A stretch of 49,922 nt of DNA from Bacteroidota bacterium (GTDB lineage Bacteria > Bacteroidota > Bacteroidia > JABDFU01): the NCBI GenBank assembly GCA_013286805.1, contig JABDEY010000008.1, forward strand, positions 1 through 49,922, read 5' to 3'. Each line of letters begins with the position of its first letter. The stretch's first letter is position 1. The notes beneath the pieces were generated by a model. That model worked only from the letters and a program-made list of their open reading frames with translations. It ran no database searches and was not told the origin of the DNA. The translations under genes and the position numbers were made by a program. Shown one piece after another: positions 1 to 49,922 of this stretch.

Positions 1-418
1 GGTTCGCCAATGTGCCTTGCAACTCAACGAGAGCTTGCTTTTCCTTAATCAATTTCAAAAAACCCTTTGCCTCAAGTTGTGGTAATCCACGGTATTTACG
101 AATTTCAGCGACGGCAGTTTTCAGAAACTGTATCGTACTGACACCCGGAATTTCGACCGGATATTGAAAGGCGAGAAACAAACCCTCACGGGCTCTGTCT
201 TCCGGTGACATATCCAGAAAGTCCTTTCCATTAAACCTCACCTCACCCTCTGTCACCACATAATCCTCTCTTCCGGCAAGTACGGCCGACAAGGTGCTCT
301 TGCCCGAACCATTGGGTCCCATAATTGCATGTACTTCCCCCGGCCCAACCTCGAGGTTAATCCCCTTCAGGATTTCCTTCCCTTCTATCCCGGCTTTTAA
401 ATTTTTTATCGACAACAT
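1..418 (-). CDS. sufC: SufC, Fe-S cluster assembly ATPase (partial, C-terminus outside window)
   Basis: SufC is the ABC-type ATPase of the SufBCD scaffold, which builds Fe-S clusters in the cytoplasm. The ORF track misses it because it runs off the window. Reading the minus strand from the ATG at 418-416 gives 139 residues, beginning MLSIKNLKAG. Walker A GPNGSGKS lies near residues 34-41 and the Q-loop FQYPVEIPG near 84-92, both typical of SufC. The family is about 250 residues, so the signature motif and Walker B lie beyond position 1. It is the third gene after the A-type carrier and sufB. The 92-nt gap to sufB, unusually wide for this operon, holds a 9-bp-arm hairpin. Family assignment is secure. 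Confidence 0.95.
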   Translation of the reverse strand, partial: MLSIKNLKAGIEGKEILKGINLEVGPGEVHAIMGPNGSGKSTLSAVLAGREDYVVTEGEVRFNGKDFLDMSPEDRAREGLFLAFQYPVEIPGVSTIQFLKTAVAEIRKYRGLPQLEAKGFLKLIKEKQALVELQGTLAN

Positions 419-478
419 ACTTTTATTTTTTATTTGCTCGCTTCTTTTTTGGGTGCTCACGCTCACACAAACTGACTC

Positions 479-497
479 AAACAGCCTCAGGCTGTTT
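479..497 (-). other. Intercistronic hairpin between sufB and sufC
   Basis: The sequence AAACAGCCT-C-AGGCTGTTT is a perfect inverted repeat with 9-bp arms, about 14 nt after the sufB stop in transcription order. No U-tract follows on the minus strand, so it is not a standard intrinsic terminator. It could be an mRNA processing or stability element that sets sufB:sufC ratios; that role is inferred. Confidence 0.5.
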
Positions 498-510
498 GCT
501 CTTTCGCATT

Positions 511-1968
511 TTATCCAACGCTTCCTTCTAAGGAAACAGCCAGCAATTTCTGCGCTTCCACGGCAAACTCCATCGGCAATTGGTTTAGTACCTCCTTACA
601 ATATCCATTCACGATCAGCCCTATAGCCTTCTCCGTATCTATCCCACGTTGATTGCAGTAAAAAATCTGATCCTCTCCGATTTTTGAAGTTGTCGCCTCG
701 TGTTCCACGATTGCAGTCTTATCCCTGATTTCCATGTAAGGAAAAGTATGGGCTCCGCATTTATCGCCCATCAGCAAAGAATCACATTGGGAAAAATTAC
801 GAGCTCCGCTTGCACCTTTCATTATGCGAACCAATCCCCGATAACTGTTATTACTCCTGCCTGCTGAAATGCCTTTCGAGATAATGGTACTTTTCGTATT
901 CTTTCCAATATGTATCATTTTCGTCCCGGTATCCGCCTGCTGCATATTGTTTGTAAGGGCAACGGAATAAAATTCCCCAACCGAATTATTTCCCTTTAAA
1001 ATAACCGAAGGATACTTCCAGGTAATCGCGGAACCCGTTTCCACCTGTGTCCAGGAAATCTTTGAATCGTCTCCCAGACAAATTCCACGTTTAGTCACAA
1101 AATTATAAATGCCCCCTTTACCCTCTTTGTCTCCTGGATACCAGTTCTGGACCGTACTGTATTTGACCTCAGCAGACGTATGGGCCACAATTTCCACAAT
1201 TGCTGCATGCAGCTGATTCTCGTCCCGCTGAGGAGCAGTGCAGCCTTCCAGGTAACTCACAAAAGATCCCTCGTCTGCTACAATGAGGGTGCGTTCAAAC
1301 TGACCGGTACCGATCGCATTGATTCTGAAATAAGTTGACAACTCCATCGGACAACGAACACCCTTTGGAATATAGCAAAATGAGCCATCGCTGAAAACAG
1401 CCGAATTAAGTGCAGCATAAAAATTGTCTGTATAGGGAACCACTGAACCCATATAGCGTTTCACCAGTTCGGGATGCTCCTGAACCGCGTCACTGAAAGA
1501 GCAAAAGATAATTCCCTTTTCAGCAAGCGTTTCTTTAAAAGTAGTTTTAACAGACACGCTGTCAATCACAGCGTCCACAGCGATCCTGCTTTCCACACCG
1601 CTCAGTCGTTTTTGCTCCTCCAGTGATATTCCCAGCTTTTCAAATGTCTTTAGTAATTCAGGATCCACTTCATCCAGACTCTTGAGCTCCTTCTTCTGCT
1701 TAGGGGCAGCGTAATAAATAATATTCTGAAAATCAATCACCGGATACGTCAAGTGAGGCCAATATCTGGGCTCTTCCATCTTAAGCCAATGCCTGTATGC
1801 CTTCAATCGGAATTCTAGCATCCATTCCGGCTCCTTCTTTTTCTTCGAGATAAAACGGACAATGTCTTCACTAAGTCCCTTAGGCGCAGCATCCATCTCA
1901 ATATCGCTGCTCCAGCCATATTTATACTCACCTGCAACCTGTTCCTCTAAAACTTCGTTATTTTTCAT
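511..1968 (-). CDS. sufB: SufB, Fe-S cluster scaffold subunit
   Basis: SufB is the scaffold subunit of the SufBC2D complex on which Fe-S clusters are assembled from SufS/SufE-derived sulfur. The 485-residue product is full length for the family (E. coli SufB is 495). Visible hallmarks are the [18 protein letters not shown] segment, [20 protein letters not shown], the conserved [21 protein letters not shown] block carrying the family cysteine, and the C-terminal [20 protein letters not shown] region. The stop of the upstream A-type carrier gene is 3 nt before the start, so the two are almost certainly co-transcribed. sufD and sufS are not visible and would be expected beyond sufC, outside the window. 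Nothing looks truncated or frameshifted. Confidence 0.97.
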
Positions 1969-1971
1969 GGA

Positions 1972-2298
1972 CTAAACTGAAAAAGACTCCCCGCAGCCGC
2001 ATGTTCTTGATGCATTCGGATTAACAAATACAAACCCCTTACCATTCAATCCTCCTGAATAATCAAGTTCAGTTCCAATCAGATAGAGGAAACTTTTTTT
2101 GTCGACTACCACTTTTACCCCTTTATCTTCAAAAACCTGATCGCCTTCTTTCATTAAGGTATCAAACTCCAGTTTATAGGAAAGGCCGGAACAGCCTCCG
2201 CCTTCAACGCCTACGCGAATAAACGCCCCTTCTGGTTTTTTCTCCTCCTTCATGAGAAGAACAACTCTTTCCTTTGCTTGTTCAGTTACAGTTATCAT
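1972..2298 (-). CDS. A-type Fe-S carrier (IscA/SufA/HesB family)
   Basis: This 108-residue protein is an A-type carrier that receives nascent Fe-S clusters and passes them to apo-proteins. The three cluster-binding cysteines are all present: C36 in GGGCSG, and C100 and C102 in the C-terminal TCGCGESF. Length matches the family (about 105-120 residues). It is the first gene of the suf operon, 3 nt before sufB, and by context would be called SufA, although the sequence alone does not separate SufA, IscA and ErpA. A 68-nt spacer upstream of the start ends at a perfect TAnnTTTG box, and a 19-bp palindrome lies where transcription should begin. Confidence 0.93.
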   Translation of the reverse strand: MITVTEQAKERVVLLMKEEKKPEGAFIRVGVEGGGCSGLSYKLEFDTLMKEGDQVFEDKGVKVVVDKKSFLYLIGTELDYSGGLNGKGFVFVNPNASRTCGCGESFSV

Positions 2299-2340
2299 TT
2301 TATAACATATTAAAAATCAACTACTTCTATTAAAAACCTT

Positions 2341-2359
2341 ATTTAGAACAATTCTAAAT
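2341..2359. promoter_or_regulatory. 19-bp palindrome, candidate operator of the suf operon
   Basis: ATTTAGAA-CAA-TTCTAAAT is a perfect inverted repeat with 8-bp arms and a 3-bp centre. It begins 7 bp downstream (minus strand) of the suf -7 box, so it covers or directly follows the predicted transcription start. A 19-bp AT-rich palindrome here is the size and placement expected of a Fur/PerR-like or Rrf2-like repressor site. Which regulator binds cannot be told from the sequence. Confidence 0.6.
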
Positions 2360-2365
2360 ACTGAG

Positions 2366-2373
2366 CAAATTTA
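2366..2373 (-). promoter_or_regulatory. -7 box of the suf operon promoter
   Basis: On the minus strand the sequence is TAAATTTG, a perfect match to the Bacteroidota -7 consensus TAnnTTTG. It lies 67 nt upstream of the A-type carrier start. I see no clear -33 TTTG element. Confidence 0.65.
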
Positions 2374-2421
2374 CTCAATAACCCATAAATTCACAAACAA
2401 TTCAAAGGAAAAAACTTTCTC

Positions 2422-2429
2422 TATCTTTG
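2422..2429 (+). promoter_or_regulatory. -7 box of the FkbM methyltransferase gene
   Basis: TATCTTTG is a perfect TAnnTTTG match, 27 nt upstream of the ATG at 2457. The ORF track's TTG start at 2427 lies inside this box, so the box argues for the downstream ATG. Confidence 0.65.
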
Positions 2430-2456
2430 CGCGCTTCTTCAGAAGTTCTCGCATCA

Positions 2457-3227
2457 ATGATTAACAAAAATAAAATGACCCAGAATTTTTCAATTGCCCT
2501 TGGAAATTTTCTGTTCCGTAATTGCTTTCCTCTATATAACACCTTGTATCCCAGGTTTAAGCGTCGTCAGGACGCAGAAGAGATAGAATTTCTGAAATGC
2601 ACGATCAGAAAAGGTGATACCATACTTGATATTGGTGCAAATATCGGATTTTACAGCAGGATTTTAGCTGAGTTAACGGGCACGGGTGGCGAGGTTTATA
2701 GCTTTGAGCCGGATGCGACAAATTTCACTTATTTCTTAAAAAATACCAAAGGCATCAAAAACATTTTTGGAGAGAATAAAGCTGTTGCAGAATCAACTAA
2801 AACGATAACTCTGTATACTTCAAAATCCTTAAATGTTGACCACCGGACTTACAAAGTTGAAAATTTTGAAAAGGAATTGAGTATCCCTGCAATTAGTATC
2901 GATGATTACATAGGAGGTAAATTCAAAGTTGATTTCATTAAACTCGACATACAGGGCTTCGAAATGTCAGCGTTAAGCGGAATGAAGCAAACAATTGCAG
3001 CCAGCCCTGATATTAAGATTATTATGGAGCTGTGGCCCTATGGCCTGCAGAAAGCAAATACCTCATTCGAAGAGCTGTTCTCTTTCTTCAGAAAAAACCA
3101 TTTAGAAATGTACCGGCTTGGCACAGCAGGGATTACACCTTATTCAGGAGATGACCTTAATCCCGGCAAGAACTATCCGATAGAATATTATTTTAATATT
3201 TTTATAACAAAGGCCTTGACCATTTGA
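2457..3227 (+). CDS. FkbM-family SAM-dependent methyltransferase
   Basis: FkbM-family enzymes are SAM-dependent O-methyltransferases, often acting on sugars or polyketides. The Rossmann motif I is ILDIGANIGFYS, an acidic SAM-ribose segment follows (VYSFEPDATNF), and the family block FIKLDIQGFEMSALSGM is in the second half. I start at ATG 2457 (256 residues), not at the track's TTG 2427, because that TTG is within a perfect -7 promoter box; ATG 2475 is a second option. A GT-C type membrane protein follows after 19 nt and a second methyltransferase comes next, which suggests modification of a surface glycan or lipid-linked sugar. The acceptor cannot be named from sequence. Confidence 0.88.
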   Translation: MINKNKMTQNFSIALGNFLFRNCFPLYNTLYPRFKRRQDAEEIEFLKCTIRKGDTILDIGANIGFYSRILAELTGTGGEVYSFEPDATNFTYFLKNTKGIKNIFGENKAVAESTKTITLYTSKSLNVDHRTYKVENFEKELSIPAISIDDYIGGKFKVDFIKLDIQGFEMSALSGMKQTIAASPDIKIIMELWPYGLQKANTSFEELFSFFRKNHLEMYRLGTAGITPYSGDDLNPGKNYPIEYYFNIFITKALTI

Positions 3228-3246
3228 GCCAGTATTGCGAAGCTTA

Positions 3247-4962
3247 ATGAAGAACGTCAATAAATCCAGAGAAGCATCAGCAAAGTTTAAGCCCGTAAAG
3301 GCTGATACAAAATCGTTCTTATCAAGAATTGAACTGCTTTTGATAAGGAACGAACGCATTCTGTTCTACTCCCTTTGTATAATCTGTCTGCTTTTCAGTT
3401 TTTTTTTATTCAATGCCCGCGTCAGCGAGGGAAATGATGATTCCCTCTACATTGAGGCCGGATACAATTATGCCCATAATTTTGCACATTATTCCTATAC
3501 AACAAATGCCCCGCTCTACCCACTTTTTTTAGGAGGGCTCACCGCTCTTTTCGGAATCAATCTTTTTATTTTTAAACTTTTCTCTCTTGTGTTTAATTTT
3601 CTGGGGCTTATTTTTTTATATAAGGCCTTCAGGGGCAGAATTCCCTACCTGATATTGTTTACGGTCTGTTTTACAGTCGCGATCAACAGCTATTTCCAGT
3701 ATTTTGCCAGTCAGACTTATACCGAATCTATTTTCCTGGGCATGCAATCCCTGTTTCTTTTCTATTTCTTTAAAATTCTTGATAAAATTGATGCAGACGA
3801 GGACATCGCAAACAGGAAACATCTGCCTTTATGGCTGATTAACGCAGGGCTTGTTTTTCTGCTGATTATGACCCGAAATGCAGCTGTTGCGGTATTTCCA
3901 GCAATTATTCTGTTCTTTATTTTTATAAAAAAATACAAATACATTTTGTGGATCATTGGCTCCTATCTGATATTCAAGATTCCATACGAAATAATTCACA
4001 CGCTGCTTTGGAAACAGAAAGATCAGTTCAGCGACCAGAGTAAAATTCTGTTTTTAAAAGACCCCTATAATCCAATGCTTGGAAATGACGATGTATCGGG
4101 TTTCATTTCAAGGTTTTTTACCAATATTGAATTGTATTTATCCAAACGATTCTTCCAGATCCTCGGTTTCTTTTCAGAGAACTCTGTTGACATTAATATA
4201 GTTTGGGCTCTGATTGTAATTATATTGATTGTTATTGGCTTTATCAAAGCAATGAACTCAGGCAACAAAGCCCTCTTCTTTTCTGTTTTGTACATGTCAT
4301 CGCTCGTTGCACTTACCTTCATAATGCTGCAGGCCAGATGGGATCAACCCCGGCTGATCATGATCCATATGCCTGTCATGCTGATTGCTATTTTATTTGG
4401 AATCTACCAAATGGTGAAAAAATCCTCCTATGCTCAAAACATCCTCGTTTTTATCTGTTTAACTATTCTTACCTCTTGTTTCATTTCCTCATCAAAAAAA
4501 TCAGCTGTAAACATTCCCATTGTGCTCAAAAACATCAAAGGGGATAAATTTTATGGTTATACCACGGACTGGAGGAATTTTTTTAAGCTGAGCGAATGGT
4601 GTTCGGGCAATCTTCCTGATTCAGCACTGGTGGCAAGCCGGAAAGCATCCATGTCTTTTATTTATGGTAATGGAAAAAAATTCTTTCCGGTTTATAAAGT
4701 TGTTGCCCTGGATACAACTACCGGCTATTCCAATCCCGATTCTGTCTTGAATTATTTCAAAAGGAATAAGGTAACGCATGTATTACTGGCCAGTTTACGA
4801 AGAGATCCGAATAAAGCTGACGGGAATGTTATTAATACCTTGCATAGGATGATCGAACCAATTGCACAAAAATATCCCAATAAACTATTGCTCATTCATC
4901 AGATTCCGGCACCCGAGGATCCCCAAATTGAGCCTGCTTATTTATACAAGATTGACTATTAA
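3247..4962 (+). CDS. Multi-spanning GT-C type (GT39/ArnT-like) membrane protein
   Basis: The protein (571 residues from ATG 3247; the track's TTG at 3235 is less likely) has about 10-11 hydrophobic helices, for example LCIICLLFSFFLFN, FSLVFNFLGLIFLYKA and VWALIVIILIVIGF. After the first helix comes an acidic loop, EGNDDSLYIEAGYNYAH, placed like the catalytic acidic motif of GT-C glycosyltransferases. The soluble C-terminal part after about residue 410 holds the rest. GT-C enzymes transfer sugars from polyprenyl-phosphate donors on the outer face of the inner membrane. The two flanking methyltransferase genes fit a glycan role. The fold class is a reasonable inference; donor and acceptor are unknown. 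Confidence 0.72.
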   Translation: MKNVNKSREASAKFKPVKADTKSFLSRIELLLIRNERILFYSLCIICLLFSFFLFNARVSEGNDDSLYIEAGYNYAHNFAHYSYTTNAPLYPLFLGGLTALFGINLFIFKLFSLVFNFLGLIFLYKAFRGRIPYLILFTVCFTVAINSYFQYFASQTYTESIFLGMQSLFLFYFFKILDKIDADEDIANRKHLPLWLINAGLVFLLIMTRNAAVAVFPAIILFFIFIKKYKYILWIIGSYLIFKIPYEIIHTLLWKQKDQFSDQSKILFLKDPYNPMLGNDDVSGFISRFFTNIELYLSKRFFQILGFFSENSVDINIVWALIVIILIVIGFIKAMNSGNKALFFSVLYMSSLVALTFIMLQARWDQPRLIMIHMPVMLIAILFGIYQMVKKSSYAQNILVFICLTILTSCFISSSKKSAVNIPIVLKNIKGDKFYGYTTDWRNFFKLSEWCSGNLPDSALVASRKASMSFIYGNGKKFFPVYKVVALDTTTGYSNPDSVLNYFKRNKVTHVLLASLRRDPNKADGNVINTLHRMIEPIAQKYPNKLLLIHQIPAPEDPQIEPAYLYKIDY

Positions 4963-5017
4963 AAAAAACAGGATGTACGCTGGAGGATTACTTAACAATT
5001 TATACTAAAACTGAATC

Positions 5018-5776
5018 TTGGCCCTGAAATACAACATAACTACACACCTCGACGACCCCAATACTACTTTACTTCACAGGGAGATTATTCTTTCCAAACC
5101 CTTCCTGAAACGAATTTATACTGACTGGTACCAGATTTTCAGGAAAGAATTAACCGGATTGCCTGAAGGACAACTGCTCGAAATAGGTTCCGGAGGCGGC
5201 TTTATCAAAGAGCTCATTTCGCAAGTAATTACCTCTGACATTATGCCCCTTGAATGTTGCGACATGACCTTCTCAGCTGAATCAATGCCTTTTCAAAACA
5301 ATGAGCTAAGCGCTGTTTTAATGATTAATGTCTTTCATCACATTCCGAAACCTCATTTGTTTCTGAGCGAAGCTCAGCGGACTTTAAAAAAAGGTGGAAA
5401 AATTTGTATGATTGAACCGGCAAACAGTCCGCTCAGCAGATTTATTTACAAAAACTACCACCACGAGCCTTTTGACGAAAAGGGTGAATGGGAAATTGAA
5501 TCCTCCGGTCCGCTTTCAGGTTCAAATCAGGCCTTACCTTTCATTTATTTCGAACGGGATGCCAAAAAATTCCACTCTGCTTTTCCAAAACTCCGGCTAA
5601 AATCAATCCAGTATCACACTCCGTTTATGTATGTTTTAAGCGGGGGAGTTTCCCGAAAAGCGCTGGTGCCGGATTTCTCCTATTCATTCTTTAAGGGCAT
5701 GGAATATCTTTTTTCTCCCTTCTCCAGACAAATTGGCCTATTTCAAACTATTGTAGTGGAAAAAACAACTGATTGA
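5018..5776 (+). CDS. Class I SAM-dependent methyltransferase (Methyltransf_11 type)
   Basis: The 252-residue product carries motif I LLEIGSGGGFIKEL near residue 52, a short acidic/hydrophobic strand ending in CCDMTFSAESMPF, and MINVFHHIPKPHLFLSEAQRTLKKGG, the usual order in class I methyltransferases of the Methyltransf_11 group. The start is forced: an in-frame TGA lies two codons upstream (5012-5014) and the next ATG is past motif I, so translation must begin at TTG 5018 or CTG 5024. It follows the GT-C protein by 55 nt and may share its transcript. The substrate is unknown; the neighbours suggest a glycan or lipid intermediate. Confidence 0.85.
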   Translation: MALKYNITTHLDDPNTTLLHREIILSKPFLKRIYTDWYQIFRKELTGLPEGQLLEIGSGGGFIKELISQVITSDIMPLECCDMTFSAESMPFQNNELSAVLMINVFHHIPKPHLFLSEAQRTLKKGGKICMIEPANSPLSRFIYKNYHHEPFDEKGEWEIESSGPLSGSNQALPFIYFERDAKKFHSAFPKLRLKSIQYHTPFMYVLSGGVSRKALVPDFSYSFFKGMEYLFSPFSRQIGLFQTIVVEKTTD

Positions 5777-5804
5777 TATCATCAGATCTAACTGAACTTT
5801 TTTA

Positions 5805-5822
5805 TTTAGCTTTACAGCTAAA
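5805..5822. other. Short perfect hairpin after the methyltransferase gene
   Basis: TTTAGCT-TTAC-AGCTAAA has perfect 7-bp arms and lies 29 nt after the methyltransferase stop. There is no following T-run on the plus strand, so it is a weak terminator candidate. It marks the boundary between the glycan cluster and the LamG gene. Confidence 0.35.
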
Positions 5823-5900
5823 CCTCATGTCAGTTATTGCGGTATAACCAAAAGCTGACTTATCAGAAAAAAATATTTTACATACAAATTAGCCCGGCCT

Positions 5901-7547
5901 ATGAAAAATTGCTACCCGTTAACCGCTTTTCTCTTTGGAATTTTATATAGTTGCTTTTCTTTTTCACAGGTCAATCTCGATAGCGGCTTAGTGGGTTGTT
6001 ATCCGTTTTCAGGAAATGCGAACGACCTTAGCGGAAACAAACATAATGGAATTGTCAATGGTGCAACTTTAACTACGGACAGATTTGGAAATGCCAATAG
6101 TGCCTATTTATTCAACGGGACAAGCGCTTCAATAGCTATCAATAATTTTGATAGTCTAAGTTCAGCAAATGAATTAAGCATAAGCCTTTGGGCTCAGGCA
6201 ACAGTTTCAACCTCCAATTCAGCATTTATGCTCTCCACAGATGCAATTGCTGACCGTCTTGTTGGCAGTGTTGAGTATGAAGGTAATATCTATTTTGACT
6301 ACGGTGATATTTCCGCAAATGGAAGGTCAGTTATTAGCCAGAACTATGATACAAACTGGCACCATTATGTATTTGTTGTTAGTCAATCCAAAAACAGTAA
6401 GCAGGTATTCGAAGATGGCTTACCTGTAATAAATACTTCTTACGGTTCCTCTTTGGTAAACAGAAACAGAACTCTATTAATTGGCGCAGGTACGGATGCA
6501 AATGGAGGAAATATCAGGTTCAATGGTGCTATAGATGATATTCGGATTTTTAACAGATCTGTTTCGGGTGCAGAAGTAAATCAGCTTTATTCGTCCAAAA
6601 CAGCTGTTTGTAGCCCTTCAAACCCGGTGGACAGTGGTCTGGTATTATGCTTGCCGTTGAAAGGTAATGCAACAGATTTTAGCGGATTTCACCATAACGG
6701 ACAGATAAATGGAGCGACTTTAACTACGGACAGATTTGGAAATGCCAATAGCGCCTATTTATTTAACGGGACAAACGCTTTTATTGCAATCAATAACTTT
6801 GATAGTCTGAGTTCAACAAATGAATTGAGCATTTGTTTCTGGGCCCAGGCTGATCTTAATACTTCCAACTCCGTATTTATGCTCTCAACGGATGCAATTG
6901 CTGACCGTCTTGTTGGTAGTGTTGAGTATGAGGGCAATATCTATTTTGACTATGGAGATATTTCCGCAAATGGAAGGTCAGTAGTCAGTCAAAATTATGA
7001 TACAAATTGGCACCATTACGTATTTGCTGTCAGTCAATCAAAAAACAGTAAGCAGGTTTTTGAAGATGGTTTACAGGTAATTAATACAACTTATGGTTCC
7101 TCTTTAGTGAACAGGAACAGAACTCTATTGATTGGCGCAGGTACAGATGCAAATGGAGGAAATATAAGATTCAACGGATCAATTGCAGAATTTCAGATAT
7201 TTAATTATGCGCTTTCATCGTCACAGGTTACAGGTGATTATTCAGCATTTTCATGTGGTAAAACAACAGGCATTAGTAATATCAGCCTGCAAAATAACGC
7301 TGTAACTGTTTTTCCAAACCCTGCATCCGGTGAGGTATCCATTAATCTGGGAATACCAACTATTGAACCCACCATTTTAAAGTTTGTGAATGTTCTGGGA
7401 CAGATTATGTATTCTGAAATTGTTCCTCAAGGGAGCAAACTCATCAGAGCAGACCTCACAGGAAAAATGAACTCCGGTCTTTATTCCTTAATACTGCAAG
7501 GGAATTCAGGTGACCTAAAAGCACAAAAAGTAATCTTCAATAAGTAA
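5901..7547 (+). CDS. Secreted protein with two LamG domains and a type-A T9SS sorting domain
   Basis: The 548-residue protein starts with a signal peptide (MKNCYPLTAFLFGILYSCFSFSQ). It has two LamG/concanavalin A-like jelly-roll domains, roughly residues 26-240 and 243-455, and a C-terminal T9SS type-A sorting domain of about 80 residues (VFPNPASGEVSINL ... GLYSLILQG). LamG domains of this kind usually bind glycans or act as surface adhesion modules, and the C-terminal domain should direct export through the T9SS and surface attachment or release. The two domains are nearly identical in long stretches such as DRFGNANSAYLFNGT, offset by 217 residues (651 bp), so the duplication is recent or kept alike by gene conversion. 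Its 3' end overlaps the convergent mqnC by 11 bp. Confidence 0.88.
   Translation: MKNCYPLTAFLFGILYSCFSFSQVNLDSGLVGCYPFSGNANDLSGNKHNGIVNGATLTTDRFGNANSAYLFNGTSASIAINNFDSLSSANELSISLWAQATVSTSNSAFMLSTDAIADRLVGSVEYEGNIYFDYGDISANGRSVISQNYDTNWHHYVFVVSQSKNSKQVFEDGLPVINTSYGSSLVNRNRTLLIGAGTDANGGNIRFNGAIDDIRIFNRSVSGAEVNQLYSSKTAVCSPSNPVDSGLVLCLPLKGNATDFSGFHHNGQINGATLTTDRFGNANSAYLFNGTNAFIAINNFDSLSSTNELSICFWAQADLNTSNSVFMLSTDAIADRLVGSVEYEGNIYFDYGDISANGRSVVSQNYDTNWHHYVFAVSQSKNSKQVFEDGLQVINTTYGSSLVNRNRTLLIGAGTDANGGNIRFNGSIAEFQIFNYALSSSQVTGDYSAFSCGKTTGISNISLQNNAVTVFPNPASGEVSINLGIPTIEPTILKFVNVLGQIMYSEIVPQGSKLIRADLTGKMNSGLYSLILQGNSGDLKAQKVIFNK
5976..7250 (+). repeat. 651-bp direct duplication (two LamG domain copies)
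   Basis: Copy 1 spans about 5976-6590 and copy 2 about 6627-7250. Shared DNA such as ttaactacggacagattt recurs at 6069 and 6720, an offset of 651 bp or exactly 217 codons, so the frame is kept. Boundaries are approximate because the match fades at the edges. Confidence 0.85.
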
Positions 7548-8661
7548 TCACCTGCTGCTCTGTATTAACAGGCAATTCTCTGTATTCATACTGTTGATTT
7601 CTTAACTGAGGAACGAATCCTGCTTCCCGTATGGCATCCTGAATCCCCTGTGAGGTAAACCGGTGCGGTGCTCCCGCAGCAGAAACAACATTCTCCTCTA
7701 TCATGATGGAGCCAAAATCATTCGCTCCGGCATGCAGACAAAGTTTCCCCACCTCTTTGCCAACTGTAAGCCAGCTGGCCTGTATGTTTATTACATTAGG
7801 TAACATAATCCTGCTCATGGCTATCATGCGTATATATTCATCCCCGCTTACATTATTTTTAATTCCTTTGTGACGTCTCAGCAAGGTTCCATCATCCTGG
7901 AAGGGCCAGGGGATAAAGGCCAGAAAGCCTTTCGCGCCGGCAGGTTTTTCATTCTGAACCTCTCTGAGCCAAACCAGGTGTTCAAAGCGTTCTTCCGTTG
8001 TTTCAATATGTCCGAACATCATTGTCGCCGACGTAGTCAAATTCAACTGATGTGCCGCCCTCATTACATCCAGCCATTCTCTGCCTCCGCATTTTCCTTT
8101 TGATATCAGCCTGCGCACGCGATCATTCAGGATCTCTGCCCCCGCGCCTGGAAGAGAGTCCAAACCGGCGTCTTTCAGTGCCTTTAATACAGAGGTATGG
8201 GTGCTCTTTTCCAGCTTTGTAATATGCGCTATCTCCGGAGGCCCCAGGGAATGAAGTTTTAAATTGGGATAGAGTGATTTTAATTCCTTAAACAGGTCAA
8301 CATAAAATTTCAGACCTAATTCAGGATGATGCCCGCCCTGCAATAACAATTGCTCTCCCCCTAATCTGAAAGTCTCTTCAATCTTAACTTTGTAAGTTTC
8401 AATATCCGTTATATAAGCATCAGCATGTCCTGGTATTCTGTAAAAATTACAGAATTTGCAATTTGCAATACAAACATTGGTCGTATTGACATTCCTGTCT
8501 ATGATCCAGGTCACCTTATTGTCCGGCTTCTTGAGTTTCCGGAGCTCATTTCCAACAAACATTAACTCAGCAGTTCCGGCATTTTTAAACAGAAATACAC
8601 CCTCATCCGCAGAAAGCTCTTCGAATTTCAAGGCACGTACTAAAAGTGAATCCACGACCAT
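7537..8661 (-). CDS. mqnC: MqnC, cyclic dehypoxanthine futalosine synthase (radical SAM)
   Basis: MqnC is a radical-SAM enzyme of the futalosine route to menaquinone, cyclising dehypoxanthine futalosine. The cluster motif CxxxCxxC is CIANCKFC, about residue 65, inside RNVNTTNVCIANCKFCNFYR. Other family features are LLLQGGHHPELGL, the LHSLGPPEI segment, LPGAGAEILNDRVRRLIS and FIPWPFQDDGT. The 374-residue length is normal. The close paralogue MqnE also contains radical-SAM cysteines, but the QGG and PGAGAEIL blocks fit MqnC better. No other mqn genes are in this window, which is common because the pathway is often scattered. The start ATG at 8661 has a near-consensus -7 box upstream (TAAATTTC, 8684-8691). 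The 3' end overlaps the LamG gene tail. Confidence 0.85.
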   Translation of the reverse strand: MVVDSLLVRALKFEELSADEGVFLFKNAGTAELMFVGNELRKLKKPDNKVTWIIDRNVNTTNVCIANCKFCNFYRIPGHADAYITDIETYKVKIEETFRLGGEQLLLQGGHHPELGLKFYVDLFKELKSLYPNLKLHSLGPPEIAHITKLEKSTHTSVLKALKDAGLDSLPGAGAEILNDRVRRLISKGKCGGREWLDVMRAAHQLNLTTSATMMFGHIETTEERFEHLVWLREVQNEKPAGAKGFLAFIPWPFQDDGTLLRRHKGIKNNVSGDEYIRMIAMSRIMLPNVINIQASWLTVGKEVGKLCLHAGANDFGSIMIEENVVSAAGAPHRFTSQGIQDAIREAGFVPQLRNQQYEYRELPVNTEQQVITY

Positions 8662-8683
8662 TTCTTTATAGCATTTAGAATAC

Positions 8684-8691
8684 GAAATTTA
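8684..8691 (-). promoter_or_regulatory. Probable -7 box of mqnC
   Basis: TAAATTTC on the minus strand matches TAnnTTTG at all but the last base and lies 22 nt upstream of the mqnC ATG. Confidence 0.4.
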
Positions 8692-8717
8692 CGCAAAAAA
8701 ATCATTAACATTGTTAA

Positions 8718-10988
8718 ATGGCTTTTCCACAGAAGAAAATCTTACTTCTACTTTTTATCATCGGGATATCCAATTTCATCTTCGCAAGCCTGAAAAATGT
8801 AAAATTTCAAGGGGATACCATAAACCGTGTCAATAAAAAAGGGGAAAAACAGGGATATTGGATACTCCTCGGGAAAAATAAAAAGGAACCCCGGTTCAGT
8901 CATTACGGAAGGAATCAGAAGATTGAAGAAGGTTACTACCTGAATAACCAAAAACAACGGCTGTGGAAATCTTGGTACAATACCAATGAACTACAAAGTG
9001 AAATAACGTATGAAAATGGAATTCCGGAAGGGCCTGCAAAATTTTATTATGAAAATGGAAAGGTCAGGGAAGAAGGCATATATGAAAGAGATCATTGGGT
9101 CGGGGAATATCATGTATTTGACAAAGAAGGCAACCTGACGGTGCGCAAATCTGTCTCCGTTCAGGATCTGAAAAGCGCCTACCTCCTGATCAGCGGAGAA
9201 GTGAAGAAATTAAACAAGGAACTGGACAGTGTCAGGATAACTGTCGAAAAATTCGGGTTTGAGACTGCCGTTTTCTTTTCCGCAAAGGACGGAACATTCA
9301 GCTTTCGGCTGCCCCTGAATGAAGAATACATTATCTATTTTAATAAGCAGGGATTCCATCACCAGTCCATTAATGTAAATACGAATGTGGACTCAGAAAT
9401 GGATACAACAGTTTACAGCATACGAGGCTATAAAGTAAATTTATCGGACAACCTCGCATCTTCTGCTTTCAGTGAACTTGTAAATGTCACACTCAATAAG
9501 CCCATAGGGAAAATTAGATTTGATGAAAAGAAAAAACAATTTATTGCCGAGCGGCTTATCAGAAAACCCGAGGAAGTAGCTGATGACCTTGGCCAGTCTG
9601 TACGCCAGATGATCCAGCAGACCGCTCAGTTGGAAAATGAAAAGTCCAATGCGGAAGCAGAGAAAAAAATGAAAGAACGGGAACTCGAGCTTTTCAAGGA
9701 GGAAGAAGAGGCTAAAGACGCTGCCGAATTGATGAAAAAAGAAAGCGCATTGACTAAATTAGAGAATGAACAGAAAATTCAAAAATATAAATACGAACAA
9801 ATACAGGAAGAACTTGGATTACAGCGTGAAAAACAAAAAAATCAGGCACTGAGTGAAGAGGATAAGTCAAAGACACTGGAGTTAATTAACAAAGAATCCG
9901 AACTTCAAAAACAAAAACAGGAGGAACTGCTTAAAGACAAGGAGATCACTATTCAAAAGAGAGAAAATGACGTGAAGCAGCGTGAATTGAAACAGGAGCA
10001 GCTCTATATTCTTTATATCTCCCTTGGCCTCGGCCTTGTTCTTTCATTTGCATTTCTTTTATACCGGAACTATCTAAATAAAAGCAAAGCCAACAAACAA
10101 CTGCATCTTGCCAATACAGAGATTCTTCGGCACAAAATGGAATTGGAAGAAAAAAACAAAGACATTACAGACAGCATCACTTATGCTGAACGTATTCAAA
10201 GAGCCATTTTGCCTTCCACCGATCTGATCAGGCAAAACCTTCCTCAGTGTTTTATTTTATTCAAACCCAAGGACATTGTAAGCGGAGACTTTTATTTCTC
10301 ACATAAAATGCTTTCCAAAGAGGGCCGGAACGGAGAGGAACTTATTTTCATTGCAGCTTGTGATTGTACCGGGCATGGGGTTCCGGGCGCCTTTATGAGC
10401 ATGATTGGACTGAACAAATTAAATGACGCTGTAGTACAGTCAACGGATCCGGGTGAAATTCTGGCGTTGGTAAACAAAGGGATTAAAAAAGCACTTAATC
10501 AGTCATTTATTGGAAAAAACCCGGAAGAGGGTACGGCTAAGGCTCGCGATGGAATGGACATGGCTCTGGTTAGCCTTGAATTCTCTGCGCCCGGCAATTC
10601 ACCGGCCTGTAAGCTAAAATACGCCGGTGCAAATCGTCCCCTCTGGCTGATCCGTTCTGGTAATCTTATCGAATTCAAACCGACTAAAACTGGTATTGGG
10701 GGGCACACGGATGATCTTCAGGAGTTCAAAACCCATGAAATTCAACTCAATCAGGGTGAAACCATTTATATCTTCACGGATGGCTTTGCCGATCAGTTTG
10801 GAGGGGAATATGGAAAAAAACTGATGACTAAGACTTTCAAAGAAACCTTGCTTTCCATTGCAGGTAAAGGAATGCCGGAACAACGTGACTACCTTGATAC
10901 CTATATTGAAAACTGGAAAAACCAGCAAAAGCTCGGTAAGCATTATGAACAGGTGGATGATATTTGTGTGATCGGGGTCAGGATCTGA
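8718..10988 (+). CDS. Membrane-anchored SpoIIE/PP2C-type serine phosphatase with MORN-variant sensor part
   Basis: The 756-residue protein has an N-terminal signal-like helix, then MORN-variant repeats of the EGYYLNNQKQRLWKSWY / GPAKFYYENGKVREEG type to about residue 145. A carboxypeptidase-regulatory-like beta domain follows (about 155-235), then a long charged coiled coil (295-425) and one transmembrane helix (LYILYISLGLGLVLSFAFLLYR, about 428-450). A second short coiled coil leads to a C-terminal SpoIIE phosphatase domain from about 487. In that domain FKPKDIVSGDFYF, AACDCTGHGVPGAFMSMIG and IYIFTDGFADQFGG supply the metal-binding acidic residues. This is a transmembrane phosphatase that could reverse a switch-kinase or anti-sigma system; no partner kinase or anti-sigma antagonist lies nearby. 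An analogous architecture with TPR repeats is common in Bacteroidota; here MORN repeats replace them. Confidence 0.88.
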   Translation: MAFPQKKILLLLFIIGISNFIFASLKNVKFQGDTINRVNKKGEKQGYWILLGKNKKEPRFSHYGRNQKIEEGYYLNNQKQRLWKSWYNTNELQSEITYENGIPEGPAKFYYENGKVREEGIYERDHWVGEYHVFDKEGNLTVRKSVSVQDLKSAYLLISGEVKKLNKELDSVRITVEKFGFETAVFFSAKDGTFSFRLPLNEEYIIYFNKQGFHHQSINVNTNVDSEMDTTVYSIRGYKVNLSDNLASSAFSELVNVTLNKPIGKIRFDEKKKQFIAERLIRKPEEVADDLGQSVRQMIQQTAQLENEKSNAEAEKKMKERELELFKEEEEAKDAAELMKKESALTKLENEQKIQKYKYEQIQEELGLQREKQKNQALSEEDKSKTLELINKESELQKQKQEELLKDKEITIQKRENDVKQRELKQEQLYILYISLGLGLVLSFAFLLYRNYLNKSKANKQLHLANTEILRHKMELEEKNKDITDSITYAERIQRAILPSTDLIRQNLPQCFILFKPKDIVSGDFYFSHKMLSKEGRNGEELIFIAACDCTGHGVPGAFMSMIGLNKLNDAVVQSTDPGEILALVNKGIKKALNQSFIGKNPEEGTAKARDGMDMALVSLEFSAPGNSPACKLKYAGANRPLWLIRSGNLIEFKPTKTGIGGHTDDLQEFKTHEIQLNQGETIYIFTDGFADQFGGEYGKKLMTKTFKETLLSIAGKGMPEQRDYLDTYIENWKNQQKLGKHYEQVDDICVIGVRI

Positions 10989-11015
10989 TTGCTGAGGGTA
11001 CAATAATATTTTCTG

Positions 11016-11023
11016 TAAATTAG
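11016..11023 (+). promoter_or_regulatory. Possible -7 box of pdxA
   Basis: TAAATTAG is a one-mismatch version of TAnnTTTG, 6 nt before the pdxA ATG. If used, the transcript would have almost no leader. Confidence 0.3.
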
Positions 11024-11029
11024 CGACTT

Positions 11030-12079
11030 ATGAAGATTCGTGTAGGAATTACTCAGGGAGATATTAACGGTGTTGGTTTGGAAGTTATTATTAAGACATT
11101 TATTGATCCTGCCATTGAAGAATTATGTACTCCCATCATTTTCAGCTCCCAGAAAACAGCTTCTTATCACCGGAAAGCACTGGGAATAGAAGATTTTAGC
11201 TTCAACATCATTCGTGATATTGATCAGGCGAATCCCAAAAAACCCAACCTGCTTAGCGTTTACGACGAAGAAGTTAACATCGAACTGGGAATCCCGACAG
11301 CCTTGGGTGGTAAATATGCCTTCAAATCCCTCGAAGCTGCGTGTAATGCATTGGCAGCAAATAAAATTGATGTATTGGTTACTGCCCCGATAAATAAACA
11401 CACCATTCATTCCGCAGAATTCCCCTTTGCCGGTCATACGGAATACCTTGATCAGAAGTTTTCTGGTGGTAAAGGCGACGCCCTTATGCTGATGGTCTCC
11501 GAAACGCTCAAAATAGGCCTGGTAACAGGTCATCTTCCCGTTTCGAAAATAGTACCAGAGCTTACTGAAGAAAAAATTTTAAAAAAAATAACAACACTCA
11601 ACCGCACCCTGGTCGAAGATTTTGGGATCAGGAAGCCCAAAATAGCAGTTCTGGGACTTAACCCGCATGCGGGTGATAAAGGAACAATCGGGGACGAGGA
11701 ACAACTGGTCATCATCCCCGCTATAGATAAAGCAAAAACCGCATCCATATTGGTCCAGGGCCCTTACCCTGCCGACGGTTTTTTTGGAAATGCGTCCTAC
11801 CTTCAGTTTGATGGTGTATTGGCGATGTACCATGATCAGGGACTTATTCCTTTTAAAACAATCGCTTTTCACGACGGCATTAATTACACTGCCGGGTTAT
11901 CCGTCATCCGGACTTCTCCGGACCATGGAACAGCCTACGACATAGCCGGTAAAAACAAGGCTTCTGAACAATCATTCCGCCAGGCCGTATACCTGGCTAT
12001 AGACCTGTTTAGAAAACGCAGTGAATACAAAGAGATTTCAGCTAACCCGCTTAAATCATCACCTACAAGAAGAGAATAA
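11030..12079 (+). CDS. pdxA: PdxA, 4-hydroxythreonine-4-phosphate dehydrogenase
   Basis: PdxA oxidises 4-phosphooxy-threonine in the DXP-dependent route to pyridoxal phosphate. The 349-residue protein is full length. The three metal-ligand histidines known from E. coli PdxA appear in their usual contexts: TGHLPVSK, GLNPHAGDKG and AMYHDQGLIP. The conserved VTAPINKHTIH and SVIRTSPDHGTAYDIAG blocks are also present. The lipoprotein gene starts 8 nt after its stop and the ABC ATPase follows directly, so they may be co-transcribed although unrelated in function. Other PLP-dependent enzymes in the window (gcvP, hemL, kynU) would use its product. Confidence 0.96.
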   Translation: MKIRVGITQGDINGVGLEVIIKTFIDPAIEELCTPIIFSSQKTASYHRKALGIEDFSFNIIRDIDQANPKKPNLLSVYDEEVNIELGIPTALGGKYAFKSLEAACNALAANKIDVLVTAPINKHTIHSAEFPFAGHTEYLDQKFSGGKGDALMLMVSETLKIGLVTGHLPVSKIVPELTEEKILKKITTLNRTLVEDFGIRKPKIAVLGLNPHAGDKGTIGDEEQLVIIPAIDKAKTASILVQGPYPADGFFGNASYLQFDGVLAMYHDQGLIPFKTIAFHDGINYTAGLSVIRTSPDHGTAYDIAGKNKASEQSFRQAVYLAIDLFRKRSEYKEISANPLKSSPTRRE

Positions 12080-12087
12080 GTTTTGTT

Positions 12088-12621
12088 ATGACCACCTTTT
12101 TAAAACGAGGCGCACCCTTTGTATTTATATGTTTACTCATGGCATGTTCATGCGGAAGGTCCCCTTTATCTGTATACGGTCCGGCATTTGAAACGATCAT
12201 GCGCTCCGATACAGGACTTTTCAGGGGAATGAATATGCATTTGAGCAAAGAAAGCATCAAAGCACTTGAACCGGGAGGATTGAAAGAGGATGACAGCACG
12301 GGAGGGACTGACTATCTGTTCTATGAGTTAAAAATTGACACTACGATAAGCTATACACTTGCTTACTATTGTCCTGACAACAAACTAAATAACATTGCTG
12401 CGGACATTTATCTGTTAAATGAACCCCAGGCAGCTGAATTGTTTAACTCTTTTAAATCCTGGTTTGAAAAAAAATATGGTGTCCCTCAGACCGATGGCGA
12501 TTTCTTCTTATGGACAATTCAGACTTCGGAGGGGAAAATAAGAATAGAACTTGCCGATGAAAGCCCAACCTACAAGAAGGGAAAAATCACATTAGTGATC
12601 AGGGACGCAAAGGAACTTTAG
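12088..12621 (+). CDS. Small lipoprotein of unknown function
   Basis: The 177-residue product has a basic N-terminus, a short hydrophobic stretch (FVFICLLMAC) and a plausible lipobox ending at Cys20, so it should be lipidated and membrane-anchored. The mature part contains no family I recognise; it has a repeated aromatic/acidic character and ends in a beta-rich segment (KGKITLVIRD). Its stop codon TAG abuts the ATG of the ABC ATPase with no spacing, which implies translational coupling. A link to transport is possible, but it does not look like an oligopeptide-binding protein, which would be about 500 residues. Confidence 0.75.
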   Translation: MTTFLKRGAPFVFICLLMACSCGRSPLSVYGPAFETIMRSDTGLFRGMNMHLSKESIKALEPGGLKEDDSTGGTDYLFYELKIDTTISYTLAYYCPDNKLNNIAADIYLLNEPQAAELFNSFKSWFEKKYGVPQTDGDFFLWTIQTSEGKIRIELADESPTYKKGKITLVIRDAKEL

Positions 12622-14445
12622 ATGGAACCCTTACTCGAAGTACGTAATTTGATAACTGAGTTTCGTAATGATGACGAAACGGTTAAAGCTGTTAATTCCG
12701 TTTCTTTTGACTTGTTCAGAGGTCAGACAGTTGGAATGGTAGGAGAATCAGGCTCCGGAAAATCCGTTACTGCATTATCCATCATGCGACTCATCAGCAA
12801 TCCTCCCGGTAAAATTACCGGAGGCGAACTTATTTACCATTCCAAAAAGTCAGGTCCGGTTGACCTGCTCCGGATTTCTGAAAAGGAAATGCGCAAATAC
12901 CGCGGCAACGAATTAGCAATGATTTTTCAGGAACCCATGACTTCCCTCAATCCGGTTTATACCTGCGGTTACCAGGTAATGGAAGCTATACTGCTGCATC
13001 AGAAGATTACCCAAAAAGAAGCGAAAGCAAAAGTCCTGAACCTGTTCAGGGAAGTCGTTTTACCACGCCCGGAGCAGCTCTTTAATTCCTATCCTCATCA
13101 GCTGTCCGGGGGCCAGAAACAAAGGGTAATGATTGCAATGGCCATATCCTGTAATCCTGCCATTCTAATTGCAGATGAGCCTACAACTTCCCTGGATGTC
13201 ACAGTGCAAAAAACCATCCTCGCGCTGATGCAGGACCTTCAGCAAAAATATGAAATGGGAATCCTGTTTATTACACATGATCTGGGTGTACTGGCGGAAT
13301 TAGCAGATAAAATAGTGGTTATTTACAAGGGTAAAATCGTGGAGCAGGGCCCTGTGCTTGATATTTTTTCCTCCCCACAGCACCCCTATACCAAAGGATT
13401 GTTGGCCTGCCGGCCTCCCCTGAATAAACGCCTTCATTGGCTGCCGGTGGTTACCGATTTTATGGAAACGGACAGTGAAGGGGTCATGCATGAGAATTCA
13501 TTTTCCATTGACGATGTGACGAACCGGCTGACCGTAACACCTGAAGAACGCATGCAGCATCATAAAATGATTTATGCAAAAGAGCCTCTGCTGCAACTAA
13601 AAAATCTCAGGTCCTGGTTTCCGGTAAGAAACAGCTTGTTGGGTAAAATCACTTCCTGGATTAAGGCGGTGGACGATGTAAGCCTGGATGTATATCCGGG
13701 CGAAACACTTGGTCTGGTTGGAGAATCAGGCTGCGGCAAGACAACATTGGGAAGAACCATCCTGAAACTGCTGCCATCCAGATCTGGCGAAATTATTTTC
13801 CGCGGACAGAACATCGCTAACCTCTCCTCCAGATCCTTCCGGAACTTACGGAAAGACCTCCAGATTATTTTTCAGGACCCCTACTCCTCACTTAACCCAC
13901 GGATGACTGTTGGAGAAGCCATTATGGAACCAATGCTGGTCCATAACATTTACAAAACAGCTCGGGAAAGAAAAGACAAAACCATTGAACTTCTGAATAG
14001 GGTCAACATGAGTGAATCGCATTTTAAAAGGTATCCTCATGAATTCTCCGGAGGCCAGCGCCAACGGATCTGTATAGCCAGAGCCTTATCACTCAATCCT
14101 CAGTTCATTATCTGTGATGAATCTGTTTCTGCTCTTGATGTCTCAGTCCAGGCACAGGTTCTAAACTTGCTGAATGAATTAAAAAAGGAATTTGCCTTTT
14201 CATATATATTTATTTCCCATGATCTCTCGGTTGTAAAATTCATGAGTGATCGCATTGCAGTAATGCATGAGGGGAAAATAGTGGAGATGGGAGATGCGGA
14301 TGAGCTGACCACTCATCCCAAAACGGAATATACACGGAAGCTAATAGAAGCTATTCCAAAAGGAGAACTCAGGGATATTAAGCTTTCTCTGGAACGAAAG
14401 GCAATGCTAACAGGCAACGCTCAAAATACAACGCTCAACACTTAA
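12622..14445 (+). CDS. Fused two-domain oligopeptide/dipeptide-type ABC transporter ATPase
   Basis: The 607-residue protein is a DppD-DppF type tandem fusion, like E. coli YejF or GsiA. In domain 1, Walker A is GESGSGKS (41-48), the signature is LSGGQKQR (161-168) and Walker B is ILIADEP (181-187). HPYTKGLLACRPP is the C-terminal oligopeptide-transporter extension. In domain 2, Walker A is GESGCGKT (367-374), the signature is FSGGQRQR (475-482) and Walker B is FIICDES (495-501), with Ser where Pro is usual. The pair would power import of a peptide or similar solute across the inner membrane. No permease or solute-binding protein is adjacent, so they must be elsewhere. The gene abuts the lipoprotein stop. 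Confidence 0.93.
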   Translation: MEPLLEVRNLITEFRNDDETVKAVNSVSFDLFRGQTVGMVGESGSGKSVTALSIMRLISNPPGKITGGELIYHSKKSGPVDLLRISEKEMRKYRGNELAMIFQEPMTSLNPVYTCGYQVMEAILLHQKITQKEAKAKVLNLFREVVLPRPEQLFNSYPHQLSGGQKQRVMIAMAISCNPAILIADEPTTSLDVTVQKTILALMQDLQQKYEMGILFITHDLGVLAELADKIVVIYKGKIVEQGPVLDIFSSPQHPYTKGLLACRPPLNKRLHWLPVVTDFMETDSEGVMHENSFSIDDVTNRLTVTPEERMQHHKMIYAKEPLLQLKNLRSWFPVRNSLLGKITSWIKAVDDVSLDVYPGETLGLVGESGCGKTTLGRTILKLLPSRSGEIIFRGQNIANLSSRSFRNLRKDLQIIFQDPYSSLNPRMTVGEAIMEPMLVHNIYKTARERKDKTIELLNRVNMSESHFKRYPHEFSGGQRQRICIARALSLNPQFIICDESVSALDVSVQAQVLNLLNELKKEFAFSYIFISHDLSVVKFMSDRIAVMHEGKIVEMGDADELTTHPKTEYTRKLIEAIPKGELRDIKLSLERKAMLTGNAQNTTLNT

Positions 14446-14451
14446 TACCAA

Positions 14452-15978
14452 ATGAAGGCATCCTTTCAGGATAAATTCGTTTATTTTTTTTTAGCCGCTT
14501 TCTTTATAACAACTACTCTTCTTGCCTGTTTCTCAACAGGCACATACGAAAGCGGGGACAGCATTCAGCATTATTTAATCTCCAGGTATTCCTTCAGCCA
14601 TCCGGAATTATTCTTTAACCACTGGGGCAAACCCTTTTTCGTTCTGCTTTCAAGTTACTTTGCGCAACTTGGATTTTTAGGCATTAACATTTTTAATATC
14701 CTGTGCGCAACGCTAACCGGCCTCCTCTCCTATAAGATCGCGAAACATGTGCAACTCGATAAACCATGGCTGACACCAGTATTTGCCTTATTTGCTCCTA
14801 TCTATTATGTTACATTAATCACGGGTCTGACCGAGCCACTTTTCGCACTGGTATTAATGACTGGAATTTACCTGCTTCTGAAACAGAAATTTATAGCTTC
14901 CGCACTGGTTATTTCTTTCCTGCCTTTTGTCCGCATGGAGGGTTTTATTCTCCTTCCAATATTTGCGTTGGGCTATTTAACTTCTCCCCAACATGATGCA
15001 GCACAAAATTTCACAGAGTCTGTCCAAACACACCGCTTCCGACTAAGGTTATTTAGTTATTTTCTCCTATTAACCGGTACAACACTTTATTCACTCATTG
15101 GCTACTTTTACCATCACGACCTGTTTTGGATAGCCTCTCAAAATCCCTATCAGGGAGCCAAAGACATCTATGGAAGCGGGACAGCTTTTCACTTCATAGC
15201 AAAAAATGAATTTATTCTTGGTACACCCTTAGTTGTTTTGTTTTGCATAGGTTGTATTGCATATTTTTTACCGAAACGATGTATATCAAACCCGGAAAAG
15301 GATTCAAAAACCGAGAACACCATTCGCCCAACATCAACAGAACTAATTCTGATCCCTGGAACCTTCTTCACTTACCTGTTTCTTCATTCATTCCTCTGGT
15401 GGAGAGGACTGAACGGCTCATTAGGCCTGATACGTGTAATGGCAGGAGTAATGCCTCTTGCGGGTCTTATCGCTCTGAGAGGCCTTGGACTACTTTCATC
15501 CGGACTTGCAGCAATTCCCATCCCTGATAAATTATCCGGAATAAAACACGTCTTGCTTTTCATCCTTGTTGGGCTGATTATCTATATGCCATTCAAACAA
15601 CATACCTTCCCTTCGTCATTAGGCTATGAAGACATTGTCGTAAAACAATCGGTAACCTGGCTAAAGCAAAATCACCCGGAGTTCATTGGCCCGGATCAAA
15701 AATACTATTACCAATACCCCTATTTATCTGTTTTTCTGAACAACGATCCTTTTGACCCTAAACATTATGTTCCACTCTGGTCCACCCAACCCTCAAACGT
15801 TTCTGCTGGCTCCCTTTTAATTTGGGACAGCCATTATGGTCCGGCCGAATCCAGACTTCCTTTAAATTCCATCCTGGCAGATACATCATTTGAGCTTCTA
15901 AATTCTTTTAAAGCCGATCCGGCATTAATACCTCATGACAAGACAATGTTTGAAGTGTATATTTTCAGAAAGAAATAA
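14452..15978 (+). CDS. Multi-spanning GT-C-like membrane protein of unknown function
   Basis: The 508-residue protein has about 10 predicted hydrophobic helices (for example VYFFLAAFFITTTLLACF, LTPVFALFAPIYYVTLITGL, VLLFILVGLIIYMPF) and a soluble C-terminal part from about residue 400. After the first helix is an acidic loop, GTYESGDSIQHYLISRY, located as in GT-C glycosyltransferases, and a motif FVRMEGFILLPIF follows in mid-protein. It may transfer sugars from lipid-linked donors or be a related orphan. It starts 6 nt after the ABC gene and so may share that transcript; no functional link is apparent. Family assignment is weaker than for the 3247 gene. Confidence 0.6.
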   Translation: MKASFQDKFVYFFLAAFFITTTLLACFSTGTYESGDSIQHYLISRYSFSHPELFFNHWGKPFFVLLSSYFAQLGFLGINIFNILCATLTGLLSYKIAKHVQLDKPWLTPVFALFAPIYYVTLITGLTEPLFALVLMTGIYLLLKQKFIASALVISFLPFVRMEGFILLPIFALGYLTSPQHDAAQNFTESVQTHRFRLRLFSYFLLLTGTTLYSLIGYFYHHDLFWIASQNPYQGAKDIYGSGTAFHFIAKNEFILGTPLVVLFCIGCIAYFLPKRCISNPEKDSKTENTIRPTSTELILIPGTFFTYLFLHSFLWWRGLNGSLGLIRVMAGVMPLAGLIALRGLGLLSSGLAAIPIPDKLSGIKHVLLFILVGLIIYMPFKQHTFPSSLGYEDIVVKQSVTWLKQNHPEFIGPDQKYYYQYPYLSVFLNNDPFDPKHYVPLWSTQPSNVSAGSLLIWDSHYGPAESRLPLNSILADTSFELLNSFKADPALIPHDKTMFEVYIFRKK

Positions 15979-16271
15979 ATATTAACTTCGATAAAAAAAG
16001 AAAGCACCTGAGAAGAGCCTTCAAAAAGTCGGGTTTTGAGTTTTTGATGCTGTTTCCGGGCGGGGCATTTGACGAAAGCAGGCGCTGTCTGCTGGCAGTA
16101 GTTTGTTTACAAACATATCTGCCAGTTGTGCCGACATTTATCGGCCTGAGGCCGCAGGCCCAGTTCGCCTGCGCAGGGTAAATAGATTCAAATAATCCCC
16201 GATTAATTGTCAGCGATGAACGATACTTTCTTTTTACCTAAAATCGCTAAAAAAAATAAAAATCAATTAAT
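15979..16271. other. 293-bp spacer with several palindromes
   Basis: No ORF is supported here. The central part (about 16050-16180) is visibly GC-richer than the flanks and holds a hairpin at 16092-16125, palindromes at 16142-16154 and 16168-16177, and a GGCCTG/CAGGCC pair (16143-16160). It may be a degraded mobile or extragenic repeat, or a structured RNA. I could not assign it to any known RNA family. Confidence 0.45.
16092..16125. other. Bulged hairpin in the 16-kb spacer
   Basis: CTGGCAG pairs with CTGCCAG (7 bp), and inside it GTTTGT pairs with ACAAAC (6 bp), separated by small internal loops TA and ATAT. No U-tract follows. Confidence 0.4.
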
Positions 16272-16556
16272 ATGCCACTGAAACGTTTCCGCTTTATAGC
16301 AATCCTTGAAGGAATTTCTTTCCTTACACTGCTCAGTATAGCCATGCCCCTGAAATACCTCGCACACTTGCCAATGCCCGTAAAAATAAACGGATGGATA
16401 CACGGCCTGCTTTTTATTTTTTACATCATTTTCCTTTTACAGGTCCAGGCTAAACTCAGATGGCCTGTGAAAACCACCCTCATCGCTTTTATTGCGGCCT
16501 TTCTTCCATTTGGAACATTTGTTCTGGATGCAAAAGTTTTGAAAAAATCACTCTGA
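16272..16556 (+). CDS. DUF3817 integral membrane protein
   Basis: The 94-residue protein has three hydrophobic helices (LEGISFLTLLSIAMPL, GLLFIFYIIFLLQV, TTLIAFIAAFLPFGTFVLD). Family markers are FRFIAILEGISFL, MPVKINGWIHGLLF and the ending ALPFGTF-like FLPFGTFVLDAKVLK. DUF3817 proteins are small conserved membrane proteins with no established function. It sits 41 nt ahead of the SixA phosphatase gene and could belong to the same transcript. The ATG choice gives the usual family length. Confidence 0.85.
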   Translation: MPLKRFRFIAILEGISFLTLLSIAMPLKYLAHLPMPVKINGWIHGLLFIFYIIFLLQVQAKLRWPVKTTLIAFIAAFLPFGTFVLDAKVLKKSL

Positions 16557-16597
16557 AAAAATTACATAGATTCACTCTGAAAATCATTTAGCTGAAC

Positions 16598-17089
16598 ATG
16601 AAAAAACTTTATTTAGTCCGCCATGCCAAGTCCGACTGGACATACGAGGGCCTGCCGGACATAGACCGTCCCTTAAATGAAAGAGGTTACAGAGATGCGC
16701 ACCTGATGAGTAAACACCTCTCCGGCAAAAAACATATTCCGGACGGAATAATTGCAAGCCCTGCCATACGAGCTATCAATACAGCCTTGATTTTTTCGCG
16801 TAACCTCGCTTTCCCCGAAAATAAAATTATTATTAACCCTGGCTTTTATGAAACCACTCCCGAAAAGTTTATATCACAACTGCCAGGTATTCACGATGAC
16901 CTTAAAAGTGTTTTCATGTTTGGACATAATCCCACAATAACAACCGTGGCCAATATTCTGACAAACGGTACTATTGAGAATATCCCTACCTGCGGAATAG
17001 TATGTATAGAATTCAAAGGCAACTCCTGGAAAGCAACTGAATCAGCCTCTATGCTCTGGTTCGATTTCCCAAAAAATCACACCCTTTAA
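16598..17089 (+). CDS. SixA-type histidine phosphatase
   Basis: The 163-residue product belongs to the histidine phosphatase superfamily, SixA branch. The catalytic loop is LVRHAKSDW (His9, Lys replacing the usual Gly of the RHG motif, as in SixA proteins). The second catalytic histidine is in MFGHNPTITT, and the substrate-pocket part of the fold includes IIASPAIRAINTA. SixA proteins remove phosphate from phosphohistidine on signalling proteins. It is followed after 12 nt by ppk1 and then ppx, an arrangement that suggests a phosphate or polyphosphate-linked role, although the real substrate is unproven. Confidence 0.9.
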   Translation: MKKLYLVRHAKSDWTYEGLPDIDRPLNERGYRDAHLMSKHLSGKKHIPDGIIASPAIRAINTALIFSRNLAFPENKIIINPGFYETTPEKFISQLPGIHDDLKSVFMFGHNPTITTVANILTNGTIENIPTCGIVCIEFKGNSWKATESASMLWFDFPKNHTL

Positions 17090-17101
17090 TAAATCAAAAA
17101 A

Positions 17102-19159
17102 ATGAAACAGTATGATCAGTTAAACAGGGAGATCAGTTGGCTTTCATTTAACGAACGCGTATTGCAGGAAGCGGAAGACAAAACAGTTCCGCTGATCGAG
17201 CGGATAAAATTCATGGGGATATTCTCCAATAACCGGGACGAATTTTTCAGGGTAAGGGTAGCTACCATAAAACGCATGGTCAAGCTAGGCAGAAAAGCAA
17301 AAGTGATACTCGGAGAGGACCCCGGCATCATACTTGGGAAAATACAGAAAACCGTCATAGGTCAAACCAATAAATTTGAGGGGATATACGAAGAGCTGCT
17401 GCACGACCTGGGTAAAAGGAATATTTACATTCTCAATGAAAAAATGCTGAGCCCTGTACACAAAAAGTTTATTCTCCAGTATTTTCATGATGAAGTGATG
17501 CCTGCTCTGGTGCCTATTATGCTGGATAACGCTGTTCAATTTCCCTACCTGAGGGATAAATCCATTTACTTCCTGATTAAACTGAACAGACACGAAAGGA
17601 AACCAAAATACGCACTCATAGAAATCCCCTCTGAAGTGCTTCCAAGGTTTGTTGTATTACCTAAACAGGGGGAAAAGAAATTTATTATTCTACTGGATGA
17701 TGTGATAAGGTATTGCCTCGACGAAGTCTTTGCAATTTTTGAACATGAATCAATAGAGGCCTATACCATTAAATTAACAAGGGATGCGGAACTGGATATA
17801 GAAAACGATGTTACCCAAACCATCGTAGAAAAAATTTCCAGGAGCCTCAAGAAACGTAAAAAAGGAGCCCCCGTTCGTCTGACGTATGACAATGATATGC
17901 CCATCGATATGCTCGATTTTTTAATGAAAAAAATAAATGTGATCAAAACAGAAAATCTCATCCCCGGAGGCCGCTACCATAACTTTAAAGATTTTTTACA
18001 TTTCCCAAACATAGGTGCCGCTGACCTTCAATACATCAACCCTCCCCAATTAGACCACGAAGCCTTTGCGGGCCAAAAAAGTTTTTTAAAGGTTATAAAG
18101 AAAAAGGACGTATTGTTAACTTTTCCTTACCAGAGCTTCTCACATATTATTGATGTGCTCCGGGAGGCCTCCATTGACCCTAAAGTAGAATCCATAAAAA
18201 TCACATTATACCGTGCAGCTAATCAGTCCAGGGTCATCAATGCACTGCTCAATGCGATGAAAAACGGCAAGAAAGTCACACTGGTTGTGGAGATTCAGGC
18301 ACGTTTCGATGAAGAAGCCAACCTGCATGTGGCAAATAAGCTGAAAGAAGAAGGCGCGACAGTCATTTACGGAGTTCCCGGACTTAAAGTGCATTCCAAA
18401 TTATTTCTGATCACCAGGCGCGAAAATGGCAAAGCCATGAATTATGCACATATAGGCACTGGAAATTTTAATGAACAGACTGCCAAATTATATTGCGACA
18501 CCAGTTTACTTACCAGCGACAAACGGATTACGGAAGAAGTGGCAAAACTGTTTGCATTTTATGCTGACAACCTGAAACGTGGAACTTACAAACACCTGCT
18601 TGTTGCTCCATTTTATATGCGTAAGAAGTTCATTAATTTTATTAACAGGGAAATTACAAATGCGCAAGCCGGAAAGCCGGCACACATCCTCCTGAAACTA
18701 AACAATTTGGTTGACAGGGAACTGATTAAAAAGCTGTATGATGCAAGTGAGGCAGGGGTTCAAATAAAATTAATTATTCGCGGAATCTGCTGCCTGATAA
18801 CCGGAGAATCCTTCAGTAAAAACATAGAAGCCATAAGCATTGTTGATAAGTACCTCGAACATAGCCGGGTGTTCATATTTTGTAACGGAGGCGATGAAAA
18901 ATACTTTTTATCTTCGGCAGACTGGATGGCAAGAAATCTGGATCACCGTTCTGAAGTAGCTGTAGCCATTTACGACAAAGAGATCAGGAAGGAACTGAAG
19001 ACGATGATTGATATACAATGGAAAGACAATGCCAAGGCCAGATGGATTAACAAAAAACAGGACAATCCTTACAGGAGTACCAGATCAAAAAATAAAATAC
19101 GGGCACAGGATGAAATATACAAATGGCTTTCGCAAAGAAAGCATACTGAGATAAATTGA
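17102..19159 (+). CDS. ppk1: Polyphosphate kinase 1
   Basis: PPK1 makes polyphosphate from ATP through a phospho-histidine intermediate. The 685-residue protein is full length (typically 680-720). It opens with the N-domain block REISWLSFNERVLQEAEDKTVPLIERIKF. The catalytic segment GVPGLKVHSKLFLITRR contains the phosphorylated His (about 431), and GTGNFNEQTAKLYCDTSLLT and the second histidine in ARNLDHRSEVAVAIYD (about 615) follow. It is part of a tight cluster: sixA-like, ppk1, ppx, then a biotin carrier. Its TGA overlaps the TTG start of ppx, so synthesis and degradation of polyphosphate are translationally coupled. Confidence 0.97.
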   Translation: MKQYDQLNREISWLSFNERVLQEAEDKTVPLIERIKFMGIFSNNRDEFFRVRVATIKRMVKLGRKAKVILGEDPGIILGKIQKTVIGQTNKFEGIYEELLHDLGKRNIYILNEKMLSPVHKKFILQYFHDEVMPALVPIMLDNAVQFPYLRDKSIYFLIKLNRHERKPKYALIEIPSEVLPRFVVLPKQGEKKFIILLDDVIRYCLDEVFAIFEHESIEAYTIKLTRDAELDIENDVTQTIVEKISRSLKKRKKGAPVRLTYDNDMPIDMLDFLMKKINVIKTENLIPGGRYHNFKDFLHFPNIGAADLQYINPPQLDHEAFAGQKSFLKVIKKKDVLLTFPYQSFSHIIDVLREASIDPKVESIKITLYRAANQSRVINALLNAMKNGKKVTLVVEIQARFDEEANLHVANKLKEEGATVIYGVPGLKVHSKLFLITRRENGKAMNYAHIGTGNFNEQTAKLYCDTSLLTSDKRITEEVAKLFAFYADNLKRGTYKHLLVAPFYMRKKFINFINREITNAQAGKPAHILLKLNNLVDRELIKKLYDASEAGVQIKLIIRGICCLITGESFSKNIEAISIVDKYLEHSRVFIFCNGGDEKYFLSSADWMARNLDHRSEVAVAIYDKEIRKELKTMIDIQWKDNAKARWINKKQDNPYRSTRSKNKIRAQDEIYKWLSQRKHTEIN

Positions 19160-20049
19160 AGTTTGCCGCTATAGACATAGGGTCCAATGCCGTTCGCCTC
19201 CTTTTCTGCAATGTGTTCAACGGAAAGGGAGACCCCGTCTTCAAAAAAGCGGAACTGATCCGCGTTCCGCTCCGGCTCGGAGAAGATGCTTTTTTAAATG
19301 GTAAAATTTCTGAGAAAAAAATTGAAAAGCTGGTTAAATCAATGCTTGCTTTCCGAAATCTCATTGATGTTTATGATGCAGTGGACTATCGCGCCTGTGC
19401 GACTGCAGCCATGCGCGAAGCAAGTAACAGCGGGGATGTTATAGAGCGGGTTAAAAGGGAAGCTGGAATTAAAATTGAAGTCATAGACGGCGCTACGGAA
19501 GCAGACATTATTTACAACAATCACATAGCCGAACATTTAAGTAACGACAGTGCGTACTTATACATCGATATTGGAGGAGGAAGTACGGATATTACCTTAT
19601 TCAGTAAAGCCAGGGTTGTCGCCTCCCGATCCTTTAACATCGGCACTATACGGATGCTGCACAATAAAGTAAGCAAGGAACTCTGGACCGAATTCAAAGA
19701 CTGGATAAAGGAAACGACCAAAGACCACAAACCCCTTACGGCCATTGGTTCCGGAGGGAACATCAACAAATTATTTGCCCTCTCCAGAAAGAAACAAAGC
19801 AAACCCATTACGTATGGTAAACTGAAGTCCATCTGCGAACTGCTGGAGGCTTATACCTATGAACAACGCATACGTGAGCTGGGCCTCAAACCCGACAGGG
19901 CAGATGTCATTGTTCCCGCATCAAAAATTATGCTTACCCTGATGAAGGTGGCTGAAATAGAAAAGATGTATGTCCCGCAGATAGGTCTCTCCGATGGTAT
20001 AGTGCACCTGCTTTATGAAAAGCATAAAAGTAAAATTCCTATAGCCTGA
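19156..20049 (+). CDS. ppx: Exopolyphosphatase (Ppx/GppA family)
   Basis: Ppx/GppA enzymes hydrolyse polyphosphate or pppGpp. The 297-residue product holds only the actin-like catalytic core: FAAIDIGSNAVRLL at the start, phosphate loop YIDIGGGSTDITLF, and TAIGSGGNINKLF. The C-terminal HD-like domain found in longer Ppx is absent, as is common in this phylum. The start is TTG 19156, overlapping the ppk1 stop codon by 4 nt (TTGA), and it places the motif at the expected residue 4. Which of the two substrates it uses cannot be read from the sequence; the adjacent ppk1 favours polyphosphate. Confidence 0.9.
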   Translation: MKFAAIDIGSNAVRLLFCNVFNGKGDPVFKKAELIRVPLRLGEDAFLNGKISEKKIEKLVKSMLAFRNLIDVYDAVDYRACATAAMREASNSGDVIERVKREAGIKIEVIDGATEADIIYNNHIAEHLSNDSAYLYIDIGGGSTDITLFSKARVVASRSFNIGTIRMLHNKVSKELWTEFKDWIKETTKDHKPLTAIGSGGNINKLFALSRKKQSKPITYGKLKSICELLEAYTYEQRIRELGLKPDRADVIVPASKIMLTLMKVAEIEKMYVPQIGLSDGIVHLLYEKHKSKIPIA

Positions 20050-20053
20050 TAAA

Positions 20054-20560
20054 ATGTATAAGATTACGGTCAACAATAAATTCAGCTTCTCAGTAGAGCC
20101 TGCTCCGGATATTAAATCCGGAAAGATAAATGAACGGGCAGAAGTCTGGGACAGCATACAAATTAAAGAAGGACTATTCCATGTCATTAAAGACAATAAA
20201 TCCTACACGGTTGACATCATAAAAGCGGATTATGCCGGGAAAAATTTTATCATTTCGGTAAACGGCACACACTACAAGCTCTCCCTAAAGGACAAATTTG
20301 ATGAATTACTGAAAAACCTTGGGATGGATAACCCGGCAGATAAAAAGGTTAACCACATTCCCGCGCCAATGCCGGGAATGGTCATTGAAGTATGTGTTAA
20401 GGAAGGCGCAAGCATCAAAAAAGGAGAATCACTCATTGTACTGGAAGCCATGAAAATGGAAAATATTTTAAAATCTCCTGTGGACGGAATCATAAAAAAA
20501 GTAAACGTCAGTAAAGGCAGTATCGTTGAAAAAAACCAGATACTTATTCAGTTCGCCTAA
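20054..20560 (+). CDS. Biotin carboxyl carrier protein (biotin/lipoyl attachment domain)
   Basis: The 168-residue protein has an N-terminal part of unknown fold (1-95) and a C-terminal biotinyl domain (about 100-168). The biotinylated lysine is K134 in LEAMKMENIL, with upstream PMPGMV typical of biotinyl domains. It would be the carrier subunit of an acyl-CoA carboxylase. Its carboxylase and carboxyltransferase subunits are not in the window, so acetyl-CoA and propionyl/methylcrotonyl-CoA remain open. It starts 4 nt after ppx, perhaps only as a transcriptional neighbour. It converges on the PfkB gene with 7 nt between. Confidence 0.88.
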   Translation: MYKITVNNKFSFSVEPAPDIKSGKINERAEVWDSIQIKEGLFHVIKDNKSYTVDIIKADYAGKNFIISVNGTHYKLSLKDKFDELLKNLGMDNPADKKVNHIPAPMPGMVIEVCVKEGASIKKGESLIVLEAMKMENILKSPVDGIIKKVNVSKGSIVEKNQILIQFA

Positions 20561-20567
20561 AAATTCA

Positions 20568-21491
20568 TTAAACCAGATCAATATCAAACTGCACCAGGTC
20601 AACAAACTGCTGCACCCGCCCTTCCACTTCTTTCTGGGTCAGATTCAGCAAGCGCTCAGTCCCAAACTTTTCCACACAAAAAGAGGCCATAGCAGATCCA
20701 TAGATAATGGCGCGTTTCATGTTCTCGAATGAAACATCTTTTGTACTTGCAATGTAGCCAATAAATCCACCTGCAAAAGTATCACCCGCACCGGTAGGAT
20801 CAAACACATCCTCCAGTGGTAAAGCAGGTGCATAAAACACCTGCTCCTTATTAAACAACAAGGCTCCATGCTCCCCTTTTTTGATGATCAGGTACTTAGG
20901 TCCCATTGCCAATATCTTTTGGGCCGCACGCGGCAGGGAATATTCTCCCGAAAGCTGACGGGCCTCCGCATCATTGACTGCAAGCACATCCACCTTCTTC
21001 AACACCCGCTTAAGGTCCTCCAGAGCAACGTCCATCCAGAAATTCATCGTATCGAGCACCACAAGTTTGGGCCGGTTTTTCATCTGTGCCAGCACTTTTT
21101 CCTGAACCACAGGAGTCAGATTTCCGAGCATCACAAACTCATCTTCCTGAGCAGAAGCAGGAACTACAGGATTAAAATCGGCAAGCACATTCAGTTCGGT
21201 GACTAAGGTGTCACGTGTATTCATATCATTGTGGTAAAGCCCTGACCAGAAAAATGTCTTCTGGCCTTTCATGACTTGCAACCCCTCCATATTCACTCCC
21301 TTGCCTTGCAGCATTTTAACTGTTTCCTGTGGAAAATCATCTCCAACTACAGAAACAAGATCAATTTTCTTGGTAAAATAGGAAGCCGAAAGTCCTATAT
21401 AAGTAGCCGCACCTCCGATAATTTTATCCGTTTTTCCAAATGGCGTTTCAATCGCATCAAACGCTACAGTACCGACAACCAATATACCCAT
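20568..21491 (-). CDS. PfkB/ribokinase-family sugar or nucleoside kinase
   Basis: The 307-residue protein matches PfkB-family kinases, which phosphorylate sugars or nucleosides. The C-terminal family motif with the catalytic Asp is DPTGAGDTFAGGFIGY, and the N-terminal part carries GGAATYIGLSASYF. The start ATG at 21491 gives a normal length. It follows the type-B T9SS gene on the same strand by 43 nt. Substrate specificity cannot be set from the motifs seen; fructokinase, ribokinase and adenosine-kinase-like are all possible. Confidence 0.88.
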   Translation of the reverse strand: MGILVVGTVAFDAIETPFGKTDKIIGGAATYIGLSASYFTKKIDLVSVVGDDFPQETVKMLQGKGVNMEGLQVMKGQKTFFWSGLYHNDMNTRDTLVTELNVLADFNPVVPASAQEDEFVMLGNLTPVVQEKVLAQMKNRPKLVVLDTMNFWMDVALEDLKRVLKKVDVLAVNDAEARQLSGEYSLPRAAQKILAMGPKYLIIKKGEHGALLFNKEQVFYAPALPLEDVFDPTGAGDTFAGGFIGYIASTKDVSFENMKRAIIYGSAMASFCVEKFGTERLLNLTQKEVEGRVQQFVDLVQFDIDLV

Positions 21492-21534
21492 AAGCAGATT
21501 TTTATTTTTATTTAATTAATTACGTACCCTGTAT

Positions 21535-24153
21535 TTATTTCAGCAATGTAATATTACCTGTTTTATTAATCGTTGACCCGTTGGAGAGTTTTGCAGTAAA
21601 TTTATACAACAAAACGCCCTGATCCATTACCCTGCCCCTGTAATTTCCATCCCACGATGCGGTTGCATTATTCGTCCACCAAACCATTTCCCCCCAGCGG
21701 TCAAATATCTGTAAAAGCATTTGGGTAACACAGGCTGTACCCCTCACAGCGAATAAATCATTTTCATTATCTCCGTTTGGGGAAAACGCAGTGGGAATAA
21801 ACACAGGAGGGCAATCTTCAAAAACCGTGATAGTCAGGAATTCTGTCTTACTGCATCCTCCTGAATTTGAAATCTTCAGCGTGTACTGCGTTGTTTCACT
21901 CGGGCTTGCAACAGGATCCGGGCAGTTATCACAGTTTAAACCCGTAGCAGGAGTCCAGCTATAGGTATTGCTGCCTGTCAGGGGCAAAACTTTCAGTGTG
22001 TCCTTTTGCCCGGGAGGTATTGTTGCTGAGCAGCATGCAACCCCGGATACTCCTGGATTGACAGTAATACTGATGCTGGTGTCTTTTTTACAGCCCCCAT
22101 TGCTTATCTGGACATTAAAAACCGAGTCCTGAACAGGACTGACAGTTATACTTGCTGATGTCTCTCCGTTGCTCCAGCTATAAGCAATCCCGCCACCGGC
22201 CATTAGTATTGTGCTATCTCCGGCACAAATAGTGCTTGTTCCGTTAATAGTGATCGGATGAAGGGTATTAATGCTTATAATTTTTGCTGTATCAAAAGCC
22301 AGGCAACCATTCGCATCATTCACTGTTAAAAAGTAAATCCCGGGAACAAGTCCACTATTTATTGCCCCTGCAGCTGCATTGGACCAGGAATAAGTATAGG
22401 GAGCTGCTCCTCCGGAACTATTTACAGAAGCAGTTCCCGTATTGGTAGCGCATTCAGAGGGCTGCGTAGTCAGGCTTAAAGATAAATTAACTCCAGCTCC
22501 CCCAAGGGTAAAAGAAAGGGTGTCATATTGCTGTTCTCCGGCCGAGCATTTATTTGCAGGATAGGGATTCGGACTATAGATATAGATACTATACTTCCCG
22601 GGACAAAGACCTTTATAGAAGACTGTCATGGTATCAAAATTAACGGAATAAGTAGTGGAGTCACTAAAATTAGAGGTGGATAGAAAACCAGTGCTGCCTC
22701 CACCTGCAAATATAGTATCAGTGTTAAAACTATTATTAATAAAATGAATACTTCCGGGCAGAGTAACTGGTATAGCTACTTGTCCGTTACAGAGCTTGCA
22801 GCCGGTAGGATTAAGTGGCATCTCAACGGGAATCTGGAATAAATTGGGCACAGAATCCACAACAACAGTAAGGGAAGTATCGGATCCACATCCATTATTG
22901 GTTTCATGCAGGATAACCTGATACGTTCCCGGCTGAGGGAAATTCCATGAAGGGTTTTGAGTAGAGTCATTCACCTGTCCGTTATTATAAAAGTCCCAGT
23001 AATACTTTACACCTGTACCTGACAACGGAACAGATGTATTTGTAAATTGGGTCGGATTCCCGGAACAGGTTTCATTTGCATTAAATGAGGGAATTGGCGG
23101 AGGACCATTCGAAGAAGGTACAATCGTAATGTTTAACGTATCAATGCAGGTAGGCCCGGCAGAACTTGTTTCGATCACCTGATAAGTACCCCCACAACTT
23201 GCATTCAGGATCTGTTGGGTTGAGGAACCCAGAACACATGGTCCCGACCATTTATATGCCGAAGCCCCGGGGGATCCGGTGATGGTGACGGATTTTTGTC
23301 CTTTACAAAACGAAAGGGATGAACTGCTTAAGCTAATATTGCTGCAGGAACAGGTAACATAGGCATATCCAAAATGTGCCCCCAACGAACAATCAGCAGC
23401 CTGAAAACGAACTGTAATGCACTGCCCAACATAATTGTATAAGGGCACAAAGACAGTTGTCCATGGACGGCAATAAGCGGTATCCTGGTTAGGGGCATAA
23501 AAAACGGCTTGATAGCCGGCCTGTCCTGGCCCTGATACTACAGAATAATTTCCACACCCGGAAGGTATAGGTTTGCCGGATGCATCCAAAACTTCCATTT
23601 TAAAAAATGGCTGCTCAAAATAAGTGTGCTGACTCGGATTTTCCAATACAACGGCATATTGAATTGTTAAAACAGGGTTAGAAGAACTTACTGAAAAGGA
23701 CTGTTCCAACTGACCTACTCCTTGTCCGGTATTAATTCCATCTCCAATCATTGCACAATGACCTCCAAGTGGAGGGGCAAGGGGAATTAATGCGCCGGCA
23801 ACTGTATCCACACCGGCTGATTGTATCAGGCTTACCTGATACGAACTGGTCGCATTGGGATTAGTAATAGGGAAGATATTCGGATCGTTTGCAGATTGTG
23901 TAACTGCACCTGCAGCACCTCCGGTCAGCGAACTGATCACAAAGGAAGCACTACTGTTATTAATTCCAAAATAAGCTGACCAGGCAGACAAGTTTCCATT
24001 CTGAAAGCCAATATTGTCGCAGGAAGGATTACAGGTACTCTGCACAACCGGCAAACCTGGATTACTGATTAATTGAGCAAAAACCTGATCGACCGTCAAA
24101 AAAGAAAAAAGCAATAAGAGCTGAACACCAACACTTTTCATTGAAGCAAACAT
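21535..24153 (-). CDS. Secreted multidomain protein with PKD/SprB-like domains and type-B T9SS sorting domain
   Basis: The 872-residue protein has a signal peptide (SVGVQLLLLFSFLTVDQVFAQ). A unique N-terminal region to about 270 follows (SCDNIGFQNGNLSAWSAYFG). Next come an Ig-like segment (about 275-350), a PKD-like domain (PIPSFNANETCSGNPTQF ... VKYYWDFYNNG, about 350-430) and one SprB-type repeat (GGAAPYTYSWSNAAAG, about 580-650). Two further beta domains lead to the type-B C-terminal domain, FIPTAFSPNGDNENDLFAV ... IFDRWGEMVWWT. Type-B domains send T9SS cargo to the cell surface, so the protein is probably a surface or adhesion protein. It has no PorP/SprF neighbour, unlike the giant adhesin. 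The ATG at 24153 or the ATG four codons later are both possible starts. Confidence 0.88.
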   Translation of the reverse strand: MFASMKSVGVQLLLLFSFLTVDQVFAQLISNPGLPVVQSTCNPSCDNIGFQNGNLSAWSAYFGINNSSASFVISSLTGGAAGAVTQSANDPNIFPITNPNATSSYQVSLIQSAGVDTVAGALIPLAPPLGGHCAMIGDGINTGQGVGQLEQSFSVSSSNPVLTIQYAVVLENPSQHTYFEQPFFKMEVLDASGKPIPSGCGNYSVVSGPGQAGYQAVFYAPNQDTAYCRPWTTVFVPLYNYVGQCITVRFQAADCSLGAHFGYAYVTCSCSNISLSSSSLSFCKGQKSVTITGSPGASAYKWSGPCVLGSSTQQILNASCGGTYQVIETSSAGPTCIDTLNITIVPSSNGPPPIPSFNANETCSGNPTQFTNTSVPLSGTGVKYYWDFYNNGQVNDSTQNPSWNFPQPGTYQVILHETNNGCGSDTSLTVVVDSVPNLFQIPVEMPLNPTGCKLCNGQVAIPVTLPGSIHFINNSFNTDTIFAGGGSTGFLSTSNFSDSTTYSVNFDTMTVFYKGLCPGKYSIYIYSPNPYPANKCSAGEQQYDTLSFTLGGAGVNLSLSLTTQPSECATNTGTASVNSSGGAAPYTYSWSNAAAGAINSGLVPGIYFLTVNDANGCLAFDTAKIISINTLHPITINGTSTICAGDSTILMAGGGIAYSWSNGETSASITVSPVQDSVFNVQISNGGCKKDTSISITVNPGVSGVACCSATIPPGQKDTLKVLPLTGSNTYSWTPATGLNCDNCPDPVASPSETTQYTLKISNSGGCSKTEFLTITVFEDCPPVFIPTAFSPNGDNENDLFAVRGTACVTQMLLQIFDRWGEMVWWTNNATASWDGNYRGRVMDQGVLLYKFTAKLSNGSTINKTGNITLLK

Positions 24154-24170
24154 AAACTAAATTGTCCTTC

Positions 24171-24178
24171 CAAATATA
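24171..24178 (-). promoter_or_regulatory. -7 box of the type-B T9SS gene
   Basis: TATATTTG on the minus strand is a perfect TAnnTTTG match, 17 nt upstream of the ATG at 24153. Confidence 0.65.
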
Positions 24179-24191
24179 CAATTTAGTGGTT

Positions 24192-24199
24192 TTACTTTG
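24192..24199 (+). promoter_or_regulatory. Probable -7 box of the CvfB-like gene
   Basis: TTACTTTG matches TAnnTTTG at all but the second base, and the 17-bp repeats begin 9 nt downstream. The box lies back to back with the minus-strand promoter at 24171-24178. Confidence 0.4.
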
Positions 24200-24207
24200 T
24201 AGCTTTA

Positions 24208-24275
24208 TGCTGAAAGTATCATGTCGCTGAAAGTATCATGTTGCTGAAAGTATCATGTATACTGAAAGAGATGAC
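24208..24275 (+). repeat. 17-bp tandem repeat in the leader of the CvfB-like gene
   Basis: Three nearly exact copies of tgctgaaagtatcatgt occupy 24208-24224, 24225-24241 and 24242-24258, followed by a degenerate fourth (24259-24275). Each of the first three contains ATG, and 17 is not a multiple of 3, so the ATGs fall in different frames. Confidence 0.9.
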
Positions 24276-25107
24276 GGAATTAGGAAAACTAAATACCCTG
24301 CGGGTTCTGAAAGAAGTAGATTTCGGGATTTACCTTGATGGACCTCCTTTTGGGGAGGTCTTGATGCCCCGCAGGTATGTACCCAAAAACGCTAAACCGG
24401 GCGATGAGCTCGAAGTATTTATTTACCTCGATTCGGAGGACCGCCCCATTGCCACAACAGAAAAGCCCTATGCGATGGCAGGAGAGTTTGCATTGCTCAA
24501 AGTAAATGGAACAAATGCAATAGGCGCATTCCTCGACTGGGGATTACCCAAAGACCTGTTGGTTCCTTTCCGCGAACAGAAACAAAAATTAGAAGTCGGG
24601 CAATCCTGTGTAGTTTATATTTATGTGGACAGGGAAACTAACCGCATTGTAGCATCCGCCAAACCGGAAAAATTCCTGGACCGGCTTCCCATTGATTTTG
24701 AAGAAGGCCAGGAGGTAGACCTGATGATCATCAAACAAACCGATCTTGGATTTAAAGCCATCATCAACACAACGCATACAGGGATGTTATATAAAAGTGA
24801 AGTTTTCCAGACATTGGAAAATGGAAGCCAGATGAAAGGGTATATCCGGAAAATACGTCCTGATAAGAAAATTGACCTCATCCTGCACAAACCCGGATAT
24901 GAAAAGGTAGATGATATTTCAACGGTCATTCTGGATAAAGTAAAATCAGAAGGAGGGTACATAGCCGTTACAGATAAGAGTTCCCCCGAACTGATTCACA
25001 GCTTATTCCAAATCAGCAAAAAAACATACAAGAAGGCGGTCGGTGGCCTGTATCGTTCAAAACTGATTGTTATTGAAGAAGATGGGATACGACTATGCAC
25101 TCCCTGA
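24271..25107 (+). CDS. S1-like RNA-binding protein (CvfB family)
   Basis: The protein (278 residues from ATG 24271) matches CvfB-type proteins: tandem S1-like OB-fold modules in the N-terminal two thirds (NTLRVLKEVDFGIYLDGPPFGEVLMPRRY; GAFLDWGLPKDLLVPFREQ; MIIKQTDLGFKAIINTTHTGMLYKSE), then a C-terminal winged-helix-like part (SSPELIHSLFQISKKTYKKAVGGLYR). CvfB homologues bind RNA and affect gene expression in Firmicutes; the function here is unknown. I prefer ATG 24271 because MTELGKLNTL aligns with the usual family start and the track's ATG 24238 is inside the 17-bp repeat. The 3' end overlaps the next gene by 13 nt. Confidence 0.88.
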   Translation: MTELGKLNTLRVLKEVDFGIYLDGPPFGEVLMPRRYVPKNAKPGDELEVFIYLDSEDRPIATTEKPYAMAGEFALLKVNGTNAIGAFLDWGLPKDLLVPFREQKQKLEVGQSCVVYIYVDRETNRIVASAKPEKFLDRLPIDFEEGQEVDLMIIKQTDLGFKAIINTTHTGMLYKSEVFQTLENGSQMKGYIRKIRPDKKIDLILHKPGYEKVDDISTVILDKVKSEGGYIAVTDKSSPELIHSLFQISKKTYKKAVGGLYRSKLIVIEEDGIRLCTP

Positions 25108-25499
25108 TTCTTTTACGCGGTCTCCCGGGAAGCGGCAAATCCACACTCGCTCATGTACTGAGTGAAAACGGGAAATGTCCTGTCCTTTCCATTGATACTT
25201 ATTTCACTCATCCCCTGACCGGCGAATACAATTTTGAATTTGAAAAAAATCACCTTGCCTACAAGCAATGCGAAACACGCACAAAAGAAAAAATGGAAGA
25301 GGGTTGTGAGAAGGTTGTAGTGGAGAACACGTTTACCATGGATTGGGAAATGGAACCTTATTTTAAACTGGCTGCACTTTACAAGTACTGCATTTTTGTG
25401 GTGACGGTTGAAAATCATCATGGCAATTCCAATATTCACAACATTCCAATGGAGCAATTGAAAAAAATGGCAGCGAAGTATAAAGTGAAACTACTTTAA
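25095..25499 (+). CDS. P-loop kinase-like protein (N4BP2L-type AAA_33)
   Basis: The 134-residue product begins with a Walker A motif, LILLRGLPGSGKSTLAHVL, at residues 4-22. VLSIDTYFTHPLTGEYNFEF and VVVENTFTMDWEMEPYFKLA are arranged as in small P-loop kinases related to NEDD4-binding protein 2-like proteins. Such proteins are thought to be polynucleotide or metabolite kinases; the substrate here is unknown. It overlaps the CvfB-like gene by 13 nt, implying translational coupling, and the TfoX-N gene follows by 7 nt. Confidence 0.83.
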   Translation: MHSLILLRGLPGSGKSTLAHVLSENGKCPVLSIDTYFTHPLTGEYNFEFEKNHLAYKQCETRTKEKMEEGCEKVVVENTFTMDWEMEPYFKLAALYKYCIFVVTVENHHGNSNIHNIPMEQLKKMAAKYKVKLL

Positions 25500-25506
25500 G
25501 CAAGCA

Positions 25507-25914
25507 ATGAAGAAATATATTCCATTTGATTTTGTTTTAGATCGCTTAGTCCAACTGGGTCCTATTATAAAACCTATGTTTGGTTGCTATGGAGTTTATA
25601 TTGGAGAGAAAATAATGTTAATCCTCAGGAACAGAAAGGATCATAGTCTGGATAACGGCGTATGGCTGGCGACCTCCAAAGAATATCATATTAGCCTGAA
25701 AAAAGAACTTCCTTCCCTTCGTTCGATTGATTTACTGGGTAATGGGGATACTAATTGGCAGATATTGCCATTGGAGTCGGATGATTTTGAAGAATCTGTC
25801 ATTAGAACCTGTGAACTGATATTATCAGGAGACGAACGAATCGGGAAAATTCCCAAACCTAAAAAGAAAAAAAAAGGTCCAAAAAAATCCGAATTCAAAA
25901 AAAACCATGAATGA
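25507..25914 (+). CDS. TfoX N-terminal domain protein
   Basis: The 135-residue product resembles the TfoX/Sxy N-terminal domain: the order KPMFGCYGVYIGEKIMLIL, then VWLATSKEYHISLKK, then a final basic tail rich in lysine (PKPKKKKKGPKKSEFKKN). In gamma-proteobacteria TfoX/Sxy controls competence genes; in Bacteroidota these single-domain proteins have no set role. The lysine tail suggests nucleic-acid contact. It sits between a P-loop kinase and a GNAT gene with 7 nt or overlapping spacing (the GNAT ATG overlaps its end by 8 nt), so it is part of a tight operon. Confidence 0.78.
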   Translation: MKKYIPFDFVLDRLVQLGPIIKPMFGCYGVYIGEKIMLILRNRKDHSLDNGVWLATSKEYHISLKKELPSLRSIDLLGNGDTNWQILPLESDDFEESVIRTCELILSGDERIGKIPKPKKKKKGPKKSEFKKNHE

Positions 25915-26449
25915 AATGAATTTTGACAATTTCTCCATCAGGCTGCTACGTATGTATGATTTATCGGCATACTACCAATTAATCGAAAGGAACAGGAAAC
26001 GGCTGGAGGATTTTTTTACAGGAACGGTTTCCAAAACACAAACCCTTGAAAAAACTGAGACCTTCTTGAAAGAAATCACTAAAAAAGCGGAAGAGAAGAC
26101 CTATTTCCCATTCGTTATAGTGGATACCGTCACTGATTTATTTGTTGGTTTTGTGGACTTTAAAAACATAGACTGGAGCGTTCCCAAGGCAGAAATAGGT
26201 TTCTATATGGACGAAAAATATGCTGGCAAAGGTTATGGCTCCAGAGCCCTTTCCTTAATTACTGAACATGGGTTTGATGTACTTGGGTTTAAAAAATTGT
26301 TCCTTCGAACACATCAAAGTAATTCCGCATCACGAAGAATTGCCGAAAAATGCGGATTTGAAATGGAAGGAACCCTACGCAGAGATTATAAAACCACAGC
26401 GGGGGAACTGATTGATTTGCTGTATTATGGAAAACTGTCAAAAGGGTAA
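25907..26449 (+). CDS. GNAT family N-acetyltransferase (RimJ/RimL-like)
   Basis: The 180-residue protein fits the RimJ/RimL/YdaF group of GNAT acetyltransferases. It has FVGFVDFKNIDWSVPKAEIGFYMDEKYAGKGYGSRALSLI, in which KYAGKGYGSRA is the acetyl-CoA pyrophosphate-binding loop (Q/RxxGxG/A type), and later KLFLRTHQSNSASRRIAEKCGFEMEGTLRRD, the typical closing block. The substrate may be a ribosomal protein N-terminus or a small molecule; not readable here. It overlaps the TfoX-N gene by 8 nt and hrpB begins 3 nt after it. Confidence 0.87.
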   Translation: MNEMNFDNFSIRLLRMYDLSAYYQLIERNRKRLEDFFTGTVSKTQTLEKTETFLKEITKKAEEKTYFPFVIVDTVTDLFVGFVDFKNIDWSVPKAEIGFYMDEKYAGKGYGSRALSLITEHGFDVLGFKKLFLRTHQSNSASRRIAEKCGFEMEGTLRRDYKTTAGELIDLLYYGKLSKG

Positions 26450-26452
26450 ATT

Positions 26453-29017
26453 TTGTCCAGCCTCCCCATATTCGAAGTTATCCCCGAAGTAAAAGCTCTT
26501 CTTGCCACAAACAAGATAGTCATCCTGCAGGCTCCGCCGGGAGCAGGGAAATCAACCATATTACCAATTCATTTATTGAATGAACCCTGGATGCAAGGAA
26601 AAAAAATAATAATGCTGGAGCCAAGGCGACTGGCTGCCCGATCAGTTGCAAGCCGTATGGCTTCCCTGCTGAAAGAGGATTTGGGAAAAACAATAGGCTA
26701 CCGGATTCGTTTTGAAACTAAAATAGGTTCAGCTACCCGTATAGAAGTTGTAACGGAAGGCCTCCTGACCCGAATGATGCAAACAGATAATGCACTTAGC
26801 GGTATAGGACTGATCATCTTCGACGAGTTTCATGAGCGAAGCCTCCATGCTGATCTGGCATTGGCCCTCTCCCGTCAGGTTCAACAAGTATTAAGAGAAG
26901 ACCTGCGCATACTAATCATGTCGGCAACAATGGACAGCAATAAGCTCTCCGGTGTATTGGAAGGTGCTCCTGTTGTAAATTCCCAGGGAAGGCAATTCCC
27001 GGTCAGAATAAATTACCTGAATACAAATCCATTAGATTATATTCAGCTGAGCATGACCAGGGCCATTCGCCAGGCTCTGGAGGAAAACAAGGGTGATATT
27101 CTTGCATTCCTGCCAGGCGCAGGAGAAATTTTACGTACAGCTCAATTACTCAAAGAGGGGCAGGTAAATGCACTCATTTATCCCTTATATGGAGACCTCT
27201 CCATGCAGGAGCAACAGAAAGCCATTCTGCCGGACCCCGGAGGAAGGCGAAAAATTATTCTGGCAACCTCCATCGCAGAAACCTCATTGACGATTGAGGG
27301 TATAACAGTTGTGATTGACAGCGGACTGTCCCGTGTTCCGAAATTTTCCCTGCAAACCGGTCTTACCCGCTTGGAAACGGTCAAACTGACGAAAGACACA
27401 GCAGAGCAACGTTCAGGCCGTGCAGGCAGAATGGGCCCCGGAACCTGTTACAGATTATGGAATGAAGCTGTCCAACTGCACCTGAACCCTCATCGCAACC
27501 CCGAAATAACAGATGCCGATCTTGCGCCTTTATTGCTGGAATTAAATCAGTGGGGAATTAAAAACCCGGATGAATTAGCCTGGGTAACAAAACCTCCGGA
27601 ATCAGCAGTTCGGCAAGCAAGGGAATTACTTCGGCAATTGGGTGCGATTAAGCAATTGGGTGCGATTAGGCAGTTGGATACAATTGCGCAAGATTCCATT
27701 ACCGAAATGGGAAAAGAAATGGCGCAGCTTCCTACCCACCCCCGCATCGCTTTTATGCTCCTCTTAGCGCGAGCAGAAGACAAGAATACAGGAAGTTCAA
27801 ATCTTACCTCACTTGCCATAGACATAGCCGCTCTGCTCGAAGAACGCGACCCTCTGTCAAAAGAAGCCGGGGCCGACCTTACCCTGAGGGTGGAAATCCT
27901 GCGCAAATCAAGAAACAAAGAATATGTAAATGCAGACCGTAATTTATTGGAACGCATTGACCGGCTTGCAAAATTCTGGCGCTCTTATTTCAAGATTGCT
28001 CCTCATTCCGGCACTGGTATTGGCAATTCCGCTCCGGCAGCAGAGGATATTGGGAAACTACTTGCCGCAGCTTATCCCGAACGTCTTGCTAAACAAATTG
28101 ACAAAAACAAACCGCGCTATCGTCTGGCGAATGGCCGAATTGCAAAGTTAGCGGAAGCCGATCCGCTAATCCATGATGAATGGCTTTCTGTCGCCCACCT
28201 CGATGCCGGTTCAGCAGAAGGCAGGATTTTTCTTGCTGCTCCTGTGAATCCGGATGACCTTTTGCACCTCGCTGATTTAAAAGAAGAAATTCATTGGGAC
28301 ACTGAAAAGGGAACGATAAGTGGTGCACTCGAAACACGAATCGGAAACATCATACTTGATCGCAGCCAGTTAAAAAATATTCCCACTGAACAAAAAATTC
28401 CAATACTTTGTGAAGCCATTCGCAAAGAAGGTTTGGAGAAAATGCTAAACTTTACTGAACAAGTTGCAGGATGGCAGGCAAGGATCATGAGTTTGGGCGT
28501 TTGGAGACCAGCAGAATTATGGCCCGATGTCAGTAACGAACACTTATTGGAAACGATTGAACGCTGGCTTGCTCCATGGCTAAATAACGTAACTAAACGG
28601 GAAGAACTAAAAAACATTGACCTCGTCCTGCTGCTTCAGAGCGTATTACCTCCGGATTTAAATCAGCACCTCGATAAGCTTGCGCCAATAAATCTAAAAG
28701 TTCCAAGCGGTTCCCTGATTCCTTTGAAGTATTTCATGGACGGAAGAGCGCCTGAGATTCACGTTCGGCTGCAGGAAGTATTCGGCCTTTTGGAAACACC
28801 CCTGATCAATGATGGAAGAACTAAAGTATTAATACATCTGCTTTCCCCTGCCCGCAGGCCTGTTCAGGTAACCCAGGACCTGAAAAGTTTTTGGACAACC
28901 ACCTATTCAGAAGTCAGGAAAGAACTCCGGATTCGCTACCCACGGCATTCCTGGCCGGAAGACCCCTGGACTGCCGAAGCAGTCAGGGGAGTAAAACCAA
29001 AAACGAAAAAAGGCTAA
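26453..29017 (+). CDS. hrpB: HrpB-type DEAH-box ATP-dependent helicase
   Basis: HrpB-like proteins are DExH-box helicases of about 820-860 residues; this one has 854. Walker A is APPGAGKST (27-35), motif II is the HrpB-specific DEFH at about 124-127 (FDEFHERSLHADL), motif III is MSATMDS, and GRAGRMGPGTCYRLW marks the C-terminal RecA core. The C-terminal HrpB domain contains RYPRHSWPEDP. The biological role is still uncertain. The start is TTG 26453: the upstream GNAT stop is 3 nt away and the next ATG is after Walker A. An 18-bp in-frame repeat (27632-27685) adds three hexapeptide copies of the RQLGAI type in a linker. Confidence 0.93.
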   Translation: MSSLPIFEVIPEVKALLATNKIVILQAPPGAGKSTILPIHLLNEPWMQGKKIIMLEPRRLAARSVASRMASLLKEDLGKTIGYRIRFETKIGSATRIEVVTEGLLTRMMQTDNALSGIGLIIFDEFHERSLHADLALALSRQVQQVLREDLRILIMSATMDSNKLSGVLEGAPVVNSQGRQFPVRINYLNTNPLDYIQLSMTRAIRQALEENKGDILAFLPGAGEILRTAQLLKEGQVNALIYPLYGDLSMQEQQKAILPDPGGRRKIILATSIAETSLTIEGITVVIDSGLSRVPKFSLQTGLTRLETVKLTKDTAEQRSGRAGRMGPGTCYRLWNEAVQLHLNPHRNPEITDADLAPLLLELNQWGIKNPDELAWVTKPPESAVRQARELLRQLGAIKQLGAIRQLDTIAQDSITEMGKEMAQLPTHPRIAFMLLLARAEDKNTGSSNLTSLAIDIAALLEERDPLSKEAGADLTLRVEILRKSRNKEYVNADRNLLERIDRLAKFWRSYFKIAPHSGTGIGNSAPAAEDIGKLLAAAYPERLAKQIDKNKPRYRLANGRIAKLAEADPLIHDEWLSVAHLDAGSAEGRIFLAAPVNPDDLLHLADLKEEIHWDTEKGTISGALETRIGNIILDRSQLKNIPTEQKIPILCEAIRKEGLEKMLNFTEQVAGWQARIMSLGVWRPAELWPDVSNEHLLETIERWLAPWLNNVTKREELKNIDLVLLLQSVLPPDLNQHLDKLAPINLKVPSGSLIPLKYFMDGRAPEIHVRLQEVFGLLETPLINDGRTKVLIHLLSPARRPVQVTQDLKSFWTTTYSEVRKELRIRYPRHSWPEDPWTAEAVRGVKPKTKKG
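27632..27685 (+). repeat. 18-bp in-frame tandem triplication inside hrpB
   Basis: The units cggcaattgggtgcgatt, aagcaattgggtgcgatt and aggcagttggatacaatt give RQLGAI, KQLGAI and RQLDTI. The period is a multiple of 3, so the frame is kept. Confidence 0.85.
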
Positions 29018-29050
29018 AGCCAGAAGATAAAATTTCCGTAAATTCACCAC

Positions 29051-29581
29051 ATGAGCGATAAAGTAGTTTTCAGGTTGGTTTTTGCAGTGTCCATAGTAGT
29101 ATTCTTACTGGTTCTGGTTTTGAACCGCAGATTAATTCCTGCCCCTGAACACTTTCCCTTGTTTATTTATCAACTGCCCAAGCTGCATGCCCTGCTCAAC
29201 GGAACGTGCAGCATACTGCTTATTTGTACGTTCTTCGCCATCAAGCGCAAAAATATTGCCTTGCATAAAAAGTTGAATATTACCGCTTTCTTTTTATCCT
29301 CATTATTTTTAATTTCCTATGTCACTTATCACTACCTGGCCGGTGATACCGCATACCCTGCAGAAAACCCCTTACGCCCCCTTTATCTTTTTATCCTGAC
29401 CTCCCATATTTTTTTAGCCGCAGTGGTACTTCCCCTTATTCTCTTATCCTTCTACCGGGGGCTACAGGGGCAGATTGAAAAACATAAAAAGCTTGTTCAC
29501 TGGAGTTTCCCGATCTGGCTTTATGTAACCGTTACCGGAGTAGTTGTTTATTTAATGATATCCCCCTACTATGCACACTAA
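29051..29581 (+). CDS. DUF420 membrane protein
   Basis: The 176-residue protein has about five transmembrane helices and conserved histidines in the DUF420 pattern: KLHALLNGTCSILL, ALHKKLNITAFFLSSLFL, YVTYHYLAGDT, TSHIFLAAVVLPL and KHKKLVHWSFPIWLYVTVTGVVVY. DUF420 genes are commonly next to cytochrome c oxidase assembly genes, and a haem or copper role has been suggested, but the function is unproven. The next gene (a CxxC protein) often lies beside it in Bacteroidota as I recall. The start ATG at 29051 is the first good one after hrpB. Confidence 0.88.
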   Translation: MSDKVVFRLVFAVSIVVFLLVLVLNRRLIPAPEHFPLFIYQLPKLHALLNGTCSILLICTFFAIKRKNIALHKKLNITAFFLSSLFLISYVTYHYLAGDTAYPAENPLRPLYLFILTSHIFLAAVVLPLILLSFYRGLQGQIEKHKKLVHWSFPIWLYVTVTGVVVYLMISPYYAH

Positions 29582-29858
29582 ACGCGCAAAACGCTTATTG
29601 ATAAACGATAACCGATTACCGATCACCTGTTGTATAATGTTATTAATGCTCCTTTTATCCTTTGATACATTCTCCCAATGCGCCATGTGCAAAGCAAATG
29701 CAGAAAGCAGTCTCAGAAATGGCTCCTCCATTGCAAAAGGGCTTAATACGGGCATTTTGTATTTAATGGCTGTCCCTTATCTTATGCTGGGCTTTATTTT
29801 CAGGGCACAGATTAAATCATTTTACCTCCGCCTGAAAAACAATTGGAATACAAAATAG
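29571..29858 (+). CDS. Small CxxC-containing membrane protein, probably membrane-associated oxidase accessory
   Basis: The 95-residue ORF has a hydrophobic segment (CCIMLLMLLLSFDTFSQ) looking like a signal peptide, then QCAMCKANAESSLRNGSSIAKGLNTGILYLMAVPYLMLGFIFRAQ, with a CxxC pair and a second transmembrane helix. The start is uncertain: the ATG at 29571 (overlapping DUF420 by 11 nt) gives a basic n-region that passes through the heptamer array, while ATG 29637 would leave that array upstream of the gene. A metal or redox role is suggested by the CxxC and by the DUF420 neighbour, not shown. The recX start overlaps its end by 16 nt. Confidence 0.7.
   Translation: MHTKRAKRLLINDNRLPITCCIMLLMLLLSFDTFSQCAMCKANAESSLRNGSSIAKGLNTGILYLMAVPYLMLGFIFRAQIKSFYLRLKNNWNTK
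29600..29627. repeat. Degenerate heptanucleotide array (four units)
   Basis: The units GATAAAC, GATAACC, GATTACC and GATCACC follow one another, within or just upstream of the 29571 ORF. The same heptamers (GATCACC, GATTACC) make up the array at 38401-38518. Confidence 0.75.
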
Positions 29859-30283
29859 CTTTATCAAAAGCTCAAAAATATTGCGCTTATCAGGAGCGCT
29901 GTCACAAAGAAATTCGTGAAAAACTTAGCACCTGGAAAATTCTACCCGAACCTGCAGATGACATAATTGCTCAGCTTATTAAAGATAACTACCTGAATGA
30001 AGAACGTTTTGCGCTTACTTTTGCCGGTGGAAAATTTCGCATAAAGAAATGGGGAAGAATAAAAATAAGGCTGGAACTTGAGAAGAAAAAAATAAGTGCT
30101 TACTGCATTAAGCAGGCACTGGAAGCCATTGAAGAGAAATCTTATCTGCAAACCCTGGATCAACTCCTGAAGGTTCGTGCTAAATCAATAAAACAACTTA
30201 ACCCCATCCAGCGCAGTTATGCAATTGGGCAATATGCTATTTCGAGGGGTTTTGAGCCGGAATTGGTTTGGGAAAGGGTTTAA
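29843..30283 (+). CDS. recX: RecX, regulator of RecA
   Basis: The 146-residue protein matches RecX: the helical repeat KAQKYCAYQERCHKEIREKL, IIAQLIKDNYLNEERFALTFAGGKFRIKKWGRIKIRLEL, KKISAYCIKQALEAI, then the C-terminal IQRSYAIGQYAISRGFEPELVW. RecX inhibits RecA filament formation in the cytoplasm. The start is TTG 29843: there is no ATG before the first repeat, and the family's normal length supports it. It overlaps the small CxxC protein gene by 16 nt. Confidence 0.92.
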   Translation: MEYKIALSKAQKYCAYQERCHKEIREKLSTWKILPEPADDIIAQLIKDNYLNEERFALTFAGGKFRIKKWGRIKIRLELEKKKISAYCIKQALEAIEEKSYLQTLDQLLKVRAKSIKQLNPIQRSYAIGQYAISRGFEPELVWERV

Positions 30284-30383
30284 ATAGTCTTGCTTTGCTT
30301 TTGCGAAGCTTAGTCTAGCCTATGCATGTGCTGGCTCAAATAACCTGTGGCAATTTGCCCTGCCTGCCTGGAGGAGCGAAAAT

Positions 30384-30411
30384 AAAAAAAGCTGCCCTTT
30401 TTGGGGGCAGC
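30384..30411 (-). terminator. Intrinsic terminator of the gcvP/T9SS-A transcript
   Basis: On the minus strand, GCTGCCC pairs with GGGCAGC around a 7-nt loop and is followed by a run of seven T. It lies 26 nt after the T9SS-A stop codon. The plus side shows a weaker T-run, so it may also stop readthrough from recX. Confidence 0.85.
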
Positions 30412-30436
30412 CCTTTTCAAAGAAGTACAAATCAGA

Positions 30437-31819
30437 TTACTTCACAATAATCATTCTCTTGGTAATACGGCTGGTTCCCGCAGTCAGCGTATAAAAATAC
30501 ATTCCTGCCTGAAGTGTACCAGAGTTCAATTGTATGGTATGCACGCCAATTGCCTGCTTGCCTTGTTCGATTGTTTGAACTTTCTGGCCGGTAATATCAA
30601 ATACTTCAAGGCTTACTCCAACATTTTCCGCCAGTGAATAGTTGATCACAGTTACATCAGAAAACGGGTTAGGAACGTTCTGACTAACATTCAGGTTTGC
30701 AGGAGTTATCTCATTGATTCCTGTAAAGCTGCTGGTTTGAGTAAGTTTGTAATAGAATTCATGCGCCTGGTACGAATAACCTAAATTCCACGCCCAGGAA
30801 GGAGTGTAAAGAGAATCCCAACCACCTGCATTTCCTCCTGGATCCAGGTTATAACGGGTACTGGTTGGTATGACAGAAGAAACATTCCAGTCGCATGGAT
30901 GCGACGCCTTACCGTTGCAATAAGTATAAGTACCATATGTACCTTTACCTGCCGCATCTCCATTCACTTCATTGGTGATAATGCCCATCGTATTCATATT
31001 ATGCCAACCGAAGGTTGTTGTATCAGAATAAGCTGGTCCACCCGATTTAAAGGTAACAGCTGTTGCCAGCAATTTTCCTGCAGCGACGGAAAAACGGTTT
31101 GTATTAAAATACTTTACCGGAAATCCAGTGGTAGGGTTAGTTGTTGAGTCAGCAACTGTCAAAGGAATCTTAAAAGTAACTGCATTTTTAGCTATAGGAG
31201 CATTTGTTCCATGGGAATATTGCTGCGCATCAAAGAAAACGGTGTCCGAAGCATAATTAGCAGTCTGACCGGTAAAATAATAAGGTCCGACCAGATTACC
31301 TGCAGTAGCACTTGAATAAAGCGTAACGATCATGGTATCAACCACAGTAGGAGCAGTAGAACGCAGGTAGTTCAATCCAACTCCCATAGAGTCAACTGTA
31401 TAAGCGCTCTTTGAATTCAATTGATAGACACCACCAGCTATGTTGGTAGCGTTTAACACAAAATCTGAAGATTTAACATCCAGAATTTGTGCTGCGCTTT
31501 CAAATTGTATATGTACTGTAGTTGTGTAGTAATTTTTAAGCAGTGGCAGGGAGTCAAAATTTAACGGTAACCAGTTTACATAAGAAATATTACCTGATTG
31601 TGCATTTGCAGCATCAGCGTAACTTAACCAGTAAACAACTGTATCTGCGGAGGCCGTAGCCATCTGAACATTACTGGTTCTGGCTTTTCCGGCAATTTTT
31701 TTTCCGTTCATCGCCTTTTGCAGCTGATTCACATGCTTAATACCTGGAACAAATTCCACTTGCGCAAAAGCAGCCCCTGCAAGTATCACTGACGCAATAA
31801 ACAAAGTAACTTTTTTCAT
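30437..31819 (-). CDS. Secreted protein with type-A T9SS sorting domain
   Basis: The 460-residue product has a signal peptide (KKVTLFIASVILAGAAFAQ) and a type-A T9SS C-terminal domain from about residue 385 (NVPNPFSDVTVINYSL ... AGMYFYTLTAGTSRITKRMIIVK). The middle, residues 45-380, is beta-rich with many Thr/Ser/Asn and repeated DTxx motifs; I do not recognise a family. It should be exported across the outer membrane by the T9SS. It is 31 nt downstream of gcvP on the same strand and before a clear terminator, so it is probably co-transcribed with, or read from, gcvP, a strange partner for a secreted protein. Confidence 0.82.
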   Translation of the reverse strand: MKKVTLFIASVILAGAAFAQVEFVPGIKHVNQLQKAMNGKKIAGKARTSNVQMATASADTVVYWLSYADAANAQSGNISYVNWLPLNFDSLPLLKNYYTTTVHIQFESAAQILDVKSSDFVLNATNIAGGVYQLNSKSAYTVDSMGVGLNYLRSTAPTVVDTMIVTLYSSATAGNLVGPYYFTGQTANYASDTVFFDAQQYSHGTNAPIAKNAVTFKIPLTVADSTTNPTTGFPVKYFNTNRFSVAAGKLLATAVTFKSGGPAYSDTTTFGWHNMNTMGIITNEVNGDAAGKGTYGTYTYCNGKASHPCDWNVSSVIPTSTRYNLDPGGNAGGWDSLYTPSWAWNLGYSYQAHEFYYKLTQTSSFTGINEITPANLNVSQNVPNPFSDVTVINYSLAENVGVSLEVFDITGQKVQTIEQGKQAIGVHTIQLNSGTLQAGMYFYTLTAGTSRITKRMIIVK

Positions 31820-31850
31820 TTTAAATTGATTTTTAGATATGACGTTATTC

Positions 31851-34772
31851 CTATTTATTCTCGGTTACGAAGTTAATACTTTCCTCATTAATATCAAAAT
31901 ACTGTTCCAGAGGCGGGCATGAACATATCAGGTTCCGGTCCCCCTGCGCATTATCCACCCTGGCAACGGAAGGCCAGAACTTATTATCCTGCACCCATTT
32001 TAAAGGATAAGCAGCCTTTTCCCTGGAATAACTGTGTGTCCAGTCTGAGCAAACGACAGATTTAACAGTATGGGGAGCATTCTTAATTACATTGTCCAAG
32101 GCATCGTATTTGCCTTCAGCAATCTCCTGTATTTCTTTACGAATGGAAATCATGGCTTCACAAAAACGATCCAACTCAGTCCTTGACTCACTTTCAGTCG
32201 GTTCTATCATAAGTGTGTCATGTACCGGAAATCCTACGGTAGGAGCATGAAAGCCATAATCCATCAGGCGTTTCGCAATATCCCCTACTTCAACTCCTGC
32301 GCTGCGCTTAAAATCCACACAATTGAGTATCATTTCATGAGCCACCCTTCCGTTTTTGCCGACATATAATATGGGATAATGATCTTTCAACACTTCCTTC
32401 ATGTAATTCGCATTCAGTATGGCCAGTTGGGTTGCTTCAGTCATTCCCTCAGCTCCCAGCATCTTTATATAACCATAGGAAATAATCAGTATCAGTGCAC
32501 TTCCCCAGGGAGCGGCAGAAACAGCAGAAATCCCTTGCTCACCGCCTGTTTTTACCAAAGTATGTGAAGGCAGAAAAGGAACGAGGTGCTTCGCAACTCC
32601 AATTGGACCCATTCCTGGCCCTCCTCCTCCATGAGGAATAGCGAATGTCTTATGCAGGTTCAGGTGACAGACATCAGCCCCAATGTTACCGGGATTCGTA
32701 AGACCTACCTGTGCATTCATATTGGCCCCATCCATATATACCTGTCCTCCGTTCCCATGCACAATTTTTGTGATCTTCTGAATGCTTTCTTCAAAGACAC
32801 CATGAGTTGAAGGATACGTGACCATGAGACAGGAAAGCTGATCCTTATAGGTCTCCGCCTTTTCTTTCAGGTCATTTACCTCAATATTGCCCACTGCATC
32901 ACATTTAACCACCACAATTTTCAGACCGGCCATAGCTGCACTTGCAGGGTTAGTACCATGGGCCGATGAAGGTATTAGAGCAATATTCCTGTGTCCTTGC
33001 CCTCTTGAATTATGATACGCCCGGATAACCATCAAACCTGCATATTCGCCCTGAGCGCCGGAATTTGGTTGAAAGCTCATGGCGGCAAAACCAGTGATTG
33101 CTGATAAGTCTTTGTCTAATTCTTTGAAGATTTGCTGATACCCTTTCGTCTGATCAACCGGAGCAAAAGGATGAATGTTGGCAAACTCGGGCCAGGTTAT
33201 AGGGAAAAGTTCAGATGCAGCATTCAATTTCATGGTGCAGGATCCAAGGGGTATCATGGAATGCGTAAGTGAAAGATCTTTGTTCTCCAGACGCTTGATA
33301 TACCTCATCAGTTCGGTTTCGGAATGCCAGGAATTAAAAACAGCATGGGTCATGAACAAGGACTTTCGATGCGCGAAAGAAACCAGCAAAGGCGAGCGAT
33401 GGGAGCTAATCTGCTCCACTGAAATTTGTCCGGGTTGTCTTCCCATCAATTCTGCAAAAACGGAAATGATATCATTCACATCATCAGAGCCGGTCGTTTG
33501 ATCCAAAGCAATGATAACCACATCATCCCCGGAGTATCTGAAATTAAGTTCATTTTTCAGCGCGATCGCTTCAACCTGTTTGCACGTAAAACCAGTCGGC
33601 AGTTTTAGCTGAAGCGTATCAAAAAACAGCTCGTGCTCCACAACACAGCCGGCCTTTCGCAATTCCTGCGCCAGCAGACAGGTGGAAAAATGTACCTGCT
33701 CTGCGATTCCTTTCAGACCTTTAGGGCCATGGTAGACGGCATACATGCCGGCCATGATAGCAAGCAAAGCCTGTGCTGTACAAATGTTGGAAGTAGCCTT
33801 ATCCCTGCGTATATGCTGTTCACGGGTTTGCAAGGCCATGCGCAATGCCGGATTTCCCTGTGCATCAACCGATACGCCAATGATTCGCCCCGGCAGCAAC
33901 CGTTTGTATTCCTCTTTACAGGCAAAAAAAGCTGCATGCGGACCTCCGTAACCCATTGGCACACCAAAACGCTGGGAGTTGCCAAACACCACATCAGCAC
34001 CCCATTCCCCCGGAGGAGTTAAAAGGGTTAGTGCCAGAAGGTCTGTTGCCACAGCCAATGCAGCATCAGCTGTCTTCAGGCGCTTTACAAAACCTGAAAA
34101 ATCCTGAACAGCACCATTCATTGCCGGATATTGAACCAAAGCTCCGTATATCTTATCACTCAACTGAACCGTTTTCCAGTCTCCTGTTTCAATTTTGATT
34201 CCCAGCGGCAAGGCCCTGGTCTTAAGCACATCCAGTGTCTGAGGATAAACTTCCTCTGACACAAAAAATACATTTGCATCCCGCTTTTGAGATTCCTTCG
34301 AACGATTACTGTACAGCATAACCATAGCCTCGGCTCCTGCTGTTGCCTCATCCAGTAAAGAAGCATTGGCAATTGGCAAACCGCATAGATCAATTACCAT
34401 CGTCTGAAAATTCAATAAGGCCTCCAGCCTTCCCTGAGAAATTTCCGCCTGATAAGGCGTATAGGCCGTATACCAGCCCGGGTTCTCCAGTATGTTCCGC
34501 TGTATGACTGAAGGGACAATCGTTCCGGAATATCCCAAACCAATATAGCTGCGGAATACTTTATTTTTGGAAGCTATCTTTTTTAAGCTTTTCAGGTACT
34601 GAAATTCGCTCAGTCCGGCCTTGATTTTTAAAGGCTTCTTCAGGCGTATGCCATCCGGAATTGTCTGCGCTATTAATTCGTCTGCCGAAGCAGCTCCAAT
34701 TTTGCGAAGCATCTTATTTATTTCTGTTTCACCGGAGCCGTTGTGGCGGTTTGCAAATTTGTCTTTATACAT
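31851..34772 (-). CDS. gcvP: GcvP, glycine dehydrogenase (decarboxylating), P protein
   Basis: GcvP is the PLP-dependent P protein of the glycine cleavage system, decarboxylating glycine and passing the aminomethyl group to the H protein. The protein is 973 residues from the ATG at 34772 and is full length (E. coli 957). The PLP lysine is in [21 protein letters not shown]; other blocks are [48 protein letters not shown] and [14 protein letters not shown]-like [16 protein letters not shown]. The track's start (18 residues further) lies upstream of a perfect -7 box at 34800-34807, so the internal ATG is preferred. No gcvT or gcvH is nearby. Confidence 0.96.
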
Positions 34773-34799
34773 AATACAGGCCTGATTTTTTTGGGGACT

Positions 34800-34807
34800 C
34801 AAAGTTA
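34800..34807 (-). promoter_or_regulatory. -7 box of gcvP
   Basis: TAACTTTG on the minus strand is a perfect TAnnTTTG match, 27 nt upstream of the preferred gcvP ATG. Confidence 0.6.
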
Positions 34808-34875
34808 AGAAAAAGTAAAGAAGCACTATTCATTTTTTGTGTTCCAATTAAATGCCTTAATTGCCTGCCTTAATT

Positions 34876-34883
34876 TATCTTTA
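34876..34883 (+). promoter_or_regulatory. Possible -7 box of the UbiA-like gene
   Basis: TATCTTTA matches TAnnTTTG at all but the last base. It would put transcription at about 34890, right at the TTG proposed as start. Confidence 0.35.
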
Positions 34884-34889
34884 CACCCA

Positions 34890-35735
34890 TTGAAAAAACT
34901 GCAGACACTCAAGGACTTCCTGTTATTCAGCAACCTGTTTGTAGCTTTCTGTGCTTCAGCAATTACTGTCCAGACCTATTTAATTTATGCAATTAAACCA
35001 AGCCCGGCATACGTACTCTTTGTGTTTTTTGCAACGCTTTTCCTGTACAATTTTCAGCGGCTAATACTCAGTCCACAGTACAACAAAGCCCCGGGATCAT
35101 TACGACATTCATGGATAGTGGAACACAAAAGAACATTGATTGTTCTTACATTTTTTTCAGCTTGTGGAATGCTGGTCAGTATCCGTTTTCTCGGATGGAA
35201 CATTCTAAGAACGATCATTCCGCTTGGCATTATTTCGGTTTTATATTTTCTGCCCGGAATCCAGCTGAGGAAAATTCCTGTCATTAAGTCTTTAATGGTG
35301 GCGCTTATCTGGGCTCTGGTCAGCGTATTCATACCGGTTCAGCTAAGCGGGAGGAATATGTTACATACCTCCGTGCTTCTTTTAATCACAGAAAGAGCCC
35401 TTTTCTTCCTGTCACTTTGTGTAGTTTTTAACATACGCGATATGGACCACGACCGGCTTTCCAATGTTCGGACGATTCCGTCCATCTATGGGGTCAATAC
35501 AGCTATTTTAGCCGGATTATCAGGGATTGTTGCAACAGGAATTTGCACCTTCTTATTATTTCTTCGGGGCACCTACTCCGCTCAAATTGTCCTTGCAGTA
35601 TTTACTTCTTTGGTAATTACTTTCCTGCTTATCCTGAAATGCAAAAAGGGAAGTAACGAAACCTATTATTTACTTGGACTGGATGGCATGCTCCCCCTGC
35701 AGTTAATGATTGTCTGCCTTTTCAATCTTTTTTAA
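34890..35735 (+). CDS. UbiA-like prenyltransferase-fold membrane protein
   Basis: The protein has about nine hydrophobic helices (for example FSNLFVAFCASAITVQTYLIYAI and TLIVLTFFSACGMLVSIRFL). A later segment, FNIRDMDHDRLSNVRTIPSIYG, matches the second Asp-rich motif of UbiA-type enzymes (DxRDxxxD). The first motif (NDxxD) is not recognisable; at that place there is FLYNFQRLI, so catalytic activity as a prenyltransferase is doubtful. The ORF track begins at GTG 34839, but that region overlaps the gcvP promoter side; the TTG at 34890 in front of LKKLQTLKDFLLFSN is more plausible. Its last 33 nt overlap the convergent hemL. Confidence 0.65.
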   Translation: MKKLQTLKDFLLFSNLFVAFCASAITVQTYLIYAIKPSPAYVLFVFFATLFLYNFQRLILSPQYNKAPGSLRHSWIVEHKRTLIVLTFFSACGMLVSIRFLGWNILRTIIPLGIISVLYFLPGIQLRKIPVIKSLMVALIWALVSVFIPVQLSGRNMLHTSVLLLITERALFFLSLCVVFNIRDMDHDRLSNVRTIPSIYGVNTAILAGLSGIVATGICTFLLFLRGTYSAQIVLAVFTSLVITFLLILKCKKGSNETYYLLGLDGMLPLQLMIVCLFNLF

Positions 35736-37022
35736 GGTTTCGGTAAAAACATAAGCCGTTTTCATCAGATCGCTCTCCGTATGAGCTTCAGAGACAAACC
35801 CTACCTCATATCCTGAAGGGCCAAGATATACTCCAAGTTCAAGCAGTTCACGGTGAAGCACCTTAAAATGCCGCATGCTGTCTGCATCTATATCGGCAGC
35901 AGATTGAATTTTTGGTTTGTCCGTAAAAGCAATCCAAAAAACGGAACCGATGGAAAAAAATTTCCATTTAACCTGACCGGCGTTTTCATTTCCCGGACTC
36001 ATATTATCCTTAATCTGGGCAATCAGAAATTCGGTTTTCGAACGGAGTTTGTCATAAAAACCAGGCTTTAAACATTCCTTTAATTGTGCTATTCCGGCAG
36101 ACATGGCAACAGGATTGCCGCTAAGTGTGCCGGCCTGATAAACATTCCCGTCAGGAGAAATGTGATGCATGATTTCAGAGCTCGCTCCGTATGCACCAAC
36201 AGGCAGGCCTCCTCCGATAATCTTCCCATAAGTAAGAATATCCGGTTTAATATTATAAAAGCCAGCTGCACCCGTAAAACCTAACCGGAAGCCACTGATC
36301 ACTTCATCAAACAGTAAAAGTGTTTTGTTTTCCGTACAGATTTCGCGCAAAAACTGCAGATATTCCGCATCCTGCACCAACAATCCATTATTTGCAGGGA
36401 CCGGCTCAATGATCACACAGGCAATCTGATTTTTAAATTTAGCAAATGCTTCCTGCACTGCTGCCTTATTATTCAATGGAACAACAATCGTTTCATCCAC
36501 AAAACATTTGGGAACTCCGGCAGAAGAAGAATTCCCAAAGGTCACCAGTCCGGAGCCGGCTTTCACAAGCAGTGAATCGCTGTGTCCATGGTAACACCCT
36601 TCAAATTTCAGAATTTTATCCCTTTTCGTATATCCCCTTGCCAGTCGTATGGCGCTCATGACGGCTTCCGTACCAGAGCTCACGAAGCGAATTTTTTCCA
36701 GAAAAGGGTTATTGCCGATAATTAATTCGGCCAGTTCATTTTCCAAAGCCGTAGGAGCGCCAAAGGAACTGCCATTTTCCACAGCATATTTTACTGCGTT
36801 TACCACTTTCGCATGAGCATGACCAAGTATAAGTGGCCCCCAGGAGCAGCAATAATCAATAAATTCATTTCCGTCTGCGTCCCAGATACGTGACCCTTTA
36901 CCCCTTTGAATAAACAAAGGCGAGCCTTCCACAGAGCGGAATGCCCGGACAGGGCTATTCACCCCGCCTGGAAAATAGGTTTTCGCTTTTTCATACAATT
37001 CATTTGATCTTTCTCTTTCCAT
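35703..37022 (-). CDS. hemL: HemL, glutamate-1-semialdehyde 2,1-aminomutase
   Basis: HemL is the PLP enzyme that converts glutamate-1-semialdehyde to 5-aminolevulinate in the C5 haem pathway. From ATG 37022 it is 439 residues, full length. Blocks seen include FPGGVNSPVRAFRSV at the N-terminus, CCSWGPLILGHAHAKV, FVSSGTEAVMSAIRLARGYT, LLFDEVISGFR and the PLP lysine in DILTYGKIIGGGLPVGAYG. The track's ATG 37061 lies upstream of the perfect -7 box at 37027-37034, so the ATG at 37022 is chosen; it is only 4 nt after the box, pointing to a leaderless or nearly leaderless mRNA. The 3' end overlaps the UbiA-like gene. Confidence 0.96.
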   Translation of the reverse strand: MERERSNELYEKAKTYFPGGVNSPVRAFRSVEGSPLFIQRGKGSRIWDADGNEFIDYCCSWGPLILGHAHAKVVNAVKYAVENGSSFGAPTALENELAELIIGNNPFLEKIRFVSSGTEAVMSAIRLARGYTKRDKILKFEGCYHGHSDSLLVKAGSGLVTFGNSSSAGVPKCFVDETIVVPLNNKAAVQEAFAKFKNQIACVIIEPVPANNGLLVQDAEYLQFLREICTENKTLLLFDEVISGFRLGFTGAAGFYNIKPDILTYGKIIGGGLPVGAYGASSEIMHHISPDGNVYQAGTLSGNPVAMSAGIAQLKECLKPGFYDKLRSKTEFLIAQIKDNMSPGNENAGQVKWKFFSIGSVFWIAFTDKPKIQSAADIDADSMRHFKVLHRELLELGVYLGPSGYEVGFVSEAHTESDLMKTAYVFTETLKKIEKADNH

Positions 37023-37026
37023 GCTG

Positions 37027-37034
37027 CAAATATA
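37027..37034 (-). promoter_or_regulatory. -7 box of hemL
   Basis: TATATTTG on the minus strand is a perfect TAnnTTTG match, ending 4 nt before the hemL ATG at 37022. Confidence 0.65.
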
Positions 37035-37099
37035 CCTACTTGGCATTAAATGAGCGTACATTATCTTTACTTCGTAAATCCAATTATGCTCATTATATA

Positions 37100-37107
37100 T
37101 ACCTTTG
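37100..37107 (+). promoter_or_regulatory. -7 box of kynU
   Basis: TACCTTTG is a perfect TAnnTTTG match, 30 nt upstream of ATG 37138. The ORF track's TTG start at 37105 is within the box. A one-mismatch TATCTTTA at 37062-37069 is an alternative. Confidence 0.6.
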
Positions 37108-37137
37108 AATCTTATCCGCGCTCAAACCAGAATACAG

Positions 37138-38394
37138 ATGCAATTTGAAAACACCCTGAACTTTGCAAAACAAATGGATCGAAAAGATCCCTTGAAAAAA
37201 TTCCGTGGTCGCTTTATCATCCCAAAGCACAAAGGGAAAAATGTGATTTATTTTACCGGGAATTCCCTGGGACTTCAGCCAAAAACAGCAGCAAAATACA
37301 TACAGCAGGAGTTGACAGATTGGGCCAAATTTGGTGTCGAAGGCCATTTCAAAGCTAAAAATCTATGGTACTCCTACCATGAGTTAGTTGCAGGGCCCTT
37401 GGCAGAGTTGTCCGGCGCCAAAAAGGAAGAGGTTGTAGCGATGAACCAGTTGACGAGTAACCTCCATTTTCTGTTTGTTTCATTTTACCGTCCGGAAGGC
37501 AAAAGAATCAAAATTTTATGCGAAGCGCATGCATTCCCATCTGATCAGTACCTGCTGGAATCCCAGCTAAAATTTCATGGGTTCGACCCTGCAGAAGCGC
37601 TCATTGAAGTTTCCCCGCGCAGAGGCGAATATACAATCCGCACGGAAGACATTCTATCAGCCATAGAAAAGCACAAAGAGGAACTGGCCCTGGTCTTTAT
37701 AGGTGGAGTCAATTACTATTCCGGGCAGGTGATGGATATGAAAACCATTACCGAAGCAGGCCATCAGGCGGGAGCTCTGGTAGGCTTTGACCTGGCACAT
37801 GCGATTGGGAATATCTGCCTTGATCTGCATAACTGGAATGTGGATTTTGCGGCCTGGTGTTCCTACAAATACCTGAATTCAGGTCCTGGCTCAGTTGGAG
37901 GAGCTTTTATTCACACTAAACACCACCGCTCCGAATTACAGCGTTTTGCCGGTTGGTGGGGGCATGATAAAAATAGCCGGTTTAAAATGGAAAAAGGGTT
38001 CTCCCCTATTCCGACTGCAGAAGGCTGGCAATTGAGTAACGCACCCGTTTTCAGCATGGCTATACACAAAGCCGCCCTTGCTGTTTTTGAGGAAGCCGGC
38101 ATCAGCAGGATCATTGAAAAAAGCAATAAACTAACCGGGTACCTCCGGTTTATTATTGATGGAATAAATAATAAAAGTAATGTATTGGAAATACTTACGC
38201 CCGAAACGGCAGGGTCTCAGCTTTCAATCAGCGTTCACAGGCAGGGCAAAGAGGTATTCAGGAAATTGATTTCAAAAGGAATAATGGCAGACTGGAGAGA
38301 ACCCAATGTCATTCGGGTAGCACCAGTACCCCTCTATAATTCGTTTGAAGATGTATTCCGATTCGGAGAGGTACTTCTTAAATCATTCACCTGA
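37138..38394 (+). CDS. kynU: Kynureninase
   Basis: Kynureninase is a PLP enzyme that cleaves kynurenine to anthranilate and alanine, or 3-hydroxykynurenine to 3-hydroxyanthranilate, on the tryptophan-to-NAD route. From ATG 37138 it has 418 residues. The PLP lysine is in FAAWCSYKYLNSGPGSVGGAFIH; other family blocks are IYFTGNSLGLQP-like VIYFTGNSLGLQPKTAA, GALVGFDLAHAIGNICLDLHNWNVDFA and the C-terminal MADWREPNVIRVAPVPLYNSFEDV. The start is set by the -7 box at 37100-37107. Other kynurenine pathway genes are not in the window. A heptamer array begins 6 nt after its stop. Confidence 0.95.
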   Translation: MQFENTLNFAKQMDRKDPLKKFRGRFIIPKHKGKNVIYFTGNSLGLQPKTAAKYIQQELTDWAKFGVEGHFKAKNLWYSYHELVAGPLAELSGAKKEEVVAMNQLTSNLHFLFVSFYRPEGKRIKILCEAHAFPSDQYLLESQLKFHGFDPAEALIEVSPRRGEYTIRTEDILSAIEKHKEELALVFIGGVNYYSGQVMDMKTITEAGHQAGALVGFDLAHAIGNICLDLHNWNVDFAAWCSYKYLNSGPGSVGGAFIHTKHHRSELQRFAGWWGHDKNSRFKMEKGFSPIPTAEGWQLSNAPVFSMAIHKAALAVFEEAGISRIIEKSNKLTGYLRFIIDGINNKSNVLEILTPETAGSQLSISVHRQGKEVFRKLISKGIMADWREPNVIRVAPVPLYNSFEDVFRFGEVLLKSFT

Positions 38395-38400
38395 ACCCCG

Positions 38401-38518
38401 GTCACCGATCACCGGAAACTGATCACCGGAAACTGATCACCGGAAACTGATCACCGGAAACTGATCACCAATCACCAATCACCAATCACCAATCACCAAT
38501 CACCGATCACTGATTACC
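38401..38518. repeat. Heptanucleotide tandem array (about 17 units)
   Basis: The array is built of 7-bp units. It starts GTCACC / GATCACC, continues with GATCACC-GGAAACT pairs (four copies of a 14-bp unit, 38407-38462), then GATCACC, five copies of AATCACC (38470-38504), GATCACT and GATTACC, the last overlapping the PorP/SprF stop codon. It fills the gap between the convergent kynU and PorP/SprF genes. Confidence 0.95.
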
Positions 38519-39419
38519 GAACCTTAGGCTTATTTTTAAACTTAAGCCCGAACATGATTTCCTGTGAATCAATTCCAAATTTAGCAATCGTAGAAATCGG
38601 GATATCGTATGAATAAGCAATCAGTAAATAATCCTGATAGGTATACCCAGCCATAATTGAAAATGCATCGCCTGACCGAAAAGATGCTCCCAGCCATACC
38701 ATTTTCTTATAAATAGCCCGGAACCCAATATCCACCTGCACCGGCACCGGACTTACATAATTCAGCAAAAAGGAAGGTTCAAGGCGTATGTTATCCGATA
38801 CATCGTATTTATACCCACCGGTAACAAAATAATGCGTAGACAAAGTACTTATAGTGCTTGAAGTATAGTCAAAAAACTTCAGTTGGGCCTGATAGATCTG
38901 GGGAATGGAAAGTCCAACATAAAATTTATCTGAGTAAAACAATGCTCCAAACCCAATATCAGGAACAAACACCGATTGAAATCCTGTTCCAAGAGCCGGG
39001 TCATTCTGGTCATGCAGGGTAATCTGAGTACCGTCAACAGAAAATTGCTGAAGACCGCCCGAAAGGCCAAGAGACAATTTCAATTTCTCTGTAAGCTTAA
39101 CATGATAAGCATACGACAAATCAAATCCGATTCTGCTGGTTGGTCCGGTAACGTCAGAATAGACATAGCCTCCATATCCCATGTTTTTATTTTGCTGAGG
39201 CCCGTCCCCGCTTAAAACATAAGTCCGGGGAGCACCTGGAATTCCAACCCATTGATAACGGTTATTGGACTTCACCTCAAAATCATCCCCAATGCCGCTT
39301 AGGGCAGGATTCAGCACAAAATCATTGAGTATGTAATTGGTATACTGAGGCAATTGCTGAGCCACCATGCAGTTCTTAATGCTCAAAACAAAAATGAATA
39401 TGTAAATTATCTTTCTCAT
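38514..39419 (-). CDS. PorP/SprF-family outer-membrane protein of the T9SS
   Basis: The 301-residue protein has a signal peptide (KIIYIFIFVLSIKNCMVAQ) and the PorP/SprF opening QLPQYTNYILNDFVLNPALSGIGDDFEVKSNNRYQWVGIPGAPRTY. Amphipathic strands of a beta-barrel follow (for example GYGGYVYSDVTGPTSRIGFDLSYAYH) and the gene ends in FGLKFKNKPKVR. SprF in Flavobacterium johnsoniae is needed to secrete the adhesin SprB; the gene here is directly downstream of a giant SprB-repeat gene and overlaps its stop codon by 4 nt (ATGA), so the two are translationally coupled. It probably acts as export partner of that adhesin. Confidence 0.94.
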   Translation of the reverse strand: MRKIIYIFIFVLSIKNCMVAQQLPQYTNYILNDFVLNPALSGIGDDFEVKSNNRYQWVGIPGAPRTYVLSGDGPQQNKNMGYGGYVYSDVTGPTSRIGFDLSYAYHVKLTEKLKLSLGLSGGLQQFSVDGTQITLHDQNDPALGTGFQSVFVPDIGFGALFYSDKFYVGLSIPQIYQAQLKFFDYTSSTISTLSTHYFVTGGYKYDVSDNIRLEPSFLLNYVSPVPVQVDIGFRAIYKKMVWLGASFRSGDAFSIMAGYTYQDYLLIAYSYDIPISTIAKFGIDSQEIMFGLKFKNKPKVR

Positions 39420-42400
39420 CTCATAATTGTTAAGGGTCCTGTCAATGGAGCAGGGAACCTGCTGTCATGCAGTTGAATAACATAATAATAGGTTCCAACA
39501 GGTATATCCTGTCCATTGTATCTGCCATTCCAGGGTACCGGATATCCAGGGGCAGAAGTAAATAAAAGTACCCCCCAGCGGTTAAACACCTCCACAACGC
39601 AATTGGGAAATTTATCCGAATTGTCAATAATCCATGTATCGTTTTTCCCATCATTATTCGGCGTAAAGCCATTGTCTATAATAATATTCGGAACAACCGT
39701 AATCAGAACCGAATCACTTCCTTTACAACCATTCTGGTCCTTTACAGTCACTATATACAGCGTAGTGATAAATGGTGTCGCAAGAGGATTGGCAATGATG
39801 CTGTCAGAAAGGGATTGCCCAGGTGTCCAGCTAAAGGAAGCCCCGGCAGATGTTGTTGTAGGAGTTCCGCCTACAAGGGTTGACTGCAGGATGAATACCG
39901 ATTGGGCAGAGCCGGCATTCACGACAGGCAATGGATTTACATGAACGGAAACAGTATCTGAATCCGAACAGATTCCATTTACTGCGACCAATAAATAATC
40001 TGATGTTCCTATGGATGGCTTAACACTGGTCACCTGGGAAGAACTGATGAGAGACAATGATGGGAAATTGAGCCATTGGTAAGATTGGGCAAACAGGCTT
40101 AAATTCCCGTTCAGAATAACACTGCCTCCCAGACAGAAAGAAGTATCTGCACCGGCTCTGGCAATCACAGTTGTTTTAGCTGCTACAAATACAGAATCCT
40201 GTTTTGTACATCCATTTCCATCATTGACGACTACTGTATATGTCCCGATTGGCACTCCTGCAAGGTTCTGACCGGAGGAAATAAATCCACCCGGGCCGGT
40301 CCAGGCAAATGTATAGACACCTGTACCACCCCTGATTTGAATTGTAACTGCTCCGTCTTTGGTAGTATTACAACTTGCTGAATCTGATAAAGGCATAACC
40401 GTTATTGGGCGCGGAGCGCCTACACTATCCGTTTGAATAGCAGTACAACCTTTGGCATCCGTTAGCGTAACAGAATAAGGTCCTGCTTTCAGGGGGCTTG
40501 CTAAGGCACCAGTACCAGAGAAAGCTGACCAGGAGTAGAAATACGGGAGAGTGCCTCCTGAAGGTACAATTGTTATACTGCCATTTGAATCCTTCACACA
40601 GCTTACCTTGGTAACAGTAGCGATAGAAAATTCCAAAGGCAAAGGAGCAGTAATAGTAACAGAACCGGCAGCCATGCATCCACTGATGTCAGTAACCTGT
40701 ACAAAATAAGTTGAATCGCAAAGTGATCCTACAGTTGCGGTAGTTGCTGAAGTAGGGTCATTCCAGGAATAAAGATATCCGCCTGCTCCACCTGTGGCAT
40801 TCACAATTCCAACACCGTTGCATTTGCCTGGGCATGTTACAGCTGAGTCAGACAGGATTAAGCGGGGAGCCGGTCTGTCATTCAATTCAATAAAAGTGCG
40901 TTGGGTACATCCGGATCCGTCCGTTACAGTGACTACATACTCACCCGCACCCAGACCAAAAACAGGGTTGAGAGAGCCTGCAATTCCATTGCTCCATGCG
41001 AAGGTATAAGCTGATCCGGATCCTCCGGAAACAAAAAGGAGGATTGAACCATCCGCAACTTTACAGATACTTGGTTGTGTCAGTACGGGAACAATTAAAA
41101 TCTGAGCAGGCGCTGCAATTTGTATGGTATCCGTTAAAATACAACCATTGGAATCGGCAATCTGAACAAAATTTGTCCCGGAACAAAGGCCTGTCACAGA
41201 AGAGGTGGTCTGTCCGCCCGGCAGCCAGTCATACGTATAGGGTCTCACACCACCAACCGGGGCCACCTGGGCTGTTCCGTTACATGCTCCGAAGCATTGT
41301 ACTGCTGTGCTTGATTTGCCGGACGCCGTTGCCCCACCGGAATTACTAAGCCCCAATTGAAAGGCCGAACTGCAACCGAGACTATCACTGACAGTAAGGG
41401 ATTGCACACCTGCACATAAGCCAACTGCTGTAGAAGAGCTGGAACCATTACTCCACAGATAAGTCAGTGGGCCTGCTCCTCCGCTTACCTGGACAGAGAT
41501 TTGACCGTTACAAACCCCACATGTTGCGAGGGTAACAACATTTGACACATTAAAGTGAACAGAATTGTTTGTAATACTGATCGCTTGAGAAGCCTGACAT
41601 CCGTTTCCGTCACTTACAGTTAAGGTATAGCTTCCTGCACATAAATTCTTCAATGCAGAGCTTGTTCCCCCGTTACTCCAGTTAAAGGTAAAAGGCAATG
41701 TTCCTCCAGCGGGAGAAGCGAATGCAGTCCCGTTGCATACCCCGGCACAACTTGCAGAAGTACTGACAGGGGTATTAAAAATCAATTGCAGGGGTTCAGT
41801 TATAGTGACCGAATCAGCGGTTATACAACCTATTTTATCATTCACCTGAACAAAATGGGTTCCTGCACAAAGATTCCTGACTGTATCCGTGCTGGCCACA
41901 GCAGGCGCAAGCCAGGAGTAGGTATATCCACCCGCTCCTCCGGAAGCCGTAACAATTCCCACTCCATTGCATTTGCCAAAGCAGGTAATCGCACTGTCTG
42001 ACATAACCAATACAGGTGCAACTTTATCATTCAAGGCAATAACTGAAGTCTGTGTACATCCTGACCCATCCGTAACCGTAACAGAATAAGCCCCCGCAGC
42101 AATTCCTAAAACAGTAGCCCCGGCACTGCCGGTATTCCAGGAATAAGAATAACCCGATCCTGATCCTCCTGAAACAGTCAGAATAATTGAACCATCTGCT
42201 GTTTTACAGGCACTGGGCTGAGTCACAGCTGCAATGATACTGATGACAGGATGAGAGCCCACAGGAATAGAATCCACCAGCTTACATCCGTTCGAGTCCG
42301 TTATCTGAACAAACCCCAATCCGGCGCATAATCCATTGACAAAAGAACTTGTCGAACCAGAGGGTAGCCAGAAATAAGAATACGGAAGTGTTCCACCCAC

Positions 42401-45400
42401 AGGAGACACAGAAGCCTTTCCATTGCAAAGCCCAAAACAACTGTCTCCGGAAATAATCTTTCCGGAAGATACGGGTCCTCCAATATTGCTGACAGGAAGG
42501 TTAAAACTAAGCTTACATCCAAAACTATCCGTTACATCCACGCTTTGCAATCCGGCACATAAGCTGGTTGCTGTATTCCCGGTAGCAGCGCTGCTGCTCC
42601 AGAGATAGCTGAAAGGCGCCGTTCCTCCGTTCACTGTCACAACTGCCTGCCCGTTACAAACGTTGCAGGTTGCCGCATTTACCACACTTTGCAAGGTGAA
42701 GGGGGCATTCAGAACCGGAATGGTAATTACCTGAACAGCGGAACATTTATTGGAATCTGTCACCGTAACCGTAATCTGTCCCAGACCCAGTTTCGACACT
42801 TTTGGCCCTGTTAATCCATTGCTCCAGGAATAGGAATAGGGTAATGTGCCTCCAAAAGGCAATGCTTCTGCAGAACCATTTAAGGCCTGAGCACAGCTAA
42901 CCGGAGCAATTCCAGCCGGCCCAAGCACTAAAAGTGAAGGTTCTGTTATCGTTACGGTACTGAAAGAAGTACAGGAGTTTTTATCCGTCACGGTTACCGT
43001 ATAGGAGCCGGCACACAGACCGCTAACAGAAGTAAGGCCGGTAGCACCACTGCTCCAGTCAATAGCAAAAGGCCCCGATCCTCCGCTAATCGTCACAGAG
43101 GCAGTACCATTGCAGGATCCTTTGCAGGTACCATCCTGCTTACTGATCGTCAGCACCGGGGCATTATTATTATTCAGCGGAATCGTGGCTGTCTGCGTGC
43201 AGGAACTTGCATCCGTAATAGTCACGTTATAGATTCCTGAAGACAGACCGGTAATTGTTGCAGTTGTTGCCCCCGAAGGAGGATTCCAGGAATACGTATA
43301 ACTACCTGCACCTCCGCTTGTCTTGAGAACTATTTGCCCGTTGCTGACTCCGCAAACAGCCTGTGTAACAGCTGGGGTTGGTTGAATCTGTGAAGGAGAC
43401 CTGATAATAACAGAATCTGTACGTATGCATCCATTACCATCAGTTACCTGTATCAGATCAAGACCACCAGGCAATCCGGACAGGGTATTGGAAGCAGGAC
43501 CTGAAGGAAGCCAGAAATAGGTATACGGGAAAGTTCCACCCTGGCCGGTAACAGTAGCCGAACCATCGCTGATTCCAAAACAACTGGCTGGAACGGTATC
43601 TATGATTGATTTAGTGGGGCCATTGATGTTATTCAGAGGAATATTAAAGGTTTGTGTACATGCAGCGGAATCACTGACCTTCAGCACGTACAATCCTGCG
43701 CAAATTCCGCTTATGGTCTGTCCGGTCGCTCCACCTACCCCCCATGTATACGTATAGGCCGGAATTCCGCCGGATACTGTAACTGAAATTTGCCCGTTGC
43801 AAATGCCACATGTAGCCTTTGTTATTGAATCAGTTTGGGTAATGACCTTGGGTTCGGTGACAAGAATAGCTTGAGTAATCGTACAACCTTTGCCATCTGT
43901 AACACTAACCGTATAGGCCTGAGCGCAGAGACTGGTCAAAGTGGCGGCGGCAGCTCCATTGCTCCAGGTAAATGTATAGGGATTTGTCCCTCCACTCATG
44001 TTCAGACTTACTATACCGGTGCATAAACCCTGGCACAGCGGATTCGTTTTTTTGACTGCCGCAACGAGCACATTTGTTATTCCGATAGTTATGTTTGTGC
44101 TATCCTTACAGGAATTAGCATCAGTTAGTGTAAGCGTATAATTGCCCGCACACAAAAAGTTTACAGTAGCTCCTGTAGCACTATTACTCCAGATATAAGT
44201 ATACGGAGGAGTATCACCTGTAGGCGAAACAAAAGCACTTCCATCACATTTTCCGCTGCAGGAAGCATTTTTCGGGCTTGAGTCAAACACGATAGCTCCA
44301 GGTTGAAGGATGCTGACAGGAACATTCAGTTCACAACCGGCGTGATCCGTAACCACAAGGGTATAGGATCCTGCACACATTCCGCTACGGGTAGGTGCAA
44401 TACTGTCAACATCTGTCCAGGAATAAGTAAATTGAGGGGTTCCACCTGTTGCTATAATGTTTGCAGTACCAGTACAGGCCCCATTGCATTTGACAGGTGT
44501 GATAATCTGCGATTTCAGGGAAGGAGCATTGAGGTTGTTTACCGGAATAATAAAATTTCCCGTACAGCCATTTGTATCTGTTACGGTAAGTGAATAATTA
44601 CCGGCAGCCAGACCGCTTAGAAACGAAGAAGCACCGGAAGGTTTCCAGGAATAAACATAACCCGGATTGCCGCCGGAAGGGACCACATTTATGGACCCGT
44701 TGGATTTGGAACAATTCGCTCCTGTAATCGTTGTATCTATTGTAATCGGTACCGGTGGAATCAAGGTTACAGACTGCGAGGATGTACAGCCATTTTTATC
44801 TGTTACTGTTACAACATAGGTACCGGCAATAACTGAATCAATTTTTTGAGCATGAGAACCGGTGCTCCATAAAAATGCATAAGGGCCTGTACCTCCTGTT
44901 GCATTTCCCAGAGCTGTATCCGTTCTTATGCCATGACAATTCGGATTTATACTCTTGGTATTGGCAACCAGCAGTGCAGGTTCAGTAATCACAGCGCTTG
45001 TGGTAAGTGTACAGGCATTCGCATCCGTAGCCGTCACTGTATATGTACCTGGAATCAGAGACGAAATTGTTAATCCCGTTTGCGCATTACTCCAGACCAA
45101 ATTGATGATACCGGTACCTCCTGAGACTGCAACATTCACAGATCCGTTTCCGGCTCCCTTACAACTTACATTTACAGCATTAACTGAAGTAAATGACAAG
45201 GCAGATGGCTGATTGACAGTAGTGCTGGCAGTAAATGTACAACCATGTTTATCAGTTATTGTGACAGTATAAGTGCCAATAGACAAACCAAAAGCCGTCG
45301 AACCTGTTCCTCCGGCAGGCGTCCATGTGTACTTGTACCCGGGAGTCCCCCCGCTTGCTTTTATGAAAGCCGTGCCATCTGCTCCTCCGTTACAAAGATC

Positions 45401-48400
45401 ATCCGTTTCACCGATGATTCCCTTCAGAGCTAGTGCAGGCTCGACAATAGTAGTGTTTGAAGTAGAAGTACAGCTGTTTGCGTCTGTAACTGTAACGGTA
45501 TAGGGGCCTGCACAAAGGTTGGAGGCAATGGAATCTATTTGCGGGGGTATTGTTGACCAGGTAAAGGAATGGGGAGGCGTTCCCCCGAATCCGGTTGCTA
45601 CTGCGCTGCCGTTACAGGAGCCTTTACAGGATACATTTACTGCAAAAATGCCAGAAGTAAGTATCGCAGGCTGGGTAATTACTGCATTATTAATGCTGTC
45701 ACAATTATTCGCATCCGTGACGGTAAACGTATAGGTATTGGGGACCAGAAGGTTTATGGAAGCACTTGTCTTGCCGTTACTCCAGGAAAAAGTATAGGGG
45801 CTGGTTCCTCCGCTTGGAGTCAGGGTAATCTGACCATCCCCGGCACCTCCGCAACTCACATCCTTGACAAATGGATTAGGAGAAATATGGGTGGGCTGAG
45901 TTATTCCCAGTGTATCAACCTTAAAGCAACCGGAGCCGTCCTGAACCGTAACAGTATAAATTCCCACACATAGTCCGTTAACAGTAGCCGCAGTAGATCC
46001 GGTACTCCAGCTAAAAGAGAAAGGTATAACCCCGGTTGGCGTTATGGTGGCAGTACCATTGCATTGCCCGAAACACTTAGCTTCCGTTCGGGCTTTAGCC
46101 AATGTTGCGCCTGATACATTGCTGATGTTAAATTTGAACACTGTATCACAGGTCACACCGGATGAAAGTGAAAGTGTGTACGATCCGACCGCCAGACTGC
46201 TGACCGTTTCACCGGTTGCCCCTGTTGACCAGGAAAAAGTATAGACTCCGGCCCCACCCGAAGGAAGAACGCTGATACTACCATCATTGGTATGACAGGT
46301 AGCGTTGCCAATTGTGGGAATAACCTGCAGGGCTGCAGGCTGAGTAATGATAACAGTATTTGTTTGTAAACACGCATTCGCATCCCTGACACTGACAGTA
46401 AAGGTTCCTGCACATAAATTGCTTGCCGTGGCAGAGGTAGTGCCGTTCGACCAGGAAAATGCATAAGCACCAGTGCCTCCCGTAGGAACAGATAATGCAG
46501 AGCCATCGCAATGACCCTTGCAGGAAGTATTTGCAGGAGGATTAATAGCAGGGACCAGCAGGGCCGGATCAACCAACGTTACATTGGAAGTATTGGAACA
46601 ACCGTCAGCATCCGTAGCGGTCACAGTATAACTTCCAGCACATAAACCGGATATGATTTGAGTAGTGGGACCGGTATTCCACGCAAAGGTATAGGGAGTA
46701 ATTCCCCCTGATGTAACAGCTTTTATTTTTCCGTTACAGGCATGAAAACAACTTATAAACGTAACAGAATCCGTCACAGTCAGGCTTAATATGGGATTTA
46801 CCGCAATTGTGCTTGTTTCAGTACAGGCCTTACTATCGCTGACCGTTACCGTATACACTCCACCGCATAAGCCTGTTGCCGGGTTTGAAGTTTGCCCAGA
46901 AGCAGCAGCCGACCAGCCAAAGGTAAACGGAGGACCATTCCCGCCCCCCAGGGCAGTCACAGTCGCAGTGCCATTGCACAAATTGCAAAAGGTAGCAGTG
47001 GATTTCATTGTATTCGTTATCGGAACAGGCTGTGTAACAGTAACAAACTGAGTAAATTTGCAGGCATTGGCATCCGTCAGCGTAACAGAATAAGTTCCCT
47101 GAAGGAGTCCGCTTGCAGTTTGGCCGGTTCCTCCGGCAGGGCTCCAGGTATAGGAATACTGGGGAGTTCCGCCGCTTGGAGTAATAAAAGCCTGACCACT
47201 TGCTCCTCCGTTACAGACCGCAGGGATTTCCCCGATTACCCCGGCAAGCACATTTGGCTGTGTGATAGTAAGAGTGTCTGTTGTTGTACACAGGTTATTA
47301 TCCGTCAGGGTAAGCGTGTACTTTCCGGGAGCCAATGATGAAATATTCTGGGTGGTCTGTCCGTTGGACCAGGCAAAAGTATAAGGATTCGTACCTCCAC
47401 CCGGAGTGCTGACAATCGACCCGTTATTCAAACCAAAACAAGTTACCTCAGTAGGCGTTAAACTGAGGGTAAGTAAAGCCGGCTGGGTAAGCACAGTTGT
47501 GGAAGTAGCTGTACAACCTTTGGAATCAGTAACGGAGACCGTATATGTATTCGGGCAAAGAGAACCCACTGTTGAACCGGTGGCTCCTCCGGGGCTCCAG
47601 GAAAATGTACTCGGGAGCGTTCCGCCGGATGGAGTGGCATTTACCGTTCCATTGCAGGCATTCTTGCAAAGTATATTGGTACCGGCTGCAGCAACCGTAA
47701 AAAGAGCGGGTTGGGTAATAGTGGCAGAAGTTGTGGCAGTACAACCGTTCAGGTCAGTAACTGTAACCGGATAAGTGCCTGTGCAAAGAGCTGACTGATT
47801 GATGCTGGTGGAGCCTGCCGGATTACTCCAGGAATACGCAAAGGGCGAGGTCCCCCCTGCTGTAGCAGTGACAACCGTTCCATCACATACCCCGTGACAG
47901 GAATCATTTGTTGCAACATTACTGAGTGTCAATACCAGTGGTTGTGTAATAGTCACATTAGAGGTGGCTGTGCATAAGTTCGCATCCGTCACCGTCACCG
48001 TAAAACTTAAATTACAAAGGTTGACCTGGGCAGCAGTCGTAGGGCCATTGGACCAGGTAAACGTGTAAGGAGCTGTTCCTCCGGTAGGAGAAGCCAAAAC
48101 AGTGCCATTACATTTCCCGTTGCAGGTCACATCTGTTTTAGTTGCATTTGCTGCAAGCAGGGCAGGCTGGGTAACAGCTACTGTAGAAGTAGCCGTGCAC
48201 AAGTTCGCATCCGTAACAGTCACTGTATAAGTTGAAGGAACACTAAGACATAACCCTCCAGCCGCCACTCCTGTCATTCCTCCGGGACTCCAGGAAAATG
48301 AATAGGGAGCCAGTCCTCCTGAAGGATGGGCATTGACAGTCCCGTTGCAGAAACCGAAACAACTGATATTAGTTCCGGTTGGAGTCGCAGCCAGCACATT

Positions 48401-49501
48401 AGGCTGTGCTATATGCGTGATGGAAGTGGCCGTACAGGCATTCGCATCCGTTACGGTTACTGTAAAAGTTGCAGGACACAACCCTGCCGCAGTTGCGCCG
48501 GTACCACCGCTGGGGCCCCAGGCAAATGCATATCCCGCAGTTCCACCCGAGGGAACAACAGAGGCTATTCCATTACATAACCCATTACAGGTCACATTCA
48601 CAGAATCCGTCTTTGCACTTAATGGAGACGGAGGCTGAGTAATCAATTCAGTGGCTGAAATGGTACAAGCCTGGTGATCAGTTATTGTAACCGTATAGGT
48701 ATTCGGACACCGTAAGCTGATCGTTGCTCCTGTCCCTCCGCTCGGAGCCCAGACAAATGTAAAAGGCCCAACGCCTCCGGAAGGATTAACGGAAGCCGAT
48801 CCATTACACAAGCCAAAACAAGTAACATTGGTGGGTACTGCAGAATGTGGATTAATTGCAGGTGGTGATCCGACTGTAGCACTGTTAGTGATTGTGCAAC
48901 CATTGTGATCAGTAACGGTAATCTGGTAAGGTCCTTTACAAAGAAGTGTATTAGTCTGACTGGAACTACCGTTTGACCAGGAATAGGTATAGCTAGGACC
49001 TGGAGTGCCACCAATAGGAATTGCGGTAGCACTGCCATCACACTTTGTAAAACAAGAGGTAGGGTTAGTATTAATGGGAGAACTCAGAGGTGCAAATGTG
49101 GCAGTGGTTATCTCAGCTGATACCTGAGCACCGCTTCCCGCGTCACTAACCTGTACAAGTGGAAAGGTATTTTCACATACATTAAATACCGTATCCGTAG
49201 AAAAAGCAATATTTGTATGAACTACTACTCCGGAAGAAAGCGTCCAGGAATAGGTATAGGATCCAATACCTCCTGAAACAGTAGCAACCAATATGCTTTT
49301 ACAATCACCTGCACATTTGTTTTTAATAGGGGTTTGCTCGACAATCGTTACACTCTCGGAGAGAATTGCATCCGTTATAACTTCCTTATAGGGAGCAACC
49401 GGCTTTTCAGAAACAACTACCGTAGACAGAACAGCTTTTGCCCCAAAGCTATGCAGGCTAATAAACAACACCAAACAGAAAAAAAGTATTACTTTCTTCA
49501 T
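39416..49501 (-). CDS. Giant SprB-repeat adhesin with type-B T9SS sorting domain
   Basis: The protein is 3361 residues from ATG 49501 (signal peptide MKKVILFFCLVLFISLHSFG); the ORF track starts 12 codons earlier at 49537. I count about 40 SprB-type repeats of about 75 residues, from roughly residue 50 to 3110. A typical unit has a CxGxCNG start, a PSGGTPPYTYSWSNG core and a TVTVTDANGC end. Two Ig-like domains follow, then a type-B C-terminal domain (NGFTPNNDGKNDTWIIDN ... VEVFNRWGVLLFTS). It is secreted and placed on the cell surface by the T9SS. SprB, a related protein in Flavobacterium johnsoniae, is a gliding adhesin. Repeats 24-38 form three five-repeat blocks. The PorP/SprF partner gene overlaps its stop codon. 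Confidence 0.95.
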   Translation of the reverse strand: MKKVILFFCLVLFISLHSFGAKAVLSTVVVSEKPVAPYKEVITDAILSESVTIVEQTPIKNKCAGDCKSILVATVSGGIGSYTYSWTLSSGVVVHTNIAFSTDTVFNVCENTFPLVQVSDAGSGAQVSAEITTATFAPLSSPINTNPTSCFTKCDGSATAIPIGGTPGPSYTYSWSNGSSSQTNTLLCKGPYQITVTDHNGCTITNSATVGSPPAINPHSAVPTNVTCFGLCNGSASVNPSGGVGPFTFVWAPSGGTGATISLRCPNTYTVTITDHQACTISATELITQPPSPLSAKTDSVNVTCNGLCNGIASVVPSGGTAGYAFAWGPSGGTGATAAGLCPATFTVTVTDANACTATSITHIAQPNVLAATPTGTNISCFGFCNGTVNAHPSGGLAPYSFSWSPGGMTGVAAGGLCLSVPSTYTVTVTDANLCTATSTVAVTQPALLAANATKTDVTCNGKCNGTVLASPTGGTAPYTFTWSNGPTTAAQVNLCNLSFTVTVTDANLCTATSNVTITQPLVLTLSNVATNDSCHGVCDGTVVTATAGGTSPFAYSWSNPAGSTSINQSALCTGTYPVTVTDLNGCTATTSATITQPALFTVAAAGTNILCKNACNGTVNATPSGGTLPSTFSWSPGGATGSTVGSLCPNTYTVSVTDSKGCTATSTTVLTQPALLTLSLTPTEVTCFGLNNGSIVSTPGGGTNPYTFAWSNGQTTQNISSLAPGKYTLTLTDNNLCTTTDTLTITQPNVLAGVIGEIPAVCNGGASGQAFITPSGGTPQYSYTWSPAGGTGQTASGLLQGTYSVTLTDANACKFTQFVTVTQPVPITNTMKSTATFCNLCNGTATVTALGGGNGPPFTFGWSAAASGQTSNPATGLCGGVYTVTVSDSKACTETSTIAVNPILSLTVTDSVTFISCFHACNGKIKAVTSGGITPYTFAWNTGPTTQIISGLCAGSYTVTATDADGCSNTSNVTLVDPALLVPAINPPANTSCKGHCDGSALSVPTGGTGAYAFSWSNGTTSATASNLCAGTFTVSVRDANACLQTNTVIITQPAALQVIPTIGNATCHTNDGSISVLPSGGAGVYTFSWSTGATGETVSSLAVGSYTLSLSSGVTCDTVFKFNISNVSGATLAKARTEAKCFGQCNGTATITPTGVIPFSFSWSTGSTAATVNGLCVGIYTVTVQDGSGCFKVDTLGITQPTHISPNPFVKDVSCGGAGDGQITLTPSGGTSPYTFSWSNGKTSASINLLVPNTYTFTVTDANNCDSINNAVITQPAILTSGIFAVNVSCKGSCNGSAVATGFGGTPPHSFTWSTIPPQIDSIASNLCAGPYTVTVTDANSCTSTSNTTIVEPALALKGIIGETDDLCNGGADGTAFIKASGGTPGYKYTWTPAGGTGSTAFGLSIGTYTVTITDKHGCTFTASTTVNQPSALSFTSVNAVNVSCKGAGNGSVNVAVSGGTGIINLVWSNAQTGLTISSLIPGTYTVTATDANACTLTTSAVITEPALLVANTKSINPNCHGIRTDTALGNATGGTGPYAFLWSTGSHAQKIDSVIAGTYVVTVTDKNGCTSSQSVTLIPPVPITIDTTITGANCSKSNGSINVVPSGGNPGYVYSWKPSGASSFLSGLAAGNYSLTVTDTNGCTGNFIIPVNNLNAPSLKSQIITPVKCNGACTGTANIIATGGTPQFTYSWTDVDSIAPTRSGMCAGSYTLVVTDHAGCELNVPVSILQPGAIVFDSSPKNASCSGKCDGSAFVSPTGDTPPYTYIWSNSATGATVNFLCAGNYTLTLTDANSCKDSTNITIGITNVLVAAVKKTNPLCQGLCTGIVSLNMSGGTNPYTFTWSNGAAAATLTSLCAQAYTVSVTDGKGCTITQAILVTEPKVITQTDSITKATCGICNGQISVTVSGGIPAYTYTWGVGGATGQTISGICAGLYVLKVSDSAACTQTFNIPLNNINGPTKSIIDTVPASCFGISDGSATVTGQGGTFPYTYFWLPSGPASNTLSGLPGGLDLIQVTDGNGCIRTDSVIIRSPSQIQPTPAVTQAVCGVSNGQIVLKTSGGAGSYTYSWNPPSGATTATITGLSSGIYNVTITDASSCTQTATIPLNNNNAPVLTISKQDGTCKGSCNGTASVTISGGSGPFAIDWSSGATGLTSVSGLCAGSYTVTVTDKNSCTSFSTVTITEPSLLVLGPAGIAPVSCAQALNGSAEALPFGGTLPYSYSWSNGLTGPKVSKLGLGQITVTVTDSNKCSAVQVITIPVLNAPFTLQSVVNAATCNVCNGQAVVTVNGGTAPFSYLWSSSAATGNTATSLCAGLQSVDVTDSFGCKLSFNLPVSNIGGPVSSGKIISGDSCFGLCNGKASVSPVGGTLPYSYFWLPSGSTSSFVNGLCAGLGFVQITDSNGCKLVDSIPVGSHPVISIIAAVTQPSACKTADGSIILTVSGGSGSGYSYSWNTGSAGATVLGIAAGAYSVTVTDGSGCTQTSVIALNDKVAPVLVMSDSAITCFGKCNGVGIVTASGGAGGYTYSWLAPAVASTDTVRNLCAGTHFVQVNDKIGCITADSVTITEPLQLIFNTPVSTSASCAGVCNGTAFASPAGGTLPFTFNWSNGGTSSALKNLCAGSYTLTVSDGNGCQASQAISITNNSVHFNVSNVVTLATCGVCNGQISVQVSGGAGPLTYLWSNGSSSSTAVGLCAGVQSLTVSDSLGCSSAFQLGLSNSGGATASGKSSTAVQCFGACNGTAQVAPVGGVRPYTYDWLPGGQTTSSVTGLCSGTNFVQIADSNGCILTDTIQIAAPAQILIVPVLTQPSICKVADGSILLFVSGGSGSAYTFAWSNGIAGSLNPVFGLGAGEYVVTVTDGSGCTQRTFIELNDRPAPRLILSDSAVTCPGKCNGVGIVNATGGAGGYLYSWNDPTSATTATVGSLCDSTYFVQVTDISGCMAAGSVTITAPLPLEFSIATVTKVSCVKDSNGSITIVPSGGTLPYFYSWSAFSGTGALASPLKAGPYSVTLTDAKGCTAIQTDSVGAPRPITVMPLSDSASCNTTKDGAVTIQIRGGTGVYTFAWTGPGGFISSGQNLAGVPIGTYTVVVNDGNGCTKQDSVFVAAKTTVIARAGADTSFCLGGSVILNGNLSLFAQSYQWLNFPSLSLISSSQVTSVKPSIGTSDYLLVAVNGICSDSDTVSVHVNPLPVVNAGSAQSVFILQSTLVGGTPTTTSAGASFSWTPGQSLSDSIIANPLATPFITTLYIVTVKDQNGCKGSDSVLITVVPNIIIDNGFTPNNDGKNDTWIIDNSDKFPNCVVEVFNRWGVLLFTSAPGYPVPWNGRYNGQDIPVGTYYYVIQLHDSRFPAPLTGPLTIMR
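40170..49400 (-). repeat. Array of about 40 SprB-type repeats
   Basis: The repeats are about 75-80 codons each, in frame, with paired cysteines (CxGxC near the start, a third near the end in NxCT). The first is degenerate. The count is by eye and could be off by one or two at the ends. Confidence 0.85.
40640..44080 (-). repeat. Three tandem five-repeat super-units in the SprB-like gene
   Basis: Approximate copies (minus strand): unit A 42937-44080, unit B 41800-42937, unit C 40640-41800, each about 1.14 kb and five SprB repeats. Cognate positions match, for example CGICNGQISVTVSGG / CNVCNGQAVVTVNGG / CGVCNGQISVQVSGG. Likewise PYTYFWLPSG / PYSYFWLPSG / PYTYDWLPGG, and NNAPVLTIS / KVAPVLVMS / RPAPRLILS. 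Boundaries are approximate. Confidence 0.8.
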
Positions 49502-49537
49502 TTCACAAACTTTCACCCGGATAAAATACTTTCTCAT

Positions 49538-49671
49538 TATACGAAATAAGGTACAAATATGTTACAGGAACAGCGACAATTGACTAATACAGCCAATTCT
49601 TATACACAAGTACTTGTTAATGATTGGTTTGCACCTTCACAAGATACTAAAAAATGTATTCGGATGGTAAT
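49538..49671. other. Spacer between the adhesin and the TonB-dependent receptor
   Basis: AT-rich, 134 nt; apart from the -7 box candidate at 49554-49561 I see no gene or strong structure here. Confidence 0.5.
49554..49561 (-). promoter_or_regulatory. Probable -7 box of the SprB-like/PorP operon
   Basis: CATATTTG on the minus strand matches TAnnTTTG except the first base. It is about 52 nt upstream of the preferred ATG at 49501. Confidence 0.4.
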
Positions 49672-49922
49672 TCAGACCGGGTTGGTCTGCTTTTTAAAAT
49701 CCAGCGGGATAATCAGCCTGAAACTGACATTTCTGCCCATATTGTAAATACCACTCCTGCCCGTCCAGTTGACAGGGTAATTATCCATGTATTTCAACCT
49801 GCTCATATTGGATTGATAGGCAACGTCTGTAATATTATTGCCCAGAATATGAAAGCTTGCTATCTTTTTCCCTGTACGGCCCAGAATATCAGTTCCGCAG
49901 CCTGCATCAAAAAGAACATATC
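49672..49922 (-). CDS. TonB-dependent receptor, C-terminal fragment
   Basis: The ORF track does not list it because its start is beyond the window. The minus strand reads open from 49922 to a TGA at 49672-49674 and gives 83 residues. They end in the beta-strand pattern usual for the last strands of TonB-dependent receptors: ASFHILGNNITDVAYQSNMSRLKY, then a glycine/aromatic turn, then GIYNMGRNVSFRLIIPLDF. Such receptors take up metal complexes or oligosaccharides across the outer membrane. The substrate cannot be inferred from the tail. It lies upstream of the giant adhesin on the same strand. Confidence 0.85.
   Translation of the reverse strand, partial: YVLFDAGCGTDILGRTGKKIASFHILGNNITDVAYQSNMSRLKYMDNYPVNWTGRSGIYNMGRNVSFRLIIPLDFKKQTNPV

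Follow-up and report, generated by a model that had tools for sequence, protein, structure and literature searches.

The suf operon and the palindrome in its promoter

The window, a stretch of 49,922 nucleotides of DNA from a Bacteroidota bacterium (contig JABDEY010000008.1), carries at one end a suf operon on the minus strand, the last visible gene of which is truncated by the contig end. The features of the operon and its promoter are listed below.

1..418, minus strand: sufC, gene start only (contig end), from reading of the sequence
511..1968, minus strand: sufB, 485 aa (PF01458, 2.3e-77)
1972..2298, minus strand: sufA, A-type Fe-S carrier, 108 aa, first gene of the operon (PF01521, 2.5e-19)
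2340..2360, no strand assigned: very probable Fur box (operator), perfect 9-3-9 inverted repeat TATTTAGAA-CAA-TTCTAAATA (sequence, conservation in 35/54 regions, published Fur box)
2366..2373, minus strand: -7 element TAAATTTG (TAnnTTTG) of the suf promoter (sequence; exact TAnnTTTG in nearly all relatives)
2374..2393, minus strand: promoter spacer, in which a second inverted repeat, TACC-N8-GGTA, found there in most congeners, is degenerate (3 mismatches; promoter alignment)
2394..2397, minus strand: probable -33 element TTTG, 20 nt from the -7 element (sequence and inference)

These elements form a Bacteroidota -33/-7 promoter directed at sufA, sufB and the truncated sufC. A preliminary description of this DNA had placed a palindrome shortly after a TAnnTTTG box that lies ahead of the three genes; the box was located as TAAATTTG, and on the minus strand the palindrome begins 6-7 nt past it. 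Application of promoter rules gives a predicted transcription start at about 2359, within the first arm of the palindrome. The location is thus that of a promoter, where a bound repressor could block transcription, and this placement is kept in relatives.

The palindrome is contained in the 158-bp gap between sufA and a divergent gene for an FkbM-type methyltransferase (plus strand, ATG at 2457). The arms of ATTTAGAA-CAA-TTCTAAAT, at 2341-2359, pair with zero mismatches, as first described, but the true length is 21 bp rather than 19, one extra pair stretching the palindrome to 2340-2360 (TATTTAGAACAATTCTAAATA). On the plus strand, TATCTTTG at 2422-2429 is the likely -7 box of the divergent methyltransferase gene; the putative Fur box is ∼60 bp upstream of this element, so the FkbM neighbour could be affected too.

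Perfect inverted repeats with arms of at least 9 bp and spacers of 0-8 nt occur three times in the window, compared with a shuffle mean of 1.55 (0.2 for perfect repeats with a spacer of 3). Taken alone, the palindrome is weak evidence for an operator. Given that a single palindrome per window is close to chance, the case rests on cross-genome comparison. Inverted repeats were also observed elsewhere. A perfect, G+C-rich repeat with 10-bp arms and a 1-nt spacer (CAAACAGCCTCAGGCTGTTTG) lies at 478-498, between sufB and sufC, and could act as a processing or attenuation hairpin within the suf operon. A further perfect 9-3-9 repeat (ATTCTGTAAAAATTACAGAAT) is found at 8435-8455, near the start of a minus-strand ORF (7537-8661) that by eye resembles an MqnC/MqnE-type radical SAM enzyme.

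Within the 2.3 Mb of the window's genome, the TTTAGAA-N3-TTCTAAA core is single-copy at 0 mismatches. At up to 2 mismatches, 24 sites were counted in the same 2.3 Mb against 35 for the control, which is no excess; these weak matches lie mostly within genes or near unrelated genes and were rejected as additional boxes. The genome is 56% complete; the regulon sites described below come from relatives.

Conservation of the box and the identity of its regulator

To place the palindrome in a comparative context, sufA was sought in 60 genomes and found in 54, that of the window included, and the upstream 300 bp were examined. The sequence ATTTAGAnnnnnTCTAAAT was present within 2 mismatches in 35 of the 54 sufA upstream regions of the class, compared with 0.6% of shuffles; 17 of these sites were exact, 16 had one mismatch (33 at ≤1) and 2 had two. 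In nearly all relatives the box follows an exact TAnnTTTG element at a gap of 1-18 nt (mode 6), and different families share both the sequence of its arms and its position in the promoter. All five same-genus genomes with sufA, including that of the window, have the palindrome upstream of sufA. Two genomes (G006 and G030) have no box at sufA; here, the box precedes sufB instead. As judged by these sequence comparisons, conservation across relatives is decisive and puts the palindrome far beyond chance.

Nor is the distribution of the sites random: genomes have more strict sites than the reversed control, and these sites lie at iron genes. In relatives, the strict motif is also found upstream of FeoB, FeoAB, a TonB-dependent receptor, heme oxygenase and VIT1, and the HmuY, NqrA, IscU and SdhC genes are likewise preceded by it. 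The companion genes of the motif in relatives are therefore predicted to be an iron regulon.

The window's box is an AT-rich inverted repeat with the TTAGAAT-n-ATTCTAA-like core of Bacteroidota Fur boxes. In Riemerella anatipestifer, promoters carrying the predicted Fur box ATTTAGAATTATTCTAAAT were shifted by purified Fur in electrophoretic mobility shift assays (PMC5609570). That box is the same 19-bp inverted repeat; the minus strand of the window reads ATTTAGAATTGTTCTAAAT, such that the central bases alone differ, and both boxes lie within 100 bp of a start codon. By contrast, the published R. anatipestifer boxes are at TonB receptors, hmuR and other genes, and suf, where the window's box lies, is missing from the Fur-box list (PMC5609570). 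In that organism sufA, sufB and sufD are induced by iron limitation in the wild type and fur mutant alike (PMC5609570, Tables 3 and 5), and since this iron response persists without fur, Fur may not be the sole iron input.

The genome of the window encodes a canonical Fur of 170 aa (G000:C85; PF01475, E 1.8e-26), the best solved relative of which is Vibrio cholerae Fur. In 18 box-bearing genomes of at least 90% completeness, the single Fur-family protein is a canonical Fur. On the comparative evidence, the palindrome is very probably a Fur box through which the suf operon is controlled. Its first interpretation as the suf operator is supported by conservation at sufA and by the sites at iron genes. 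The regulator had been left as an unknown protein of Fur, PerR or Rrf2 type; Fur was rightly among these candidates, but "unknown" was too cautious, given that the published R. anatipestifer box is the same and that Rrf2 and DtxR proteins are absent from some genomes that keep the box.

Several other readings of the palindrome were weighed. PerR, Zur and Fur boxes have a common 7-1-7 architecture, and some relatives encode two or three Fur-family proteins. A Fur paralogue (PerR or Zur) as the main user of the box, tying suf to peroxide or zinc, is nevertheless highly unlikely, given 18 near-complete suf-box genomes with no second Fur-family protein and companion genes that are iron and heme genes. 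An operator for an Rrf2-family Fe-S sensor of the IscR/SufR/RirA type would agree with the control of suf and isc by Rrf2 regulators in other bacteria and with the presence of Rrf2 proteins in 31 of the 60 relatives. However, Rrf2 above the Pfam cut-off is absent from 18 of the 35 suf-box genomes (one being the incomplete genome of the window), and several box-bearing complete assemblies have no Rrf2 gene. The box is, moreover, also found at feoB, heme oxygenase and TonB receptor genes and equals the published Fur box, all of which renders an Rrf2 operator extremely unlikely.

A DtxR/MntR-family iron repressor is very unlikely, even though DtxR-family genes above the cut-off are found in 50 of the 60 relatives and their co-occurrence with the box resembles that of Fur (p ∼0.03-0.09). 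Four of the 35 suf-box genomes have no DtxR above the cut-off (G023, G037, G048 and the incomplete genome of the window), one of which, G037, has nine strict sites, and it is Fur, not DtxR, that binds the box sequence in R. anatipestifer (PMC5609570). Absence from box-keeping genomes rules out both Rrf2 and DtxR proteins as obligatory regulators. As for a chance palindrome, or an RNA hairpin or terminator in the 5' leader, a 9-bp hairpin is possible in the leader and one palindrome per window is near expectation; but the leader folds no better than shuffles (z -0.32), it has no Rfam match, no terminator was found in it, and the sequence of the arms is kept class-wide at one promoter position across families. 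Such an origin is exceedingly improbable.

The distribution of Fur itself was compared with that of the box. Two genomes (G039 and G049) have neither Fur nor box, and the co-occurrence of Fur and box gave a Fisher p = 0.056; given the few genomes without Fur, co-loss of the two is no more than suggestive. In G026, the recognition helix of Fur (L110) has diverged (SLATVYNS versus SRATLYNT, SLATVYNSMDHL versus SRATLYNTIELL), and zero strict boxes were found in this genome, a single case in which a change in Fur-box specificity is possible. An exact suf Fur box is present in G033 (99% complete; L034, L253), yet no Fur-family protein was detected there. None of 44 fur genes inspected has a Fur box ahead of it, and autoregulation of fur through this box was rejected on that count.

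The following minimal model is proposed for control by Fur. When iron is plentiful, Fe-loaded Fur would occupy the box, which spans roughly +1 to +20 relative to the predicted start of the sufA-sufB-sufC transcript, and block the binding or escape of RNA polymerase; when iron is scarce, Fur would release the box and the SUF Fe-S assembly machinery would be produced. The sequence, position and conservation of the box, its identity with a supported Fur box, the fur gene in the genome and the recurrence of the motif at iron genes in relatives are observed; binding by this Fur, its iron-dependence, repression rather than activation and the exact transcription start are predicted. The suf operon of Escherichia coli is under Fur and IscR, and a Fur box in its promoter mediates repression that iron starvation relieves. 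A Fur box in the promoter, very probable in the window, is common to the two operons. In the window, by contrast, the box sequence is Bacteroidota-specific (TTAGAATnATTCTAA core) and the promoter is of the -33/-7 type; the lineage needs no Rrf2 partner, and relatives seem to use a NarL-type three-cysteine second regulator.

A second suf site and a three-cysteine regulator in relatives

When the promoters were aligned, the spacer separating the -33 and -7 elements was seen to hold another inverted repeat, TACC-N8-GGTA, whose right arm enters the -7 element (GGTAnnTTTG). The repeat is exact in 18 of 54 sufA regions and present with no more than one mismatch in 21 of 54. A spacer of 8 was observed in 19 cases, compared with 0-1 for each other spacer tested from 4 to 13. 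In every case with an assignable downstream gene, the composite of Fur box and TACC-N8-GGTA was at sufA. The window has only a degenerate form (3 mismatches), whereas the repeat is intact in four congeners; in the species of the window this site has apparently been lost and the Fur box alone retained. TACC-N8-GGTA was ruled out as a general promoter feature, its frequency together with a -7 box being near background genome-wide. NarL sites have a 7-2-7 geometry, and by this rule of general knowledge the 16-bp TACC...GGTA element fits.

In the window's genus, one further strict Fur box precedes a gene for a NarL/LuxR-type response regulator. Orthologues of this regulator are present in 32 of the 60 relatives (L239 and L262-L341 are regulator genes), and none was seen in the window's genome, which is 56% complete. 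Fluviicola chungangensis is among the named carriers of the regulator (locus L302). A Fur box with up to 2 mismatches lies near the start of 23 of 30 orthologues checked, and in an independent set of named genomes it was found at 53 of 80 regulator genes, against 0.7 expected. Three cysteines are invariant in 30/30 and 80/80 orthologues (110/110), at the end of beta-5, just past alpha-5 and in the linker ahead of the DNA-binding domain. The receiver and GerE helix-turn-helix domains were recognized in 6/6 proteins (PF00072 and PF00196), and the phospho-acceptor Asp is kept in 28/30. The AF2 model has a pLDDT of 90.9, with low confidence in the linker bearing the third cysteine, and its top structural matches are LiaR (5hev) and VraR (4gvp); the modelled fold is that of an ordinary LiaR/VraR/NarL-type protein. 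The receiver and LuxR/GerE helix-turn-helix are common to these response regulators, from which the protein differs in its three invariant cysteines, the Fur box on its gene and a candidate site at suf. The cysteines constitute a conserved candidate ligand set, such as an Fe-S sensor working like IscR would have. No close named family was found, NCBIfam matches being far under cut-offs, and literature searches turned up no NarL/LuxR protein known to control suf in Bacteroidota. In a phylum-wide search the regulator was found in 2 of 198 genomes; most of the listed members of this sample were of high quality and belonged to the same class.

The link between regulator and site was assessed across 237 genomes of the class. 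The composite suf promoter is present in 41, and 39 of these have the regulator; of the two others, one genome is 68% complete and one has the site on a short contig with a second sufA fragment. Among the 196 genomes without the composite, 59 have the regulator (Fisher p ∼2e-15). Counted by family, the regulator occurs in 16/17 versus 14/50 (p ∼2e-6), and in families f11, f27, f33 and f65 the regulator-less members are also without the composite. In the promoters of the regulator family itself, 9 exact copies of TACC-N8-GGTA were found against 0.4 expected, essentially with spacer 8 alone, sometimes in tandem and sometimes where a Fur box is absent. A minority of these promoters have the site, which is therefore not an invariable component of them. 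Tandem pairs were observed at L288, upstream of the regulator gene, and at L380 (G050). In G049 (L259, L056), Fur was undetected, the suf promoter has no Fur box and the regulator gene has an exact TACC-N8-GGTA.

The three-cysteine regulator is the candidate protein for binding TACC-N8-GGTA, and a cluster may be held by its cysteines. The combined data suggest that this protein is an undescribed iron- or Fe-S-responsive partner of Fur. It is an evenly balanced proposition that suf in many less-studied Bacteroidia is a two-input switch, with Fur at +1 and the NarL-type regulator at TACC-N8-GGTA, its cysteines perhaps forming an Fe-S or metal sensor, and that the window represents a Fur-only form. 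In such a switch, a Fur box would usually control the regulator gene, joined in some lineages by TACC-N8-GGTA sites of its own. Either an Fe-S cluster or some other metal may be bound by the cysteines, which would give an IscR/SufR-like role to a response-regulator fold.

Implications for Fe-S cluster assembly in Bacteroidia

As a Fur box, the element in the window is itself a familiar and ordinary kind of site; more surprising are the regulator, apparently undescribed, and its candidate site beside the Fur box in relatives. Control of suf through this box would tie Fe-S cluster assembly directly to Fur across a large, poorly studied bacterial class, and the operator sequence is readily searchable in other genomes. 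If the two-input switch is true, the three-cysteine NarL-type partner would represent new Fe-S or redox sensing, with a likely target (suf) and a likely DNA site in hand, and could explain the iron response of suf without fur in a member of the Flavobacteriia.
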